A DNA stretch of 64,000 nucleotides from Nitrosococcus watsonii C-113 (lineage in GTDB: Bacteria > Pseudomonadota > Gammaproteobacteria > Nitrosococcales > Nitrosococcaceae): contig NC_014315.1 of the NCBI RefSeq assembly GCF_000143085.1, positions 1,053,001-1,117,000 on the forward strand. Direction: 5' to 3'. Position numbers and translations under genes: made by a program. Under the pieces are notes generated by a model. The model saw nothing but the letters and a program-made list of their open reading frames with translations. It had not been told where the DNA came from and searched no databases. Of the stretch, positions 1 through 64,000 are shown piece by piece. Every line of letters begins with the position of its first letter. Position 1 is the first letter of the stretch.

Positions 1-2
1 AC

Positions 3-830
3 AGCTCCTATTCGGGCCGGAGCTATGTGGTATTTGGGACAAGTGGGGGTGGCTTGCCGACGGATCTCTCCACCCTCGATGGGAGTAATGGCTTTACCAT
101 CGATGGTATTCCGATTAATCCCAGCAGCGGCGCGGTATGGTCGTCGGTGAGTGGTGCGGGAGATGTGAACGGGGACGGGCTCGATGACATTTTGATTGGC
201 GCGCCTGGCGCTAGCCCCAACGGCACATGGTCGGGCCAGAGTTATGTGGTGTTTGGGACGGATGGGGGGTTTCCCGCGGCGCTGGATCTCTCTGCCCTGG
301 ATGGCAGTAACGGTTTTATCATGAATGGTATTGCGGCCGGTGACTCTTTGGGTGATTCGGTGAGTGGGGTGGGAGATGTGAATGGAGATGGAGTCGATGA
401 CTTTCTGATTAATGCGCCTGGTGCCGGCGATTCAGGCCAGAGCTACGTAGTGTTTGGGGTGGCCTCGGGGGGACCAGCGGTTTTGCTCAAGGGACTGGTT
501 GCCGAGGTGGAAGCGCTAGATCTGCCGGCGGGGCTTGAACACTGGCTGGCCAGGCCGCTTAAAAGGGCCGAGAAGAAGCTGGCCCAGGGCGAGGTAGCCA
601 AGGCGCTCTACAAGGTGGTGGGTTTTATCCAGCGGGCGAGGGTGCTGCGGCAATACGGGATACTGCCGGCGGCCGAGGCCAACGCTCTGATTGCCCAGGC
701 CAAGACTATTATCAAGGCGCTGCTGGACTTGCCGGAGCTCTCGGGCGTTGCCGCCGCGGATCGTCTTCCCGCCGACCTGATCCCCAGTGACGGGCTGGTA
801 CCGGCAGGACCTCCCGCCGCCACCCGGTAG
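3..830 (+). CDS. FG-GAP repeat beta-propeller protein, 5' end outside window
   Basis: The reading frame is open from the left edge, so the true start lies upstream. What is visible is the end of one blade and two full blades of about 65 residues, each with a calcium-binding loop of the form D-x-N-G-D-G-x-D-D followed by an IGAP-like strand and a GQSYVVFG strand; this is the integrin-alpha FG-GAP type. After the last blade comes a helical tail of about 110 residues starting near GLVAEVEALDLPAGLE, absent from a plain propeller. Such proteins are normally exported and bind calcium or surface ligands; the function here is unknown. It is followed 11 nt later by a close paralogue, so the pair arose by tandem duplication. 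Confidence 0.85.
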   Translation, partial: SSYSGRSYVVFGTSGGGLPTDLSTLDGSNGFTIDGIPINPSSGAVWSSVSGAGDVNGDGLDDILIGAPGASPNGTWSGQSYVVFGTDGGFPAALDLSALDGSNGFIMNGIAAGDSLGDSVSGVGDVNGDGVDDFLINAPGAGDSGQSYVVFGVASGGPAVLLKGLVAEVEALDLPAGLEHWLARPLKRAEKKLAQGEVAKALYKVVGFIQRARVLRQYGILPAAEANALIAQAKTIIKALLDLPELSGVAAADRLPADLIPSDGLVPAGPPAATR

Positions 831-841
831 GAGAAATTTCC

Positions 842-2746
842 ATGAACGATAACAAAGCTACTTTTACTTCTCGTCCCGTTTCAAGCCGCTCTGATTCACA
901 GATCTCTACTCATCCACCTCGCGCCCTTGCGCCGCGGCCTTTGGCGGTGGCGCTTCGCCGGGTGCTGGGTGGAGGGTTGTTGGCGGCGGGCCTGATGAAC
1001 CCGGCCCTGGGGCAGAGCCTAAGCCTGGAGCTTTCCGATCTGGATGGCAGCAACGGCTTTGCACTCAATGGCATCGGACCCGGTGATTCCTTGGGCGATT
1101 CGGTGAGTGGTGCGGGGGATATGAACGGCGATGGGTTCGATGATCTGGTGATTGGCGCACCCGATGCCAGCCCCAACGGTGTTAGCGGAGCAGGCCAGAG
1201 CTATGTGGTGTTCGGGACCAGCGGGAGATTTCCCGCAAGTCTGGATCTGTCCACTTTGGATGGTGGTAACGGTTTTATCGTCAACGGCATCGCGGCCTTT
1301 GATGGCTCGGGCCGGTCGGTGAGTGGTGCGGGGGATATAAACGGCGATGGATTTGATGATCTGGTGATTGGCGCGCCTGATGCCAGTCCCGACGGTGTTA
1401 GCGGAGCGGGCCAGAGCTATGTGGTGTTTGGGACTAGCGGCGGTTTTCCCGTAAGTCTGGATCTGTCCACTTTGGATGGCGGCAATGGCTTTATCATCAA
1501 TGGCGTTGCGGCTGCTGATCACTCGGGCCGCTCGGTAAGCGGAGCGGGAGATGTGAACGGCGACGGGTTTGATGACCTGGTAATTGGCGCGCCCAGCGCC
1601 GACCCCAATGGTAGCCGTTCGGGCCAGAGCTACGTGGTGTTTGGGACGAATACGGGCTTTCCAGCCGCGCTAGAACTCACCGCCCTGGATGGAAGTAACG
1701 GCTTTGCGCTCAATGGTATCGCGGCCTTTGACGGTTCAGGCTGGTCAGTGAGCGGAGCGGGGGATGTGAACGGCGATGGGTTTGATGACCTGGTGATTGG
1801 CGCGCCTGCTGCCGGCTCCCCCTTTGCTCCTCCCTTTCGTCCCCATGGCAGCGGTTCGGGCCAGAGCTATGTAGTGTTTGGGACGGGCGGGGGTTTTCCC
1901 GCAGCAGTGGAGTTATCCGCCCTGGATGGGAGTAATGGTTTTTCGCTCAACGGCATCGCGGCCTATGATAACGCAGGCTCTTCGGTGAGCGGCGCGGGGG
2001 ATGTGAATGGGGATGGATTTGATGATCTGGTGATTGGCGCGCCCACTGCTTCCCCCAGCGGCGACTATTCGGGCCAGAGCTACGTAGTGTTTGGGACGGG
2101 TGGAAGGTTTCCCGCCGCGCTGGAACGCTTCGCCCTGGATGGTAGCAACGGTTTTGCGCTCAATGGTATCGCGGCCTTTGACCTCTCGGGCCGGTCGGTG
2201 GGTGGTGCGGGGGATGTGAACGGCGATGGGTTCGATGACATTGTGATTGGCGCGCCTGGCGCCGATCCCAACGGTGTTAGCGGGGCGGGTCAGAGCTACA
2301 TGGTGTTTGGGACGAATACGGGCTTTCCCGCCGCGCTGGAACTATCTGTCCTGGATGGCGGCAACGGTTTTGCGCTCAATGGCATCGCCGGGGTTGCCGG
2401 TGACCTCTTCTTGAGCGCTGGTGACCTCTCGGGCTGGTCGGTGAGCGGAGCGGGAGATGTGAACGGGGACGGGTTGGATGACATTCTGATTGGCGCGCCT
2501 GGCGCCAGCCCCAACGGCGACCATTCGGGCCAGAGCTATGTGGTGTTTGGCACGCCCTCGGCCAGCGGCCCGGCGGCTTTGTTCAAGGGGCTGCTTACCG
2601 ACGTTGGCGCTTTGGGTTTGCCGGCGGGGCTGGAGCGCTGGCTGGCCGAAAGGTGCGGGGATGTATTTAATAGGTCAGGGCTTTGCAGCAGCTCAAGATC
2701 ATTCCAGAGACCGAAGCCAACGCCTCCAACAAGGGGGGTTTATTAA
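842..2746 (+). CDS. FG-GAP repeat seven-bladed propeller protein with decayed C-terminus
   Basis: The N-terminus is basic and then hydrophobic (VLGGGLLAAGLMNPALGQS), which reads as a signal peptide, so the product is probably exported. Seven consecutive repeats of 64-75 residues follow, each with a D-x-N-G-D-G-F/L-D-D calcium loop and ending GQSYVVFG; seven is the number needed to close one propeller. The paralogue upstream carries a long helical tail, but here the tail runs only through LPAGLERWLAE and then leaves frame. About 20 codons matching the paralogue's later tail (around IIPETEAN) persist in another frame near 2690-2740. The last 30 residues are therefore frameshifted nonsense. GAGAA upstream of the ATG is a plausible ribosome site. 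Confidence 0.85.
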   Translation: MNDNKATFTSRPVSSRSDSQISTHPPRALAPRPLAVALRRVLGGGLLAAGLMNPALGQSLSLELSDLDGSNGFALNGIGPGDSLGDSVSGAGDMNGDGFDDLVIGAPDASPNGVSGAGQSYVVFGTSGRFPASLDLSTLDGGNGFIVNGIAAFDGSGRSVSGAGDINGDGFDDLVIGAPDASPDGVSGAGQSYVVFGTSGGFPVSLDLSTLDGGNGFIINGVAAADHSGRSVSGAGDVNGDGFDDLVIGAPSADPNGSRSGQSYVVFGTNTGFPAALELTALDGSNGFALNGIAAFDGSGWSVSGAGDVNGDGFDDLVIGAPAAGSPFAPPFRPHGSGSGQSYVVFGTGGGFPAAVELSALDGSNGFSLNGIAAYDNAGSSVSGAGDVNGDGFDDLVIGAPTASPSGDYSGQSYVVFGTGGRFPAALERFALDGSNGFALNGIAAFDLSGRSVGGAGDVNGDGFDDIVIGAPGADPNGVSGAGQSYMVFGTNTGFPAALELSVLDGGNGFALNGIAGVAGDLFLSAGDLSGWSVSGAGDVNGDGLDDILIGAPGASPNGDHSGQSYVVFGTPSASGPAALFKGLLTDVGALGLPAGLERWLAERCGDVFNRSGLCSSSRSFQRPKPTPPTRGVY

Positions 2747-2821
2747 ATTCCGCAGGTGTCGGGTGCGTCGCATCACCTATTCTATGATTCTTCCACCCCA
2801 CAATCACAATAGGAGCTTCCC

Positions 2822-2905
2822 ATGAACAACCAAGCTAACCTTATTTCTTCTTCCGTTGCGCGCCGCCCTGATTCTCCTCGGCGGGTACTAAGTAGTCTGA
2901 CCTAG
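2822..2905 (+). pseudogene. 5' remnant of a third FG-GAP paralogue
   Basis: A 27-codon open frame begins MNNQANLISSSVARRPDSP and stops at TAG. Its first codons and leader (AGGAGCTTCCC before ATG) parallel the start of the preceding FG-GAP gene, which begins MNDNKATFTSRPVSSRSDS and has a similar leader. The remainder of that gene is missing and the next gene begins 10 nt later. I read it as the surviving start of a deleted third tandem copy; a real small protein is possible but less likely. Confidence 0.5.
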
Positions 2906-2915
2906 GGGACGGGGG

Positions 2916-3962
2916 ATGACCGCGCCCATCTTCGAATTTCTGGTCTCGCGCCAATTCACCGCCTGGCTCGCTGAACAGCGGGTGAGCCTGGCGTTGACCA
3001 CTTACCAGGCGGGAAAGTTGTTTCTGCTGGGGGTTAACCCGGATGGGAGACTGTCGGTGTTCAACCGCACCTTTGCCCGCTGCATGGGTCTGCATGCTAC
3101 CCCCAGCACACTCTGGATGAGCAGCCTCTACCAACTCTGGCGGTTCGAGAATACCCTCGAGCCGGGGCAGAATTACCAGGGCTTTGACCGGTTGTTTGTT
3201 CCTCGGTTGGCCTATACGACCGGGGATCTGGATATCCATGACATTGCCCCCGATGGCGCGGGCCGACCGGTGTTCGTCAGTGCCCTGTTTAGTTGTTTGG
3301 CTACGGTGAGCGAGCGCTATAGCTTTGCGCCCTTGTGGCGACCGCTGTTCATCTCCAAGCTCGCCGCCGAGGACCGCTGTCATCTAAACGGCCTGGCCAT
3401 GGACGGGGGCCAGCCGCGTTTCGTTACTGCGGTGAGCCAAAGCGATGTAGCCGACGGCTGGCGGGATCACCGTGTCGAGGGCGGTGTGCTTATAGAGGTT
3501 ACGAGCGGTGAAGTGGTGCTTGAAGGACTGTCCATGCCCCACTCACCGCGTCTCTACCGGGATAAATTGTGGTTGCTGGACTCAGGTCGGGGCGAGTTCG
3601 GTTATGTTGACCTGGCGCGGGGCCGCTTCGAGCCGGTAGCCTTCTGCCCTGGCTATGCCCGGGGCTTGGGCTTTATCGGTGACTTTGCCGTGGTGGGGTT
3701 GTCACAACCACGGCACAACCAGAGTTTTTCTGGCCTTCCCCTTGAGGAGCGCCTCCAGGCTCGCCACGCCGAGCCCCGTTGCGGGTTGCAGGTGATTGAT
3801 ATCAATCGTGGCGATGCGGTGCATACTCTGCGCATCAGTGGGGTGATTGAGGAACTCTATGATGTCGCTGTGCTTCCTGGCGTGCATCGGCCCATGGCCT
3901 TGGGCTTTCGGAGCGATGAGATCCGTCGGATGATTAGCGTTGCCCCCGAGCTTGCTAATTAA
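2916..3962 (+). CDS. TIGR03032-family conserved protein (DUF4915-like)
   Basis: The 348-residue product resembles the TIGR03032 family of cytosolic beta-propeller-like proteins of unknown function. Recognisable stretches are the N-terminal segment ending TTYQAGKLFLLG, the FNRTFARCMGL segment, the HLNGLAMDGG segment and the LWLLDSGRGEFGYVD strand pattern. No signal peptide or membrane segment is seen. A GGGG-type ribosome site lies just before the ATG. It lies immediately after the FG-GAP cluster on the same strand, so they may be cotranscribed, but I have no evidence for a shared role. Confidence 0.7.
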   Translation: MTAPIFEFLVSRQFTAWLAEQRVSLALTTYQAGKLFLLGVNPDGRLSVFNRTFARCMGLHATPSTLWMSSLYQLWRFENTLEPGQNYQGFDRLFVPRLAYTTGDLDIHDIAPDGAGRPVFVSALFSCLATVSERYSFAPLWRPLFISKLAAEDRCHLNGLAMDGGQPRFVTAVSQSDVADGWRDHRVEGGVLIEVTSGEVVLEGLSMPHSPRLYRDKLWLLDSGRGEFGYVDLARGRFEPVAFCPGYARGLGFIGDFAVVGLSQPRHNQSFSGLPLEERLQARHAEPRCGLQVIDINRGDAVHTLRISGVIEELYDVAVLPGVHRPMALGFRSDEIRRMISVAPELAN

Positions 3963-3989
3963 AAGCAATTTATGTAGGAGTGGAATTCC

Positions 3990-4355
3990 GTGAGTAAAAT
4001 TGCCCTGAAGAGAGCCTATGAGGAACCGGATAAAGATGATGGCTGTCGTGTTTTAGTGGACCGTCTCTGGCCCCGGGGAATTAAAAAAGAAGACGCTGCT
4101 ATTGATGAGTGGCTTAAAGAGATTGGGCCTAGTAATGAGCTGCGGAAATGGTTTGGGCATGATCCGGACAAATGGCCAGAATTCAGAAAACGCTATTTCC
4201 AGGAGCTGGAAAAGAACCCGGAAGTAGTGGAGCCATTGATCGACATAGTCAAAAACCAGCCGCAAGTTACCTTGGTTTTTAGTGCTAAGGATAGCGAACA
4301 TAATAACGCAGTGGCCTTAAAAGAATATTTGGAAGAAAAACAATCATCAAAATGA
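3990..4355 (+). CDS. DUF488 family protein
   Basis: The 121-residue product begins with GTG, preceded by TAGGAGTGG. Motifs typical of the DUF488 (YeaO-like) family are visible: the RAYEEP start, DGCRVLVDRLWPRG, the W-L-K-E-IGPSNELRKWFGHDP stretch and a C-terminal TLVFSAKDSEHNNA segment. The family is small, soluble and of unresolved function. It lies 41 nt before the V-ATPase operon on the same strand and could share its transcript, though nothing links it functionally. Confidence 0.85.
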   Translation: MSKIALKRAYEEPDKDDGCRVLVDRLWPRGIKKEDAAIDEWLKEIGPSNELRKWFGHDPDKWPEFRKRYFQELEKNPEVVEPLIDIVKNQPQVTLVFSAKDSEHNNAVALKEYLEEKQSSK

Positions 4356-4396
4356 TTTAGGCTGTTCGGTTGGCGTTGGGGGGAGAATGATTTTTC

Positions 4397-4729
4397 ATGA
4401 ACGAGGCGAAAGAAACCTTAAAGCGTCTGCTGGAAGCGGAGCTGCGTGCTCAGGCGTTAGTAGATCAAGCCAGTCAGGAGCGGGATAAAATAATCCAGCA
4501 GGCCCTGGCCGAGGCCCGCCAGGCAGAGGAGCGTTTTATCTCCCGCATTCCGGAGATTCAGCAATCTTTTGTGAGCAGGGCTGAAAGGCGGGCAGAGCAA
4601 ACCACAAATGAGTTAAGCCGGCGCTATGAGGAGCGGGAAGGAGAGATTAAAGCATTGGCCAGGAAACGCCAGGAGGAAGCCAGCGAAGCAGCGCTTGCCC
4701 GTCTTCTCGATCCGGTTGCCTATTCATAA
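4397..4729 (+). CDS. V/A-type ATPase peripheral-stalk subunit (H/G-like)
   Basis: The 110-residue product is almost wholly charged, alanine-rich coiled coil (ETLKRLLEAELRAQALVDQA onward), with no membrane segment. This is the size and composition of the archaeal AhaH / bacterial V-ATPase G/H subunit that pairs with subunit E in the peripheral stalk. Identification rests mainly on position, as the first gene of a nine-gene V-ATPase operon, because coiled coils carry little family signature. The next gene starts 5 nt after its stop with no obvious ribosome site, which implies translational coupling. Confidence 0.75.
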   Translation: MNEAKETLKRLLEAELRAQALVDQASQERDKIIQQALAEARQAEERFISRIPEIQQSFVSRAERRAEQTTNELSRRYEEREGEIKALARKRQEEASEAALARLLDPVAYS

Positions 4730-4734
4730 TAAAT

Positions 4735-5862
4735 ATGCACCGTTCTTTTTTAACGATCACCAAGAGCCCTTCTATAACCACCGTTACCCGTTATGCTTAT
4801 TTGAATACCTTGGTTTCGGCTCTCTCCGGGCGTCTCCTGTCGGCAGAACAGCTCCGGGATCTGGTGGACCCATCGGCCTCGGATGCTTCGGTTTTGTTGC
4901 GCGCTGCCGGATTAATGGCGGTTTCCCTGCAAACAATGGAGGATCGCTCTTTGGAACAGACCCTAGTGGATACTTTGTGGATGGAAGCCCAACGACTCAT
5001 TCGTCCTCTCAGGGCCGAAGCCCGGGAGCTTGCGAGCTATTGGCTACGCCGTTTTGAGATAGGTAACCTGAAAATTGTGCTCCGGGGTAAGTTGACTGGA
5101 CGTCCAAAGGAGGCCATCCAAGCCGATCTTATTAAGATTAATGGAATAACGGCCTTGCCCTTGAACGCGTTGATGGAGGCCGAGGATGCTCAGGAGATGC
5201 TCCATTGTTTAGAGGGAACCCCCTATGCTGGTGTTGCCCGCCAGGCCCGTTCGGTCTATGGAGGAGAGCCTTATGATGTGCCTCATGTCGGAGGAGAGGG
5301 CCGAGAATTGTTTCTTATCGAAGCCACAATGGATAGAGAATACTATAGCGGATTGGCGTGGCGGGTAAACGCTATCCAAGAAGCACTGGACCGCCATTAT
5401 CTGCGAATATTGATCGGCTATCTCATTGACCAAACTAACCTGGTTTGGTTGTTACGCTACCGGTTTGCTTACCGTCTTGGGCCACCGCTAACCTATTTTC
5501 TTTTATGCCCCGGTGGGTATCATTTGCGTAGCCAGCACTTGCTGGCCCTCGCCCGTGGGGAAAACTTCGAGGAAACTTTACACAATCTACCCACTCCTTT
5601 AGCCCTTTTGGTAGCAGGGGCGGTTTCCACTTCCGAGGTGGAAGACAGACTGGGAAGCCATGTACTCGAAGTCGCGCAATTTATCCTGAAACGCACTACT
5701 TTTAATTTGGGACGGGCCTTCGCTTATCTACTTCTTCGTGAAAAAGAATTATTACGCATCCATGGGATCATCAAGGGCCGCACTTTGCAGCTCGCCCCCC
5801 ATCTTATTCACCAGGCCATGGGACTGGAAAGTGCTGGTTTCAGGGAGGATGAGTCTTTTTAG
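4735..5862 (+). CDS. V-type ATP synthase subunit C (AC39/VMA6 family)
   Basis: The 375-residue product fits the V-ATPase C (d/AC39) family, the funnel-shaped subunit that connects the central stalk to the proteolipid ring. Family features visible are the N-terminal YAYLNTLVSALSGRLLS helix, the FEIGNLKIVLRG segment (usual form N-L-K-x-I-L-R) and a second NLVWLLRYRFAYRL segment. There is no membrane span. It lies between the stalk subunit and subunit I, and the ATG at 4735 follows the upstream stop by 5 nt. Confidence 0.88.
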   Translation: MHRSFLTITKSPSITTVTRYAYLNTLVSALSGRLLSAEQLRDLVDPSASDASVLLRAAGLMAVSLQTMEDRSLEQTLVDTLWMEAQRLIRPLRAEARELASYWLRRFEIGNLKIVLRGKLTGRPKEAIQADLIKINGITALPLNALMEAEDAQEMLHCLEGTPYAGVARQARSVYGGEPYDVPHVGGEGRELFLIEATMDREYYSGLAWRVNAIQEALDRHYLRILIGYLIDQTNLVWLLRYRFAYRLGPPLTYFLLCPGGYHLRSQHLLALARGENFEETLHNLPTPLALLVAGAVSTSEVEDRLGSHVLEVAQFILKRTTFNLGRAFAYLLLREKELLRIHGIIKGRTLQLAPHLIHQAMGLESAGFREDESF

Positions 5863-5904
5863 CCCTCCCTGGAGGGGCCTAGCGGTCCAAGAGGTTTATA
5901 ACGG

Positions 5905-7791
5905 ATGTTGGCATCCTTATCAATGCGGCGAGTTATCCTTCATATGGTCACGGAAGAGGCTCCGGAGGCTGCCCTTGGCTTGGCGGAAAGCGGGGTGTTT
6001 AGTCCAGAGCCCCTTCCGGCTGGGGAGGAAAGTTTGCCAGAATGTCCCGCCACCAGCTACCAGGCGTTATTTCATGATGCCCAGATGCGTTTGCAAAAGG
6101 TGAGCGAATACCTGGGGGTCCAGGCTGCCATCCCGCCAGAAAAGGTGCGGGCCATCAGCGAGTCCGAGTTGGCGGCGTTTAATAAGTGGTTGGGGAGGCT
6201 CTGGCGGCGTTGTTCTCAGTTGCAAGAAAAAGGACGGGAACTGGATGAGAAGATACTGGCCATTAGCCAATTAGACACGTCCCTGGATACCTATGCCCGG
6301 TTGGACGTGAATTTAGGATTATTACAGGGGGAATTGCGGTTTCTAGATGTTCGGCTTGGAGCGGTCCCGCAAAGTAATTTCGGTAAACTCCAGGAGGCGG
6401 TAGGCATGGCGGGCTATATTCTTAAACCGTTTGCCGAGTCTGATTCTGCGGCCTTGGTTGTGCTTGCTGGGGTGAAGGGACATGAACGGCAAGTGCAAAG
6501 CGTGCTTCGGGCGGCCGCCTACCGTCCACTTCAACTGCCCGCCGAATTTCAGCATCATCCCCAGCAAGTTCGCCAGCAGCTCGCGGCTCAGCGCCAGCGT
6601 TTCCAAGAGGAGCGTCTGGCGTTGGCTCAGGAGCGGGAGTTGCTTCATAAAAAGCATGCACAGGCGTTGCATAAGGGAGCCCAGAGGCTGATTCTAGCCG
6701 CTCCCTATGCTTTTCTAAGCGCCTCTCTGCGGAGCCAGGGCGGGCTGGCGATGGTGCAAGGCTGGGCGCCAACGGAAAAAATAAGTTTTTTGCGGAAGAT
6801 TTTGCAAAGGCGGCTAGCACAGCGTTTTGTGCTAACAACACGAGAGCCGACCTCAGATGAGCGGCTGATGACGCCTTCCCTCATACGCGTTCCTCACTGG
6901 CTCCAGCCTTTTACCGATTTAGCCCATAATTATGGTGTGCCCCGTTACGGTGAATTAGATCCTTCCTGGCTATTTGCCCTGACCTTCATCGCCATGTTCG
7001 GCATGATGTTCGGCGATGTGGGTCATGGCGTGGTTATCCTGGCGGTTGGCTGGGGGTGCCGCCGCCGGTTGGGGCACTATACGCCTTTCGTACTCTCCCT
7101 GGGGGTTTCCTCTTGCTGCTTTGGCTTTCTATATGGCAGCGTTTTTGGTTATGAAGAGATCCTTTCCCCCTTATGGATATCGCCCTTGTCCAATCCCCAA
7201 CGGATGCTTATGGTCGCCCTTTTGTGGGGAGTGGGATTTATTCTGCTAGCGACGGCTATCGGGATTCGCAACCGCCTGGCGGAGGGGCGTTATGCTGAGG
7301 CCCTATTAGGCGGGCGGGGACTGGCGGGGAGCCTGGTATATTTAGGTGCCGTATATGGTGCGTTTCGCTGGATGGAAGAGGACGTATTCGGGGCGATGGA
7401 GGCAGCGGCCGCGATCTTGCCATTTCTGGTCCTGGTGGGGTATCACTGGCATCAGGCTCAGGTTCCTGGCTTTGGACGGGGGGTGGTCGTGCTTATTGAG
7501 AGTTTTGAAATAATCATGGGTTACTTTGCCAATACCCTTTCTTTTCTTCGGGTCGCCGCTTTTAGCTTGAATCATGTGGCGCTGGCGCTGGCTGTATTTG
7601 CCCTGGCTGGGACAATGGAGGCGGTTGGCCATTGGGTCACGGTAGTAGTAGGTAATCTTTTTATTTTAATTTTGGAAGGGGCCATTGTGGCCATTCAGGT
7701 ATTACGGCTGGAATATTACGAGGGGTTTTCCCGTTTCTTCAGTGGTGATGGCCGGGCCTTTGAGCCATTGATATTAGGGCCTCTAAAATAA
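5905..7791 (+). CDS. V-type ATP synthase subunit I
   Basis: The 628-residue product has the two-part layout of subunit I (a-subunit equivalent). A soluble, coiled-coil-rich N-terminal half forms the stator arm. A C-terminal half, from about residue 340, contains some seven hydrophobic spans and would form the ion half-channels beside the c-ring. The stretch FALTFIAMFGMMFGDVGHG is the family hallmark, and ANTLSFLRVAAFSLNHVAL is the conserved late membrane segment with an arginine that would face the ring glutamate. ATG at 5905 is used; a second ATG at 5923 is possible. Confidence 0.93.
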   Translation: MLASLSMRRVILHMVTEEAPEAALGLAESGVFSPEPLPAGEESLPECPATSYQALFHDAQMRLQKVSEYLGVQAAIPPEKVRAISESELAAFNKWLGRLWRRCSQLQEKGRELDEKILAISQLDTSLDTYARLDVNLGLLQGELRFLDVRLGAVPQSNFGKLQEAVGMAGYILKPFAESDSAALVVLAGVKGHERQVQSVLRAAAYRPLQLPAEFQHHPQQVRQQLAAQRQRFQEERLALAQERELLHKKHAQALHKGAQRLILAAPYAFLSASLRSQGGLAMVQGWAPTEKISFLRKILQRRLAQRFVLTTREPTSDERLMTPSLIRVPHWLQPFTDLAHNYGVPRYGELDPSWLFALTFIAMFGMMFGDVGHGVVILAVGWGCRRRLGHYTPFVLSLGVSSCCFGFLYGSVFGYEEILSPLWISPLSNPQRMLMVALLWGVGFILLATAIGIRNRLAEGRYAEALLGGRGLAGSLVYLGAVYGAFRWMEEDVFGAMEAAAAILPFLVLVGYHWHQAQVPGFGRGVVVLIESFEIIMGYFANTLSFLRVAAFSLNHVALALAVFALAGTMEAVGHWVTVVVGNLFILILEGAIVAIQVLRLEYYEGFSRFFSGDGRAFEPLILGPLK

Positions 7792-7864
7792 TTTCTAATC
7801 AATGCTACTATGAAAAAAAATTGAGATTGAGACGTGTTTCGTTGCTAACAGGGGATCAGTCGTC

Positions 7865-8320
7865 ATGTATGGGTTGATTATTTTGATGGGTTTAAGTTTG
7901 GTGGGCTTGGTAGGTTGGGGAGTGTTTTATGAAATACGTCCACGCCATCCAGATTTTGCTGCGCCTCGTTGGTGGAGCAGCGTGGTAGGGATGAATGTAC
8001 TTGTTTTTGCGGTTGCCCAAGTCGGCCTATTGTTTTTAGTTGTACAGGATGCCATGGCCGAGGAGATAGCAACGGGGGGGGGAGCCGCGCCTCCGGAGGT
8101 TTCCCTGGGCATGGGGTTGGCGCTTTTGGCCATCGGCCTACCGACGGCGGTAGCGACGGTGGCCGCGGGTTTGGCCGTGGGGGCAGTGGGGTCCTCCGCC
8201 CTGGCGGCTATCTCCGAAAAACCAGAGTTGTTCGGGCGCACGCTCATTTATTTGGGACTGGCGGAAGGGATAGCAATTTATGGTGTGGTGGTCACCATTT
8301 TAATGCTAGGTAAGATTTAG
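7865..8320 (+). CDS. V-type ATP synthase subunit K (proteolipid ring)
   Basis: The 151-residue protein has four hydrophobic segments. The last two form a normal c-type hairpin: a small-residue helix (GMGLALLAIGLPTAVATVAA) and a helix with the ion-binding glutamate at about residue 134 (LGLAEGIAIYG). The first two (residues 2-20 and 40-60) do not resemble a c-hairpin and lack the glycine pattern and the acidic residue, so each subunit would carry one carboxylate per four helices, as in Enterococcus NtpK. The 73-nt gap before it is the largest in the operon, and AGGGGATC precedes the ATG, so it may be translated independently at a high rate. Confidence 0.9.
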   Translation: MYGLIILMGLSLVGLVGWGVFYEIRPRHPDFAAPRWWSSVVGMNVLVFAVAQVGLLFLVVQDAMAEEIATGGGAAPPEVSLGMGLALLAIGLPTAVATVAAGLAVGAVGSSALAAISEKPELFGRTLIYLGLAEGIAIYGVVVTILMLGKI

Positions 8321-8361
8321 GAAGGTTTCGCCGGCAGGCTATTCCTGAGCGTAATTAATTT

Positions 8362-8751
8362 ATGGCCGAGCACATTCTAGATCTTAGCGCCGAGTTCCGG
8401 TTAGCAACATCGGGAGGAGGAGTCTCCGGTACCCGTCTGATTGTGATGGGAAGTCCGGCCCTTACGGAAGGCTTTGCTTTGATTGGTTTTGAGACCTGGC
8501 CTAATGGGACCGAGGAAGATCTGGATAGGCTGTTGGAAGCATTGGAGAAAGGGAAAGAAAAAGCGTTGGTTTTATTAGAGCCGGAACTTTCCCATTGCCC
8601 ATCGGCGTGGCTGAGGCGTGTGCGGGCCGAGAGTTCCCGTATTCTGATCACAGAAGTGCCGCCCTTGCATGCGCCAGGGGATTATCATCCAGTGGTGGAG
8701 GATCTCGTCGCGAAAGTATTGGGCCAGAGCGCCTTAGAGGAAAAATCATGA
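8362..8751 (+). CDS. V-type ATP synthase subunit F
   Basis: The 129-residue product matches the central-rotor subunit F. It has the compact alternating fold with MGSPALTEGFALIGFET (usual form G-D-x-x-T-x-x-G-F-x-L-x-G) and a middle strand ALVLLEPEL followed by ILITEVPPL near the C-terminus. An N-terminal extension of about 25 residues precedes the usual start. The stop codon overlaps the next start (ATGA), so it is coupled to subunit E. Confidence 0.85.
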   Translation: MAEHILDLSAEFRLATSGGGVSGTRLIVMGSPALTEGFALIGFETWPNGTEEDLDRLLEALEKGKEKALVLLEPELSHCPSAWLRRVRAESSRILITEVPPLHAPGDYHPVVEDLVAKVLGQSALEEKS

Positions 8752-9386
8752 CTGCCGAGGCCAGTGTGGAAACTTTGGAAGCCGCTCTCCTGGCCCGCGC
8801 CAAGCGCCTAGCCGAAGAATATTTATCCCGGGCGCAGCATAGCCGTGACCGCATTATTGAAGAGGCTAATGAACGTCTGCGTTTTCGGGAAGAGCGGGAA
8901 ATACTGGCGGCCAAGGCGATGGCCGAGCGGGTCTATCGGCGGCAGGTGCAGGCAAGCGAGCTTAAGCTCCAGGGAAAACTGGATCGTCTCCGCTGGGAAT
9001 GGGTACAGGCGGTAGTTCAGGATCTTAGCCACCAGTGTAAGGTGTTGGCCACCGATAAGTCCCGTTATTTACCTGTACTGCAGCGATTACTGGCTGCGGG
9101 GGCTGCCGCTATCGAGCGGGAAGAGCTGATTGCCGAGATCAATCAGCAAGACCTGGGGCGCTTGCAAGAAACCTGGAAAACCTTTGCGGCAGAGACGGTA
9201 CCGGACAAGCGCGTAGTTTTATCTTCCGAACCGCTCACTTGCAGTGGTGGGGTGCGGGTGGTGAGCAAAGATGGCCGCATCCGCGTGGATAATACTTTTG
9301 AAGGACGCCTGGAGCGATTAGCGGAGGAACTTCATCAAAGCATTATGGAGCGCCTTTTTGTCCCTCCAAGCGGTCTCCATGGATAG
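8748..9386 (+). CDS. V-type ATP synthase subunit E
   Basis: The frame is open further upstream, but the ATG at 8748 overlaps the subunit F stop as ATGA and gives a 212-residue protein of normal length for subunit E, so I use it. The first 90 residues are charged helix (the stalk coiled coil). The C-terminal half has alternating strands ending with VLSSEPLTCSGGVRVVSKDGRIRVDNTFEGRLERL in short segments, which is the characteristic globular domain that contacts the A/B head (the GGV-V-S-DG-I--DNT-E-RL pattern). Confidence 0.9.
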   Translation: MTAEASVETLEAALLARAKRLAEEYLSRAQHSRDRIIEEANERLRFREEREILAAKAMAERVYRRQVQASELKLQGKLDRLRWEWVQAVVQDLSHQCKVLATDKSRYLPVLQRLLAAGAAAIEREELIAEINQQDLGRLQETWKTFAAETVPDKRVVLSSEPLTCSGGVRVVSKDGRIRVDNTFEGRLERLAEELHQSIMERLFVPPSGLHG

Positions 9387-9394
9387 AGGACTCC

Positions 9395-11176
9395 ATGGGA
9401 AAACTGCTTGAAGTCAATGGTCCGCTGGTTAGGGCGCGCCTGCCCCAGGTACCCAATGGGGAGCAGGTGCGAATTGGAACTCTTGGTTTGGTAGGTGAAG
9501 TCATCGGCCGGGAAGGCCAAGAGGCCCTGATTCAAGTTTACGAGGGGACCGAGTCGGTGCGCCCTGGGGAGGAAGTCGAAGCGCTCGGTCATCCCCTCTC
9601 GGTGGAATTGGGACCGGGCCTTTTGGGGCAGGTTTTTGATGGGATACAACGCCCCCTCGGCCGTCTCCTGGAAGTCAGCGGGGATCGGATTTCCCGTGGC
9701 ATCCAGATCCAGGGTTTGGAGCAAGCGCGGGTTTGGCGCTTTCAACCCAATCCCCAATTAGCTGCCGGTATGACGGTTACCGGCGGCGTTTGTTTAGGCG
9801 CCGTGCCGGAGACCCCTACTATTGAGCATCGTATTCTGGTTCCTCCTGAATTGTCGGGTGAACTGTTGGAGCTGGCCCCCGCAGGGGAGTATCGATTGAG
9901 CGATGTCATTGCCCGCCTGGATACGGGTGATCATCGCTCCCAGGCGTTAACGCTTTCCCATCGCTGGCCAGTACGTAACCCTCGTCCCTACCAGCAGCGG
10001 GAACATGGGGTGGCGCCATTGATGACCGGTCAGCGGATACTGGATACTTTTTTCCCCTTGCTTAAAGGCGGCAAGGCGGCCGTGCCTGGACCTTTTGGCG
10101 CCGGTAAAACCATGGTTCAGCAACAAATTGCCCGCTGGTCTAATGCCGATATCGTCATTTATGTGGGTTGCGGTGAGCGGGGCAACGAGTTGGTTGAAGT
10201 CCTGGATTCTTTTCCAGAGCTAACTGACCCCCATACCGGCCGCTCCTTGATGGAGCGGACCTTGCTGGTTGCCAATACCTCCAATATGCCGGTGGTTGCC
10301 CGGGAGGCATCCCTATATGTCGGTGTAACCCTGGGGGAGTATTATCGGGACCAGGGCTACGACGTGGTGATTGTGGCCGATTCCACCAGCCGCTGGGCCG
10401 AAGCCCTGCGGGAAGTGGCGGGGCGTCTCGGGCAGATGCCCGTGGAGGAAGGTTATCCAGCTTATTTAGCTTCCCGGTTAGCTGCCTTCTATGAGCGTGC
10501 TGGACGGGTTCAAACCCTGGGAGGAAACGTGGGTTCGGTGACTCTCATTGGCGCGGTCTCTCCACCGGGGGGTGATTTTTCCGAACCCGTGACCAGTCAC
10601 ACCAAGGAAATCGTGCGCACCTTTTGGGCCCTCTCGAAAGAGCTGGCGGATGCGCGCCATTATCCGGCCGTCTCTTGGCGAGAAAGTTTTTCCGATGATA
10701 TTGCCGTAGCCGCCCGCTGGTGGGCTGAACAGATTGATAAACATTGGCAGGCAGGGCGTGCCGAGGCCATGACTTTATTGACCCAGGCGGAAGAATTGTC
10801 CCGGATTGTGAACCTGGTCGGCCCTGAAGCTTTGTCGGGGACTCAGCGTTGGGCTCTAGAAGGGGCGATGCTGATTAAGGAAGGACTATTGCAACAAAGC
10901 GCCCTAGATCCGGTAGATAGTTTTTGTACCCCCGAGAAACAGTTTGTGCTTTTGGATCTCATGCTTCAAGTTTACCATCGAGGCGTTGAGTTATTAGAGC
11001 AGGGCGTGCCGGTGCAAGAACTTTTGGGCCTTCCCATTCTCACCCGTGCCAAGCGCTGTAAGAGCGATTATGAAAACACCCGGGTGGAAAGCTTGCGGGA
11101 TTTTGCCAAGGAGATAAAGGAAGTCTTCAGCCAGCTTAGCGAGGAATACGCCGGGACGGGAAAGCCGTCAGGATGA
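9395..11176 (+). CDS. V-type ATP synthase subunit A (catalytic)
   Basis: The 593-residue product is the catalytic nucleotide-binding subunit. The P-loop GPFGAGKT lies near residues 232-239, and the Walker B region DVVIVADSTSRWAEALRE follows near 330. The A-subunit-specific non-homologous insert occupies roughly residues 110-200, and the GYPAYLASRLAAFYERAG segment is well kept. Length matches bacterial and archaeal A subunits. The ATG at 9395 follows subunit E by 8 nt. Its stop overlaps the subunit B start (ATGA), which keeps A and B expression balanced. Confidence 0.96.
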   Translation: MGKLLEVNGPLVRARLPQVPNGEQVRIGTLGLVGEVIGREGQEALIQVYEGTESVRPGEEVEALGHPLSVELGPGLLGQVFDGIQRPLGRLLEVSGDRISRGIQIQGLEQARVWRFQPNPQLAAGMTVTGGVCLGAVPETPTIEHRILVPPELSGELLELAPAGEYRLSDVIARLDTGDHRSQALTLSHRWPVRNPRPYQQREHGVAPLMTGQRILDTFFPLLKGGKAAVPGPFGAGKTMVQQQIARWSNADIVIYVGCGERGNELVEVLDSFPELTDPHTGRSLMERTLLVANTSNMPVVAREASLYVGVTLGEYYRDQGYDVVIVADSTSRWAEALREVAGRLGQMPVEEGYPAYLASRLAAFYERAGRVQTLGGNVGSVTLIGAVSPPGGDFSEPVTSHTKEIVRTFWALSKELADARHYPAVSWRESFSDDIAVAARWWAEQIDKHWQAGRAEAMTLLTQAEELSRIVNLVGPEALSGTQRWALEGAMLIKEGLLQQSALDPVDSFCTPEKQFVLLDLMLQVYHRGVELLEQGVPVQELLGLPILTRAKRCKSDYENTRVESLRDFAKEIKEVFSQLSEEYAGTGKPSG

Positions 11177-12612
11177 AAGCAAAAGAGTACCGTACCGCCT
11201 CCGCGGCCCGGGGGGGATTATTATTTATGCGAGACATTTCTGGGGGCGCCTTTGGGGAGCGGGTCGTGATCAAGGACCATCGGGGGCAGCGGCGCAATGG
11301 GCAGGTGATCTTTACTTCCGGCGAGGTGGTTTTGGTGCAGGTCTTTGAGGGCACCGACGATCTGGATTTAGAGCGCACTTGGGTCCGGTTTCTGGAAGAA
11401 CCTTTTGAGATCCCTTTATCGTCTGAGGTCTTGGGACGTATTTTCGATGGTGTAGGAGGCCCGTTGGATGATCGCCCTCCTCTTATAGCCTCCCTCAAGC
11501 GCAATGTGAACGGCGCCCCTGTTAATCCTGTCGCTCGCGCTTATCCGCAAGAATTTATCCAGACGGGAATTGCCGCGATTGACGGTCTCAATTCCCTGGT
11601 ACGGGGCCAAAAATTGCCTATCTTCTCGGGCTCGGGACTTCCCCATAACCGTTTGGCGGCTCAGATCGTGCGTCAGGCTAAACTGCTGGGTGAAGAGACC
11701 CGCTTTGTGGTGGTTTTTGCCGCCATGGGGGTAACCTATGGTGATGCCCGTTTTTTTCAGGAAGAATTCGAGAGCAGTGGCGTACTGGGCGATGTGGTGA
11801 TGTATCTGAACCTGGCGGATGATCCTCCCATCAAACGTTTGCTTTTGCCGCGCGCCGCGCTGACTTGCGCCGAATATCTGGCCTTTGAACAGGACTTGCA
11901 CGTATTAGTGGTGATGACCGATATGACCCATTACGCGGAAGCCTTGCGGGAGGTGGCTACGGCCAAGGGCGATGTGCCTTCCCGTAAGGGTTATCCAGGG
12001 TATCTCTATTCCGATCTAGCCGAGATTTATGAGCGTGCTGGGCGGATTAAAGACCGACGCGGTTCAATCACCATGGTACCGGTAGTTTCCATGCCTTCGG
12101 ATGACATTACCCACCCCATTCCCGATTTGACGGGTTATATTACGGAAGGGCAAATCGTGCTCTCCAGGGAACTCCACCATCAGGGCATCTATCCTCCGGT
12201 CGATATTCCCCCTTCCTTGTCCCGTTTAATGAAAGATGGGATTGGTAAGAATTCTACCCGGGAAGACCATCCCCGGGTTGCGAGCCAGCTTTATGCCGCT
12301 TATGCCAAGGCGCTGGAAGTGAGAAATTTAGCCTCTATTATCGGTGCGGAGGAGCTTTCCCCGTCGGACCGGCAATTCCTTGATTTTGCCGGCCAATTTG
12401 AACAGCGGTTTGTCAAGCAAGGGGAGGAGGAAGATCGCTCTATTATTGAGACTTTGGATTTGGCGTGGGATTTACTTTCCTTGCTCCCGCGGTTTGCCCT
12501 TACTCGGGTAACGGAAGCGGATCTGGCAAAATATCATCGGTGGGAAGGTGAATCAGAGGAGGAAAGGACGGAGATAGGCCCTTCCAGGGCGGGAACTTCT
12601 GGAGAACGCTAA
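11173..12612 (+). CDS. V-type ATP synthase subunit B
   Basis: The 479-residue product is the non-catalytic head subunit. It keeps the alpha/beta core, with FSGSGLPHNRLAAQI where the A subunit has its P-loop, so it lacks the lysine-threonine pair, as expected for B. Other family stretches are VTDMTHYAEALREV, GYPGYLYSDLAEIYERAGR and the SMPSDDITHPIPDLTGYITE region. The start overlaps the A stop by 4 nt and the stop overlaps the D start by 1 nt. Confidence 0.96.
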   Translation: MKAKEYRTASAARGGLLFMRDISGGAFGERVVIKDHRGQRRNGQVIFTSGEVVLVQVFEGTDDLDLERTWVRFLEEPFEIPLSSEVLGRIFDGVGGPLDDRPPLIASLKRNVNGAPVNPVARAYPQEFIQTGIAAIDGLNSLVRGQKLPIFSGSGLPHNRLAAQIVRQAKLLGEETRFVVVFAAMGVTYGDARFFQEEFESSGVLGDVVMYLNLADDPPIKRLLLPRAALTCAEYLAFEQDLHVLVVMTDMTHYAEALREVATAKGDVPSRKGYPGYLYSDLAEIYERAGRIKDRRGSITMVPVVSMPSDDITHPIPDLTGYITEGQIVLSRELHHQGIYPPVDIPPSLSRLMKDGIGKNSTREDHPRVASQLYAAYAKALEVRNLASIIGAEELSPSDRQFLDFAGQFEQRFVKQGEEEDRSIIETLDLAWDLLSLLPRFALTRVTEADLAKYHRWEGESEEERTEIGPSRAGTSGER

Positions 12613-13229
12613 TGGTGCGGCAACCGCCTACCAAAAACGCCTTGCTTAATCTTAAACGCCAGGTCGCCTTTTTACAGGAAGGGCATGACCTATTGGAGCG
12701 CAAGCGGGAATTGCTGACGCGGTTGGTTTACGAGCATTTGACCCATTACCGCCAATTACGGCGTGAAGCCCATGCCGCCCTGGACGATTCTTATTACTGG
12801 CTGTCCATTACCCACATGCGAATGAGTAGCCGCCAGTTACGCCAAGCTGCCCAAGGCATACATCCTGGCCTTTCCGTGAAGATTCTCCCCCGTTCCAGCT
12901 TGGGAGTGGAATACCCCGCGGTCACCGTGGAACGCCAGCCCCTGCAACCCATCAGTTTGCTCTGGACCGATGCGAGTCTGGATGAGACCCGGTCCAAGCT
13001 AGTGGAACTGGCGATGGTGCTAGCCCGGCTGGGTGAAGCAGAAACTTTCCTACGCCGCATGGTGGCTGAACAGCGCAAGACTCAGAAGCGGGTTAATGCC
13101 CTCAAGTACAATGTAATTCCTCGCTATCAAGCCGCTGTTCGCTATATTCAGTCGGCCTTAGAGGAAGAGGAACGGAACGCTTTATTTCAGATTAAGGTGT
13201 TACGGGAGCAGGGCAAGAAAGGATGTTAG
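12612..13229 (+). CDS. V-type ATP synthase subunit D
   Basis: The 205-residue product is mostly helix, beginning PPTKNALLNLKRQVAFLQEGHDLL, the typical N-terminal signature of subunit D (the antiparallel coiled coil that forms the rotor shaft). The C-terminal half contains KRVNALKYNVIPRYQAAVRYI, the second conserved helix. It ends the operon and shares one base with the end of the B gene (TAATG). I see no strong terminator in the following 100 nt. Confidence 0.92.
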   Translation: MVRQPPTKNALLNLKRQVAFLQEGHDLLERKRELLTRLVYEHLTHYRQLRREAHAALDDSYYWLSITHMRMSSRQLRQAAQGIHPGLSVKILPRSSLGVEYPAVTVERQPLQPISLLWTDASLDETRSKLVELAMVLARLGEAETFLRRMVAEQRKTQKRVNALKYNVIPRYQAAVRYIQSALEEEERNALFQIKVLREQGKKGC

Positions 13230-13716
13230 GGGAGGTAGAAAAAAAGTTAAAATCTGTTGCATTTTTATGCTTTTACTTTTTTCTCTACCGGTCCCTCTCA
13301 TCAAGGACGCCTCGACCATAGGGCATGGTGCGGCGCTGACCGAACGTGAGGCTACTTCATAGCCTTACCAAAAAAATCTAAGAATCAATCTATTTCGAAA
13401 TAAAATATATTTCCAGTCAATTCGCCCATTCGCTAGCTTTAGGTTGTGCCTCATGATTATAAGTAAAAAAGTAAATACTTTTCTCAGCTTTTATCCTTCT
13501 ATTAACTTTCTTCTAGATTACACGCTTGCCTGTGGATAATTTACAGGCATACCCTTCACTCCCGTTCGTAGATAAATGTCTTAGATTCCATACGTCATAT
13601 TTGCTGTGTAGTCGCTTAGGGAAATTGCGTAGTGGTACGTATGTAATTATCTATTTTAGATATTTATAATTGCAGAATTTCATTTATTGTAGCGCTGGCT
13701 GCGAAAAGGAGAGAAT
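13230..13716. other. Intergenic region, 487 nt, no gene seen
   Basis: AT-rich spacer after the V-ATPase operon. No open frame of note, tRNA or strong terminator is recognised. A TATAAT hexamer at 13665-13670 could be a -10 box for the next gene, but there is no convincing -35 element, so it is left as a possibility. Confidence 0.6.
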
Positions 13717-14520
13717 ATGACTGTTTGGTGGTATGCTGAAGGAGGTAAAAAATCTGGTCCCATTGAAAGAGCTGATCTCATGCGACTTATTCAGGCTGGG
13801 ACGATTGGGCCAAAAACAATGCTCTGGAAGAAAGGTATGGAATCATGGCTTTCTCTCGATGAAGTTGAAGAACTACATGAACTGAAATCATCGCTACTAC
13901 CCCCCCTGCCATCCAGGGTAAGTAGCTCAATTACTTATCCTGTGGCTTCTCGCTGGCTGCGATTCTTCGCCCGTACTTTCGATCTATTTTGGGAGACTCT
14001 GTTCTTATTATTCCTACTCAGTTTTGGTCTGGGTTTTGCCTTAGCTATCCTAGACACTATATCAGGGGAACATCCTGGGGGCTTTGTTGAGTGGCTTAAT
14101 GGTCCCTTTGCGTGGATTTATAATCCATTCAGCGGGATACTGTTCGGGATGTTCTTTCTTCTCATGGCGTTAATATTGGATGCCTCTGTGTATCGGTTTA
14201 TTGGCAATACACCAGGTAAGGCATTGCTTGGATTGAAAGTGGAACTGCTCGATGGATCACCTCTAAGCTTTAGCCAGTATCTTGGCCGTAATTTCTCAGT
14301 ATGGGTGAGTGGTCTTGCTTTAGGTATTCCTTTCATCAATCTTGCCACAATGGCACGCCAAGCAGTCAGAATTGGTAGAGGACAGCCAGCAAGTTACGAT
14401 AAATCCCCAGGCTATCGTGTGTATGCCAAGCCTCTCGGATGGCAACGCTTATTGAACTTTGTCCTTGCTTTCATTGGTTTGGTTGCTGTAGAGGCAGTGT
14501 TTAAACGGTTCATCGATTGA
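13717..14520 (+). CDS. GYF_2 and RDD domain membrane protein
   Basis: The 267-residue product starts with a GYF_2-type domain (residues 1-55: WWYAEGGKKSGPIERADL, then a tryptophan-rich GMESWLSLDE), a small fold thought to bind proline-rich peptides. From about residue 75 it becomes an RDD-family integral membrane domain with three or four hydrophobic spans; the family's R and D are seen in RWLRFFARTFDLFWE and GNTPGKALLGLKVELLDG. AAAGGAGAG precedes the ATG. The role is unknown; RDD proteins are suspected transporters or envelope factors. It may be cotranscribed with the lipoprotein that follows. Confidence 0.85.
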   Translation: MTVWWYAEGGKKSGPIERADLMRLIQAGTIGPKTMLWKKGMESWLSLDEVEELHELKSSLLPPLPSRVSSSITYPVASRWLRFFARTFDLFWETLFLLFLLSFGLGFALAILDTISGEHPGGFVEWLNGPFAWIYNPFSGILFGMFFLLMALILDASVYRFIGNTPGKALLGLKVELLDGSPLSFSQYLGRNFSVWVSGLALGIPFINLATMARQAVRIGRGQPASYDKSPGYRVYAKPLGWQRLLNFVLAFIGLVAVEAVFKRFID

Positions 14521-14638
14521 AGCGTACCAATGCGGATGGTAATTCATTTTAGGAAGTTGTTAAATACCCGCCTTTCTTATTGATTTCTAAATTTAAGCAT
14601 AGAGTCATCGTCATCCTAATTTATTGAGAGATTTACCT

Positions 14639-15301
14639 ATGGAAAGAGTAATAGTTTTTTTATTTATCAGCGTTGCTTTGAACGGGTGTGCGACTGTAAA
14701 TTCAATGGCTGTAGATAAAGGGACCCGAACAGTAGACACGGCAGCTAAATCTATTGTGCTGATGACAATAGATATATTTCGCTCTGATAATAGTCGTCAT
14801 GTGCCTATCCCAATCGTCGTGAAACTCGAGAAGCCAAACGCTCAAAGCAACCAGGATCGACAGAATTTTAAGCTGGCTAAGAATACGGATGCGGTTGAAG
14901 AAAATGGCCATACTATCTACATGGCACGTATAGCGCTTGAGCCAGGTTTATATAAACTTGCTGAAGTTAGTGGCCAGGCAAACGCATTTCCATTCTATGG
15001 CACTACCTTCATGGTGCCGCTTTTACTTGACCTTGAGGTGGCGCCACACTCCGTAACTTATATTGGCCGCGTTACAGCGGAACTTTGGCCGCGGCAGGAG
15101 GGGGAGTTCCGCGCTGGCAGTATTATCCCATTAATTGAACAATCGGTAGCAGGAATCTCCACCGGAACCTGGGATATTACTGTTGATGATAGATCTGAAA
15201 AGGATATTGCGCTCTTTCGAGCCAATTACCCTGCACTTGCCACGATACCTATTAATAGTAATCCCCTTCCCTCTTTCGATCGAGCGGCGCTTCAACGGTA
15301 G
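14639..15301 (+). CDS. Predicted lipoprotein of unknown function
   Basis: The frame is open from a TTG at 14624, but the ATG at 14639 has GAGAG at a proper distance and gives a clean lipoprotein signal with the lipobox L-N-G-C near residue 18, so I use it. The mature part, about 200 residues, has no domain I recognise and is predicted mostly strand. It would be anchored in the membrane facing the periplasm. It lies 118 nt after the GYF-RDD gene on the same strand. Confidence 0.7.
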   Translation: MERVIVFLFISVALNGCATVNSMAVDKGTRTVDTAAKSIVLMTIDIFRSDNSRHVPIPIVVKLEKPNAQSNQDRQNFKLAKNTDAVEENGHTIYMARIALEPGLYKLAEVSGQANAFPFYGTTFMVPLLLDLEVAPHSVTYIGRVTAELWPRQEGEFRAGSIIPLIEQSVAGISTGTWDITVDDRSEKDIALFRANYPALATIPINSNPLPSFDRAALQR

Positions 15302-15938
15302 TTGGTGAGGTAATTAGATAGAAGACTAGCACAAGGGGGCACCCAGTTGCTGGTCATTCTTATGCAGTAATTCCGGGCCAGTTTTTTAGCTTGCTTGACC
15401 GGGTGACGGGTAAGTTAGTTTCAATGTCAAAGGTAGCTGCTTGTAGAAAATATCCAACCGACACGTATCCGTAGTATTGAAACTCAAGACCAATTAAGTT
15501 CTAATCGAAGCTGCACGTCGCAAAAAGGCGGATGCCTGTTGCCAAGGTTTTTTTAGAGAGGCTTGGTGGATATAGAATAGATAGGAAATTAATAGTGTGG
15601 TTCCTTTAATCATCTTCCATATTGGGCAAAATCGTACTCTGTTTTTAGTTCACTGTTGATTTTCATGCCCTTGCTAGAATAATATTTTCTATTATCCTAA
15701 AGTTTTTAAGCAATCTAAAACGGTCTCAGAAAATAGAGCCTAATAAGTTCTCCCCCATCCTCTATTTCAAGAAAGGGGTAGAAAATCTATAAAGTTAAAA
15801 TAAAAATTTCCTTCCATCGCTAGGAATGTTGGAGCACGCTCATGGAAATTATCTACGAGCGTGCTCCAATTAGATGCGAATACTGAAATTTTCAGTCTAT
15901 CCTATCGTGTCATCCCGTTCTCAAGTACTTCAAAATCT
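15302..15938. other. Intergenic region, 637 nt, between convergent genes
   Basis: AT-rich DNA with no convincing gene between a plus-strand lipoprotein gene and a minus-strand protease gene that converge here. The one clear structure is a 13-bp perfect inverted repeat at 15829-15869, listed separately. Confidence 0.6.
15829..15869. repeat. Perfect 13-bp inverted repeat (possible transcript end structure)
   Basis: TTGGAGCACGCTC at 15829-15841 is the exact reverse complement of GAGCGTGCTCCAA at 15857-15869, with a 15-nt loop. It lies about 70 nt beyond the stop of the minus-strand protease gene, where a terminator would be expected, but there is no T-run on either side, so it is not a standard intrinsic terminator. 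Confidence 0.6.
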
Positions 15939-18167
15939 CTAGTCTAGGAAGGTCAAACTATCCTGCACAAAAGCAGCGCAAAAAGCTACTCCTTCGTCCA
16001 CCCAGCCTTTATCAAGCATAACCCGGCGCATCGAATCCGAGCTAACAAAACGATGATTAGAATCATTGTACATCCAGCGATTATTATAGACCCGATAGAT
16101 GGGGGCAGAGTCGGCAGGACAAATACCATTAGTTGGCAACTTGGCATAGAAGGCAATATCCTCATAGGTCCATTTATCATCAGCATAGATGTTATCTGGG
16201 TTGAGCGTTTTAAGATAAGCGCAGTCCTCTGCGTTTGCTGTATAGAAATGGGAATTCGCCCCCAAAGTGTAAAACCTGCAAACAGGTACCGCGCCTTCTT
16301 CCGGTCCGGACCAGGCATAGGAGTATTTTCTGGTGTTGTACCAACCTTCCAGCCCCTCTCCACCCTGGTATAAGAGTGCCACGTCCTCTTTCGAAGCTGT
16401 TAACATGTAATGGTCAGATATAACGTTTGAAAATTCATAAACTAAACGATAATTTTTTAGAACCTCGGCAAATTCCACGGAGCGATAGGCATCGGCTATG
16501 CCGCTGCCACACATGGAGGTACCATAATCATCACAGCTACCTCCTTCGCTAAATGGCCTGCTAGCAAAGCGTAGTAGGGGATAAAGTTCTATTCCCGATA
16601 AATTTGGATTTACCGCAAGCACTAAGGAGGCGATTCCGGACACATGGGGAGCCGCCATACTCGTGCCGTGATACCACTGATAGTCATAACCTTGGGGTTC
16701 TTTAGCGCCTAGACCGATCGTGGAAAGAATTCCATCCTCCTTATGGGTATATCCTATGCCCTCGATCCATTCCCCCATATCTCCACCGGGCGCGGAAATA
16801 GCAGTACTAATATTATAAAAAGGCTGCTTATATGTGTAACCGGCTGGCTCTCCTGAGGGGTTAGTGGCGACTACGACAAAAACGTCGAAACAGTTAGCTG
16901 GAACGGAATAGAGGGCGTTGCTATTGTCCTCCCTAAATCCTTTATTGCCGGCGGCAACTATGATCGACACTCCTCGGCTTACTATTTTATCAATAGCTTG
17001 GCTATACGAGAATGGGCAGGAAAGCCCTGGGCCGCCTACGCTTAAATTAATTACTTGGGCGGGGTTAGGATTATCGGGAACACCGGGTACGGGAAGACCA
17101 GCTGCCCACATCATCCCCTCTATAATATCGCCATCAGTTCCATTACATGTCCCAAGTACCCGCACGGGCAGAATACGGGTTTTCCAGTTTACTCCAGCAA
17201 TACCATAGCCATCGTCACCGCTAGCAGCAATAATTCCTGCTACATGGGTGCCATGCCAAGAACTAGGTTCATCGTGATTCCTACTGCATTCGCCTTTATT
17301 AACCCAATCTCCAGGATCTGACGCATCGCTATCACGCCCATCCCCATCATTGGCGTGGAAGGGATTGGAAACAAAGTCATATCCCGGCAGCAGGCGGTCG
17401 GCAAACTCCGGGTGGGATAAAACGCCTGTATCCACCACCGCTACGATGGTATCAGGGGAGCCGTGAGTGATGTCCCACGCGTGAACCGCATCGATTCCTC
17501 CGATAACGCCCTCAGATTCACTCATCATATTCCACTGATCGCCAAAATTAGGATCGTTGGAAAAAGACTGGGCTTGTGCTATCGACGGCTGTGCTCGTAC
17601 CGATGAGGACTGCATTTGCACGCGCTGGTTTGCTTCAATCCAGTCAATGCTGGGAAGTTCCCTGGCGGGCTGGAGAAAGGCGTCAATGGCTTCCTTCCCT
17701 TCTTTAGGCGCTAAAAAACTAAAGACATAAGCTTCATTAACCGTTGCCCGCTCAAATATGAGTTTTTCTCCCAAGGCAGCTTCCAGCTCGGCTACCATTT
17801 CTGGCGGGGGCGGGAGATTGTCCCGAGCCAGGGCCTGGATTTCAGGGGATTTAAAGCGGACGATGACTCCTACCGCAATCGCTGGCGGTAACTGAGGGGC
17901 TTGGGAGGAAGGGGTGTCCGCTCTTGAATCAGTGTGTTCCGTGCTTTTAACAGTAGCCTCGTTGCCCGTGGAAGTATCGTGATTAATATTCAAATTTAAA
18001 GGCAGCGGCGATTTCTCCCGCAGTAGCTTCTCCATCAACCGCGATAACGCTTCATTCTTAGAGGCTGAAGGTCCTTTTTTTTCCAGGGATTGTTCAGTAG
18101 CGATGGTTGTACTTAGAATAAGACTAAAAAAGATACAAGCTCCCAGGTAAATTCTTATTTTGAACAT
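15939..18167 (-). CDS. S8 family serine peptidase (subtilase) with C-terminal DUF5648-like region
   Basis: The 742-residue product starts with a signal peptide (IYLGACIFFSLILSTTIATE). Residues of about 90-190 look like an inhibitory propeptide. The catalytic triad is complete: Asp near 246 in AVVDTGVLSHPEF, His near 305 in HGTHVAGIIAASGDDGYG, and Ser near 503 in HGTSMAAPHVSGIASL. From about residue 580 the tail carries F-Y-x-x-G/x-N-S-H-F-Y-T-type repeats resembling DUF5648, found on secreted proteins and possibly a surface- or glycan-binding part. It is probably secreted and self-activating. It stands alone on the minus strand. Confidence 0.9.
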   Translation of the reverse strand: MFKIRIYLGACIFFSLILSTTIATEQSLEKKGPSASKNEALSRLMEKLLREKSPLPLNLNINHDTSTGNEATVKSTEHTDSRADTPSSQAPQLPPAIAVGVIVRFKSPEIQALARDNLPPPPEMVAELEAALGEKLIFERATVNEAYVFSFLAPKEGKEAIDAFLQPARELPSIDWIEANQRVQMQSSSVRAQPSIAQAQSFSNDPNFGDQWNMMSESEGVIGGIDAVHAWDITHGSPDTIVAVVDTGVLSHPEFADRLLPGYDFVSNPFHANDGDGRDSDASDPGDWVNKGECSRNHDEPSSWHGTHVAGIIAASGDDGYGIAGVNWKTRILPVRVLGTCNGTDGDIIEGMMWAAGLPVPGVPDNPNPAQVINLSVGGPGLSCPFSYSQAIDKIVSRGVSIIVAAGNKGFREDNSNALYSVPANCFDVFVVVATNPSGEPAGYTYKQPFYNISTAISAPGGDMGEWIEGIGYTHKEDGILSTIGLGAKEPQGYDYQWYHGTSMAAPHVSGIASLVLAVNPNLSGIELYPLLRFASRPFSEGGSCDDYGTSMCGSGIADAYRSVEFAEVLKNYRLVYEFSNVISDHYMLTASKEDVALLYQGGEGLEGWYNTRKYSYAWSGPEEGAVPVCRFYTLGANSHFYTANAEDCAYLKTLNPDNIYADDKWTYEDIAFYAKLPTNGICPADSAPIYRVYNNRWMYNDSNHRFVSSDSMRRVMLDKGWVDEGVAFCAAFVQDSLTFLD

Positions 18168-18409
18168 TTATATTTTTCGCTTTTTAAGTTTATTGTTTAG
18201 AGTTACGTTATTTAAAGAAAGCTTATTTTTACAACTCTTGCCTATGGGTGCGCGGCTATCAGGCCCGCTATGTATTTCGCGGATCACGACTATAGACTAT
18301 AGAATTTTTTGAGACAGAAGAAAAATATTTGTTGACTTAAAAACGTTAGCTAGTATTAAAAATACTTTCCGTTGCTAGATTAACGGCTGAGCTATGACCC
18401 GTTCCGTGG

Positions 18410-19003
18410 TTAGTCATCGTTATTGTCTGGTTTGTTATGATGCTTTTTATATTGGATAGCGGTATTTCTTCTTTGGAATAATTTTTTAAGTTCAAATTTT
18501 TGCCATATGTGTTTACGCTGTTCTGAGACAGTAAGCGTGCTGGTTCCAAGCACCCAAGCCATTTCCGTGGCCTTTTGGCCATCGTCCATTAGCCGTAGCA
18601 CCGCCCGTTTCTTGGGAGATAACTTTTCGGGAGGTGGGGACGGTATAGCTTCAGATTCCAGGCGAATAAAACCGCCAAGTGGATTATCGACGATGTATTC
18701 AATTATAGATACGATTTTTCGCCAAGGCGTTTCCTTCCACAGATAGCTATGCGCGCCGGCTTGTTTTGCCTCTCTGATGTATTCTTCCTTATCTTGGTTG
18801 CTTAATATCAGCACGATTACATGGGGGAATTGGCTACGAATTTGCTCGGTTAATTGAATGCCATTCATGGCGCCGTGTATCTGGAGATCTACTATCGCCA
18901 CATGAATGCCTGGCCTGCTTCGTAGATACTGCAAAGCTTCTTCCGCTCCACTGGCTTCGGTAACGACTTTAAGCCTGGATACAGATTCCAACATAGGGCG
19001 CAA
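18410..19003 (-). pseudogene. NarL-type response regulator lacking its N-terminus
   Basis: The translated product matches the regulator encoded just upstream almost residue for residue from CRGLRPMLESVSRLKVV onward: the phosphate-accepting Asp (VAIVDLQIHG) and a LuxR-type helix-turn-helix (SPKKRAVLRLMDDGQKATE) are present. The first 20 or so residues, including the start codon and the acidic Asp cluster that binds magnesium, are missing. The nucleotide sequence jumps from a leader like the intact gene's (ATTACCTCC) straight into the coding region. Translation would need an internal TTG or ATG. Without the acidic pocket it cannot be phosphorylated normally. I treat it as a deletion product; it may still be expressed as a DNA-binding protein. 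Confidence 0.75.
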
Positions 19004-19048
19004 GCCGCGGCAAATTTGGAGGTAATATTAGCTTTATAGCCATTGTTT

Positions 19049-20128
19049 CTATTCATCTTTCTCCTGTTTAGGATCACACTGATGGTGGGGAATAGTAGCG
19101 GTTACCGTAGTGACCTGGGAGGAGGAAGTGATAGTTAATTTTCCATCCATAGCTTCCACGCGCGCTTGCATGTTGCGTATATTAAAACCACGGTTTTGAT
19201 CAGATTTTTTATGGGCTACGTTAAATTCATCACCCTCATACTCAACGGTAAGCTCAACGCGTTTGGAATCTTCGCTGTCCAGTTTTACGGATACATATCC
19301 CCTATGAACAAGTTGCTTAACATTATTTAATGCCTCTTGCGCGACTTGAAACAAAGCCGTTTTAGCCTCGGGAGATACATTATCCACCTTGCCATGGGTT
19401 CTGACATTTTCTGCTCTGCTAGTTAGGAATTTTAGGAGTCCAATTTTAAACATATGCCAATTTATGGCTATTGCTAGACGAAATATTTCAACTGGATTGT
19501 TATGACTCTTTCTGTATGGGATAGCAATCTTTAACTTTTCGAATGGTTGGTGTGCATTTTTAAGTCCAATTTTTTGCCATATATTTGTAGCTATTTTGTT
19601 GATGTTATTCAAAGCAGTTCCACGCACCAGCGCGATTTTCTTGTGCGATAGACTATCACCCATCAGCCATAGCACTTCCCGCTCACTGCAAGTTAACTTT
19701 CTAAGTGGAGAATCGGGTGGTAGGGGTGGTACACCGTCGGGCGGATTATCGACGAGGTTTTCAATTGCAGACACGATTTCTCGCCCGTCGGTTTCTTTCA
19801 ACAGATAGTTACGCGCGCCGGCTTGGGTTGCTTCTCTGACGTACTCTTCTTGATCCGCGTTGGTGAATATTAAAACAGCCACATGGGAGAATTCAGTACG
19901 AATCTGTTTGGTTAATTGAATGCCATTGGTGTCGCCGTGTATCTGGATATCTACTATCGCTACATTAATATCAGGGTTGCTTCGTAGATACTGCAGAGCT
20001 TCTTCCGCCCCCCTGGCCTCGGCAACGACTTTAAGCCTGGATACAGAGTCCAGCATAGGGCGCAAGCCGCGGCGTACCCAAGGATCATCATCAACAAGCA
20101 TTATTTTAATAGGTGTCATGGTGTGCAT
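19049..20128 (-). CDS. Response regulator fused to a NarL-family kinase ATPase domain
   Basis: Residues 1-120 are a receiver domain with Asp13-15 and the phosphate-accepting Asp near 60 (NVAIVDIQIHGDTNG). Residues of about 145-205 are a LuxR-type helix-turn-helix (CSEREVLWLMGDSL). From about residue 215 it changes into the C-terminal part of a NarL-family kinase: the QVAQEALNNVKQ N-box and RGFNIRNMQARVEAM G-box are kept, but the dimerisation helix with the phosphorylated His (LHDG) is absent. The tail aligns with the kinase gene next door. This order, regulator then headless kinase, is what a deletion between two tandem kinase-regulator pairs would leave. The VEYEGDEFNV stretch, where the normal kinase has an IEDDGVGFNV motif, has lost the G1 glycine. 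Confidence 0.85.
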   Translation of the reverse strand: MHTMTPIKIMLVDDDPWVRRGLRPMLDSVSRLKVVAEARGAEEALQYLRSNPDINVAIVDIQIHGDTNGIQLTKQIRTEFSHVAVLIFTNADQEEYVREATQAGARNYLLKETDGREIVSAIENLVDNPPDGVPPLPPDSPLRKLTCSEREVLWLMGDSLSHKKIALVRGTALNNINKIATNIWQKIGLKNAHQPFEKLKIAIPYRKSHNNPVEIFRLAIAINWHMFKIGLLKFLTSRAENVRTHGKVDNVSPEAKTALFQVAQEALNNVKQLVHRGYVSVKLDSEDSKRVELTVEYEGDEFNVAHKKSDQNRGFNIRNMQARVEAMDGKLTITSSSQVTTVTATIPHHQCDPKQEKDE

Positions 20129-20141
20129 AGGAGGTAAATAA

Positions 20142-21497
20142 TTAATGACAGGGAATAGTAGCGGTTACCGTAGTGCCCTGGGAGGAGGAAGTGATAATTA
20201 ATTTTCCACCGATTGCTTCCACTCGCTCTTGCATATTGCGTATACCAAAGCCGCGGTCTGGATCGCGCTTGATGCGATTCACATTGAAGCCGACGCCATC
20301 ATCTTCGATGGTAAGCTTAACGCGTTTGGAATCACCTTCCAGTTTTACGGATACATGCTCTGAATGAGCACATTGCTTAACATTATTTAATGCTTCTTGC
20401 GCGACTCGATACAAGGCGATCTTAGCCTCGGTGGATACCTGATCCACCTCGCCATGGGTACTGAACTCGGCTGCTATGTCAGCATCCTCCATGTTAAGCG
20501 AAAGCTGCTCTATAGCTACTTTTAGGCCAAGATCAAGAGCGATGGGGTGCAGGTCGCGCACAATCCGGCGAAGTTCGGCTAGGGTATCTTTCAGTTTTGT
20601 GGGGAGATCTTCTAGCGTCATGTGGATGGAGGTAGATTGATCATTATTTGATAATCTAATGAGGATGGCCTCAATCATGAACTTTATACCTGCTAGCATA
20701 TTCATCACGCCATCGTGCAGGTCTCTGGCTATCCTGGCGCGTTCTTCTTCCTGGGCATTTACGATCCGCTGGGCTAATAGTTTGAGTTGGGTATCCGCTC
20801 TAATATTGATCGCTAGACTTAAAAGTATTATCAGGATGATTACCAAGAAGGCGATAAAAACTATCCAGAATGTTGTATCGTTAATGTTATCCCGAACCTG
20901 GGAGTTAACTTTTTCCAACGCCCGATCAATATCATCAAGGTAAACACCCGTGCCCAGCATCCATCCCCATTTGGGCAGCGCTATGACATAGGCTCTTTTA
21001 GGTTCAACGTTATGGCTGGAAGGCTTCTTCCAGACATAGTCTTCGAACCCGCCTCCGTGTCGCGCACGGTTAATGAGATCCTGGATGACTAACTTGCCAT
21101 TAGTATCCCTTATTTCCCATTGATTGGTTCCAACCAGATTCCACTGGCGCGCATGGACAAGGCTATTGCCTTCATAGTCATAGATAAAGAAATAGCCATC
21201 CTCACCATAATCCAGCTTGGCTAAAATAGTTTTAGCCTCCTCCATTGCAGCGGCATCTGTTCGCCCTGAATCATAAAGATGGGCAATTGAACGCCTTGCC
21301 AGCGCGATGTAGTTTTTTAACTCTGAGTCTTTGCTAGCAAGGTAGGTTTCTTTAATAATTTCTTGCTGTTGTTGCTCAAGCACAATGGCTTGATGGCGTA
21401 CCGTATATGCAATGATGGAAGCCGCGGTTATGAGCGGCACGATTGCAAGCAAAATAATTTTCCATCTTGATTTTATTTCTGGCCATAATTTTTTCAA
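20142..21497 (-). CDS. Cache-domain sensor histidine kinase, NarL family
   Basis: The 451-residue product has a first membrane span (residues 12-31), an extracytoplasmic single-Cache domain (about 35-200; YGEDGYFFIYDYEGNSLVHA and KWGWMLGTGVYLDDID are typical), and a second span (about 208-230). Then comes a HisKA_3 dimerisation helix with the phosphorylated His near 261 (RIARDLHDGVMNMLAGI) and a HATPase domain with N-box EALNNVKQ and G-box GFGIRNMQERVEAIGG. It would sense a small ligand in the periplasm and phosphorylate the adjacent regulator. It is the first gene of the three-gene minus-strand operon and the only intact kinase there. Confidence 0.92.
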   Translation of the reverse strand: MKKLWPEIKSRWKIILLAIVPLITAASIIAYTVRHQAIVLEQQQQEIIKETYLASKDSELKNYIALARRSIAHLYDSGRTDAAAMEEAKTILAKLDYGEDGYFFIYDYEGNSLVHARQWNLVGTNQWEIRDTNGKLVIQDLINRARHGGGFEDYVWKKPSSHNVEPKRAYVIALPKWGWMLGTGVYLDDIDRALEKVNSQVRDNINDTTFWIVFIAFLVIILIILLSLAINIRADTQLKLLAQRIVNAQEEERARIARDLHDGVMNMLAGIKFMIEAILIRLSNNDQSTSIHMTLEDLPTKLKDTLAELRRIVRDLHPIALDLGLKVAIEQLSLNMEDADIAAEFSTHGEVDQVSTEAKIALYRVAQEALNNVKQCAHSEHVSVKLEGDSKRVKLTIEDDGVGFNVNRIKRDPDRGFGIRNMQERVEAIGGKLIITSSSQGTTVTATIPCH

Positions 21498-21666
21498 TGG
21501 TTAGTGTACGCAACTATTTAATAGATGTTTATACCTACGACTAGGTATAGCCGGAGAGTTATTTTTAAGGGATACTCATCATAACTAACAGGCAAGGGAG
21601 GACAAAGGTAATTATTTAAGAAGACCTTGTATTGATGGTGGAATAGTTTTTCCGGGGAGGAAGGTA

Positions 21667-21870
21667 ATGATGAATCTCTTTAACAAAATTACTTTGTTTA
21701 TATTATGCATTGCTGTTTTTATCATCAGTGTGCTGTTGCTGATTATCCTCTTACAGAGCAGTGAGTCGATTATCGCTGTTTTAATCAAGTTTGCTGATGA
21801 TCTCCAAATTCAATGGATAACCATAGTCATTTCAACTTCAGAGAAGAATAATGTATCGTTTTATCAATAA
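21667..21870 (+). CDS. Small single-span membrane protein upstream of cstA
   Basis: The 67-residue frame has one strong hydrophobic segment (ITLFILCIAVFIISVLLLII) and a very good ribosome site (GGGGAGGAAGG) before its ATG. Its end overlaps the cstA start by 20 nt in another frame, so the two would be translationally coupled. I do not recognise a family. It could be a leader peptide or a small transporter accessory protein; a chance frame is possible, but the ribosome site argues against it. Confidence 0.55.
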   Translation: MMNLFNKITLFILCIAVFIISVLLLIILLQSSESIIAVLIKFADDLQIQWITIVISTSEKNNVSFYQ

Positions 21871-23944
21871 ACTTTCCTGGATCATACTAGCTCTCATCGG
21901 TGCGTGGGCGTTCGGTATCATAGCCTTACAACGTGGTGAATCTATCGGCGCCATTTGGATTGTAATTGCTGCGGTTTGCATTTATTTAATCGCCTACCGT
22001 TTTTACAGCCTCTTTATTGCCGATCGTATACTAGAGCTAGACCCGGCACGCAAAACTCCCGCCCATAAATTCCACGATGGTCTGGATTATGTGCCCACTC
22101 ATAAATACGTCTTGTTTGGACATCACTTTGCCGCTATTGCCGGGGCCGGTCCCTTGGTCGGCCCGATATTGGCGGCGCAGATGGGTTATATGCCGGGCTT
22201 ATTGTGGCTTTTAGCAGGGGTTGTCTTCGCTGGCGCGGTGCAGGATTTTATCGTGCTATTTATTTCGATGCGGCGCGATGGTCGCTCGTTGGGCGATCTT
22301 ATCAAATCCGAGCTAGGAGAAGTGCCAGGTATGATTGCTTTATTTGGCACCTTTTTTATCATGGTGATTCTGTTGGCGGTGCTGGCGCTCATTGTTGTCA
22401 AAGCCCTTGCTGAGTCACCTTGGGGAGCCTTTACCGTTGCCGCTACTATCCCCATTGCTTTATTGATGGGCGTTTATACCCGTTATCTCCGCCCAGGCTG
22501 TATCGGCGAGGTCTCGCTACTTGGTTTTGCCTTGCTGATGATGGCGATAGTAGGCGGACAGTACGTGCAGGAAATTCCCACCCTGGCTTCCCTGTTCACC
22601 TTATCCGGCGAGCAGTTGACATGGATGCTGATCGGTTACGGCTTTGTGGCTTCAATATTACCGGTCTGGCTATTGCTGGCGCCGCGGGATTATTTATCCA
22701 CTTTTCTAAAAATTGGTACTATTACCGGTTTAGCTATCGGTATTATCTTCATTTCCCCAGAGCTTAAAATGCCGGCCTTTACGCAATTTGTGGATGGCTC
22801 TGGCCCGGTTTGGTCCGGGAGCTTATTCCCCTTCCTGTTTATCACCATTGCTTGTGGCGCGGTATCCGGTTTTCATGCTCTTATCGCTTCGGGTACCACC
22901 CCCAAGATGATCAGCAATGAGAGTCATGCCCGCTTTATCGGCTACGGCGCCATGTTGATGGAATCCTTCGTCGCTATCATGGCTTTGGTGGCCGCTTCCA
23001 TCATTGAGCCGGGGATATATTTTGCAATGAACAGCCCGGCCGCCCTGATTGGCAGTACTGCGGAATCGGCTGCGCAAGCCATTTCCCAATGGGGTTTTTA
23101 TATTACCCCCGAGATGTTGACTCAAACCGCGCAGGATGTAGGCGAGCATACTATTATTTCCCGCGCCGGCGGCGCGCCGACTTTGGCGGTCGGCATGGCG
23201 CATATTCTGTCGGAATTTATCGGTGGTAAGATGATGATGGCGTTTTGGTATCACTTCGCAATTCTGTTTGAGGCGCTTTTCATCCTGACTGCGGTTGATG
23301 CGGGTACCCGTGCTGGACGTTTTATGCTACAGGACTTGCTTGGCGCTTTCATCCCGCCCATGAAGCGCACCGATTCGATTGCTGCCGGTCTTATCGCCAC
23401 GGCTCTTTGCGTCGCTGGCTGGGGCTATTTTCTCTACCAAGGTGTGGTTGATCCGCTAGGTGGAATTAATACCTTATGGCCGCTATTTGGAATTTCCAAT
23501 CAGATGCTGGCTGGTATTGCCCTAATTCTCGCCACCTGTGTCTTGTTTAAGATGAAGCGTGATCGTTTTACCTGGGTTACTCTCGTGCCCACGGCGTGGA
23601 TTTTAATCTGCACACTGACGGCTGGTTGGCAAAAGATATTTCACGCTAATCCGCGTATCGGATTCCTGGCCCATGCCAATACCTACAAGGTCGCGCTTGC
23701 TGAGGGCAAATTACTCGCGCCAGCCCGGTCGATAGAGCAAATGCGGCAAGTAATTTTTAACGACTATTTGGATGCGGCGCTCGCTAGCCTATTTATGCTG
23801 GTCGTTATCAGTATGTGTGTATTCGGCATCAAAACGATTCTGCTCGCACGTGCTACACGCAGCCCCACCGCCCAAGAGGCGCCCTTTGAAATATTGCCCA
23901 TTGATGGGCTGTCTAGCACGGATGGGTTCAGCCATGTTAAATAA
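21851..23944 (+). CDS. cstA: Carbon starvation protein CstA family peptide/pyruvate transporter
   Basis: The 697-residue protein has some sixteen hydrophobic spans and the family's N-terminal signature HKYVLFGHHFAAIAGAGPLVGP, followed by GAVQDFIVLFISMRRDGRSLG and the later SGFHALIASGTTPKMISNE stretch. CstA-type proteins carry pyruvate or peptides across the inner membrane, often under starvation control. A YbdD/YjiX-type small protein is encoded immediately downstream with overlap, the usual partner arrangement. The divergent sensor kinase locus next to it could regulate it, since BtsS/YpdA-type kinases control cstA-family genes, although this kinase is of the NarL type. Confidence 0.94.
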   Translation: MYRFINKLSWIILALIGAWAFGIIALQRGESIGAIWIVIAAVCIYLIAYRFYSLFIADRILELDPARKTPAHKFHDGLDYVPTHKYVLFGHHFAAIAGAGPLVGPILAAQMGYMPGLLWLLAGVVFAGAVQDFIVLFISMRRDGRSLGDLIKSELGEVPGMIALFGTFFIMVILLAVLALIVVKALAESPWGAFTVAATIPIALLMGVYTRYLRPGCIGEVSLLGFALLMMAIVGGQYVQEIPTLASLFTLSGEQLTWMLIGYGFVASILPVWLLLAPRDYLSTFLKIGTITGLAIGIIFISPELKMPAFTQFVDGSGPVWSGSLFPFLFITIACGAVSGFHALIASGTTPKMISNESHARFIGYGAMLMESFVAIMALVAASIIEPGIYFAMNSPAALIGSTAESAAQAISQWGFYITPEMLTQTAQDVGEHTIISRAGGAPTLAVGMAHILSEFIGGKMMMAFWYHFAILFEALFILTAVDAGTRAGRFMLQDLLGAFIPPMKRTDSIAAGLIATALCVAGWGYFLYQGVVDPLGGINTLWPLFGISNQMLAGIALILATCVLFKMKRDRFTWVTLVPTAWILICTLTAGWQKIFHANPRIGFLAHANTYKVALAEGKLLAPARSIEQMRQVIFNDYLDAALASLFMLVVISMCVFGIKTILLARATRSPTAQEAPFEILPIDGLSSTDGFSHVK

Positions 23945-24134
23945 AATCAACCAACTCAGTCATTATCTCGGACAGAGTATGCGGTTAATGGTCGGTATGC
24001 CTGACTACGGCGCTTATCTTACGCATATGCGGGAGGTTCACCCGGATCAGCCGGTAATGACTTATGATGAATTCTTTCGGGAGCGGCAAGAAGCGCGGTA
24101 CGGCGGTAACGGCAAAATTGGCCGCTGCTGTTAA
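23934..24134 (+). CDS. YbdD/YjiX family small protein
   Basis: The 66-residue product starting at ATG 23934 overlaps the end of cstA by 11 nt; an in-frame ATG at 23922 is an alternative start. It shows the full family pattern: LGQSMRLMVGMPDYGAYLTH, then H-P-D-Q-P-V-M-T-Y-D-E-F-F-R-E-R-Q-E-A-R-Y and a cysteine pair at the C-terminus (GRCC). This small cytoplasmic protein is encoded after CstA/BtsT transporters in many bacteria and is thought to act with them. Confidence 0.93.
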   Translation: MLNKINQLSHYLGQSMRLMVGMPDYGAYLTHMREVHPDQPVMTYDEFFRERQEARYGGNGKIGRCC

Positions 24135-24222
24135 TTTCATCTTTCAAATAGCGCGGTTCAGCAGGCCCTGATTGAGATGTTATTTAAGTGCCAGGCATAC
24201 AGCAGGGTTGACTTACTTTCGT

Positions 24223-24870
24223 TTAAATCTCTAGCGGGGCCGGGCAGGCGATCCCGGTTCCGCCGAGCCCGCAATATCCTCCTGGGTTCTTGGCTAAATA
24301 TTGCTGATGATAGGATTCCGCATAATAGAATTCCGGCGCCGGGCTAATTTCCGTCGTGATGGGAGGGTAACCCGCTTCCCGAAGCCTTTTTTCATAACTT
24401 TTTCGTGAGTCTTCGGCCGCTGTTTCTTGGGCATTGTTATAGGTATAGATAGCGGAGCGGTATTGAGTGCCTGCATCATTTCCTTGACGCATGCCCTGGG
24501 TCGGATCATGGGACTCCCAAAAAATTTTAAGCAAAGATGGATAGCTGATGACTTTGGGATCGTACACTACCCATACCGCCTCGGCATGCCCAGTCATGCC
24601 CGTGCAGACTTGCTCATAAGTAGGATTGGGCGTATGGCCGCCCGCATACCCTACCGCGCTGGTGTAAACACCTTCCGTTTGCCAAAATTTGCGTTCCGCG
24701 CCCCAAAAGCAGCCCATCCCGAAGAGAGCTTGTTCCATTCCTTCGGGGAAAGGGGGCATGAGGGGGTGACCGTTGACATAATGCTGTTGTGGGACTGGCA
24801 TTTTTTCCGCCCGGCCTGGCAGCGCCTCCTCGGCAGCCGGTATTTCTATTTTTGGGTGAATTTTAAACAT
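24223..24870 (-). CDS. msrA: Peptide-methionine (S)-S-oxide reductase MsrA
   Basis: The 215-residue enzyme has the active-site motif G-C-F-W-G ([14 protein letters not shown]), with the catalytic Cys near residue 54, followed by [23 protein letters not shown]. Resolving cysteines lie in the C-terminal [13 protein letters not shown]. It reduces methionine-S-sulfoxide in proteins and so repairs oxidative damage. The N-terminal 45 residues before the core resemble the extended E. coli-type MsrA. It is a single gene with its own leader (AAGGAGGAAGG before the ATG). Confidence 0.96.
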
Positions 24871-25026
24871 GGAAAGCCTTCCTCCTTGTTGTATTCCTGT
24901 GCTTTCGGACAGATCTGTTCCGTTGTTGGTTCAACAAGAGATTATAAATACGAAACTGTTCGTAAAAGAGTTTCGGTATAGAGGTAAAAGGGAATAGCTA
25001 ATACTAGTTAGTTAATTCCTGATATT

Positions 25027-25401
25027 TTAACTGGTGCGCAACAGGGCCACCGCAAGCAATATCCAGGCAATAATGAAGCTGCTTCCCCCTAAAGGGGCAA
25101 TAGCGCCTAGCCAGCCTGTTCCCGTGAGCGCCAATACATAGAGACTGCCAGAGAAAAGGAGGATACCCGCAAGCATCAAGCCTCCCGACCATTTGATTAA
25201 GGCGCTGCTTCCTAGCCAATGGGAAATCATGCCAATTAAAATGAGGCCCAAGGCATGATACATGTGGTATTCAACACCGGTTTGCCAGACTTCCAGCATG
25301 CGGGGCTCAAGTTTGGTCCGTAGTCCATGGGCGCCGAAAGCGCCGAAAGCAATACCCAAGGCAGCGATGAAGGCGCCTGTGCTGATAAGAAATTTAGCCA
25401 C
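25027..25401 (-). CDS. DUF423 family small membrane protein
   Basis: The frame is open further upstream, but the GTG at 25401 is preceded by AAGGAC and starts the family's normal N-terminus (AKFLISTGAFIAALGIAFGAFGAHGL), giving 124 residues. Four hydrophobic spans are visible and the central WQTGVEYHMYHALGLI segment is diagnostic of DUF423 (YgdD-like). It is an inner-membrane protein of unknown function. It lies between msrA and a PAP2 phosphatase on the same strand. Confidence 0.88.
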   Translation of the reverse strand: MAKFLISTGAFIAALGIAFGAFGAHGLRTKLEPRMLEVWQTGVEYHMYHALGLILIGMISHWLGSSALIKWSGGLMLAGILLFSGSLYVLALTGTGWLGAIAPLGGSSFIIAWILLAVALLRTS

Positions 25402-25500
25402 GATGATTGTGTCCTTCCCAAGAAAATTTTTAAGGCAGCTATGCGCTTTTATACTGCCTTTAAGGGGGTGAGAGTTTAACAAAAGGCGGTGCCTTTGTCT

Positions 25501-26184
25501 TTAGCTCTGGATGGCCCTCCCTTTATTTCCCATTAAGGCATATACCAGTTTGGCGGTGAAATATACGGCAAAGAAAGAGAATACCACATCGCTCATAAAG
25601 TGGGCGCCCTGGGCAATGCGCGCTAACCCGATGAGACCACCCAAACCGATCCCGATTCCCAGCCATCTCCGGCGTTGCCTTGGAAAGAGATAGCCAAAGC
25701 TCAAGAAATAAAAACCCATGGAAGCATGACCGCAGACGAAGGAGCAATTATGTTCACACTGATCGCTTGGTACGCCTGCCGCAGTGAAGGTTTTATCCCC
25801 GCCAAACTCGACGATCTGCTTGGGGCGCGCTCGATCCCAGTGGTTTTTGAATACCTCGTTTACCAGTAATCCAGGCCCAAGCAGCAGCACCAGGGCAAGA
25901 TAAACCGCGGGTTTTCTGTGGGCTATAAGATAACGTTGCAATGGACTGAAGCTGAGCAAGATAATAAGGGGGAGGGCAACTTTAAGCAGGTCGACTATGA
26001 CGGGAACAAGTTCGTAGAGAAAAACGAAGAGTGTTTCTCTCGCCAGGAAGAAGCCGAGGGGTAGTTGATAGAACCAGCCGCTGACTGTCAAGTCCAGGGT
26101 GGGAACAAGAAAGAAGATCGAACCCAGGATAACCATCAGCACGAAATCAACGTGCTTTTTAATTAGCGTCTTCCAGGAGGTCAT
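25501..26184 (-). CDS. PAP2 family membrane phosphatase
   Basis: The 227-residue protein has five or six membrane spans and the three PAP2 active-site motifs: K-x6-R-P (KNHWDRARP), a C-G-H-A-S-M-G form of motif 2 that carries the acid-base His, and R-x5-H-x3-D (RIAQGAHFMSDV) with the nucleophilic His. The serine normally before GH is cysteine here. The family removes phosphate from lipid phosphates such as undecaprenyl pyrophosphate or lipid A. TTTTCCAGGAGG-like leader sequence lies near the start, and the next gene on the strand is a dehydrogenase 17 nt upstream. Confidence 0.9.
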   Translation of the reverse strand: MTSWKTLIKKHVDFVLMVILGSIFFLVPTLDLTVSGWFYQLPLGFFLARETLFVFLYELVPVIVDLLKVALPLIILLSFSPLQRYLIAHRKPAVYLALVLLLGPGLLVNEVFKNHWDRARPKQIVEFGGDKTFTAAGVPSDQCEHNCSFVCGHASMGFYFLSFGYLFPRQRRRWLGIGIGLGGLIGLARIAQGAHFMSDVVFSFFAVYFTAKLVYALMGNKGRAIQS

Positions 26185-26201
26185 TTTTTGCTCCCTAGTG
26201 C

Positions 26202-27059
26202 TTAATCGGGCCGCTTGAGGCGGTACAAGGCGGAGATGTCCTCATCGCCGAAGCCTTGTTCCAGCAGGCGCTGATAATCGGCAAGAGTCATGGTGGTAAC
26301 GGGCAGGGGGAAGCCAAGCTGCTCCGCCATGGCCTGGCAAATGCGAAGGTCCTTATGGTGCAGGGAAATTTTAAAACCAGGAGCAAATATGCCCTGGGTC
26401 ATAGTCTTGCCGCGTTTTTCTAGAAACCAGTTGCTAGCCGCGCCCCTGGAGACCACGGCAATTACTTTTTCCATGTCTAAACCTTGGGCTTTGCCAAAGG
26501 CCAGGGCTTCGGCGACCGCTTGGTTGATGCCCGCCGCCATGATCTGATTCACTGCCTTGGTAGCTTGGCCAGCGCCGACTTCGCCCATATGCATGATACG
26601 GCTCGCCAGGGTTTCGAGCGCTGGCCGGATTTTTGCGAGAGTTGCCCCAGGACCTCCCACCATTATCGCCAAAGTGCCGTTACGGGCGCCCTCTACGCCC
26701 CCCGAGACCGGTGAGTCCAGAAACTCGGCGCCTTTGCCGTGGACGATGGCGGCGGCGCGGCGAGCAGTTTCCCAGCTTACCGTGGAAAAATCCACCACTA
26801 TTTTGCCGGGGGTAAGGCCCGAGGCGAGGGCTTCAACCAGGGCAAGCACATCCTGGTCGGCGGAGACGCACATGAATATTGTCTCCGTCGCCCCGGCCAA
26901 TTCCGCTGGTTCGCGGGCGCGGGCTATCTTTAATTCTTGAGCCAGCGCTTTCGCCGTTGCCGGAGTCCTGTTCCAGATAGCCTTAAGAAAGCCTGCTTTT
27001 GCCAGGTTCCGAGCCATGGGAAGGCCCATGGCGCCCAAGCCGATAAAACCTACCTTCAT
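26202..27059 (-). CDS. NAD(P)-dependent beta-hydroxyacid dehydrogenase (3-hydroxyisobutyrate dehydrogenase family)
   Basis: The 285-residue product has the Rossmann dinucleotide motif at its N-terminus (GFIGLGAMGLPMARNLAKAG), the substrate-binding DSPVSGGVEGARNG segment near residue 115, and the catalytic lysine in GAGQATKAVNQIM near residue 170. The family oxidises beta-hydroxyacids such as 3-hydroxyisobutyrate, tartronate semialdehyde or succinic semialdehyde; the exact substrate cannot be told. The C-terminal HHKDLRICQAMAEQLG segment is also typical. It lies just upstream of the PAP2 gene on the same strand. Confidence 0.93.
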   Translation of the reverse strand: MKVGFIGLGAMGLPMARNLAKAGFLKAIWNRTPATAKALAQELKIARAREPAELAGATETIFMCVSADQDVLALVEALASGLTPGKIVVDFSTVSWETARRAAAIVHGKGAEFLDSPVSGGVEGARNGTLAIMVGGPGATLAKIRPALETLASRIMHMGEVGAGQATKAVNQIMAAGINQAVAEALAFGKAQGLDMEKVIAVVSRGAASNWFLEKRGKTMTQGIFAPGFKISLHHKDLRICQAMAEQLGFPLPVTTMTLADYQRLLEQGFGDEDISALYRLKRPD

Positions 27060-27081
27060 GGCTGCTCAGTTCTAGCCCTTG

Positions 27082-30033
27082 TCATACTTTATAGGTGTCT
27101 AGCTCCAGCCCAGTCAGTTGTTCAAGCTGGGTGGTATTGGTAAGTACGGCAATGCTGGCCTTTTCAGGCTTGAGGTAGTTTTCAGCCACCCGTTGAAGGT
27201 CTTCAAGGCGCACTTTCAGTATTTGGCTCCGGAAGCGGCGGCGCTGTTCAGGGGTACGGCCGTAAAGGCTGTTATAGAAGGCGCTCTTGGCCTCACCAGA
27301 AGGCGATTTGGGTTTGTCGATGGCGCTGATGACCCCAAGAATCGCTTCTTCTACAAGGTGCCATTCATGATCGTTTTCCAACAACCATTGCACGGATCGG
27401 TCAAAATCTTTCAAGGTTTCGGCGAGGCGTGGGTCCCGGTAGGAAAAAAATCGAAAAGCCGCGCTGTCGGAATCTTGCCCGGCGCCACCGCCATAGGCGC
27501 CACCCTGTTCACGAATGGCCCGGTGAAGATAGTTATTGCGAAGAAATCCTCCCAGTACCGTAAGGGCTGCCGCATCGGAATGGCCAATGGGCACAGTGGG
27601 ATAGGCCTTAGCGCAGAAATTGACTTGCGTGCTCGTGGTCCAGGCTTGGCCCACAGAAGCGCGCACCTCGGGTAGATGTAAAGGGGTAAACTTCGTTTTG
27701 GTTTCTGCACTGGAAGATCCGTATTGACTCAAAGCCGCTAAAAATTCTGAGCGATATTCTTGTTCGCCGATGAGCAGCCACTGGCGGGGGGCAGCGAGGA
27801 GGCGTTCGTGGATGCGGCGGAATTTATCAGCTAGCGCTTGGCGAGCGATTTCACTGTTGAGACTTTCATCCAGTTGTTGCAGCAAAGCAATGCCTGCCAA
27901 CCCGCTCAGGCGATGGCTCAGGGCGGCGGTTGGACTCATCCCACTGGCCGCCGCCGCCATGGCGAGGGCATGGCCACTACCGGTGATCTGATCCTCCCAT
28001 TCGGCCCGGCGCTGGGCGATTACTTCCCGGAGGTGGTCCAGTTCATCGAATCGTACTTCCTGCAGTGTCGTTTGCAGGAGCTCGGCGAGCTGCTTATGGT
28101 TAGCGGCGAGGGCTTTACCGGACAAGACAAAATGGCCATTCACCTGCTGGACATTGTCTATCTGGCCGCGCAGGGTGGTGCTGGCATTGATGCCACCACT
28201 GACGCTATCTTGCCAAGCCTGGGTTTGGCGGTAATCCAAGTGACTGACACCCAGTTCCGTAAGACAGGCAGTATAATGGGGTAATACCTCCAGCAGGTCA
28301 TCTTCCAGGTGGGGCATATCGATGACAATCTGTTGATATGCCAAGCCATTCGTACCCTGGGCAAAAAAGGTGGCCGGTAAGCTACCAACCGTTTCCGGCG
28401 TACCTTGGGGAATAGAAAGGGTAGCGGGAATGTCTTCGATCCCCACCTTAGGTAGAAGTTCCAGATCATCTGGCTGTTGTTGGCGGGCTGCAAGCTCGGC
28501 GGCCAGTTTTACCACGGCTGCTTTTTGCTCCTCGTCCATGGCTGCCTTTAAGGCCGCGAGACGGGCTTTTTCCGCTTTAGCGCGGCGAACGCCGAGGCTA
28601 GGATCAGGCTTGAGAGTCAAGCGTACCCGATGGGGGTTATCAAGAAGATTCTCCCGTACCAAATTTTTAATAAAATTAGGATCTTCGATCTCCTGGCGCA
28701 GCTTTTCCAAGACGGGATCGAGATTGAGCAGCGCTACGGGATCGCCCTGGTGGATAGCGCTGGGTAGTCCCTCAAGTATCAGTTGAAGGCCGTAGGGCAT
28801 GCCATCACCACCGACTTCCCGTTGATGCAGTTCCAATTGGTGCAGCACGGCTTCAACTTGTTCCTGGGGAACGCCTTGTTCGGCCACTTCTCGCAGGACT
28901 GTTAGTACCCGCTGTTCAAGCGCCTCGGCATGCTCTGGCTGAGTTCCCTCGAGGCCGCAGATAAAACTCATCTCCCGGTTGCTGTCCTCCAAGCCGCACA
29001 GGGGAGAAGGGGCAGCACCCAGGCCGCAAGTTTCTAGGGCATGGCGCAAGGGGGAGGCGCTATTATCCAGCAATACGCCGGAGAGCAGGTGGGCCTTAAG
29101 TTGCTCCTCCAGGTCGGTGCTGCGGCCGAGCAACCAGCCCAGTACGATGTGGGTTTTATGGGCTGTGTCTTCGGCCTCCAGGGTATAGCTTTCTTCTACT
29201 TGCAGTGGCGCGGAGTAGCGTTTTTCGTCCCCCACGCTAAGCTTCATCTCAAGCCGATCAAACTCGGAGAGAGCTTGAGATTCGAACGCCTGGTGGTGTT
29301 CCTGGGCTGGGATGTCGCCAAAGGTCATGAACACCGCATTGGAGGGATGATAATGGGTTTGGTAGAAACTCTTGAGTTGCTCGTGACTGAGATCGGGAAT
29401 GTGTTCTGGATCGCCCCCACTGTTGTAGTGATAGGTCGTCGTGGGGAACAGATGGCTGGAGAGGGTTTGCCAAAGGGTCGCCACCGGCGAACTCATGGCC
29501 CCCTTCATTTCATTGAATACCACACCTTTAAATACGAGCTCAGACTCCGGATCAGCGGGGTTTTCAAACTCTACCCGATGCCCCTCCTGGGCAAAGTCCA
29601 AGGGATCGAGGCGGGCGAAAAAGGCGGCGTCCAGGTAAATGCCTAGTAGGTTGCTGAAATCCTTTTTATTTTTGCTGGCAAAGGGATAGGCTGTCCAGTC
29701 GGCGCTAGTAAAGGCATTCATGAAAGTATTGAGAGAGCGCCGCAGCATCATAAAGAAAGGGTCGCGCACCGGATAGTTTCTGCTCCCGCACAGGGCAGTA
29801 TGCTCCAGGATATGGGCCACCCCCGTGGAATCCATGGGGACCGTGGGGAAAGCCACCAAGAATACATTTTCTGGATTATCTGTGGCGAGATGGAAATGTT
29901 TTGCGCCGGTCTTTCGGTGGCGATATTCTTCAACAGTAAGATTAAGAGAATCAATCTGTTGGCTGCGTATTTTATCGAATGCCGGATGGGTTGAAGAACA
30001 GGTTTTGGGATTGAGGATAGCGGTATTATTCAT
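27082..30033 (-). CDS. M16C insulinase-family metalloprotease (PreP-like)
   Basis: The 983-residue product has the inverted zinc site H-I-L-E-H at residues 74-78, with the third ligand Glu in the FNEMKGAMSSPVATLWQ segment about 100 residues later. The length and N-terminal DSTGVAHILEHTALCGS context fit the presequence-protease/M16C group, a closed-chamber peptidase that degrades short peptides. The second, inactive half carries LGGFLRNNYLHRAIREQGGAYGGGA. No signal peptide is seen, so it is probably cytoplasmic. It stands 22 nt upstream of the dehydrogenase gene on the same strand. Confidence 0.94.
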   Translation of the reverse strand: MNNTAILNPKTCSSTHPAFDKIRSQQIDSLNLTVEEYRHRKTGAKHFHLATDNPENVFLVAFPTVPMDSTGVAHILEHTALCGSRNYPVRDPFFMMLRRSLNTFMNAFTSADWTAYPFASKNKKDFSNLLGIYLDAAFFARLDPLDFAQEGHRVEFENPADPESELVFKGVVFNEMKGAMSSPVATLWQTLSSHLFPTTTYHYNSGGDPEHIPDLSHEQLKSFYQTHYHPSNAVFMTFGDIPAQEHHQAFESQALSEFDRLEMKLSVGDEKRYSAPLQVEESYTLEAEDTAHKTHIVLGWLLGRSTDLEEQLKAHLLSGVLLDNSASPLRHALETCGLGAAPSPLCGLEDSNREMSFICGLEGTQPEHAEALEQRVLTVLREVAEQGVPQEQVEAVLHQLELHQREVGGDGMPYGLQLILEGLPSAIHQGDPVALLNLDPVLEKLRQEIEDPNFIKNLVRENLLDNPHRVRLTLKPDPSLGVRRAKAEKARLAALKAAMDEEQKAAVVKLAAELAARQQQPDDLELLPKVGIEDIPATLSIPQGTPETVGSLPATFFAQGTNGLAYQQIVIDMPHLEDDLLEVLPHYTACLTELGVSHLDYRQTQAWQDSVSGGINASTTLRGQIDNVQQVNGHFVLSGKALAANHKQLAELLQTTLQEVRFDELDHLREVIAQRRAEWEDQITGSGHALAMAAAASGMSPTAALSHRLSGLAGIALLQQLDESLNSEIARQALADKFRRIHERLLAAPRQWLLIGEQEYRSEFLAALSQYGSSSAETKTKFTPLHLPEVRASVGQAWTTSTQVNFCAKAYPTVPIGHSDAAALTVLGGFLRNNYLHRAIREQGGAYGGGAGQDSDSAAFRFFSYRDPRLAETLKDFDRSVQWLLENDHEWHLVEEAILGVISAIDKPKSPSGEAKSAFYNSLYGRTPEQRRRFRSQILKVRLEDLQRVAENYLKPEKASIAVLTNTTQLEQLTGLELDTYKV

Positions 30034-30100
30034 AGTTTCTTCGCGCCGGCAACCCCCGGCTGCGGCCGGGGGAGGAAAGCGTCTCTCCTAGAGGTTAAAA

Positions 30101-30874
30101 TTAAGACAAGTCCGCGGATGACTTCCACATTTTGGCTTCCCGCAAAAGCCACTGTTCAAACTCGTGGAAGTCTTTGACGGTGGCTTCCGGGGGCGGCAAG
30201 CCGGCCGGCCAGGGGGTTTCTAGCCGGTTAATCCAGACTGCGCGCATGCCTACTTGTTGGGCGGCAATAATGTCGCATTCTGGATGATCGCCTACATGGA
30301 CGGCCTGATGAGGCTCAACACCTGCCTGTTCCAACGCTTGATGAAATATGTCCGGGGCAGGTTTGGCGGCTCCCGCTATAGCAGGGGTTAGAGAAAAATG
30401 GAAATGAGCTTTTAACGGTGTATATTGAATATCGGCATTGCCATTCGTGAGCGAGGTAAGGTGGTAAGTGCGTGCTAGCTTTTCAAGGATGGGCGGAACA
30501 TCGGGGTAGGGGGTGACCCAGTTGCGGGCTTGAAGAAAAACAGCGATGGCCTCTTCCGCCAAGTCTGGTGAATGGCCAGACTCCTCAAGCAGCAAGCGCA
30601 GGGAAGCGATGCGCACGGCCGTTAGATCGTGCGCAATCTCGGTATACCGTTCTCGAATAAATCGTCTATGGCTCCGCAGGCTCTCCAGATCGTGCTTGGC
30701 TGTCAGGTATGGGGCTTGCTGTTGAAGCCACTTAAACTGAACTTCCTCGGCCTTTTTTAGCACGCCTTCGCTGGGCCAGACGGTTTCATCTAGATCAAGG
30801 GTAATAAGGGCTAGCTTGGAAACAGGTTTTGATTCCCGCAAAGGCGGTGGAAAAGCCGGTTGTAATATCGCCAT
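30101..30874 (-). CDS. HAD-superfamily hydrolase
   Basis: The 257-residue protein has HAD motif I with the nucleophile Asp in LITLDLDETVWPSEG, motif II at TSLTNGNA, motif III lysine near AGAAKPAPDIFHQAL and motif IV in HVGDHPECDIIAAQQVGMRAVWINR. A helical cap lies between motifs I and II. It is probably a phosphatase of the YigB/FMN-phosphatase type; the substrate is unknown. The start lies 3 nt after the stop of hslO, so the two form an operon. Confidence 0.9.
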   Translation of the reverse strand: MAILQPAFPPPLRESKPVSKLALITLDLDETVWPSEGVLKKAEEVQFKWLQQQAPYLTAKHDLESLRSHRRFIRERYTEIAHDLTAVRIASLRLLLEESGHSPDLAEEAIAVFLQARNWVTPYPDVPPILEKLARTYHLTSLTNGNADIQYTPLKAHFHFSLTPAIAGAAKPAPDIFHQALEQAGVEPHQAVHVGDHPECDIIAAQQVGMRAVWINRLETPWPAGLPPPEATVKDFHEFEQWLLREAKMWKSSADLS

Positions 30875-30877
30875 GAC

Positions 30878-31747
30878 TTAATGTCGCGTAGAGGGCGCTG
30901 GGGCTTTTATCTGTTCGGTAAATAGTTGTTCCATATCCACCCGATCGAAATGGTAATGGCGGTTGCAAAACTCACAATCTACCTCAATCATGCCTTGCTC
31001 TTTCAAGATGGATTCTACCTCCTCTCGTCCTAAGGCCGCCAGGGTTTGTTCGATCCGCTCCCGGGAACAGCCGCAACGAAAAGAGACCAACTCTGGCTCA
31101 AACAAACGAACCTGCTCTTCATTGAAGAGGCGGTAGAGCAGCTCCGTGCTGGATAAGGATAACATTTCTTGGGTCGTTACCGTGCTTGCTAGCAGCGCGA
31201 TACGCTCCCAATCAGCCTTGTGCCCTTGTTGAGAAGGGAGTTCCTGGAGGAACAATCCCACTGCCTGCTGCCCATCCGCAACCAGCCAAAGGCGAGTTTG
31301 AAGTTGTTCCGAGCGGTAAAAATAGGTTTGCAGTGCTTCCGCCAGATTCACGCCTTCTAGGGAAACGATGCCTTGATAAGGGCTTTTTCCTTCTGTTTGG
31401 ATAGTGAGTACCAGCCGGCCGGAGCCGTAAGTTTCCGCTAATGATCCATGAGGAACGTCGCCATCCCAACGGGCTAATCCACGCAAGGTTCTGTGATGGG
31501 TAGCTTGCGCCACGAGGGTCTGTAGAGGGCCTTCGCTTTGCGTCTGGAGGATAAGGGAGCCTTTAAATTTGATGGTAGCTGAGAGCAAAATCGTAGCCGC
31601 TAACGCCTGACCGAGTTGGGACTGTACAACGGCAGGGTAATCATGGCAGGCAAGCACGGCTTGCCAGCTAGCGTCGAGTTGCACCAACTCGCCCCTGATT
31701 TTGGCTTCTTCAAATAAGAAGCGGTGTAGGCTATCCCGATGACTCAT
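30878..31747 (-). CDS. hslO: Redox-regulated chaperone Hsp33
   Basis: The 289-residue product has the N-terminal Hsp33 chaperone core (LDASWQAVLACHDYPAVVQSQLGQ, MLLSATIKFKGSLI-type helix) and the C-terminal zinc switch with four cysteines in two pairs: FRCGCSRERIEQTL and VDCEFCNRHYHFD. Oxidation of these cysteines releases zinc and activates the chaperone in the cytoplasm. It precedes the HAD hydrolase with 3 nt between. It is divergent from a small membrane protein gene. Confidence 0.96.
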   Translation of the reverse strand: MSHRDSLHRFLFEEAKIRGELVQLDASWQAVLACHDYPAVVQSQLGQALAATILLSATIKFKGSLILQTQSEGPLQTLVAQATHHRTLRGLARWDGDVPHGSLAETYGSGRLVLTIQTEGKSPYQGIVSLEGVNLAEALQTYFYRSEQLQTRLWLVADGQQAVGLFLQELPSQQGHKADWERIALLASTVTTQEMLSLSSTELLYRLFNEEQVRLFEPELVSFRCGCSRERIEQTLAALGREEVESILKEQGMIEVDCEFCNRHYHFDRVDMEQLFTEQIKAPAPSTRH

Positions 31748-31885
31748 TAAGCAAACTTACCGAAATTTAAATAGGCTATATACATACAGTATGTGAAACA
31801 TTATTAGACACCCTTTTAGGGTGGAGTTCAATGAGGCGTATAGGATTGTATAAAATATATTTATAATTATTAAGGAGTTGGAAGC

Positions 31886-32041
31886 ATGGATCGGTATCTC
31901 TTGCTATTGAGTGTTTTACTGCTATTAATGCTGGGAGCCTTTTTTATGAGTTTGATCCACTATCCTATTGGATGGCTGATCCTGACGGCCTTGCTGATCA
32001 TGAGGGTGGGACAGCTTAGAAAACGAAAGCATAAAAGTTAG
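31886..32041 (+). CDS. Small two-span membrane protein (51 residues)
   Basis: A 51-residue frame with an excellent ribosome site (TAAGGAG, 8 nt before ATG) encodes two short hydrophobic segments (YLLLLSVLLLLMLGAFFMS and YPIGWLILTALLIM) and a very basic tail (RKRKHKS), as a small inner-membrane hairpin protein would. I do not recognise a family. It is divergent from hslO and followed by the integron region. Confidence 0.6.
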   Translation: MDRYLLLLSVLLLLMLGAFFMSLIHYPIGWLILTALLIMRVGQLRKRKHKS

Positions 32042-32132
32042 GGTAGAGAGGTTCGATGATTGAAGAATGAGATGGGGAGGAAGGGTTTGTGAGGTGGTCG
32101 CTATGGAGGCAGGAAAAAGAGAGGGAAGAGGA

Positions 32133-32544
32133 TTATCCCTCCAAGTCGTCCAATGGACTTGTCACCCCATGATCGCCCTGATTTAAAACATGGGTATAAA
32201 TCATCGTCGTTTCTAAATTACGATGTCCAAGCAAGGCTTGATCGTTCGAATATCTGTACCCCGCTGCAACAAGTGCGTTGCGAAACTATGCCTAAAAGTG
32301 TGGCCACTGACTTTTTTGTTGGGCGGCAATCACTACATTCTGCTCTATTGCCAACCCGCTTAAATAAAGGCTCAACCTTTACCTCGCTTTCAACAAACAA
32401 CGCATCTTTCTCTGTCAGTTGATGAAACCTAACAAACTGTTTAATCCAATCGCTATAAGTTCTCTCCGTATGGAGGGAATAATGCTTTAAGCGCATAATC
32501 CGGCGAACTTCTTCCAGCCAAGTAGGGGTGTTTTTCCTTGGCAT
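32133..32544 (-). pseudogene. Integron-integrase pseudogene (intI-like)
   Basis: The first 60 codons encode an integron-integrase N-terminal domain: LEEVRRIMRLKHYSLHTER and TYSDWIKQFVRFHQLT match the H-Y-S-x-x-T-E-x-x-Y-x-x-W-I pattern of IntI. A frameshift follows, after which LSGLAIEQNVV continues in another frame. The middle of the catalytic domain, about 170 residues, is deleted. The end reappears as [20 protein letters not shown] (the H-x-x-R box) and, after one more frameshift, [18 protein letters not shown] with the catalytic tyrosine. The enzyme cannot be functional. Its orientation, away from the cassette genes that follow, is the standard integron layout. Confidence 0.85.
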
Positions 32545-32853
32545 CTTTTAACTAGCATTTATGCTAACTTCTAAAAAAATATGTAGGCGTATTTGCCCTA
32601 TTTTTAAGTTAATATCAAGTTATTAGGGCAAATTTACCTAAATAGGAACTTATCCTGGCAAAAACCCCTAATTTATTGGGTAATATCAATTTATCAGGGC
32701 GTATTTACTTGAGAATAAATTGTTCGCGCCGCTACGCGTCGCGAACAACCGTTCGACTGGCAGAACCCCCTGCATAATCAGACGCCGTGCGCCTATGTAT
32801 GCAGGAGAACCTGCCAGTCAACTCCCCGATTATGCCTTCAAGGGAAAAATATA
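32545..32853. other. Putative integron recombination/leader region
   Basis: The 309 nt between the integrase start and the first cassette gene would hold attI in an intact integron. It is AT-rich with several short near-repeats of TTGCCCTA / TAGGGCAAATTTACC up to about 32710. G-TTCGCGCCGC at 32722 is the same string that follows the attC site at 35091, so I read it as a cassette boundary. The distal part is a 95-nt palindromic repeat listed separately. The exact attI cannot be defined by eye. Confidence 0.45.
32736..32831 (+). repeat. 95-nt palindromic repeat, copy 1
   Basis: This segment is about 90% identical to copy 2 at 35146-35240. It can fold as a two-part hairpin: GACTGGCAG pairs with CTGCCAGTC outside, and CCTGCAT with ATGCAGG inside, separated by an internal loop. 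It starts with GCGTCGCGAACAACCG and ends CTCCCCGATTA, 22 nt before the GTG of the next gene. Confidence 0.85.
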
Positions 32854-33519
32854 GTGTCTGAAGATAAAGATGAGTTAGTTAAAGCATCTACAGGAACCGA
32901 GACGGCTCTAGACGTGGCGTCGTTTGTTGGCAGTGCTGTTCCATGGATTGGCGGTCCCGTGAGCAATGTATTGGGTGGAATGTCCTTGGGAAGAAAACTT
33001 GGAAGAGTACGAGAGGTTTTAGAGTCATTATCAAATGACCTTAAGGAGTTTAAGTCTGAAGCGTCAGAAAGCTATGTAAAAACGGAAGAGTTCGAAGACT
33101 TGTTGGAGCAAACCTTGAAAAGAGTGGGAGAAGAACGAAACGAAGAGAAAAGGCATTTATATAAAGCATTTTTAACTGATGCTATAGAATCCCCTGAGCC
33201 ATACGATGACCAACTTTGTTTACTCCGTACATTTGAGCAAATATCACCAGATCATATACGAGTGTTAAAAGCTTTTTCACAAGAACCTAACCCCAATCCA
33301 GGGATGATGGGTTCTCCCATTCAAACTCTAAGAGAAAGGCTGCCGGAGCTTGATGAGCAACATATTGAAGAAATTGTGGCACAGCTAAATGACATGCGCG
33401 TAACAAATCTAGGAAATTTGAAGGTAATGATGACAGGTCATGGTGCCGCCGATATCCGCATAGACTTTTTCCATCAACTCCTCAAGTTGAAGGAGATCGT
33501 CTGCTACGAGGTTGCGTAG
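32854..33519 (+). CDS. Cassette-type protein of unknown function (221 residues)
   Basis: The GTG start at 32854 gives 221 residues. Residues 18-45 form a glycine-rich hydrophobic stretch (DVASFVGSAVPWIGGPVSNV), followed by charged helices (about 50-110, coiled-coil-like). The C-terminal part resembles a small helical domain ending LKLKEIVCYEVA. I do not recognise a family. It occupies the first cassette position after the integrase relic and is preceded by the palindromic repeat. Its codon usage is more AT-rich than the housekeeping genes around. No attC is visible after its stop. Confidence 0.7.
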   Translation: MSEDKDELVKASTGTETALDVASFVGSAVPWIGGPVSNVLGGMSLGRKLGRVREVLESLSNDLKEFKSEASESYVKTEEFEDLLEQTLKRVGEERNEEKRHLYKAFLTDAIESPEPYDDQLCLLRTFEQISPDHIRVLKAFSQEPNPNPGMMGSPIQTLRERLPELDEQHIEEIVAQLNDMRVTNLGNLKVMMTGHGAADIRIDFFHQLLKLKEIVCYEVA

Positions 33520-33696
33520 CTTAAGATGAAGATCAGAAGGAATTTCAATACTCATGGGCTAAACAGTGAAAATATAAAATAATAAAAAATTGAATAGGAC
33601 AATAACCTATAGGCGAGGTTTATAACATGGCTAATTTTTCTTCACAGTCATAAAAATTTGATCTATTTTTTCGCCCTAGCTGGAAAAATATTATAG

Positions 33697-34230
33697 TCAT
33701 TTCATTGAATTATAAGACAATATAAGTTGGTCGATTGTTGTGTTTTGAGGGATGGATTTTCTCCTTTTTTTCATGGCGCCGAATGTTTTTTCTATGGGGT
33801 TAAAGTCTGGCGAGTAAGGCGGCAATGGTATGACCATGTGATAAGCCGGCGCCACGAACTTCTGAATACGTTTATGCTTGTGGAAGCTGGCGTTATCCAT
33901 GACGATGATGGTGGGTTCATCCAGCTTTTTCATCAGGCATCGCTCAATCCATGTTTCCACAAGAGCTGCTGTACATGAGCCTTCAAAAAGGATGGGAGCC
34001 AGCCATTTTTTCTGACGTCCCGATGCATTGTGACGTTGCGCCATGATCAGATTGGTTCTGCGCTTGCGTTTTCCGCTCACAAGACCAAGAATTTTTTGCC
34101 CCTTTGTTACCCAGCCCATATCTCTATAGCAAGGCGCATCAAAGCCAGTCTCATCAATGTAAATCAGGTTCTTAAAGCCCCTCATGCGATGCTCGGCGCG
34201 GAGCTTTTCCAAATACTCCTGCCTTTTCAT
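33697..34230 (-). CDS. IS630 transposase, C-terminal frame (DDE domain)
   Basis: The open frame reaches back past its first ATG to the A-run, so the natural product is a fusion with the preceding frame of about 285 residues. Catalytic acidic residues are visible: D in LIYIDETGFD, D in PTIIVMDNASFHKH and E in YSPDFNPIEKTFGAMKK. All parts appear intact, so the element may be active. The stop codon lies inside the terminal inverted repeat. Confidence 0.88.
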   Translation of the reverse strand: MKRQEYLEKLRAEHRMRGFKNLIYIDETGFDAPCYRDMGWVTKGQKILGLVSGKRKRRTNLIMAQRHNASGRQKKWLAPILFEGSCTAALVETWIERCLMKKLDEPTIIVMDNASFHKHKRIQKFVAPAYHMVIPLPPYSPDFNPIEKTFGAMKKRRKSIPQNTTIDQLILSYNSMK

Positions 34231-34243
34231 AGTACAGCGCTCG

Positions 34244-34555
34244 CTATACCCGCGCTCTTTTTTTTACGATGCCCAAGCGCTTGAGCGCATAGTGCATTCC
34301 GCTCACAGCAACGCCAAAAATCTCAGCACGCTCATGCAAGAACATATCGGGATGGTCCTTAACATGTTTCTTTAAAGCCTCTTTATCAATCTTGCGATCT
34401 CTCGAACCATGAATTTTCGGGGTTAAATCTTCCATATCAAGCCATCTGTATAGAGTAGAGCGGGAAAAACCGAAAAGACGGGATGCTTCAACCTTACTGC
34501 CGCCGTTTTTTATGTACGAGAGCGCGGCCTCTCTCAAATCAAGTGAATAAGTCAT
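34244..34555 (-). CDS. IS630 transposase, N-terminal frame (helix-turn-helix)
   Basis: The product starts MTYSLDLREAALSYI (an ATG 15 nt upstream is possible) and contains the HTH segment KVEASRLFGFSRSTLYRWL. It stops shortly after a run of eight A residues at the end (GIVKKRARV). Slipping back one base on that run joins it to the downstream frame that carries the DDE domain, as is usual for this IS group. It would bind the terminal repeats. Confidence 0.85.
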   Translation of the reverse strand: MTYSLDLREAALSYIKNGGSKVEASRLFGFSRSTLYRWLDMEDLTPKIHGSRDRKIDKEALKKHVKDHPDMFLHERAEIFGVAVSGMHYALKRLGIVKKRARV

Positions 34556-34600
34556 GCTAAAGCATAACATGTCCCATAATTAAATGAAATAACTATACTG

Positions 34601-34750
34601 TTAGAAAGTCTAGATTATGAAGAAGACTTTCTGATTTCAGATGAGTGGATGAAGGAAATTCAGAAACGCTGTCGTGAAATAGATGAAGGAAAAGTACAGC
34701 TCATATCAGCAGAAAACGCCTTGGTCCAGCTTCAGAAGAAATATTCATGA
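34601..34750 (+). pseudogene. Antitoxin gene remnant, split by IS630
   Basis: The 49 codons encode LESLDYEEDFLISDEWMKEI, then the pattern I-x-x-G-K-V-x-L-I-S-A-E-x-A at the C-terminus. This matches the C-terminal two thirds of the addiction-module antitoxin family (PF09720/TIGR02574). The 5' part would lie beyond the insertion sequence near 33627-33691, where LALAGKILL is still readable in frame across the TA, but no proper start codon remains. It overlaps the toxin start as ATGA. Confidence 0.75.
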
Positions 34751-35040
34751 AACCCTGTTGGTTTCATCCGGAAGCGTTTGCAGAGGCTGATGAGGCGGCT
34801 GCATTTGATAAAGAGCAGCAGTCTAATTTTGAGGTACGCTTTCTGGAAGCGTTGAACGACACGATTTCCCGAATAAGGAGAAATCCATTGATCTATCGTC
34901 GCATCGAAGGGGAAGTAAGGAAGTGTCGGATACTGCGCTTTCCCTATGGTGTCATATACTGCGTTAGTAATGAGCGCATAGAGGTCATCGCGGTCCTGCA
35001 TCTTAGGCAGCGGCCGGGTTATTGGAAATCACGCACCTAA
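34747..35040 (+). CDS. RelE/ParE-family toxin
   Basis: The 97-residue product shows the ParE pattern: a N-terminal PCWFHPEAFAEADEAAAF helix start, then FLEALNDTISRIRRNPLIYR, RKCRILRFPYGVIYCVSNER and a C-terminal IEVIAVLHLRQRPGYWKSR. The toxin appears intact while its antitoxin gene is split by IS630, so it may be silent or relieved by another antitoxin. Toxin-antitoxin pairs are frequent passengers in integron cassettes. Its TAA stop lies inside the R'' core of the attC site. Confidence 0.9.
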   Translation: MKPCWFHPEAFAEADEAAAFDKEQQSNFEVRFLEALNDTISRIRRNPLIYRRIEGEVRKCRILRFPYGVIYCVSNERIEVIAVLHLRQRPGYWKSRT

Positions 35041-35097
35041 CTCGGTGCTCAACTCGGACGCCTCCTTCGTCGGCGCCGGTTAGCTTCGGCGTTCGCG
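35035..35097 (+). other. attC recombination site of an integron cassette
   Basis: ACCTAAC at 35035-35041 fits the R'' consensus RYYYAAC and overlaps the toxin stop codon. The imperfect inverted arms follow the attC plan: L'' (35047-35062, GCTCAACTCGGACGCC) pairs with L' (35072-35084, GGCGCCGGTTAGC) leaving three unpaired bases, C50, T54 and A58 of the last two digits, as extrahelical bases. A 9-nt loop separates the arms. The R' core at 35091-35097, GTTCGCG, departs from the GTTRRRY consensus; it would be contributed by the next cassette. Confidence 0.8.
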
Positions 35098-35114
35098 CCG
35101 CGCAGCGGCGCGAA

Positions 35115-35240
35115 TCGGGGAGTTGACTGCGCCAAACGGCTGCCCGCGTCGCGAACAACCGTTCGACTGGCAGAACCCCCTGCATCATCAGACGCCAGCG
35201 CCTATGTATGCAGGAGAACCCACCAGTCAATTCCCCGATA
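35115..35240 (+). repeat. 95-nt palindromic repeat, copy 2, with an extra outer arm
   Basis: The shared 95 nt are 35146-35240. Compared with copy 1 the differences are a few substitutions and one indel, and the outer stem is shorter (GACTGG with CCAGTC). This copy also has an outer inverted repeat: TCGGGGAGTTGACTG at 35115-35129 pairs with CAGTCAATTCCCCGA at 35224-35238 with one mismatch. It sits directly before the SIMPL-domain gene. Confidence 0.85.
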
Positions 35241-35251
35241 AGGAGGTATTA

Positions 35252-35971
35252 ATGATGGAATCAAATAAAAGCAATGCAATCGTTCTTGGCGTTTGTCTAA
35301 TTATAGCCTTATCTTCTCTCGGCTATCTTCTTGGTGATGCCGCCATTAGATTTAAGCAGTACGAGCGAGCAGTTACTATAAAAGGACTATCGGAAAGAGA
35401 ATATAGTGCAGATATCGTAATCTGGCCCATCCAGTTTAGTACCGCAAGTAATGATCTCGAAGAGATGTATAGATCCATAGATGCAAACACGGAAAAGATA
35501 AAATCGTTTCTTGAAAGCGCTGGCGTTAATGCCGGTGAAATATCATATTCATTGCCTGCGATCACGGATAAGTCAGCGCAACAGTATGGTAATCAAGCTA
35601 AATCTGAATTCAGATATACCGCCTCCCAAACAGTAACCGTTTATTCCGAAAACATTCATGTGGTGCGAGATGTTATGGGAAGTATGTCTGACTTAGGAAA
35701 GCAGGGAATTGTATTTACTGGCGGTAATTATCAATCACAAACTGAATATATTTTTACACGCCTAAATCAGGTGAAGCCTGAAATGATCGAAGAGGCGACA
35801 AGGAATGCCCGTGAAGTTGCAGAGAAATTTGCCGCCGATTCTAAAAGTACTTTAGGAAAGATTAAATTCGCCTCTCAAGGGCAATTTAGTATTAGTGCCA
35901 GAGATAAGAACAATCCTCATATTAAAAAAGTGAGGGTGGTTTCAACAGTTGTTTACTATCTTTCGGACTAA
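35252..35971 (+). CDS. SIMPL domain-containing protein (DUF541)
   Basis: The ATG at 35252 has a perfect AAGGAGGT ribosome site; the frame is open upstream but only through the palindromic repeat. The 239-residue product has one N-terminal membrane anchor (AIVLGVCLIIALSSLGYLLG) and an exported SIMPL/DUF541 domain: AVTIKGLSEREYSADIVIW, then DLGKQGIVFTGGNYQS and ATRNAREVAEKFAADSKSTL. The domain's function is unresolved. Its place between two recombination-site sequences suggests it is a mobile cassette gene. Confidence 0.88.
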   Translation: MMESNKSNAIVLGVCLIIALSSLGYLLGDAAIRFKQYERAVTIKGLSEREYSADIVIWPIQFSTASNDLEEMYRSIDANTEKIKSFLESAGVNAGEISYSLPAITDKSAQQYGNQAKSEFRYTASQTVTVYSENIHVVRDVMGSMSDLGKQGIVFTGGNYQSQTEYIFTRLNQVKPEMIEEATRNAREVAEKFAADSKSTLGKIKFASQGQFSISARDKNNPHIKKVRVVSTVVYYLSD

Positions 35972-36044
35972 TTAAATTAATAGTATGCAGAGGGATATAG
36001 TGCTAGCTGAGCGTATCTTGCGCAGCTGATGCCGGACGTTAAGT
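35972..36044 (+). other. Degenerate attC-like sequence after the SIMPL gene
   Basis: A perfect R' core, GTTAAGT (GTTRRRY), lies at 36038-36044. It is preceded by a short bulged hairpin (AGCTGAGCG with CGCAGCT near 36005-36028) and by a TAAT-containing sequence at the gene's stop, which only loosely fits R''. I read it as a decayed attC. Nothing else in the interval suggests another origin. Confidence 0.4.
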
Positions 36045-36191
36045 GTTCAAGGAGAAAAATGAGTCTCCTAAGTTTTTTGTTTAAGAAAAAGATGGCATTG
36101 AGGTTATGAAACGAAGTTGTAATTGCCGAACTAAATAGTGTAGTCACGAAGTAAAAAGCATGCGATTGTGTATGTTACGAAAGGCTCGCAC

Positions 36192-36776
36192 ATGCCTTAC
36201 TCACATCGCAGAGACGATATATCAGACAAGACATGGGCATTGCTCGAGGCGCACCTTCCCGGTCGCAAGGGCAGTTGGGGCGGAATCGCCAAAGACAATC
36301 GCCTATTTATGAACTCCGTTTTTTGGATCATGCGTACGGGCGCGCCGTGGCGTGATTTACCACCTGATTATGGCGGGTAATACCCACCGCCGTTTTATCC
36401 GTTGGCGCGATAAGGAAATCTGGGAGAAGCTGTTGGAAACCCTCATTGACGAGCCGGATTATGAAGGGCTGATGATGGATATCAGTCATTGCAAAGTTCA
36501 CCCTCACGCGGCAGGCGCAAAAGGAGGAAATCAGGATATGAGCCGCACAAAGGGGGGCTCAACACGAAAATACATTGGGCCGTGGATGCGTTGGATATGC
36601 CGGTCAGAATTATTATCACAAAAGCTACTCGAGCCGATTGTACGCTGGCTGGCCGTTTGATTGAAGGATTGAGTGCTGATTATTGACTGGCTGATCGCGG
36701 CTATGATAGTGAGGCTATCATCATGCAAGCACATGCCTAAAACATGGCTGCTGTTATTCCGCCATGTAAAAATCGT
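36192..36776 (+). pseudogene. IS5-family transposase remnant
   Basis: The translation follows an IS5-group transposase: MPYSHRRDDISDKTWALLE, then TGAPWRDLPPDYGG, RRFIRWRDKEIWEKLLETL, SHCKVHPHAAGAKGGNQDM, LNTKIHWAVDA and, after a stop, LADRGYDSEAIIMQAHA. Two frameshifts (near 36380 and 36560) and at least two in-frame stops (after SADY, and before NMAAVIPP) break it. The last quarter of the gene is missing and the sequence joins half an attC site. A 16-codon frame at 36059-36109 upstream may be the start of a cassette gene cut by this element. Confidence 0.85.
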
Positions 36777-36809
36777 GTCATTCTCCTCCCTCGCCGCCGA
36801 AACAGCAAC

Positions 36810-36831
36810 AGGTGCAGCGCTTTGTTAGTTT
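36810..36831 (-). other. Left half of an attC site, inverted
   Basis: Read on the minus strand, the stop region of the 204-residue gene continues AACTAACAAAGCGCTGCACC. This strongly resembles the R''-L'' half of many attC sites (consensus near GCCTAACAAGGCGCTGCACC). The complementary right half is absent because the IS5 remnant begins here. The gene is thus a cassette pointing opposite to the others. Confidence 0.55.
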
Positions 36832-37439
36832 TTCACTATTTCATATTCAATAATTGCGACTGCCGCTTGCAAGCGAATACTTTCACTGTTACTACTCAGT
36901 AGCTCATGAAGTACGTTTATAGCTTCTGTGCGACTACTGGGCGACTTAGAGTTTGCCTCGACGCCAGCTTCGAAGCCGATGTTAATGAAGTCATCAAGAA
37001 GATCGTAGTGTTGTGAAATTCTTGAAAGAGTTTTTCTTGCCCCTGAAAGGGAACGCAAAACAGCTTTAGGTAGATTATGTCTGGGCTCTGTTTTTAAGTG
37101 CTCCACCTCTACATAATGAGGGTTGCCTTCTTCATCTGTGTCAGTTGAACGATTATACTGGTATGGACTACTCGTTCTAAATAGGTGAATGAGAGACTTG
37201 TCTTGCAGGGAAGGCGTTAAGATGATTGAGCCAACTGGCATATTCACAAACAAATCGACCATAGATATAGATATTGCAGTTATGTCTGGGTATGCGCTTC
37301 TAAGAATGGTAGATATATCCTCCCTTTCTTTGCCTTCGAAACTCGCTTCGCAAGGCCATCCTATACTGATTCGGCCATTAAGAAACTCGTTTTCACGGTT
37401 TTTACCATGAGGCTTAGCTCTAAGTATGTATGCGTTCAT
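36825..37439 (-). CDS. Cassette-type protein of unknown function (204 residues)
   Basis: The product starts MNAYILRAKPHGKNRENEFL and continues with ISIGWPCEASFEGKE. This N-terminal pattern (a strand, R-A-x-x-x-G, then an I-G-W motif and a later GSIILTP strand) resembles the small domain at the start of some restriction-like and defence proteins, but the similarity is weak and I do not name it. The C-terminal part, from about residue 120, is helical and ends ESIRLQAAVAIIEYEIVKN, HEAT-like in look. GGAGAACATCT precedes the ATG. The adjacent half attC marks it as an integron cassette in inverted orientation. Confidence 0.7.
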   Translation of the reverse strand: MNAYILRAKPHGKNRENEFLNGRISIGWPCEASFEGKEREDISTILRSAYPDITAISISMVDLFVNMPVGSIILTPSLQDKSLIHLFRTSSPYQYNRSTDTDEEGNPHYVEVEHLKTEPRHNLPKAVLRSLSGARKTLSRISQHYDLLDDFINIGFEAGVEANSKSPSSRTEAINVLHELLSSNSESIRLQAAVAIIEYEIVKN

Positions 37440-37812
37440 AGATGTTCTCCTGAAGTTCTTTGAAGTACAGGAGAAATATTACCTTGCCACAGCAGCAAAG
37501 TAAAGCACTAGTGATTCTATTTTATTACTTAGAACTACTAAGTATACCCAGATCGGTTAGAGATTGGCTCATCGCCAAATTGGCGTTATGATTTTCTTGC
37601 TCGCGGCGCTTGAGGGTCGGTAGAAATCGGAGTTAAAGCATATGGAGCGGTAAAAATCCCGAGGCCAGGGCTAGTCCTTTGCCGAGGATTATCGGGAAAC
37701 GTGAATTTATCAGACGAATACAATTTACAGGAACAAAGCTAACATCAGCCTTGATAAAGCTCCAAGAGAGGAGCAGGGAAGTATACACCCTGCTCTGAAT
37801 ATACTTCTTTTC
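37440..37812. other. Intergenic region, 373 nt, with one hairpin
   Basis: No gene is seen between the inverted cassette and the sigma-factor gene. A perfect 13-nt palindrome, CGCCAAATTGGCG, lies at 37573-37585. The hairpin at 37771-37795 is listed separately as a likely 3' structure of the sigma-factor gene. Confidence 0.55.
37771..37795 (-). terminator. Hairpin downstream of the sigma-factor gene
   Basis: GAGCAGGG at 37771-37778 pairs with CCCTGCTC at 37788-37795 around a 9-nt loop, 18 nt beyond the stop of the minus-strand sigma-factor gene. The tail on the minus strand is CT-rich (CTCTCTTGG) and not a T-run, so intrinsic termination would be weak. Confidence 0.5.
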
Positions 37813-39549
37813 CTAGTCCTCAAGAAAATTACGTAGGGCTTTGGAGTGTCCCAAGCGGCGCAGTTTACCCAAGGCTTGAGCCTCGATTTGCCGGATTCGT
37901 TCCCGGCTCAAATCAAACTGCCGGGCCACTTCCCCTAGAGTATGATCCGTGTCCATGCCGATCCCAAAGCGCATGGCAACCACTTGGGCCTCCCGGGGAG
38001 AAAGTGCTGCGAGCAACCGCTGGGCCCCGGTCTGCAGTCCGGCTGTGATAGCAACCTCCATGGGATTTGGGACTTGCTCGTCTTCCATAAGTTCACCTAA
38101 TTGCGAGTCCTCATCTTTACCTAGAGGGGTTTCCAAGGAGATGGGCTGTTTAGCGATCTCGTGCATACGATGGATCTGTTGCTCGGATAAGTCGAGACGC
38201 TCGGCCAATTCCTCAGGACGGCCTTCGCGACCTTTTTCCTGCCGGAGTTGGTAGGAAGCCCGGTTGAGTTTGCTGAGTTTCTCCATCACATGGACCGGAA
38301 TGCGGATGGTTCGGGACTGATCGTCAATAGCCCGCGTGATTGCCTGCCGGATCCACCAATGGGCATAGGTAGAAAATTTATAGCCCCGGTGGTAATCGAA
38401 TTTATCCACTGCTTTCATCAGGCCGATATTCCCCTCTTGGATCAAATCCAGAAAGGTCAATCCCCGATTGCGATACTTCTTCGCTACCGAGACCACCAAG
38501 CGTAGATTGGCCTCCACCATTTGTGCTTTAGCCCGCTGCGCTTGAAATTGGCTCTGGACCAAGCGTTGGTGAATTACCTTGAGCTCGGCCAAGGGCAGTC
38601 CCGCCTCGGCTTCTACCTGAAGCAGTACTGCTTGAGCTGCCCGAATCGTTTTGGCTTGAGCCTGCAACCGTTGCCGGTCTATCCCGCTGTGGGCTAAAAG
38701 ATTGTCCAGCCACTGGGGATGGGTGGTGTTGCTGGATAAAACTTGCCAAGAGTCCTCTTGGGACATGCCGCCCTGGTGGATACAGCAGTTCCTTATGATG
38801 TGCTCCTGGGTTTGCGCTTTGCTTATCCAGGTTTGCACTAATTGAGTCAGCTGTTTGATTCTGGACGGAATAAGGCGAAGGAACCGAAATTCTTGAGCAA
38901 GTTTACTTCGCAGCTCCCGTGCCCGAGGGCTTGCTATCCCTTCTTGGGTTAACGTTGTTTCCAGTTTGCTATAGAGAGCGCAGACTCGGGATATATGTTT
39001 GTTCGTTTCTTCCAAATTTGATTCTTTTTCATCCCTTATCCCCGTTTCTTCTATTTCTGCTTCAGTAAAGCCAGTTAGCCAGTCTTTTAAACGGCCCTTG
39101 CCTGCGGCCACTTCGTCGGTCCAACGTAGCAGTTCGGCCACGGCCGCAGGGCAGCCACCTAATGCTTCGGTGCTTTGGTTTAGGCCTGTCTCAATCGCCT
39201 TGGCTAGCGTGATTTCTTCCTCGCGGGTAAGGAGGGCATGGGAGCCCATCTCCCGCATGTAGGCATAGACCATATCACTAACTGTTCCGGTGCCTTCTCC
39301 TTCCAAAGACGGAACTGCCTCGGCTATTTCCTCCTCTGCTCCATGCTTAAGCAATAACGTGGAATCTAGGGTTTCATCAAACTCATCGAGACCCTGGTGA
39401 TGAAAAAGATTGGCCATGGTTTCGGCCTCATCACTGTCCTCTACTTCCTGTATAATGTATTCTTGTAGCTCTTCCTCAGTCAGCAAACCTTGCGCCTTGC
39501 CTTTGAGAATAAGCCTTTTCAGCTCCTCTTGTCTCACTTCAAAATCCAT
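37813..39549 (-). CDS. Sigma-70 family RNA polymerase sigma factor, RpoD-like
   Basis: The 578-residue product has all parts of a group 1 factor: region 1.1 at the start ([21 protein letters not shown]), region 1.2 ([21 protein letters not shown]), a long non-conserved insert, regions 2.1-2.4 ([18 protein letters not shown]-like, [18 protein letters not shown]), region 3, and region 4.2 ([20 protein letters not shown]). It is shorter than E. coli RpoD (613), and its insert is divergent. The usual rpsU-dnaG neighbours of rpoD are absent, so I think it is a second, RpoD-like factor. AGGAGAAT precedes the start. Confidence 0.85.
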
Positions 39550-40418
39550 GGACCTATTCTCCTATATTTGCTAATACACGATGTTTTTTAAAAACTATTA
39601 CCATTTATTATGGTTAAATAAATTGAGATCTGGGGCTCCTGTCCCCTATGGCTAGCCCTCCGCTGTAAAAGCAGTAATATGCCTGCTTTTAAAGTTAGTG
39701 CAATGTGTCATGGTTGTACTTCTCCTCTTTGAGGTGATATGAGCGCGATCCTCCACACCGTTAGGAGCTAGAAATACAGAGTTGATCTAGGCCACACTAG
39801 CACCCGTTTATTGATATATTCCGTTTTTGGTAACAATCCCGGAGAGATCTCAATAAAAATAGAGGGGCTTGAATTTATAGGATATTGCCTACGCCCTCAG
39901 AACACCTTCGTAGCCAAGGGGTCCTTTCTTCTCCGCACCGCCTGCATTTATCCGCCATATTGCCTTAAGGTGTTCTTGAGAGATAGCACCAGATTGTAAT
40001 AAGCAATAGAACCGCTTTTCTCTACCCGTGAAAGAGTGTAACGTTTGGTAGAGGATAGGGCATGGAATATAATGCTATAATGATATTATGTTGACTTTTC
40101 ATTTAGGATTTTCTTTTGAGTTTTAAAGAAATATCCGATTGAAAAATAAGAAACTTGCCCTCTATACTCATGGTTCCTAATCCAAAATTAGATCATAGAT
40201 AAGCTGTAAAGTTCATAAATCTTCTAATCTTTAGCATTGAGTCATTAGGTTTATCATCATCGCCGTGGATTAATGGTAAGCGGCTTTTTGTAGGGTGTTG
40301 TCAGCCGCCGCCGTAACCGATGCCGTGTATCACCGGACTGGTAAAGCTGGCCCAAGCTACAGCAGCTGGGCCAGCTTGGCATTCCCGAAGGAAACTGCGA
40401 TCAAATTTCGCCAAACGT
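39550..40418. other. Intergenic region, 869 nt, no gene recognised
   Basis: This long spacer lies upstream of the sigma-factor gene and downstream of the GDSL gene. Only short chance frames occur. Hairpins are present at 39667-39690 (AAAAGCAG with CTGCTTTT) and 40344-40377. I find no tRNA or small RNA signature I can support. Confidence 0.55.
40344..40377 (-). terminator. Strong hairpin after the GDSL gene
   Basis: AAGCTGGCCCA at 40344-40354 pairs perfectly with TGGGCCAGCTT at 40367-40377. It lies 42 nt beyond the stop of the minus-strand gene. On the minus strand the stem ends in CTTTACC, a short T-run, so it is a plausible terminator. Confidence 0.55.
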
Positions 40419-41567
40419 TTAAAGCCTGGGTTTAAATCTGCCTAGTCTTATGAATCCTAATCCTACTAGACCGAACCCAAATAGTAATAAGGTAGTAGGT
40501 TCTGGGATATCAGTCTTTACCACGGCATCAGCGATCAGACTGTAGGTTCGCGCGGTCGGGTGGACCAGATCCCAAAAAATACGATCATTCGGATCGTCCC
40601 CAGGGGTACAGAAATTCCTCAATGTCGTCTGGTCGATACAGAATGCAAACCCGGGAGGAACCCCCAACGAGGTTAGTGCCCCTGCATCGGGAAAGCCTGT
40701 AGCGGCAGGATCCGCTATGGCCGCCGTCAGCAAATCGCTGAACATCGTGTGGATATCGAGCAGCGTGATCTCAATTCCAGGGATGGCAGACACGTCTGCG
40801 ATCATCTTCTCCAGTCCAGTGTTAAAGAGATCCGTCCCCGCAGCCAGTTCGGCTGCTCGCCCCGATAGAATCCCAAATGGAGTACTCCCGAGATCGGGTA
40901 AGTTTAGAATAAGAAATTCTTCGGCGCCCATCGCCGCAAGATCTTCAATAGTCATACGGATATTGGTCACCGCGGATGCCGCCACGTCCGAGGAAGTCAA
41001 AGTATCACCAGCGGGGCTAAAAAACTTAGGAGCGAATATCAAGTCATTTGCCCCTGCCCAAATCGTATACCTTGCATCGCTTGGTGCCGTGCCACCACTC
41101 AGTAGATTAAAGAGTTCAACTTGGGAAAGCACGGCGCCCGACAGCGCTTCACCTTGTAGACCAGGAAATACAGGTGCGCCCGCAAGGCTGTCATTACTAT
41201 TGCGGCTTGATAGTGTAGTACCCAGACTAGGGAAATCAAGCAGCCAAGGCCCCGTATAAGCCCCGCCTATGGCGAGGTTGTCGACTCCTCCGGCTAATGC
41301 ACCGCTCGAATAGACATTGTTAGGTACCCCAAGAGCATAGTCCGCGGCAACTTGATCCACCCAATTAAGACCGTTTGAAAATTTTCCCGCTGCATAGGGG
41401 GGACTCGGCGGAAGCGCACCACTGCTCAAACTGAACATGTTTCCAGTATCAGACAGGCTATCACCAAAAACGATCATGTGAGTCGGCGAAGCAATAACCC
41501 TGCTTGGGTCAAGTAAGACGAGTAAAATAAGACAGATATGAAAAGTGGGAAGGGAGAAGTTTTTCAT
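40419..41567 (-). CDS. SGNH/GDSL lipase-type esterase with PEP-CTERM sorting signal
   Basis: The 382-residue product starts with a signal peptide (FHICLILLVLLDPSRVIA). The GDSL blocks are visible: FGDSLSDTGN with the nucleophile Ser near residue 37, GANDLIF for block III and DLVHPTARTY with the catalytic Asp-His pair. The last 28 residues are a PEP-CTERM signal: PEPTTLLLFGFGLVGLGFI, then a basic tail (RLGRFKPRL). It would be exported, processed by an exosortase and attached to the outside, so an exosortase should exist elsewhere in the genome. Its substrate is unknown. Confidence 0.92.
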   Translation of the reverse strand: MKNFSLPTFHICLILLVLLDPSRVIASPTHMIVFGDSLSDTGNMFSLSSGALPPSPPYAAGKFSNGLNWVDQVAADYALGVPNNVYSSGALAGGVDNLAIGGAYTGPWLLDFPSLGTTLSSRNSNDSLAGAPVFPGLQGEALSGAVLSQVELFNLLSGGTAPSDARYTIWAGANDLIFAPKFFSPAGDTLTSSDVAASAVTNIRMTIEDLAAMGAEEFLILNLPDLGSTPFGILSGRAAELAAGTDLFNTGLEKMIADVSAIPGIEITLLDIHTMFSDLLTAAIADPAATGFPDAGALTSLGVPPGFAFCIDQTTLRNFCTPGDDPNDRIFWDLVHPTARTYSLIADAVVKTDIPEPTTLLLFGFGLVGLGFIRLGRFKPRL

Positions 41568-41821
41568 TGGGAATCAAATATCCTATAAATATAAATTTTG
41601 GCCGCTTCCAACATTCTAAATCGATAGATTGCAGCTATTGCGGAAACCGGCCTAATGTTGGTTTTTAGTTCTTCTTGAAAAATAAAATGGAAGAGCTACT
41701 TTTTATTTGTAGGGAGAAGAGATTTTACTTTAGGGAAGAGCGTTGTGAAAGGTGCTTAATCTTGTCAACAAAAGAAGTGTGCTAGCGCTGGAAATTCACC
41801 GCTGGCGAGGAGGTTACCTCT

Positions 41822-43423
41822 ATGATGCGGCTAAAGCGGAATTGGTGTGTACTTTTACTGTTTTATTCAGCATCAGGTTATGCAGACGGATTTTCTAAGT
41901 TTCTTGTTGATCTTGATAATTTCTTCCTAGGCAGCAATCTTGTCCGGCATCAGCGTGAGTTTGAGCCTGGCCGTGACGATAGTAAAGTTCAACGGGGCCG
42001 GGATATCTGGCTTAACAACACTTATGGTGGAGAGAAGTTTTTCGATTTTCTAGCTCATAACCCTGATCCCAACAGGCGCTTGCAGATCGGCTTTGAGAAT
42101 GTCATCAACACGCCCCGGGATCAGCGTTTTCAGACCTGGGGCACCATTAATGATCCTGACTGTAGGGCCAATCCCCAGGGAGGGCCGGATCTTTGCGCTG
42201 ATTCCAACGCCAGCGGCGTTATTGGAATCCGCCAATTTCGTACCGCCGAGGGGCGGACAATCTTTGGCCTGTCCTGCGCCTCGTGCCACGCGGGTTTTAA
42301 TCCACTCAACCCACCGGCAGATGTTAACGAACCGAACTGGGACAATATCCACACAACGATCGGCAACCAGCATTTGAAGGCTGGCAAATTCCTTGCCGCG
42401 AATCTTCCTGCCGGCGATCCACGGCGTTTTATGTTTGACGCATGGCCGGATGGCACGGTCGATACCACGGCCCTTTTTAGCGACCATATCATGAACCCAG
42501 GCACGATTACGCCGATTTGGGAGCTCCGGCATCGTCCCACTTTTGAGGTGGGGTCCGGTAAGCCTCAAATCCGGATGGGACAAGGGGGGGAAGACGATCT
42601 CGGTAGTCAAAGGGCGACATTGCGCGTCTACACAAATATTGGCGTCTGCTTTCTTGAATGCGTCGCGCCGCGCCTTGCAGAGGGCATGCCTATTGATCTT
42701 GAACAGTGCCGCCGCGACTGCGCCGATCTCCCCCCGGGGCAGGATCTCAATGACTTGAGGCGATTCCTGCGTTCAATCAAGGCGCCGAAGCTTCCATGGT
42801 CAATTCAAACGGCTACCTCTTCTGAACCCTTGCATAAAAAATATCTTTTTGCTTGGGGGCGAAAGGTCTTCAGAGAGAATTGCGCCTCCTGCCATACCCT
42901 TAGGGGTAAGGCTAGGCGTGTGCTCTCCAACGATGAGGTGAACCCGCTTGTCCAAGATCCAGCGAATGCCACCAACGCCTGTCGCGCCCTCACGACCCAA
43001 TGGGAGGCAGACCATTTGTGGGCGACCTTTTCTTCCCAGGTCTACAAGGATCGGGCGGATGCTGGCTTAAAAGGGTATCGTACTATGCCGCTTGCGGGGA
43101 TTTGGGCAACTGCGCCGTTTCTTCATAATCAATCCGTCGGTCCTTACGCTGATGCAAACGCCTCGCCCGAAGAACGCGCAGAGACCTATGAAGCTGCGAT
43201 GCGTGAACTGCTTTCACCATTTCGCGTACCCAAGATCAATGTTTTGCCGGTAGCGGCTGGACCTTTCCCGGCTGGCACGCCATTAGCTTTTGTCTTTAGC
43301 CGCGATCCAGAGACCAATGCACTTCTCTGCGATGATATTGTTGAAAACCGAGGCCATTACTATGGCTCGGACCTTCCCGAGGAAGACAAAGAAGCCCTTA
43401 TTGTTTGGCTCAAGCGACAATAA
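41822..43423 (+). CDS. Dihaem c-type cytochrome, RoxA/peroxidase-like
   Basis: The 533-residue product has a signal peptide (VLLLFYSASGYADG) and two haem-binding C-x-x-C-H motifs: CASCH with its first Cys near residue 152 and CASCH near residue 354. Between them lies the long domain seen in rubber oxygenase RoxA and related dihaem proteins, and the late MPLAGIWATAPFLHNQSVGP stretch is typical. It would act in the periplasm as an oxidase, peroxidase or oxygenase; the substrate cannot be inferred. GAGGAGG lies before the ATG. It is followed by a terminator-like hairpin. Confidence 0.85.
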   Translation: MMRLKRNWCVLLLFYSASGYADGFSKFLVDLDNFFLGSNLVRHQREFEPGRDDSKVQRGRDIWLNNTYGGEKFFDFLAHNPDPNRRLQIGFENVINTPRDQRFQTWGTINDPDCRANPQGGPDLCADSNASGVIGIRQFRTAEGRTIFGLSCASCHAGFNPLNPPADVNEPNWDNIHTTIGNQHLKAGKFLAANLPAGDPRRFMFDAWPDGTVDTTALFSDHIMNPGTITPIWELRHRPTFEVGSGKPQIRMGQGGEDDLGSQRATLRVYTNIGVCFLECVAPRLAEGMPIDLEQCRRDCADLPPGQDLNDLRRFLRSIKAPKLPWSIQTATSSEPLHKKYLFAWGRKVFRENCASCHTLRGKARRVLSNDEVNPLVQDPANATNACRALTTQWEADHLWATFSSQVYKDRADAGLKGYRTMPLAGIWATAPFLHNQSVGPYADANASPEERAETYEAAMRELLSPFRVPKINVLPVAAGPFPAGTPLAFVFSRDPETNALLCDDIVENRGHYYGSDLPEEDKEALIVWLKRQ

Positions 43424-44418
43424 GCGCTTTGCTGTAATTAGGCCATCCCGAGAAAAATTTAAATGAAGAGTAACGGGATGGCCTTTCGGGTTCTACTCAA
43501 TCGCTGTATTGAGATTTAATTATTTAGGAGCGCTTAAAAGTAGTACTTTGACTAAGGTGTCATGTGACAATTCTAAACAGTATTATTTTTTAAATATTTT
43601 CGGTAAAAAATAAACGGCACATCCTTGTGTCGCATGAATGAATTAAAATTGTTATCCATAACAAATTAAGGGAGAGGAGGGTCAATCAAAGAGTGAAGCT
43701 CTGCTATAGAGCCTCTAATTTAAATAGAGTGAGTGATAAGTTTCATTGCTTTGCGATCCTTCTTATAGGTAAGAGCTTTTTCACATGCATAGCGCTGATA
43801 CATTCTTTCTGCCGTGTATCAAAAAATCCCACACAACCTTCACCCGTGACAAAATACCATCCCCGTTGTGCCGCGCAGCGAAAACGCATTTGCTTCCTCA
43901 TGGCAACATGCCTCCTTTAGCGTCTTTCCCCCTATGGGCTTACCTAAAGTTAACCACGATCCATACCAGCTTAAATTTTATAGAAATAACAAAGGGTTGA
44001 GTAAAATCGGTCCTGGCAGGCAGCTTAAAATGCGGCATTTCGCGTAATTTAATAGGGCAAAAGTCTAAAAACTTATCGTTTCACCTTTTTCGAGGCAGCT
44101 CGGTATAAGTTAAATGCCGATGATATAAAGGTAGATTGGGATGGAAACGAAAGTAAGGAGGAAGTTTTTTGTCCTGATTAAGTGTCATCGATCAGGACAG
44201 AGAGTAATGAATGATCGCTCGTTTGTGGACGGATAAGACGCTAGCTAAGCGCTTATTTGTATATTTCTTTGAGCTTGGTAACAAATAAAACTCTGTGTAA
44301 TAGCTGGTAAATATATACCTTATCCTCAATGCACTTTCTAATTAAGAAAAGATTGAGGTTTCTTTAATGCCTAATCTCTTGCTAATTGAAAAAGACGCTG
44401 ATTCCATTGGGACTTAGG
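43424..44418. other. Intergenic region, 995 nt, no gene recognised
   Basis: AT-rich DNA between convergent genes. Apart from the terminator at its left end, only an 8-bp hairpin at 44171-44198 (GTCCTGAT with ATCAGGAC) stands out. The small open frames near 43700-44000 lack ribosome sites and protein-like composition. Confidence 0.55.
43441..43486 (+). terminator. Terminator-like hairpin after the cytochrome gene
   Basis: GGCCATCCCG at 43441-43450 pairs with CGGGATGGCC at 43474-43483 over a 23-nt loop, followed by TTT. It begins 18 nt after the stop codon, so it probably ends the transcript. Confidence 0.6.
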
Positions 44419-45942
44419 TTATCCTTTCCGTTCAGACAAGGTAGGAGCAAGCCAACTTCTGCCGCTATGGGCGATTAAAACCTCGGCGGCCTCCGGCCCC
44501 CAGGTGCCGGCATGGTAGTTGGGGAAGTCTATGGCGGGGTTAGTCTCCCAAACGTTGAGTATGGGCATCAGTAGGCGCCAGGCAGCCTCTACTTGATCCG
44601 CCCGGGTAAAGAGGGTGGCATCTCCTTGCATAATATCCCAAAGCAAGGTCTCGTAGGCGGTGGGCGAAGCGGTCTGGAAAGCGTCCTGGTAGCTAAAACG
44701 CATTTCCACCGGACGTAGGATTAGGTGCGGACCGGGCTGTTTAGCCATAAACCTGAGCACGATCCCTTCCTCGGGTTGCAGTCGAATGACCAATTGCGCC
44801 GGCTGGGCGTTAAGTCCAGCCGAGGCTGGAAAAGCCTGATGGGGTACTTCCTGAAAGCGAATGGAAATCTCTGAGGCGTCTACGGGCAAGCGCTTGCCCG
44901 TACGCAAATAAAAGGGCACCCCTTGCCAGCGCCAATTGTCTATGTGTAATTCCAAGGCGCAATAAGTTTCCGTATTGGAATCAGGGGCGACTTTGCCTTC
45001 TTCCCGGTAAGCAGGTACTTGCGTCCCATTTATCCAGCCTGCTCCATACTGGCCCCGGGCGGCATAGCGTCCGACTTGTTCCTCCTTTATGGGCCGTATG
45101 GCATGCATGAGATCCATCCGGCGGTCCCGTAAATCGTGAGTATTAAAGGCGACCGGAGGCTCCATGGCCACTAAACATAATAATTGCAGGAGGTGATTTT
45201 GAACCATGTCTCGCAGCGCCCCAGCTCGTTCGTAATAGCCAGCCCGGTGCTCCACACCCAAGGTTTCTGCCGCGGTAATGGCGATATGGTCAATATAACG
45301 GCGATTCCAGATAGGTTCGAAAATAGGGTTGGCAAAGCGCAGCGCAAGGATGTTCTGCACAGTTTCCTTGCCCAGAAAATGATCCATGCGATAAATTTGA
45401 GATTCCTCAAAGTGATGGTTCAAAGCTTGGTTAATGTCACAAAAGGATTCCAAGTCATGGCCCAGGGGTTTTTCCACGACAACTCTGGCGCGTTGCCGTT
45501 CCTTGGCGAGACCCGCCTCGCCCAGGCCATTAGCTAGATCAGCGAAGAGAAAAGGCGGCGTGGCCAGGTAAAACACCCGTTCAGCCTTTCCATGCCAGGT
45601 TTTATCCTGCTCTGCCAGCGCTTTCGCTAGTTGGGTATAAGTGCTCGGGTCCGCGATGTCAGCCTGGTGGTAGCGAAGCAATTGGGCAAAGGACTGCCAG
45701 GTCTTTTCATCAGGGATAGGCCGGCGGGAGTGCTGCTGGATGCCTTTTCGGTAGTGTTGGGCCAGAGCGTGCTGATCGTAATCTTGGCGGTCAATACCCA
45801 TTAGTACCCACTGCTGGGGAAGAGCTTTATCCAGGTACAGGTTAAACAGGGCCGGGAGAATGAGGCGCCAGGAAAGATCGCCGCCGGCGCCGAAAAGGAC
45901 AAAAACAGTAGGTAGTTTCTGGGAAGAGTGGGATTCCATCAT
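44419..45942 (-). CDS. zwf: Glucose-6-phosphate 1-dehydrogenase
   Basis: The 507-residue product is the first enzyme of the oxidative pentose-phosphate pathway, making NADPH and 6-phosphogluconolactone. The cofactor loop is VLFGAGGDLSWRLILPALFNL-like, in which SWR replaces the usual A/T-K-R. The active-site motif RMDHFLGKETVQN (usual form R-I-D-H-Y-L-G-K-E) carries the base-acting Asp-His and substrate-binding Lys. GTQVPAYREE and KRLPVDASEI are later family stretches. It starts with a tandem ATGATG directly after the gnd stop codon, so gnd-zwf is one operon. Confidence 0.96.
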   Translation of the reverse strand: MMESHSSQKLPTVFVLFGAGGDLSWRLILPALFNLYLDKALPQQWVLMGIDRQDYDQHALAQHYRKGIQQHSRRPIPDEKTWQSFAQLLRYHQADIADPSTYTQLAKALAEQDKTWHGKAERVFYLATPPFLFADLANGLGEAGLAKERQRARVVVEKPLGHDLESFCDINQALNHHFEESQIYRMDHFLGKETVQNILALRFANPIFEPIWNRRYIDHIAITAAETLGVEHRAGYYERAGALRDMVQNHLLQLLCLVAMEPPVAFNTHDLRDRRMDLMHAIRPIKEEQVGRYAARGQYGAGWINGTQVPAYREEGKVAPDSNTETYCALELHIDNWRWQGVPFYLRTGKRLPVDASEISIRFQEVPHQAFPASAGLNAQPAQLVIRLQPEEGIVLRFMAKQPGPHLILRPVEMRFSYQDAFQTASPTAYETLLWDIMQGDATLFTRADQVEAAWRLLMPILNVWETNPAIDFPNYHAGTWGPEAAEVLIAHSGRSWLAPTLSERKG

Positions 45943-47385
45943 TTAATGTTTGCTCCATTCCACATGAAAGCTGCCTTCCCGATCGGTACGTTGGAAGGTG
46001 TGGCCGCCAAAATAATCCCGCTGAGCCTGGAGCAAATTAGCGGGTAGCCAGGCACCACGGTAACTATCGTAGTAGCTAAGCGCGGTCATAAGTCCGGGGG
46101 CGGGGAGTCCCCAATAGCTTGCCGCGCAGACCACTTCCCGGAGATCCGCATGGTTGTCGGCGATGGCGGTGGCATACGCGGCATCAAGAAGGGGGTTGAT
46201 GAGGCTGGGATCACGCTGGTAAACGGCGCGTAACTGTTCCAACAATTGGGAACGAATAATGCATCCTCCGCGCCAGATGCGCGTTACCGTTTCTAGGGAG
46301 AGATGATAATCATAATGCTGGTTTGCAACTCGCAACAGATGCATGCCCTGGGCATAGGTCAGTTCCATTGCCACCTGGAGGGCGTTACCCAGTTGAGTGA
46401 GGAAAGCTTCCCGGTGAACCGGCATCATCTCGCTGGGTCCGTTTAATAGTTGGCTGGCCTGCTGGCGTTGCGCCTTTATAGCGGAAAGTACTCGCTGGGT
46501 AACCGCAATATCAATCAGGGGCGTTGGTGTTTGGAGAGCGAAGCTTTCTTGGGAGGTCCATTGGCCGGTGCCTTTTTGGTGGGCGGTGTCGAGAATATTA
46601 TCTAGTAGATAACCTTCCCCTAGAGGGTCCCGTTGCAGCAGAATATCGGCGGTAATTTCCAGGAGAAATCCTCCCATGGGACCCTGGGCCCAGCTTTCAT
46701 AAATCGGGTGCATTTCCTCGTGGCTAAGGCCCACCCCTCGATATATCAGGTCGTAGCTTTCAGTGATGAGTTGCATCAGGCCATATTCGATGCCGTTGTG
46801 AACCATCTTCACGTAATGACCGGCCGAACCTCGTCCTAGCCAGCCCACGCAAGGCTCTTCTCCCACTTTAGCAGCGGCGGCTTCCAACATGGGACGCAGT
46901 CTTTCCCAGACGCTGGAGTCGCCTCCAGGCATCATGCTTGGGCCGTGGCGGGCACCGTCCTCGCCACCGGAGACTCCCATTCCTACAAAGTGGATATTTT
47001 GTTGTGCGAGGGTTTGAATACGGCGATCAGTATCCCGAAAGTGGGAATTCCCCCCATCAATTAGGATATCGCCCTGCTCTAGGCAGGGACCGAGATCCTG
47101 GATGACGCCGTCCACTGGATCGCCGGCGGGAACCAGCAGGAGGATAATCCGTGGTTGGCGGAGGCTGGCTATCAAGGACTGGATATCATTGCAGGCATCC
47201 ACCAATGCGCCTTTCGGAAGCTGTTCTTGAGCCATCTGAGTTAGGCGGGTTCCTTTCTCGGGATTCCGATCATAGCCCACCACACTAAAGCCTTGTTCGG
47301 CAAAATTAAGCCCTAGATTGGCGCCCATCACCCCGAGACCAATGATTCCAATATCCGCAGATGCTGGTGATTGTGGGTGGGTCAT
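45943..47385 (-). CDS. gnd: 6-phosphogluconate dehydrogenase, decarboxylating
   Basis: The 480-residue product has the NADP-binding N-terminus IGLGVMGANLGLNFAEQGF and then a GYDRNPEKG loop. The active-site stretch VGMGVSGGEDGARHGPSMMP contains the catalytic Ser-Gly-Gly, and the catalytic Lys-Met-x-His-Asn-Gly-Ile-Glu-Tyr motif is KMVHNGIEYG. It oxidises 6-phosphogluconate to ribulose 5-phosphate with release of CO2 and NADPH. It lies first in the gnd-zwf operon. The C-terminal YFGGHTFQRTDREGSFH is diagnostic for the dimeric long form. Confidence 0.96.
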   Translation of the reverse strand: MTHPQSPASADIGIIGLGVMGANLGLNFAEQGFSVVGYDRNPEKGTRLTQMAQEQLPKGALVDACNDIQSLIASLRQPRIILLLVPAGDPVDGVIQDLGPCLEQGDILIDGGNSHFRDTDRRIQTLAQQNIHFVGMGVSGGEDGARHGPSMMPGGDSSVWERLRPMLEAAAAKVGEEPCVGWLGRGSAGHYVKMVHNGIEYGLMQLITESYDLIYRGVGLSHEEMHPIYESWAQGPMGGFLLEITADILLQRDPLGEGYLLDNILDTAHQKGTGQWTSQESFALQTPTPLIDIAVTQRVLSAIKAQRQQASQLLNGPSEMMPVHREAFLTQLGNALQVAMELTYAQGMHLLRVANQHYDYHLSLETVTRIWRGGCIIRSQLLEQLRAVYQRDPSLINPLLDAAYATAIADNHADLREVVCAASYWGLPAPGLMTALSYYDSYRGAWLPANLLQAQRDYFGGHTFQRTDREGSFHVEWSKH

Positions 47386-47661
47386 CTTTTTCTCCTGTGT
47401 AGGCAGATATTTATTTAAAAATAAGGATCAGGGATAAGCGGGCCTTTCTCTCCGCAAACCTAAGCTGCTTATGGAGCGTCGGGTGCATCATTATATGAAG
47501 AAGCGTAGGACTGGTGGAAGCTAAAGTCAAAGCGCGCCTGCGCCTATCCGGTAAGCGGATAGAGGCGAAGCGGTAAAAAAAGAAGCCGATGCAGCGCAAG
47601 GGGTTATTGGAGGACATACATCTGGCAGGCTGATGCTGCCTTAGCATAGAACAAACCGAAA

Positions 47662-48369
47662 TCAGTCACTATGAAACGCCGACTCCGTTTCAAGGCTGAA
47701 ACGGTAATCTGGCGCTAGGGGCTGATCTGCAAGCACGCGAAAAGCACAGCGGCGATCGCCCTCCTGGAATTTGGCTTCCCGGCGGACGCGCACGCCAAGG
47801 AGCCGGCTTAAAGTAGCCAGGGTAACACTGCAAAGCTGGGGGCGCTGAAGGGCCAGGTTGAGATAGGGACAATTACGTTCCACCAGCAAGTAGCCCTTTT
47901 CATCTTGTTCTACATGGGTATAGGGGTCCTGCTCGAAATAAATTCCCGTTAAGGCTTTAATACGCTCTGACAGAGGCAAGCCACGCAGTTTTGTTTCCCA
48001 CCGTGCTACCTGTTTATCCGTGAGCGCGGCAAGCAAGGTGCGCACGGCTTCCTCGCCAAAGTTGTCAGCCAGCGTATCCATAAATTCCAGGGACAAGGAA
48101 TCGTAGAATTTCGGAAATAAGTGATCGCCGGCCGGAGTCAGTGCAAACACTGCGGCTGGCCGGCCCTGGCTAAGGGATTTAAGCCTTCCGACACGCTGGA
48201 TCCAGCCTTCTTGTTGCAGCGTTGCTAGATGTTGACGAACCGCCTCCCGGGTTAGGTTCAGGCGATCCGCCAGTCCAGCCAGGGTGGTACTGCCTTGGGC
48301 TTTAAGATAACGCAGAATTTCACCCTGGGTTTCCGGTAGACTCTCCAAGAGGGTAGTAGTTGGACTCAT
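47662..48369 (-). CDS. SufR-like Fe-S cluster helix-turn-helix regulator
   Basis: The 235-residue protein has a winged helix at residues 15-65 (TTLAGLADRLNLTREAVRQHL) of the DeoR/SufR kind, then a ligand domain with cysteines at about 167, 180 and 208 (ERNCPYLNLALQRPQLC and RRCAF). In cyanobacterial SufR the cysteines have spacing C-x12-C-x13-C-x14-C; here the first pair keeps x12, the third position is missing and the last is close to its place. I infer an Fe-S or redox-sensing repressor, probably controlling its own operon. Its start overlaps the DUF2231 gene (ATGA). Confidence 0.75.
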   Translation of the reverse strand: MSPTTTLLESLPETQGEILRYLKAQGSTTLAGLADRLNLTREAVRQHLATLQQEGWIQRVGRLKSLSQGRPAAVFALTPAGDHLFPKFYDSLSLEFMDTLADNFGEEAVRTLLAALTDKQVARWETKLRGLPLSERIKALTGIYFEQDPYTHVEQDEKGYLLVERNCPYLNLALQRPQLCSVTLATLSRLLGVRVRREAKFQEGDRRCAFRVLADQPLAPDYRFSLETESAFHSD

Positions 48370-48809
48370 ACCGGATCGCGGTAGACGTTAACGCCGTGAT
48401 AATACACCAGTCGTGCGCCCCGATGACCACCGATAACCAGCAGCACAAATCCAACCAAACTAAGGCCAGCAAGCCAGACAGGCATGGCTTCCGGAGGTAC
48501 GCGCGTGCGTACTAGCAAATCCAGCAAGAAAACTCCCCAGGCCGTGCTCATGTAAAGCATGTGGCGTTGCACTGTCGGCAAGGCAGGATGGGTGCGGTCA
48601 AGTAGTAGGAAATCAACCCAGCCTGGCACCATGGCTACTAAGCCGGTAAGCGCGCCAGCGACCAGCGCCCAGTAGGCCACGATCCAGGCGCTTGGCTGAC
48701 CGGTAATGAGAAAGACGCCGTCAGCCAGCAACGCGGTGGTCCAGGCTGCGATAGGGAAATGCACCAACATGGGATGCACGGGCGCTCCGCCCAGCCGTAA
48801 ACCAGTCAT
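48366..48809 (-). CDS. DUF2231 family membrane protein
   Basis: The 147-residue protein has four hydrophobic spans and the DUF2231 N-terminus PVHPMLVHFPIAAWTTALLAD. The central histidines (HPMLVHFP, MLYMSTAW) may bind haem or metal, which has been suggested for the family but not shown. It overlaps both neighbours by 4 nt (ATGA), so it is translated together with the regulator and the upstream membrane protein. Confidence 0.88.
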   Translation of the reverse strand: MTGLRLGGAPVHPMLVHFPIAAWTTALLADGVFLITGQPSAWIVAYWALVAGALTGLVAMVPGWVDFLLLDRTHPALPTVQRHMLYMSTAWGVFLLDLLVRTRVPPEAMPVWLAGLSLVGFVLLVIGGHRGARLVYYHGVNVYRDPV

Positions 48810-49165
48810 ACGCTAGGCGGTTGCTGTAATAGGGTCCACAGTAAGAGCAGAACACCCGTTACCGCGAGCAGAGCGTGGACTACGATCAACTGCCGGGGGT
48901 GGGGTTCCTGGCGCACCTGAAAGCTTAACAGGTAAAAGCCCCCTAGCGCCGCAACGATCAATAGCCCCAGTGCAACCTTGAGTATCCCCGGTGCTGTACC
49001 CAGAATCACCGCAGCTATCAGCAACACCAGACCAGAAGCGACCAGCACCCCATGTGCTGCCGCTAGCAGCCACGGAATTTCTTGTCCGCGGAAACTGCGG
49101 GTAGCCATCACCACGCCGCCCAGCGCTCCTGCCAGAAACAGACCTAATGCCCAGTAAAGTAACAT
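48806..49165 (-). CDS. Small four-span membrane protein of unknown function
   Basis: The 119-residue product is almost all membrane helix (ALGLFLAGALGGVVMATRS, GVLVASGLVLLIAAVILGTA, KVALGLLIVAALGGFYLLSF, LLAVTGVLLLLWTLL), with histidines at the ends of the helices (AAHGVLVASG, VVHALLAVTG). This spacing recalls small haem-binding b-type proteins, but I cannot assign a family. It is the first gene of a three-gene operon and has an AAGGAGAT ribosome site. Confidence 0.75.
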   Translation of the reverse strand: MLLYWALGLFLAGALGGVVMATRSFRGQEIPWLLAAAHGVLVASGLVLLIAAVILGTAPGILKVALGLLIVAALGGFYLLSFQVRQEPHPRQLIVVHALLAVTGVLLLLWTLLQQPPSV

Positions 49166-49208
49166 ATTTATCTCCTTCTCTCTTATTTATACAAGCAATC
49201 ATTTGTTA

Positions 49209-49236
49209 AATATAGCAGGCGCTTGCCGGGAGTCAA
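49209..49236 (-). promoter_or_regulatory. Sigma-70-type promoter of the regulator operon
   Basis: On the minus strand TTGACT (49236-49231) and TATATT (49214-49209) are separated by 16 nt, a good sigma-70 match, about 44 nt before the start of the first gene. The octamer AACAAATG occurs at 49207-49200 and again at 49257-49250, so the two copies flank the promoter 50 bp apart and could be operator sites for the SufR-like regulator. Confidence 0.6.
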
Positions 49237-49313
49237 GAGGCGCATAGAACATTTGTTTTAGCTATGGGGTAATGAAATTATTACACCGTTTTTAAATAAG
49301 AGTTTGTCTACAC

Positions 49314-49319
49314 TATAAT
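49314..49319 (+). promoter_or_regulatory. Possible -10 box for the transaldolase gene
   Basis: TATAAT at 49314-49319 is a perfect -10 hexamer upstream of the transaldolase ATG. The sequence 17 nt before it (TTTAAA) is a poor -35, so the assignment is tentative. Confidence 0.4.
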
Positions 49320-49379
49320 TATATAAAATTTTTGGAGGTTGAGAAATCTTCAAATCCCCAAGCCGACGAGGTAGCTTTT

Positions 49380-50510
49380 ATGAACCAGACTGGAAATGAA
49401 AATAGCTTAGTCCTGTTGCGCGAGCTAGGTCAGTCAATTTGGCTCGATGGGATTGACCGCCAGCAACTTATGGGGGGTACTTTAGAACATTTGATTGAAG
49501 TGGACGGCCTTGCGGGCCTTAGTATTAACCCGGCTACTTTCGAGAAAGCGATTGCGCAAGATAGCTATTATCAAGCTGCTATAGACAAGGAAGCCGGGGC
49601 AGGCTCTTCGGCCCACGAAGTTTACGAGCGTCTGATAGTGGAGGACGCCCGTTTGGCTGCTGATCGTTTCCAACCGCTTTACCGTCAAACCGAGGGACGG
49701 GAGGGTTTGGTTAGCCTGGAAATTTCCCCTTTGCTGGCCCATGACACCGAGGCTACGGTGAAGGAGGCGAGCCGTTTGTGGCAAGCGGTTGAGCGGCCTA
49801 ATGCCATGATCGCTGTCCCTGGCACCAAAGCTGGACTGCCCGCCATCGAGCAACTTATCAGCGAGGGCATCAACGTCAATGTCACCCTCCTGTTCTCCGT
49901 CGGCCGTTATCTGGAGATGGCTCATGCTTATAGAGCAGGCTTGGAAAAGCGTTTGGCAAGGGGGCAATCGATTAACCGGGTGGCTTCGGTCGCTAGTTTT
50001 TTCCTAGGCCGCATTGATCTTAAGGTGGATCAGCTTCTGGATGAAATTGCCAGGGAAAGTGATTCCCGTCGCGCCGACATAGCCCGCGGGCTGCGGGGTA
50101 AGGCAGCCCTGGCCAGCGCGGGATTTGCCTATGAGCGTTTTGAGGAATTTTATGGGCAGCCCCGCTGGGAACAGCTCGCTGAACGAGAAGGCCGGAAACA
50201 ACGCTTGCTGTGGACTTCAACCTCTACTAAGGATCCCTTTTACAGCGATACTAAATACGTGGACTCCCTTATTGGGCTAGAAACGATCAATGCCATGCCC
50301 ATGGCCACCCTGGAAGCTTACCGGGAACATGGACAGCCTGACATCCGGATATGGACGGCGGTTCACGAAGCCTCCAATATCATGCACCAGTTGGCAGAAC
50401 TGAAAATTGACCTGCGGATTGTGGATGAGAACTTGGAGGAGGAGGGAATAGCTCAGTTCATTGAGCCTTATAACCAGTTGCTGGCAGCCTTGCAACAACG
50501 CTGGAATTAG
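49380..50510 (+). CDS. tal: Transaldolase-family protein lacking the usual Schiff-base lysine
   Basis: The 376-residue product (ATG at 49380 with GAGGTAG; a TTG at 49332 is an alternative) aligns throughout with class-type bacterial transaldolases: LDGIDRQQLMGG, then LSINPATFEKAI, GINVNVTLLFSVGRYLE and SVASFFLGRID. However, the segment that normally reads x-V-K-I-P-A-T-x-x-G reads A-M-I-A-V-P-G-T-K-A-G, so the lysine is alanine at residue 145. The neighbouring Lys at 149 is not the usual one. The role may still be sugar-phosphate interconversion in the pentose cycle with zwf-gnd, but catalysis is doubtful. Confidence 0.85.
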   Translation: MNQTGNENSLVLLRELGQSIWLDGIDRQQLMGGTLEHLIEVDGLAGLSINPATFEKAIAQDSYYQAAIDKEAGAGSSAHEVYERLIVEDARLAADRFQPLYRQTEGREGLVSLEISPLLAHDTEATVKEASRLWQAVERPNAMIAVPGTKAGLPAIEQLISEGINVNVTLLFSVGRYLEMAHAYRAGLEKRLARGQSINRVASVASFFLGRIDLKVDQLLDEIARESDSRRADIARGLRGKAALASAGFAYERFEEFYGQPRWEQLAEREGRKQRLLWTSTSTKDPFYSDTKYVDSLIGLETINAMPMATLEAYREHGQPDIRIWTAVHEASNIMHQLAELKIDLRIVDENLEEEGIAQFIEPYNQLLAALQQRWN

Positions 50511-50581
50511 CCCTCAAGAGTCCCTCTCGGCGCTAACGTATGAAAGTGCTTGCATTTTGGTCCATATTGAAGAGAAAAACT

Positions 50582-51655
50582 ATGAAAGGGTATTGGCTAG
50601 CGATCGTCTTAGCATGCGCAACGGTGAGTGGGTGCGCAACGACCCCTGGAATCGATTTTTACGAAGGCAGCTCGGCTACGATAGATGAGCGTGTGTTTTA
50701 TACCCGTCTCTCGCCCTACGGACACTGGATCGAGCACGTACAGTTTGGCTGGGTCTGGTATCCGTCTGGAGTTTCAGTAAACTGGCGGCCATACACGCAA
50801 GGGCAATGGCTAGAGAGCGATGAATTTGGCTGGATCTGGGTTGCTAGCAACGCTGAACCCTGGGGTTGGGCCACTTACCATTACGGACGCTGGTACGATG
50901 ATCCGGCGTATGGCTGGCTATGGATTCCAGGAACTGAATGGGGGCCGGCATGGGTGGATTGGCGAATCAGCGGCGATTTTATCGGTTGGGCGCCGCTGGG
51001 TCCGAATGTCGAATTTGATATCTACGAGGGTTTAGGCCCAGCCAATTTCAACATTGGTTGGGCCGGCTGGGCGTTCGTTCCCAGACGTGAGTTTCTTTAT
51101 GCGCGCATCAACGAGGTCATCGTGCCACGCTCGCGTAATGTCACGATCCTGAATGAAACCAAGGACGTTACCCGCTATACGGTGCAAGGAGACAGAATTG
51201 TAAATAATAGCATCAGTGTCGCTGCTATAGAAAAGGCCACTGGTAAAAAAATACAACGTTATCAAATAATTGAAGCTAGTAAACCCAACCATACGAAAGT
51301 AGGCGGGAATCAGATCGCTCTTTACCGGCCAAGGGTGAGCCGGGCGCCCGCGGGTTCAAGTCCGCCGAAATCTGCAATTGCCAAGCAGCGGAACGCAGCT
51401 CTAAAACAAGCCCCTCGCCACGGCAGTGGAGAAAAATCACCTGGTGCGAGGGCAGACCTCCAGCAACGGCAGGAGCAAGAGTTTCAAAAGATGGAGCAGC
51501 GTCATCGCGCCGAGCAAGATCAGATGAAAAAGCAGCGGAGTAACGCAAGCAAAAAAATGAATTTACAGCGACAGCAGGCCGAAGAGCGTCGGGCGCTGCA
51601 GCGGAGGCATGAGCAAGAGAGGCGTGTCTTCCAAGCCAGAGGTCATTTCAGATAG
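50582..51655 (+). CDS. DUF6600-like lipoprotein with charged coiled-coil tail
   Basis: An ATG at 50540 is in frame, but the one at 50582 gives a proper lipoprotein signal with lipobox V-S-G-C (WLAIVLACATVSGCATT), so I use it; 357 residues. The mature part has tryptophan-rich repeats (W-x-W-Y-P, NWRPYTQGQWLESDEFGWIW, YGWLWIPG), as in DUF6600 proteins, and then changes into a tail of about 90 residues rich in Q, E, R and K that forms a coiled coil (LQQRQEQEFQKMEQRHRAE). It is anchored in the outer or inner membrane. The function is unknown. Confidence 0.75.
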   Translation: MKGYWLAIVLACATVSGCATTPGIDFYEGSSATIDERVFYTRLSPYGHWIEHVQFGWVWYPSGVSVNWRPYTQGQWLESDEFGWIWVASNAEPWGWATYHYGRWYDDPAYGWLWIPGTEWGPAWVDWRISGDFIGWAPLGPNVEFDIYEGLGPANFNIGWAGWAFVPRREFLYARINEVIVPRSRNVTILNETKDVTRYTVQGDRIVNNSISVAAIEKATGKKIQRYQIIEASKPNHTKVGGNQIALYRPRVSRAPAGSSPPKSAIAKQRNAALKQAPRHGSGEKSPGARADLQQRQEQEFQKMEQRHRAEQDQMKKQRSNASKKMNLQRQQAEERRALQRRHEQERRVFQARGHFR

Positions 51656-51805
51656 ATGTGAAAAAACACAAAGGCGATCGCTTACATTCAACCCCTTGAC
51701 CTCGATTTGAAGAGGGATTAAAACATGTTCCGCCGTCCTCGGGCGAGGCTAACGCATGAAAGCTAGATCCCCTTTAAGGTTTTTTCTCCTCGGGAGTAAA
51801 CGCCA

Positions 51806-52417
51806 ATGGAACATCTCCAATGGCTTATGCCCTATTTAGAGCACTATGGCTATGGGGCGCTTTTTATTGGTAATTTATTGGAAGGCATGCTTATTCCCAT
51901 GCCAGGGCAGCTTCTGCTTATGGGTGCTAGTCTAATGGCCGCCCACGGCGATATGCAGATTTACCTGGTGCTGCTCGCGGCTTGGAGCGGTGCCATTATA
52001 GGTAACCTGCTAGGCTACGGATTAGGGTATTATGCGGGCCGGCAAGGGCTTCTTCGTTATGGGCAGCGCTTAAGCATAGTGAATCCAGCCCGCCTTTCCC
52101 GGATCGAATATTATTTTGATCATTACGGGAGTGGGCTGGTGGTCATCGCCCCGTTCTTTGAGGTGTTGCGGCAGCTTAATGGCTTTTTTGCCGGGACTAT
52201 GAGAATGCCAATTTGGCACTTTATTCTTTGTATTACTCTAGGGACCGCGTTATGGGTGGGGCTATGGGGGGTTGGCGCCTACCTTCTAGGAGAGCACGTC
52301 CAGGAGGTATTTTCCTTTATCAAAAAAGCAGAACCCTATGTAGTTGCTGCAGGGGTATTTGTGCTGCTCGCGGCAACGTTGTATTTGCTGCGACGGCGCG
52401 GTGAATGCAGGGGATAG
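51806..52417 (+). CDS. DedA family membrane protein
   Basis: The 203-residue protein shows the SNARE-associated/DedA pattern: an amphipathic start, GNLLEGMLIPMPGQLLLMGA, then GAIIGNLLGYGLGYYAGRQG and the conserved FFEVLRQLNGFFAGTMRMP segment, where DedA proteins usually have F-x-R-x-x-P-G. Four to five membrane spans. DedA proteins are lipid flippases/scramblases, for example for undecaprenyl phosphate. A downstream permease gene starts 3 nt after its stop. Confidence 0.9.
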   Translation: MEHLQWLMPYLEHYGYGALFIGNLLEGMLIPMPGQLLLMGASLMAAHGDMQIYLVLLAAWSGAIIGNLLGYGLGYYAGRQGLLRYGQRLSIVNPARLSRIEYYFDHYGSGLVVIAPFFEVLRQLNGFFAGTMRMPIWHFILCITLGTALWVGLWGVGAYLLGEHVQEVFSFIKKAEPYVVAAGVFVLLAATLYLLRRRGECRG

Positions 52418-52420
52418 TGC

Positions 52421-53563
52421 TTGGCCGTTAATAAGCCCTTGGAATCGCTTCCCTGGTATCAGCGTCACCTCTGGCAAATCGTGCCGGTACGGGATGTGCT
52501 ATGGATTTCCCTGGGGATATTCCTGTTATGGTTCGGCTATCAGCTGCGGGCTATTTTTATCCCCTTGCTCATAGCCTTTGCCTTTGCCTATTTATTTGAT
52601 CCCCTCATTCGCTGGGGAGAACGGTATTGCAAAATGCCCAGGCCCGCGACCATCAGCTTGCTTCTTGCCCTGGTCATTATGAGTAGCGTGTCTCTAGTAG
52701 CATGGCTAGGGCCGGAGTTTCTCAAGCAGTTCGCGGAGTTGTTGCGCGGGCTTGTTGACTATCTTCAAACGCTTGCTATCGAATACGATATTCATCTTAT
52801 AAAGTCTTTGCGGGCCAAGCTAGAAAATTGGGTTCAGCACCTGGAGGAAAATCCGGTGGGGTTTATCGTTGAAAATACTGAAACCTTGCTCATCGGCACA
52901 ACCCAGGCTGTTACCGTAGTAAGTCACATTCTAGGCGCCGCCGCCTATGTGGGCACTATGATCCTATTAATTCCATTCTATTTTTTTATTATTGCCTGGC
53001 GTTTTGGCGCCATCATGGGCAAGCTAAAAGAGTTCATGCCTGCAAAAGAAAAAGACCGAATCCTTATTATTGCCAAGGAAATGGATGAAGCAGTAGCGGC
53101 TTTTTTTCGCGGGCGCTTGGTCATTGCTTTGGTGACTGCCGGATTGTTTTCTCTGGGCTGGTCGCCATTAATTGCGGATGTCCCCTACTGGTTGGTGCTG
53201 GGAGTCAGCGCCGGCATATTGAATTTTATTCCTTATTTGTCGACGCTGGCCTGGCTCGCGGCAATTTTCTCAAAAGGTTTAGCAATAGGCTTTAGCGGTG
53301 GTTTTGATCTGTGGCTAGTGATTATTTGGCCTAGCCTTGCCTATGGCATTGTCCAATTTCTTGATGGCTGGCTGCTTACGCCTTGGATCCAAGGACGCAG
53401 TCTCAATTTGGGCGCCATTACCGTTGTCGTTGTAGTGCTCATTGGCGGGACAGTTGGAGGACTCTATGGATTATTACTCTGTATTCCCATGGCCGCCTGT
53501 GCCAAGATTCTGTTTACCGAACTGATTTTGCCCCGTTTTTATCAATGGACGGAAAAACATTAG
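52421..53563 (+). CDS. AI-2E family transporter (PerM-like)
   Basis: The TTG start at 52421 follows the DedA stop by 3 nt and has AGGGGA before it; 380 residues. There are about eight hydrophobic spans, and typical segments are PLLIAFAFAYLFDPLI, then VPYWLVLGVSAGILNFIPY (usual form G-x-x-x-x-I-P-Y-x-G) and the GRSLNLGAITVVVVVLIGG stretch with the final LLCIPMAACAKI helix. The family includes AI-2 exporters and Na+/H+ antiporter-like proteins. Its last 373 nt are duplicated at 56487-56858. Confidence 0.9.
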   Translation: MAVNKPLESLPWYQRHLWQIVPVRDVLWISLGIFLLWFGYQLRAIFIPLLIAFAFAYLFDPLIRWGERYCKMPRPATISLLLALVIMSSVSLVAWLGPEFLKQFAELLRGLVDYLQTLAIEYDIHLIKSLRAKLENWVQHLEENPVGFIVENTETLLIGTTQAVTVVSHILGAAAYVGTMILLIPFYFFIIAWRFGAIMGKLKEFMPAKEKDRILIIAKEMDEAVAAFFRGRLVIALVTAGLFSLGWSPLIADVPYWLVLGVSAGILNFIPYLSTLAWLAAIFSKGLAIGFSGGFDLWLVIIWPSLAYGIVQFLDGWLLTPWIQGRSLNLGAITVVVVVLIGGTVGGLYGLLLCIPMAACAKILFTELILPRFYQWTEKH

Positions 53564-53924
53564 TTATTTTTATTGAAAGAGTAGGAGTTTCTCGGAGCTA
53601 GAAACCTTAACCAAGCGATTTATGGTGAGTTCTGGGATAAAAAACAGGGCGGATGTGGTTAATGAGCGAGGCTGCGATGGCGGCTGTGCCCGATTTGGGA
53701 AATATTTTTTAAAGTGTACCTCTTATCACCATAAGGGAGAAAATGGAGGTGAAACCACCTCCCTTACACCAGAATTATCGGATAGCGAAATCTTTGCCGT
53801 CTGAGAGCGTGTCTATCAGATTAAGTCTAGAGTTTTACATTGGCGCTAGTTTGTTCAAAAGACCGATCCTAATAAGCACTCATAATGCAGAACTACCGAT
53901 AATTTTAAATCATGGGGGGCCTTC
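53564..53924. other. Junction region with a gdhA fragment, 361 nt
   Basis: After the permease stop, 53591-53623 matches an internal part of gdhA (57218-57250) with two mismatches in 33 nt: CTCGGAGCT, then GAAACCTTAACCAAGCG. The normal order permease-gdhA is therefore still recognisable, with about 360 nt of gdhA deleted before it. The remaining 300 nt contain nothing I recognise as a gene. Confidence 0.7.
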
Positions 53925-54506
53925 ATGAATCACTACGTCGTTGAACTCGCGCAAACCTTGTTGAACACTGGCTTCGATCAGCTCTCCGAGCGCGAACAGC
54001 GGGTAATCCGCCGTATCGCCAAACGGGTCCATATCAGCCGCAACGTCAACCACGAGTTTGACACGCAGCTCACGCTCGGCCAGCGGTTGGCCGACCGGGT
54101 CGCCGCCTTCGGCGGCTCATGGACGTTTATTATTTTATTCACCCTGATTCTGGTGCTATGGGTGGTGTTGAACTCGGTTGTTCTGGCACGCGCTGGCGAG
54201 GCTTTCGACCCCTACCCCTATGTGTTCCTGAACCTGGTATTGTCGATGCTAGCGGCGATCCAAGCGCCGGTGATCATGATGTCGCAAAACCGCCAGGTAG
54301 TCAAAGACCGGCTCGACGCCGCCCACGATTTTGAGGTCAATCTGAAAGCGGAGTTGGAAATCATGCAATTGCACGAAAAATTGGATCAGATCCGCGACCA
54401 GCAGATCAAAGAGTTGCTAACCCTGCAGCAGGAGCACAGTCGACTGTTGGCGCTGCTATTGGAATGTTGCCCGCGGCCAGAAGCCACACCACCGCAAGGA
54501 GCATGA
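53925..54506 (+). CDS. DUF1003 domain-containing membrane protein
   Basis: The 193-residue product has the DUF1003 plan: a soluble N-terminus (LSEREQRVIRRIAKRVHISR), LADRVAAFGGSWTFIILF followed by the first span, FDPYPYVFLNLVLSMLAAIQAPVIMMSQ in two segments for the second span, and a helical tail. The family is of unknown function, found near Mg or K transport genes. GC content rises sharply here compared with the permease before it; it appears to have arrived with kup as one insert. No ribosome site stronger than GGGGGG lies before the ATG. Confidence 0.88.
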   Translation: MNHYVVELAQTLLNTGFDQLSEREQRVIRRIAKRVHISRNVNHEFDTQLTLGQRLADRVAAFGGSWTFIILFTLILVLWVVLNSVVLARAGEAFDPYPYVFLNLVLSMLAAIQAPVIMMSQNRQVVKDRLDAAHDFEVNLKAELEIMQLHEKLDQIRDQQIKELLTLQQEHSRLLALLLECCPRPEATPPQGA

Positions 54507-54561
54507 GGGCTGGATTTCCAGGACGGGGCCTGGGGGTGGGCTGCGATTTTATGGATATAAG

Positions 54562-56469
54562 ATGATGGGCCAGGCTCTGAGAACGTCACCGTCCGCGACG
54601 GCAGACGCCGCGCTTGCGCTCGCTGCGCTTGGAGTGGTGTTCGGCGATATTGGCACCAGCCCGCTGTACGCGCTCCGCGCCTGTTTCCTTGGCACCCATC
54701 CGGTGGTGCCTACGGCGGCCAACGTGCTCGGCCTGCTGTCGTTGATCACGTGGGCGTTGATCGTCGTGGTCACCCTCAAGTACGTGACCTTTCTGCTACG
54801 CATCGACAACCATGGCGAGGGCGGCATTTTGGCGTTGCTGGCGCGGCTCAGACCTCGGCGTGAAACCCGCCATCCGCAACGCCGGTGGTTGGTGTTGCTC
54901 GGCATTGGCGGCGCGGCGCTGCTCTATGGCGACGGTGTGATCACCCCGGCGATTTCGGTGTTGAGCGCGGTCGAGGGTCTGACGCTGACGGCGCCGCTGC
55001 TGCGCCCAGCGGTGCTGCCAGTCACCGTGCTGATCCTGCTGGTGTTGTTTTTTGCCCAGGCGCGCGGCACGGCCCGCATCGCAGCGCTGTTCGGGCCGCT
55101 GATGCTAGTCTGGTTTCTGATCCTAGCAGCGCTCGGGGTGAGCGGTATCGCGCTGCGCCCCGAGGTGTTGGCGGCGCTGGCGCCGCACCACGCCATGCGT
55201 TTTCTGTTCGAGCAGGGCGGCTTCGGGCTGCTGGTGCTGGGAGCGGTGTTTCTTGCCGTCACCGGCGGCGAGGCATTGTACGCCGATATGGGCCAGTTCG
55301 GTCGCCGCCCGATCCGCTTGGCCTGGTTCGGCGTGGCGCTGCCAGCGCTGTTGCTGAATTACTTCGGCCAGGGGGCGCTGCTGCTGCAGGACCCGCGGAC
55401 CACCGAGCCGTTCTTCCATCTGGCGCCTGGCTGGGCGCTGCCGCCGCTGGTGCTGCTCGCCACCGTCGCTACCGTGATCGCCTCGCAGGCGGTCATCACC
55501 GGCGCTTTTTCGCTCACCCGCCAGGCCATCCAACTCGGACTATGCCCGCGATTGCAGATCAGGCACACTTCGGCCGACGCCGCCGGCCAGATCTACTTAC
55601 CGGCGGTGAACACGCTGTTGCTGATCGGCACGCTCGCGCTAGTGTTAGGATTCGGTTCCTCCGAGCGGTTGGCCGCCGCCTACGGTTTTGCGGTCTCGGG
55701 CACGATGCTGCTCACCACGCTGCTGATCTATGCCGTGGCGCGCCAGCAGACAGGCTGGAGTCGGTGGCGCGTCGGGCTGCTCGCCAGCGGGTTTTTACTC
55801 GTCGATCTGGCTTTCTTTCTCGCCAACGGGCCGAAGATTGCTGATGGCGGCTGGGTATCGGTGTTGATCGGCGGTAGCATTTTTATTCTGTTGACTACCT
55901 GGCATCGCGGCCGTGAATTGCTGGCGCAACGCCGCTGCGGCGCTGCACGCCGTAGCGGTGCCCGCCTGCTGCCGGCATGGCTGGCTGAACTGGGCGCCAG
56001 CCCCCCGCCGCGGGTTCACGGAACGGCAGTGTTTCTGACCACCCACCGCAACACGACGCCGCCGGTATTATTACATCACCTGCGTCACAATCAGGCGCTG
56101 CACCGGCAGGTGGTGCTGCTGACCGTACTGACCGACCATCGGCCGCGTGTGCCGCTCACCGAACGGTTCACCCTGGACAAGCTCGGCTTCGGCTTTTTTC
56201 GGCTCAGTGTCCATTACGGTTTCATGGAGTCCCCGAACGTGCCGGCGGCGCTGGCCGCCTGCGCGCCGCTCGGCGTCGTCGTCGACCCGGCCCGGACTAC
56301 CTATTACGTCGGTCGCTGGACGGTGATCGCGATCGCCAATAGGACCGGTATGACCCTGTGGCGTGAACGCCTGTTCGCGTTTCTAAGCCGCAACGCGTTG
56401 CCGGCCACGGCGTTTTTCCGCCTACCGCCTGAGCAAGTGATGGAATTGGGGATGCCGGTCGAGATCTGA
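54562..56469 (+). CDS. kup: Kup-type potassium uptake protein
   Basis: The 635-residue protein has about twelve spans and the N-terminal Kup signature AALGVVFGDIGTSPLYALRA, then DNHGEGGILALLARL and the GDGVITPAISVLSAVEGL segment. Kup proteins import K+ with protons. The C-terminal soluble part begins near residue 470 (RVHGTAVFLTTHRNTTPPVL). The sequence is clearly richer in GC than the rest of the window, and the duplicated permease and gdhA sequences flank it, so it was probably acquired by transfer. Its stop is followed within 18 nt by the second permease copy. Confidence 0.95.
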   Translation: MMGQALRTSPSATADAALALAALGVVFGDIGTSPLYALRACFLGTHPVVPTAANVLGLLSLITWALIVVVTLKYVTFLLRIDNHGEGGILALLARLRPRRETRHPQRRWLVLLGIGGAALLYGDGVITPAISVLSAVEGLTLTAPLLRPAVLPVTVLILLVLFFAQARGTARIAALFGPLMLVWFLILAALGVSGIALRPEVLAALAPHHAMRFLFEQGGFGLLVLGAVFLAVTGGEALYADMGQFGRRPIRLAWFGVALPALLLNYFGQGALLLQDPRTTEPFFHLAPGWALPPLVLLATVATVIASQAVITGAFSLTRQAIQLGLCPRLQIRHTSADAAGQIYLPAVNTLLLIGTLALVLGFGSSERLAAAYGFAVSGTMLLTTLLIYAVARQQTGWSRWRVGLLASGFLLVDLAFFLANGPKIADGGWVSVLIGGSIFILLTTWHRGRELLAQRRCGAARRSGARLLPAWLAELGASPPPRVHGTAVFLTTHRNTTPPVLLHHLRHNQALHRQVVLLTVLTDHRPRVPLTERFTLDKLGFGFFRLSVHYGFMESPNVPAALAACAPLGVVVDPARTTYYVGRWTVIAIANRTGMTLWRERLFAFLSRNALPATAFFRLPPEQVMELGMPVEI

Positions 56470-56486
56470 ACCGCTACTTCATCCAA

Positions 56487-56861
56487 CTGGTTGGTGCTGG
56501 GGTCAGTGCCGGCATATTGAATTTTATTCCTTATTTGTCGATGTTGGCCTGGCTTGCGGCGATTTTCTCAAAAGGCTTAGTAATAGATTTTAGCGGTGGT
56601 TTTGATCTAGGGCTGGTGGTCATCTGGCCTAGCCTCGTTTATGGCATCGTCCAATTTTTTGATGGCTGGCTGGTTACGCCTTGGATCCAGGGGCGCAGTC
56701 TCAATTTGGGCGCCATTACCGTTGTCATTATAGTACTCATTGGCGGGACAGTTGGAGGACTCTATGGATTATTACTCTGTATTCCCATGGCCGCCTGCGC
56801 TAAAATCCTGTTTACTGAACTGATCTTGCCTCGTTTCTATCAATGGACGGAAAAACATTGA
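56487..56861 (+). pseudogene. Truncated second copy of the AI-2E transporter 3' end
   Basis: The DNA is about 92% identical by eye to 53188-53560. It begins inside the coding region (CTGGTTGGTGCTGGG) and has a one-base deletion (GGGGTCAG against GGGAGTCAG), after which the remaining frame, about 115 codons, encodes NFIPYLSMLAWLAAIFSKGL to the native end. It lacks a start codon apart from a TTG at 56517. Its last codons overlap the gdhA start. Confidence 0.85.
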
Positions 56862-58117
56862 AGCCAACAAAAGACTATAATCCCCGGTGGAGCGCGGACA
56901 GCTATCTCGCCCAAGCCCTGCGGCGGATTGGTGCTAGCGAGGCCATGAAGCATCTGCTCCAGGCATCCTACCGGGAAGTAAAATTTGAATTGCCTTTGGT
57001 GCGCAAAGATGGCTCGCTAGCCGTTTTTCACGGCTACCGGGTGCAACATAATCATAGCCGCGGACCCTTTAAGGGAGGTATTCGCTACCACCCTAGCGTC
57101 AATTGGGAGCACTCTCATGCTCTGGCTTCTGTCATGACCTGGAAAACGGCGCTCATGGATATCCCTTTCGGTGGCGCCAAGGGGGGGATTGATTGTGATC
57201 CCGCCATGCTCTCCTCCTCGGAGCTGGAAACCTTAACCAAGCGCTTTATAGCGAAATTAGGCCCGTTAGTGGGGCCGGATCAAGATATTCTGGCGCCCGA
57301 TATGGGTACCAATGCTCAAACCATGGCTTGGCTGTACGATGCTTATTCCCAGGGACAGGGTGATGAGCCCGCGGTAGTGACTGGGAAGCCGGTGGGATTG
57401 GGGGGGTCCTATGGCCGGGCTGAAGCTACCGGCCGGGGGGTGGCGATGGTGGCCGCGTGGGCTGCTCAAGCGGAAAAACTTAACCTTACCGGCGCGACGG
57501 TGGCTATCCAAGGATTTGGCAATGTGGGCAGTTGCGCGGCCCGCTTCCTTGCGCAAAGAGGGGCCAAAGTGGTGGCTATCAGCGATGTGCGAGGGGGAGT
57601 CTATAGTGGTGATGGTTTTGATATCGAAACCATTATTCATTCCAAGGAAGCAGGGGGAAAATCTGCCTCGATTCTGGAGCTAGCTGGAAGAGGCGAAGCC
57701 ATTAGCAATGAAGAACTGCTTACCCTGGGGGTTGATCTCCTGATACCGGCGGCGGTAGGGGGAGTATTGCATGAAAATAATGCGGACCAAGTAAAAGCCC
57801 GCCTGATTGTGGAAGGGGGTAACCTGCCCACGACCTGCGGGGCAGCCGAGATTTTACGGGATCGTGGCATCCCGGTGGTGCCGGATATTCTGGCCAATGC
57901 CGGTGGCGTTACTGTTTCCTATTTTGAATGGGCGCAAAACTTGCAACGCTATCGCTGGGAACGGGAAACAGTCCAGCAAAGATTGGAAAAGACTTTAAAA
58001 GAAGCGTGGGATAATGTACAAAAAAAGGCGGAAGAAGAGTCTCTTTCTTACCGGGAAGCGGCCTACACCATTGCCGTTGGACGGGTGAAACGCGCTATCG
58101 AGTTACGGGGATTTTGA
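56843..58117 (+). CDS. gdhA: Glutamate/leucine dehydrogenase family protein
   Basis: The 424-residue product shows the GDH core: the substrate-binding HNHSRGPFKGGIRYHPSV and the catalytic lysine segment TALMDIPFGGAKGGI, then APDMGTNAQTMAWLYDAYS, and the dinucleotide fold VAIQGFGNVGSCAARFLAQ. It interconverts glutamate and 2-oxoglutarate with NAD(P)H. The ATG at 56843 lies inside the end of the permease fragment; a TTG at 56858 is possible. The size and the SYGRAEATGRGV segment fit the bacterial NAD/NADP hexamer class. It is intact, unlike its fragment at 53.6 kb. Confidence 0.94.
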   Translation: MDGKTLKPTKDYNPRWSADSYLAQALRRIGASEAMKHLLQASYREVKFELPLVRKDGSLAVFHGYRVQHNHSRGPFKGGIRYHPSVNWEHSHALASVMTWKTALMDIPFGGAKGGIDCDPAMLSSSELETLTKRFIAKLGPLVGPDQDILAPDMGTNAQTMAWLYDAYSQGQGDEPAVVTGKPVGLGGSYGRAEATGRGVAMVAAWAAQAEKLNLTGATVAIQGFGNVGSCAARFLAQRGAKVVAISDVRGGVYSGDGFDIETIIHSKEAGGKSASILELAGRGEAISNEELLTLGVDLLIPAAVGGVLHENNADQVKARLIVEGGNLPTTCGAAEILRDRGIPVVPDILANAGGVTVSYFEWAQNLQRYRWERETVQQRLEKTLKEAWDNVQKKAEEESLSYREAAYTIAVGRVKRAIELRGF

Positions 58118-58152
58118 GCAGCGCTGATTAAAACTAGTGTGGCAGGGGAAAT

Positions 58153-58639
58153 TCAGTTTTCCTTTCGGGATAGTCCCCGATCCACACTACCCGCCACTAA
58201 GTGTTGCACCAAATTGTAGAGGATGATGGGCAGCATTACCCGGGGATGATCCGCCAGAGTCAGGGAGGCTAGCACCAGGCCCGTCCCGTTATTATTCATC
58301 CCCAAACCAAAGATTAGCGATATTTGCTGCGCCCTGTCGGTTTTCAATAGCTGGGCAAGTCCCCATCCCGAGGCGAAAGCGAGGCCGCACAGCCCCAACG
58401 TAATCGCCAGCATCACCGCAAGAAAATCAGGATCGGGATGAGCAATTGCCTGTGGTCTCGCCCAGGGAAACATCCCGTATCCATAGTCCCCAGTCTGGCC
58501 ACCACGCCGCTACGGCATACGCGCCGAGCAACAGCCAGATAAACCGCCGGTGAATGAAGTGGGACAAAGTCGCAAGAAAGGACGGGCGTTTTTGTGTTTC
58601 GCTGTCGGTTGTCTCCTGTTCTGTTGGATTTGCCTTCAT
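58153..58639 (-). pseudogene. BASS-family sodium symporter pseudogene
   Basis: Two pieces of a bile acid:Na+ symporter-type gene are joined. The first (58639 down to about 58430) encodes the N-terminus, FLATLSHFIHRRFIWLLLG to SLGE. The second (58473-58153) is in another frame and encodes the C-terminus, including SLIFGLGMNNNGTGLVLAS, a typical symporter motif. About 190 residues of the middle, normally five to six membrane spans, are missing, so the product cannot be functional. Confidence 0.8.
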
Positions 58640-58673
58640 AGAAAACTCCCTAAAACAGTTTTAGGCTAAACGG

Positions 58674-60515
58674 CTAGCGATCCTTTTCCTCTTCTGCTCT
58701 CTGCGTCAGGGCTACCGCCGCGGCGATCAGGGAAAGATGAGTCAGGCCCTGGGGGAAATTGCCCAGCATCTCTTCTCTTTCGGTATCGTATTCTTCTGAA
58801 TAGAGCCCAAGATCATTGCCGGTAGCTGCCGCCCGCTTAAACACCTCGCGCGCCTCTTCCAGGCGGCCTTGGTAGGCTAGGCACTCCGCCAGCCAAAAGG
58901 AGCAGGCCAGAAACACGCCTTCCTTGCCCTTTAAGCCATCATCGTGATTTTCTGCTCTATAGCGGCGCAGTAAACCTTCTTGTTCCAAATTCTTCCATAC
59001 GGCATTCGTGGTCCTTATCATGCGCTTGTCCTGGTAATCCACAAACCCTACCATAGGCAACAGCAATAAACTTGCATCCATCTCAAAATGGTCAAAGGCT
59101 TGGATAAAAATACCCTGCCTGGAATCATAGCCTTTTTCTTCCACTGCCTGGCGGACCGCTTCCCGTTCCTGCTCCCACCATGCTAGCGGCGCGTGATTAT
59201 CAAGGTCTGCAGCCAGTTTGATCCCGCGGTCCAAGGCTGCCCAGCACATGACCTTGGAGTGGACGAAATGGCGGGGTTCACCGCGCATTTCCCAAAGGCC
59301 CTGATCCGGCTTTCTCCAGTGTTCAGCAGCCGCATTCACAAGGCCCACCAGGAATTCCCAATAATCTTCATCTGGAGTTTGTCCTCGCTGGTGCCAGCGC
59401 CATGCTAGTTCTAATAATTCTCCATAAACATCCAGCTGGATTTGTGTTTCCGCCGCATTGCCTTGACGCACCGGCTTTGCCCCCCGATACCCCGGCAATT
59501 CTTGGATCTCAAATTCGTGCAGCCGCCGTTCTCCCCCCACGCCAAATAAAATCTGGACTTCGTCCGCACATCCGGCTGCGGTGCGCTCAAGAAAACGGCG
59601 AAAACCATCCGCTTCCTTGATATATCCCAGATCCGCCAAGGCTCTGACTGTAAAGGTAGAATCCCGGATCCAGGTAAAACGATAATCCCAGTTTCGCTCG
59701 CCGCCGGGTGCTTCGGGAAGGGAGGTTGTGGAGGCTGCCGCGATGGCCCCCGTGGGGGCATTGCACAAACCCTTGAGGACTATGGCCGAGCGGTGCGCTT
59801 GTTCGGCGTAAGGGCCGCTAAATTGGCCCTGGGAGGACCATGTTTGCCACCATTTGAAAGTCTCTTCTAGGCGCTGGTCCAGCGTTTCAATAGTAGGGAT
59901 ATCGACCCAGCCTTCATCGAGATTTTCCGGGCGCCGGTACAACAGGGAAAGACGTGCTCGTTGCCCCTCGTTAAGGTAGAAAGCGCCCTGAAGATTATGA
60001 CGGTCCTTCATTTCCAGGGGAAAATCGCTGGAGATAAGCAACCCATCACTGCCTCCGATCACAATATAATAATCACCGGAGCGTTTATCTTGACGCCGCT
60101 GGATCCAGGGCTTGATAGCGCCGTAATCAAAGCGTGGCACGATTTCGACGCAGAATTTCACCTGCCCCTTTAGCCCTTCAAGCACTCTGAGTATCTGCCG
60201 GTGAGGATGCTGTTTCCCACCTTCTCGCAGCATAAAACAATCTAGGAGCTGGGCTTCCCCCTTGCTCGATCGAAAGGTAGTTTCCAGAATCAGCGTCTGG
60301 GGGAGATAACGGCGGGATACTTCATAGGGCTCCGGCGGAGCGATTTGACAGTACCCGCCTTGCTCCCATCCCAGAAGACGGCCAAAACAGCTACGGGAAT
60401 CCACCCTTGGCATGCAGCACCAGTCGATAGAACCGGATTTCGAGATCAGGGCGGAGGAGTGACAATCGGAAATATAGCCATAATCGCTAATGGCAGGGTA
60501 AGCATTTCTATTCAT
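58674..60515 (-). CDS. Glycoside hydrolase family 15 protein (glucoamylase/trehalase-like)
   Basis: The ATG at 60515 gives the family's usual N-terminus (AYPAISDYGYISDCHSSAL) and 613 residues; the frame is open 24 codons further upstream. The catalytic domain shows RNWDYRFTWIRDSTFTVRAL, then the acid residue in GLWEMRGEPRHFVHSKVMCWAALDRG and the base region SEEYD. A beta-sandwich (residues 1-230) precedes the (alpha/alpha)6 barrel. It hydrolyses alpha-glucans, or trehalose in some relatives; the protein is cytoplasmic by appearance. It stands alone on the minus strand. Confidence 0.93.
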   Translation of the reverse strand: MNRNAYPAISDYGYISDCHSSALISKSGSIDWCCMPRVDSRSCFGRLLGWEQGGYCQIAPPEPYEVSRRYLPQTLILETTFRSSKGEAQLLDCFMLREGGKQHPHRQILRVLEGLKGQVKFCVEIVPRFDYGAIKPWIQRRQDKRSGDYYIVIGGSDGLLISSDFPLEMKDRHNLQGAFYLNEGQRARLSLLYRRPENLDEGWVDIPTIETLDQRLEETFKWWQTWSSQGQFSGPYAEQAHRSAIVLKGLCNAPTGAIAAASTTSLPEAPGGERNWDYRFTWIRDSTFTVRALADLGYIKEADGFRRFLERTAAGCADEVQILFGVGGERRLHEFEIQELPGYRGAKPVRQGNAAETQIQLDVYGELLELAWRWHQRGQTPDEDYWEFLVGLVNAAAEHWRKPDQGLWEMRGEPRHFVHSKVMCWAALDRGIKLAADLDNHAPLAWWEQEREAVRQAVEEKGYDSRQGIFIQAFDHFEMDASLLLLPMVGFVDYQDKRMIRTTNAVWKNLEQEGLLRRYRAENHDDGLKGKEGVFLACSFWLAECLAYQGRLEEAREVFKRAAATGNDLGLYSEEYDTEREEMLGNFPQGLTHLSLIAAAVALTQRAEEEKDR

Positions 60516-61437
60516 GGTGGCTATGTTATTTCCTAGGCTGCCCCGTGGGGAAGAGACCATAGAGAGTATTTCATAGGCATACCCCAATGATAGAAAGAAA
60601 ATAGCTAGTTGCTTCCGCTTATTAAAGCTAGCATTAAAAAATTCAATTTATTGTGTTATACGGTCAAAACTTTCTTTTTTGAAAATGGAGCAGAAAGAAA
60701 CTCCTTATAGTCAATTTCTGAAATATGTTCAAGTTGGCTGGATTCCGCAGATCCTTATCGGGCAGGACATGATGAAGCATTTTTTGAGCCTGAAAAAAAC
60801 CTGACATCTATGCAAAAAGCAGCGTACCACCCTGAACCTTTTATGGGCTTGAGCAGTTTTATCCGCTACAAGGCGGACACCTTCGGCATAGAAAAGCTCA
60901 TGAGGGTTGACTTGAAACACACTAGCCAAGGCGGTAGCCGGATCATACTAAAAAAGCTAATGGTCACCAACATTGTTTCCTTTGCAAAGCGTGTGGCCAG
61001 CAGCACGCTGATTTAAACGCCTCTTGCAATATTTGGTTGAGAGGCGTCCTGGCAAGGCAAGCTCTTTGCCATGGCGGGGCGCTGCCATGAAGATCTTCAA
61101 GCAGGGGGCGTTGGTCCAGGCTTGAGAACCCTGGAGAGCCTGCAGGCTGTCTACTTTAGCTGATAGTTCATGACAAATGCCTCATTTACCGAATGCAGCT
61201 TGGTTTTTTTAACTTGTTGTATAGAGATCTTTTTTATGCTTATGCGTATTATACGTGGGGTAACTATGGCGGCGCTCATATGAGATTGAAGTATATTAAT
61301 CAGCAAATATTTACTAGCAAAAGAGCAGGGGATATTTGCTTTTTATTGACTTGGAGGCTAGGCAGCATAAGCTATGCTTTAGTTGTGTTGCCCTATTTTC
61401 GGTAATAACTAGGTAAAGAAATGACTAAGGAGGAGTT
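60516..61437. other. Intergenic region, 922 nt, containing a TnpB relic
   Basis: No intact gene is recognised. The transposon remnant at 60810-61050 is listed separately. The frame at 61193-61405 has no ribosome site, and its composition is not protein-like. The start of the GH15 frame may extend into the first 70 nt. Confidence 0.6.
60810..61050 (+). pseudogene. TnpB (IS200/IS605 OrfB) C-terminal remnant
   Basis: The frame starting near 60840 encodes GLSSFIRYKADTFGIEKLMR, then V-D-L-K-H-T-S-Q, the usual stretch before the TnpB zinc finger. After a frameshift the finger and its tail are readable in another frame: HCFLCKACGQQHADLNASCN, with the C-x-x-C pair, the catalytic Asp in ADLNAS and the final N-I-x-R-G pattern. 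The first cysteine pair is lost (GGSR where C-S-x-C is expected). Only about 75 codons remain; the 5' two thirds of the gene are gone. Confidence 0.7.
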
Positions 61438-61830
61438 ATGCCCCCACTACAAACAAGCTTAATAAAGTTATTGGGGATCTCAATGATAGTAGCCGGCTTA
61501 GGGGTATTGGGCGGTTGCGCCAGTGTACCGCCACCCCGGGGGGAAATTGCGGAAGCCACATTTGCCGTGGGTGAGGCTCAAGAAGCAGAAGCTCCCCAAT
61601 ATGCGCCAGCAGAGCTACGCAGCGCCCGTAAAAAACTAAAAGCGGCTGAAAGCGCAATGGCTAATGAAAATTATGAGAAAGCACGCCACCTTGCTGAACA
61701 AGCCCTTGTCGATGCCCAGTTTGCGGAGGCTAAAGCCCGGGCAGAGATTCAGCGCCAGGGGGTAGAGGAATTGCGCAAGAGCATTGAAATTCTACGCCGC
61801 GAGTTAAATAAGCGTAGCGGCAGTTCTTGA
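61438..61830 (+). CDS. DUF4398 lipoprotein
   Basis: The 130-residue product has a lipoprotein signal with lipobox L-G-G-C (LGVLGGCASVPPP) and a mature helical part of the DUF4398 type: AEAPQYAPAELRSARKKLKA and ARHLAEQALVDAQFAEAKARAE. The same YAPAEL/YAPVRL pattern begins the mature part of the next gene, so the pair are distant paralogues. AAGGAGG lies at the right distance from the ATG. The fold is probably a long antiparallel coiled coil near the outer membrane. Confidence 0.88.
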   Translation: MPPLQTSLIKLLGISMIVAGLGVLGGCASVPPPRGEIAEATFAVGEAQEAEAPQYAPAELRSARKKLKAAESAMANENYEKARHLAEQALVDAQFAEAKARAEIQRQGVEELRKSIEILRRELNKRSGSS

Positions 61831-61855
61831 ATTAGTGGTATAGGGAGGTAAAAGA

Positions 61856-62716
61856 ATGAGAGTCTCTTTTTTCAGGAATAGATTGAACAAGGGCATATTT
61901 GTGTTAGGTTTCTCCTTGGCTTTTTTGATTGCCGCATGCGCTCCGCCCATCAAGCCAGCAAAGCTGGAACGTGCTGAAGCCGATGTTGAGCAGGCGCAAG
62001 CCGATTCCAGAGTTACTCAATATGCTCCAGTCAGGCTAGATGAAGCCAAGGAAGCCTTACAGCGGGCTCAGGTCGCTTGGGAGGCAGATAAGAACGTCGA
62101 AGAAGTAGAACACCTTGCCTATTTGGCGCAGCAGCGTGCCGCCATTGCGGAAATGGCGGCGGCAGACAAAGCCGCTCAGGCTGAAATCAAGAATCTAGGT
62201 CAGGAGCGACAGCAAATGCTCATGGACATGCATGAGCTTGAAGCGAGACAGGCTAAAGAACAAGCTAAGATGGCAGAAGTTCGAGCGGACAAGCTTGAAA
62301 AAAGGCTTGCTGCGCTTAACGCTGAGAAAACTGAGCGCGGATATGTGCTTACCTTGGGGGATATTTTATTTGAAGTAGATAGTGCCGAACTAACTTCCGG
62401 CGGAATGCAAAATTTATTTCGCTTGGTTACTTTTTTGAAGGAATACCCTGATCGACAGGTGGTTATTGAAGGCCATACCGATAGTACCGGCTCGGGGGTT
62501 TATAATATGGAGCTTTCCCAGCGGCGTGCTGATGCAGTGTATGAATTTCTTGTGAATAATGGGATTTCACCAGCGCGTATTGCCGCCCATGGCTACGGCA
62601 AAGCTTACCCGGTGGCGCCTAATAACACGGCCGCAGGCCGTCAAAAGAATCGCCGGGTAGAAATTGTGATTCTTGACGCTGGGAAAAAGGCTAAAGAGTA
62701 CCAGCGCCCCGGTTGA
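61856..62716 (+). CDS. OmpA-family lipoprotein with DUF4398-like N-terminus
   Basis: The 286-residue product has a signal and lipobox I-A-A-C (FLIAACAPP), a DUF4398-like helical region (residues 28-155; VTQYAPVRLDEAKEALQRAQ) and a C-terminal OmpA peptidoglycan-binding domain: GDILFEVDSAELTSGGMQNL, VVIEGHTDSTGSGVYNMELS, RRADAVYEF and NRRVEIVI. It would link the outer membrane to peptidoglycan. It follows the DUF4398 lipoprotein by 25 nt with GGGAGGT before the ATG, so the two are coexpressed and probably act together. Confidence 0.93.
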   Translation: MRVSFFRNRLNKGIFVLGFSLAFLIAACAPPIKPAKLERAEADVEQAQADSRVTQYAPVRLDEAKEALQRAQVAWEADKNVEEVEHLAYLAQQRAAIAEMAAADKAAQAEIKNLGQERQQMLMDMHELEARQAKEQAKMAEVRADKLEKRLAALNAEKTERGYVLTLGDILFEVDSAELTSGGMQNLFRLVTFLKEYPDRQVVIEGHTDSTGSGVYNMELSQRRADAVYEFLVNNGISPARIAAHGYGKAYPVAPNNTAAGRQKNRRVEIVILDAGKKAKEYQRPG

Positions 62717-62747
62717 GGTATCGCTTACTCGCATTTGCGCATATCCC

Positions 62748-62777
62748 GCTCCTGGAAGGCAATCGCTTTCCAGGAGC
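62748..62777. terminator. Bidirectional terminator-like hairpin
   Basis: GCTCCTGGAA at 62748-62757 pairs with TTCCAGGAGC at 62768-62777 over a 10-nt loop, in the interval between the convergent OmpA-type gene and hflD. It is not followed by a T-run on either strand, so termination may be partial. Confidence 0.55.
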
Positions 62778-62815
62778 TAGGGAGGAAGTTATCCAATAGG
62801 AGATCTGATGAGGTG

Positions 62816-63457
62816 CTATGCCGCACCTGCTCGAGGTATGCGTTTTAGGAGGGTGTGCGTTTCGTATAGCAGTTGGCGGCCCTGGAACAGTAAATGGAGG
62901 CGAGTCCCCCCCATCTGTCGCCAGAGTACCGCTGATCGAATAGCCGCCAGCAGCAGTGCGCGGATTCGCTCAATATTCTCCGGTTGTCGGAGATGGGTTT
63001 CTTCACCCCGAATTTGGATTCTTGGCGTCAAGGTGCTGATAGTGCTGACGTAGGTGTCGGCGAGGCGGGCGATAATGCTGGGATCTGCGGGAGAGAGTTC
63101 TTCCGTTTGCGGTTCGATGTGTTTAATCTGATCGGCGATCTGTGCCAATATTCTAGGGCGCTTTTTTAGCCGTTGCTCCAGATACATGATATTAGTAAGG
63201 TAGCGCAGCAATTCAGGGTCGGTACGGTAAGATTTTCTATTAAGTTGCTGACCCAAGACCTGCAGTCCAACACTGATTCCTTCAATATTGCCGTAGACAT
63301 CTTCCGCGCTTTTTGGATTCATCTTAAAGACGCTAGCCAAGCTGGTGGCCACCGTATCGATGGGAGCATTGCCCTGGCGCGCGATTTGCTGAACTGAGTT
63401 TAGGGCTTGTATGATGCCGGCTAAAGCCAGCGTTCGATTATACCAAACGTTGCTCAT
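62816..63457 (-). CDS. hflD: High-frequency lysogenization protein HflD homologue
   Basis: The ATG at 63457 overlaps the end of mnmA (ATGA), the usual arrangement, and gives 213 residues; the longer open frame is not needed. Family features are the start [20 protein letters not shown] and then the [17 protein letters not shown] and [12 protein letters not shown] stretches, with [16 protein letters not shown] near the end. HflD is a helical peripheral membrane protein that in E. coli affects lambda lysogeny by binding CII. The mnmA-hflD order is the normal gammaproteobacterial one. Confidence 0.94.
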
Positions 63458-64000
63458 GAGTGTATCCCCAGTACGTCCGTAGTAGTAATGGTGCCTCCAC
63501 CAAGGCATTCATCGTTCTGATAGAAGACGATGGCTTGCCCTGGAGTAGCAGCATATTGTGGTACATCAAAAATGACCTTGATATAACCATTGGTTATTGC
63601 TGTAAGGGTGCAATGCTGATCGGCCTGGCGGTAGCGAATTTTAGCGGTACAGGAATAGGGTAAGGATGGGGGATAGCCGGCTACCCAATGCAACTGATTA
63701 GCCTCTAGTGCTAGGCTTCTCAGCCAAGGATGATCCCTGCCTTGGGCGACATAAAGGATGTTCTGTGGCAAATTTTTACCCACTACAAACCAGGGCGCAC
63801 CGTTGCTATTTTTACGGCCGCCAATGCCTAGTCCTCGCCGTTGTCCTAAGGTGTAGTACATAAGCCCATCATGCTGACCGATCCTTTCTTTATTGGGAGT
63901 GCACATTTCGCCTGGCTGCGCGGGAAGGTAGCGACTGAGAAACTCCTTGAAACGGCGTTCTCCAATAAAACAGATTCCGGTACTATCTTTTTTGCTGTGG
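63454..64000 (-). CDS. mnmA: tRNA-specific 2-thiouridylase MnmA, 3' part
   Basis: The frame is open to the right edge, so the start lies outside the window; the last 181 codons are visible. The segment [19 protein letters not shown] contains the catalytic Cys, and [13 protein letters not shown] and the final [17 protein letters not shown] are family hallmarks. MnmA uses sulfur from the relay to make 2-thiouridine at position 34 of tRNA for Lys, Glu and Gln. The end overlaps hflD by 4 nt. Confidence 0.95.

Follow-up and report, generated by a model that had tools for sequence, protein, structure and literature searches.

In Nitrosococcus watsonii, a sensor histidine kinase, an open reading frame (ORF) that runs from a response regulator into the ATPase half of a kinase, and a second regulator lacking its N-terminus lie in tandem on the minus strand, beside a divergent cstA gene. 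On balance, the locus appears to be a decaying MctSR-like system that underwent one partial tandem duplication, and the fusion ORF a by-product in which the receiver, at most, still works. The ancestral state would have been an MctSR-like pair, composed of an sCache_2 kinase that probably senses pyruvate and a NarL/LuxR-type regulator, adjacent to the divergent cstA. The signalling branch would now be decaying, with cstA staying intact.

Organization of the locus

Coordinates refer to the window, the whole 64,000-nucleotide stretch that was analysed. The genes discussed below are as follows.

20142..21497, minus strand: intact MctS-like sensor histidine kinase, 451 aa, TTG start; sCache_2, HisKA_3 and HATPase_c domains
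19049..20128, minus strand: fusion ORF, 359 aa; complete receiver, degenerate LuxR-type helix-turn-helix (HTH), linker and degenerate HATPase_c
18410..19003, minus strand: headless regulator, the last ORF, 197 aa counted from an internal TTG; its receiver lacks the first strand and the acid pocket, and its GerE is weak
21851..23944, plus strand: cstA, CstA-family transporter, divergent from the kinase
23772..24134, plus strand: ORF with a YbdD-type small protein; residues 59–120 (the C-terminal part) match Pfam Sel_put, which we take to be the YbdD family

A reading made from the sequence alone had proposed this order of kinase, regulator–ATPase fusion and regulator without an N-terminus. The ORFs and their Pfam domains agree with it, and the fusion does exist as an ORF. 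The numbers of promoter-like sites (11; shuffles 8.8 ± 2.8) and terminator-like sites (3; shuffles 4.0 ± 2.3) show no excess.

The kinase carries sCache_2 (138.9 bits), HisKA_3 (48.6 bits) and HATPase_c (47.3 bits) domains, all above the Pfam cutoffs. Its best NCBIfam model is MctS (NF052443, an equivalog), but the score of 418.8 bits lies below the curated cutoff of 700, and we therefore name it MctS-like only. Translation starts at a TTG, and the 28 bases before it contain nothing resembling AGGAG, while the kinase of G004, a member of the same family from another genus, starts at an ATG preceded by AGGAG. The sensor domain is related to structure 4EXO, which is reported to bind pyruvate through contacts with Y96, F98, H109, F148, W150 and K161 (PMC12415202). 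Alignment places Y102, F104, H115, Y154, W156 and K167 of the kinase at all six of these positions, with one Phe represented by Tyr. The same set (Tyr, Phe, His, Tyr in place of the 4EXO Phe, Trp and Lys) occurs in seven of the seven aligned kinases. Tyr at the fourth place is also found in the L-lactate sensor K1, and His at the third place goes with pyruvate (PMC12415202). Judged from its sequence, the kinase probably senses pyruvate rather than L-lactate. An MctS-like, probably pyruvate-sensing kinase thus adjoins cstA in an autotrophic ammonia oxidiser.

Single pairs and related systems

A single kinase–regulator pair is present in G004 (locus L037). As in N. watsonii, cstA and a subtilase are nearby; the kinase is 70% identical and the regulator about 50% (52% over residues 1–215). 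In contrast, the G004 pair is unduplicated, and its cassette is inverted relative to cstA and the subtilase. When L037:6950–14156 is compared with window 15939–23944, an additional ORF of 266 aa lies between the regulator and cstA in G004.

The kinase has no match at E values up to 0.001 in three congeners or in G005, a further family member. For the fusion, matches in the congeners reach only E of about 4e-6, the level of unrelated regulators. A contig search with seven aligned kinases detected at least 571 relatives, and the best 80 were used as named loci; a contig scan with the kinase alone gave 23 stretches that matched the pattern, none of which encoded a relative. These best 80 relatives are all from Burkholderiales by their titles, a placement that we assume from the names. 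The regulator lies directly downstream of the kinase in 79 of the 80 named loci. In 45 of the 80, cstA is upstream and divergent as in N. watsonii; it is downstream in eight and absent from the available stretch, which is short in some cases, in 27.

Conservation of the same fusion in other genomes, named by the sequence-only reading as evidence for a selected protein, was not seen. The fusion is absent among the matches listed in the three congeners, G004 and the rest of the 58 other relatives, and it is absent from the 80 named loci, where two loci flagged by script (L071 and L075) are kinases with a stop before the regulator. Among the matches listed in 368 other genomes of the class (E 1e-10, at most five candidates per genome), no fusion was seen, a few longer open frames aside. 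Plasmid relatives of the pair reach a kinase identity of up to 42.7% among the 20 matches listed. Two of 10 listed plasmid matches were looked up as candidate regulator–kinase joins, and both were separate regulator and kinase genes.

Several known systems resemble the proposed ancestral pair. MctS/MctR of Rhizobium regulates the monocarboxylate permease gene mctP (PMC9100948). The two systems share a Cache sensor kinase and a LuxR-type regulator adjoining a pyruvate/monocarboxylate transporter gene; here, by contrast, the transporter is cstA rather than mctP, the regulator is partly duplicated and degenerate, and the scores fall below the MctS and MctR cutoffs. In Paraburkholderia and Pseudomonas mandelii (L039, L041 and L042), cstA-ybdD is divergent from a cache kinase–regulator operon as in N. 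watsonii, with kinases 40–44% identical, but the pair is single and intact and there is no fusion. E. coli BtsS/BtsR is likewise reported to be a pyruvate-sensing pair and to control the CstA-family transporter BtsT; however, it is of the LytS/LytTR type, with sensor and output domains other than those found here. The titles found in a literature search on domain census and partial duplication of two-component genes contained nothing on point.

Duplication history

The repeated segments and the stretches around them are as follows.

19492..20530, minus strand: copy 1 of the duplicated segment (19492–20478 by BLASTN, to 20530 by a weak linker match)
18427..19482, minus strand: copy 2 of the duplicated segment (18427–19418 by BLASTN, to 19482 by a weak linker match)
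19419..19491, minus strand: fusion linker in the area of the duplication junction, of uncertain origin
19012..19087, minus strand: 76-nt stretch that shows no detectable similarity to the facing stretch at 20074–20150; it includes the fusion's end and sits at the expected head of the last regulator

Self-BLASTN of the region revealed one long direct repeat, in which 725 of 1007 columns are identical (72%) with 35 gap columns (E 2e-175), a similarity far above chance. The 3' part of the kinase and the fusion regulator (copy 1) pair with the ATPase tail of the fusion and the last regulator (copy 2), respectively. The resemblances of the tail to the intact kinase and of the last regulator to the fusion regulator, which the sequence-only reading had noticed, thus hold in a nucleotide alignment, and together with the single pair in G004 this repeat establishes the duplication.

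The duplication would have been a single tandem event of about 1.05 kb, extending from just after the HisKA_3 domain of the kinase to the end of the regulator. Its products would be the intact kinase, a first regulator continuing at its C-terminus into an additional ATPase domain, and another copy of the regulator. In this way, a regulator–kinase fusion could be created in one step by a partial tandem duplication, and the locus would also display the later fate of such a fusion. The sequence-only reading had proposed a tandem duplication followed by a deletion; its first part stands, and the separate deletion is possible but one step beyond need. A history of this longer kind, in which the full pair was duplicated and a separate deletion joined regulator 1 to kinase 2, or in which there was more than one round of duplication, strikes us as rather unlikely, although it would give an identical end product and is compatible with any reading of the present function. 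It requires more events, and the sensor half of the second kinase has left no trace in the region, which was found once in the genome search. The linker bears on this choice, as it could be the remnant of another regulator copy.

A one-step duplication predicts a linker similar to the kinase sequence immediately upstream of the repeat. At the collinear offset, the best 39-base ungapped match is 24/39 (19444–19482 versus 20492–20530), which was reached by one of 300 shuffles. Compared free of position with the expected kinase region, the linker scored at a level reached by 63 of 1000 shuffles, or by 142, 167 and 1032 of 2000 under three scorings; against the whole kinase, the alignment score was reached by 236 of 500. 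The position-free tests fit the HTH region of the regulator better: one of 500 simple shuffles, 27 of 3000 dinucleotide shuffles and, under three scorings, 15, 19 and 33 of 2000 were as good, and against the last regulator 14 of 500 were. At the protein level, neither kinase (629/1000) nor regulator (617/1000) origin is supported. The linker evidence for a one-step duplication is accordingly weak and mixed. We retain the kinase origin, as the prior hypothesis and the collinear one, but regard it as uncertain on these alignments.

A deletion of roughly 55 nt had been proposed at the start of the second regulator. No such deletion is visible; instead, 77 nt of copy 1 (20074–20150) face 76 nt of copy 2 (19012–19087) between similar flanks, and the two stretches lack detectable similarity (their score was matched by 721 of 2000 shuffles; in local alignments under three scorings, 357, 1050 and 1761 of 3000 are as good). 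A replacement, or a deletion with an insertion, may fit these facing stretches as well as a 55-nt deletion. As to the source of the 76-nt stretch, for 71 of its bases the rest of the genome offers only matches of 14 and 15 bases. An AGGAG-ATG at 19049–19065 overlaps the fusion stop, but its frame differs from that of the last regulator's receiver.

Domains of the fusion and the last regulator

The fusion had been described as a receiver, a DNA-binding domain and an ATPase domain. The receiver is complete: Pfam Response_reg matches over model positions 1–111 of 111 with 79.8 bits, compared with 73.2 bits for the single-pair regulator of G004. For the DNA-binding part, Pfam lists no GerE match in the fusion at E values up to 1; the HTH region is still recognizable by weaker means, through the NCBIfam MctR model over residues 6–191 and solved regulators over residues ~7–193. 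The tail does match HATPase_c above the cutoff (31.2 versus 26.4 bits) but is degenerate.

Conserved columns, 43 for the receiver and 29 for the HTH, were defined by at least 95% conservation among 78 of 79 regulators. The fusion keeps 29/43 receiver columns, including D13, D14, D60 and K111, and 9/29 HTH columns, and the single-pair regulator keeps 31/43 and 19/29, respectively. The difference between receiver and HTH retention gives p 0.004 within the fusion and p 0.61 in the single-pair regulator. The last regulator keeps 24/43 receiver columns, with nine missing, and 9/29 HTH columns. With an alternative column set from 55 of the 79 regulators, retention is 38/73 in the fusion, 49/73 in the single-pair regulator and 33/73 in the last regulator. 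In the last regulator, the Response_reg match begins at model position 17, leaving the receiver incomplete without the first 16 positions, and GerE scores 24.5 bits (cutoff 23.5). Its sole common start codon is the internal TTG. MctR is its best NCBIfam model at 70.6 bits, and both regulators are far below the cutoff of 300.

For the ATPase domain, 38 columns at least 95% conserved were taken from 72 of 80 kinases, eight being left out by a length or motif filter. The intact kinase keeps 29/38, the G004 kinase 30/38 and the fusion tail 22/38. The tail carries the changes D85Y, G89E and G104N at positions that both intact kinases keep; we take these residues to belong to the motifs named G1 (DxGxG) and the G2 glycine. 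Thus, the G1 Asp and two motif glycines are gone from the tail, despite its Pfam match above the cutoff, which makes nucleotide input unlikely. The earlier suggestion of a self-contained regulator with nucleotide input, whose receiver, DNA-binding and ATPase domains cooperate, finds some encouragement in the single open frame of 359 aa with receiver and HATPase_c matches, the HTH region that still aligns to MctR and solved regulators, and a predicted regulator fold. AlphaFold2 gave a mean pLDDT of 82.5 for the regulator part, with 10-residue blocks at 72–96 in the receiver and 71–85 in the HTH; this fold says little, because the alignment itself carries it. In view of the lost ATP-binding residues, the unlisted GerE and the change of 20 of the 29 HTH columns, we consider such a regulator highly improbable, and the fusion is unlikely to sense nucleotides.

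Constraint on the duplicated copies

A codon model was applied to three sequences, namely copy 1 (which includes the ATPase part of the intact kinase), copy 2 and G004. In the pooled data, omega is 0.21 on the G004 branch, 0.52 on copy 1 and 0.88 on copy 2, and a single omega for all branches is rejected (lnL −2743.60 versus −2733.31). An omega of 1 common to both copies is mildly rejected in the pooled data (p 0.023) but not for the whole regulator (p 0.28) or the whole ATPase (p 0.26). By part, omega is 0.86 in copy 1 and 0.99 in copy 2 for the linker plus HTH, and 0.40 in the kinase and 0.78 in the fusion tail for the ATPase. The fusion receiver has an omega of 0.29 (p 0.059 versus 1), which becomes 0.36 (p 0.017) when copy 2 is set to 1, from 104 codons of one genome; left free, the copy 2 receiver is estimated at 12.18, a meaningless value owing to a near-zero branch. 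In pairwise comparison with G004, the values are 0.237 for the kinase and 0.058 for cstA. Constraint is therefore relaxed in both copies after the duplication, and least in the fusion receiver.

The copies are about 0.43 synonymous-like substitutions per site apart, roughly twice the divergence of three flanking genes from the congener G002 (pooled 0.21, range 0.05–0.35), yet their frames are open. In neutral simulations without indels (600 runs each), the frame stayed open in 0.7–2.5% of runs for the fusion regulator, 1.7–4.7% for the last regulator and 14–22% for the ATPase tail. Frames open beyond this expectation imply that some constraint acted at least part of the time, and it most likely fell on the receiver.

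This constraint raises the alternative that the fusion is a retained receiver protein, which the kinase phosphorylates as a phosphate sink or protein-contact module, with the HTH and the ATPase tail as inert cargo. The retained receiver columns with all four residues named above, a Response_reg score exceeding that of the single-pair regulator, the receiver omega of 0.29–0.36 and the unexpectedly long-open regulator frames are consistent with it. However, the omega comes from a short segment in a single genome, the fusion appears in no further genome among the relatives or the 368-genome matches listed, and the translation signals of the kinase are weak; we regard this alternative as possible but on the unlikely side. 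That selection has kept the fusion as a receiver-only partner of the kinase, serving as a phosphate sink or decoy whose dead ATPase domain might associate with domains of the kinase itself, seems doubtful to us. Were its receiver selected, the fusion would exemplify in nature the conversion of a regulator into a phosphate sink. If the receiver-only reading is true, signalling from pyruvate would stop at a protein that has lost its control over DNA, the second regulator being headless. We favour the by-product reading, one of the two outcomes envisaged earlier, subject to the apparent constraint on the receiver (omega 0.29–0.36, 29/43 columns); at most, this receiver may still take phosphate from the kinase.

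Genomic setting of cstA

CstA matches Pfam PF02554 with 874.5 bits (cutoff 27) and scores 1112 against NCBIfam PRK15015 (cutoff 1188). A segment of about 11 kb (window 13231–24217), containing two ORFs, a subtilase with DUF5648, the regulators, the kinase, cstA and the YbdD-type ORF, is absent at the matching site of G002, where its flanks are 87 bases apart. The flanks of the locus match G002 at ~90–94%; the average identity of N. watsonii and N. oceani is reported as 89.3% (PMC7285500). A small flanking gene (window 25027–25416) has a synonymous-like distance to G002 of 0.05, versus 0.19 and 0.35 for two neighbours, perhaps reflecting a recent exchange.
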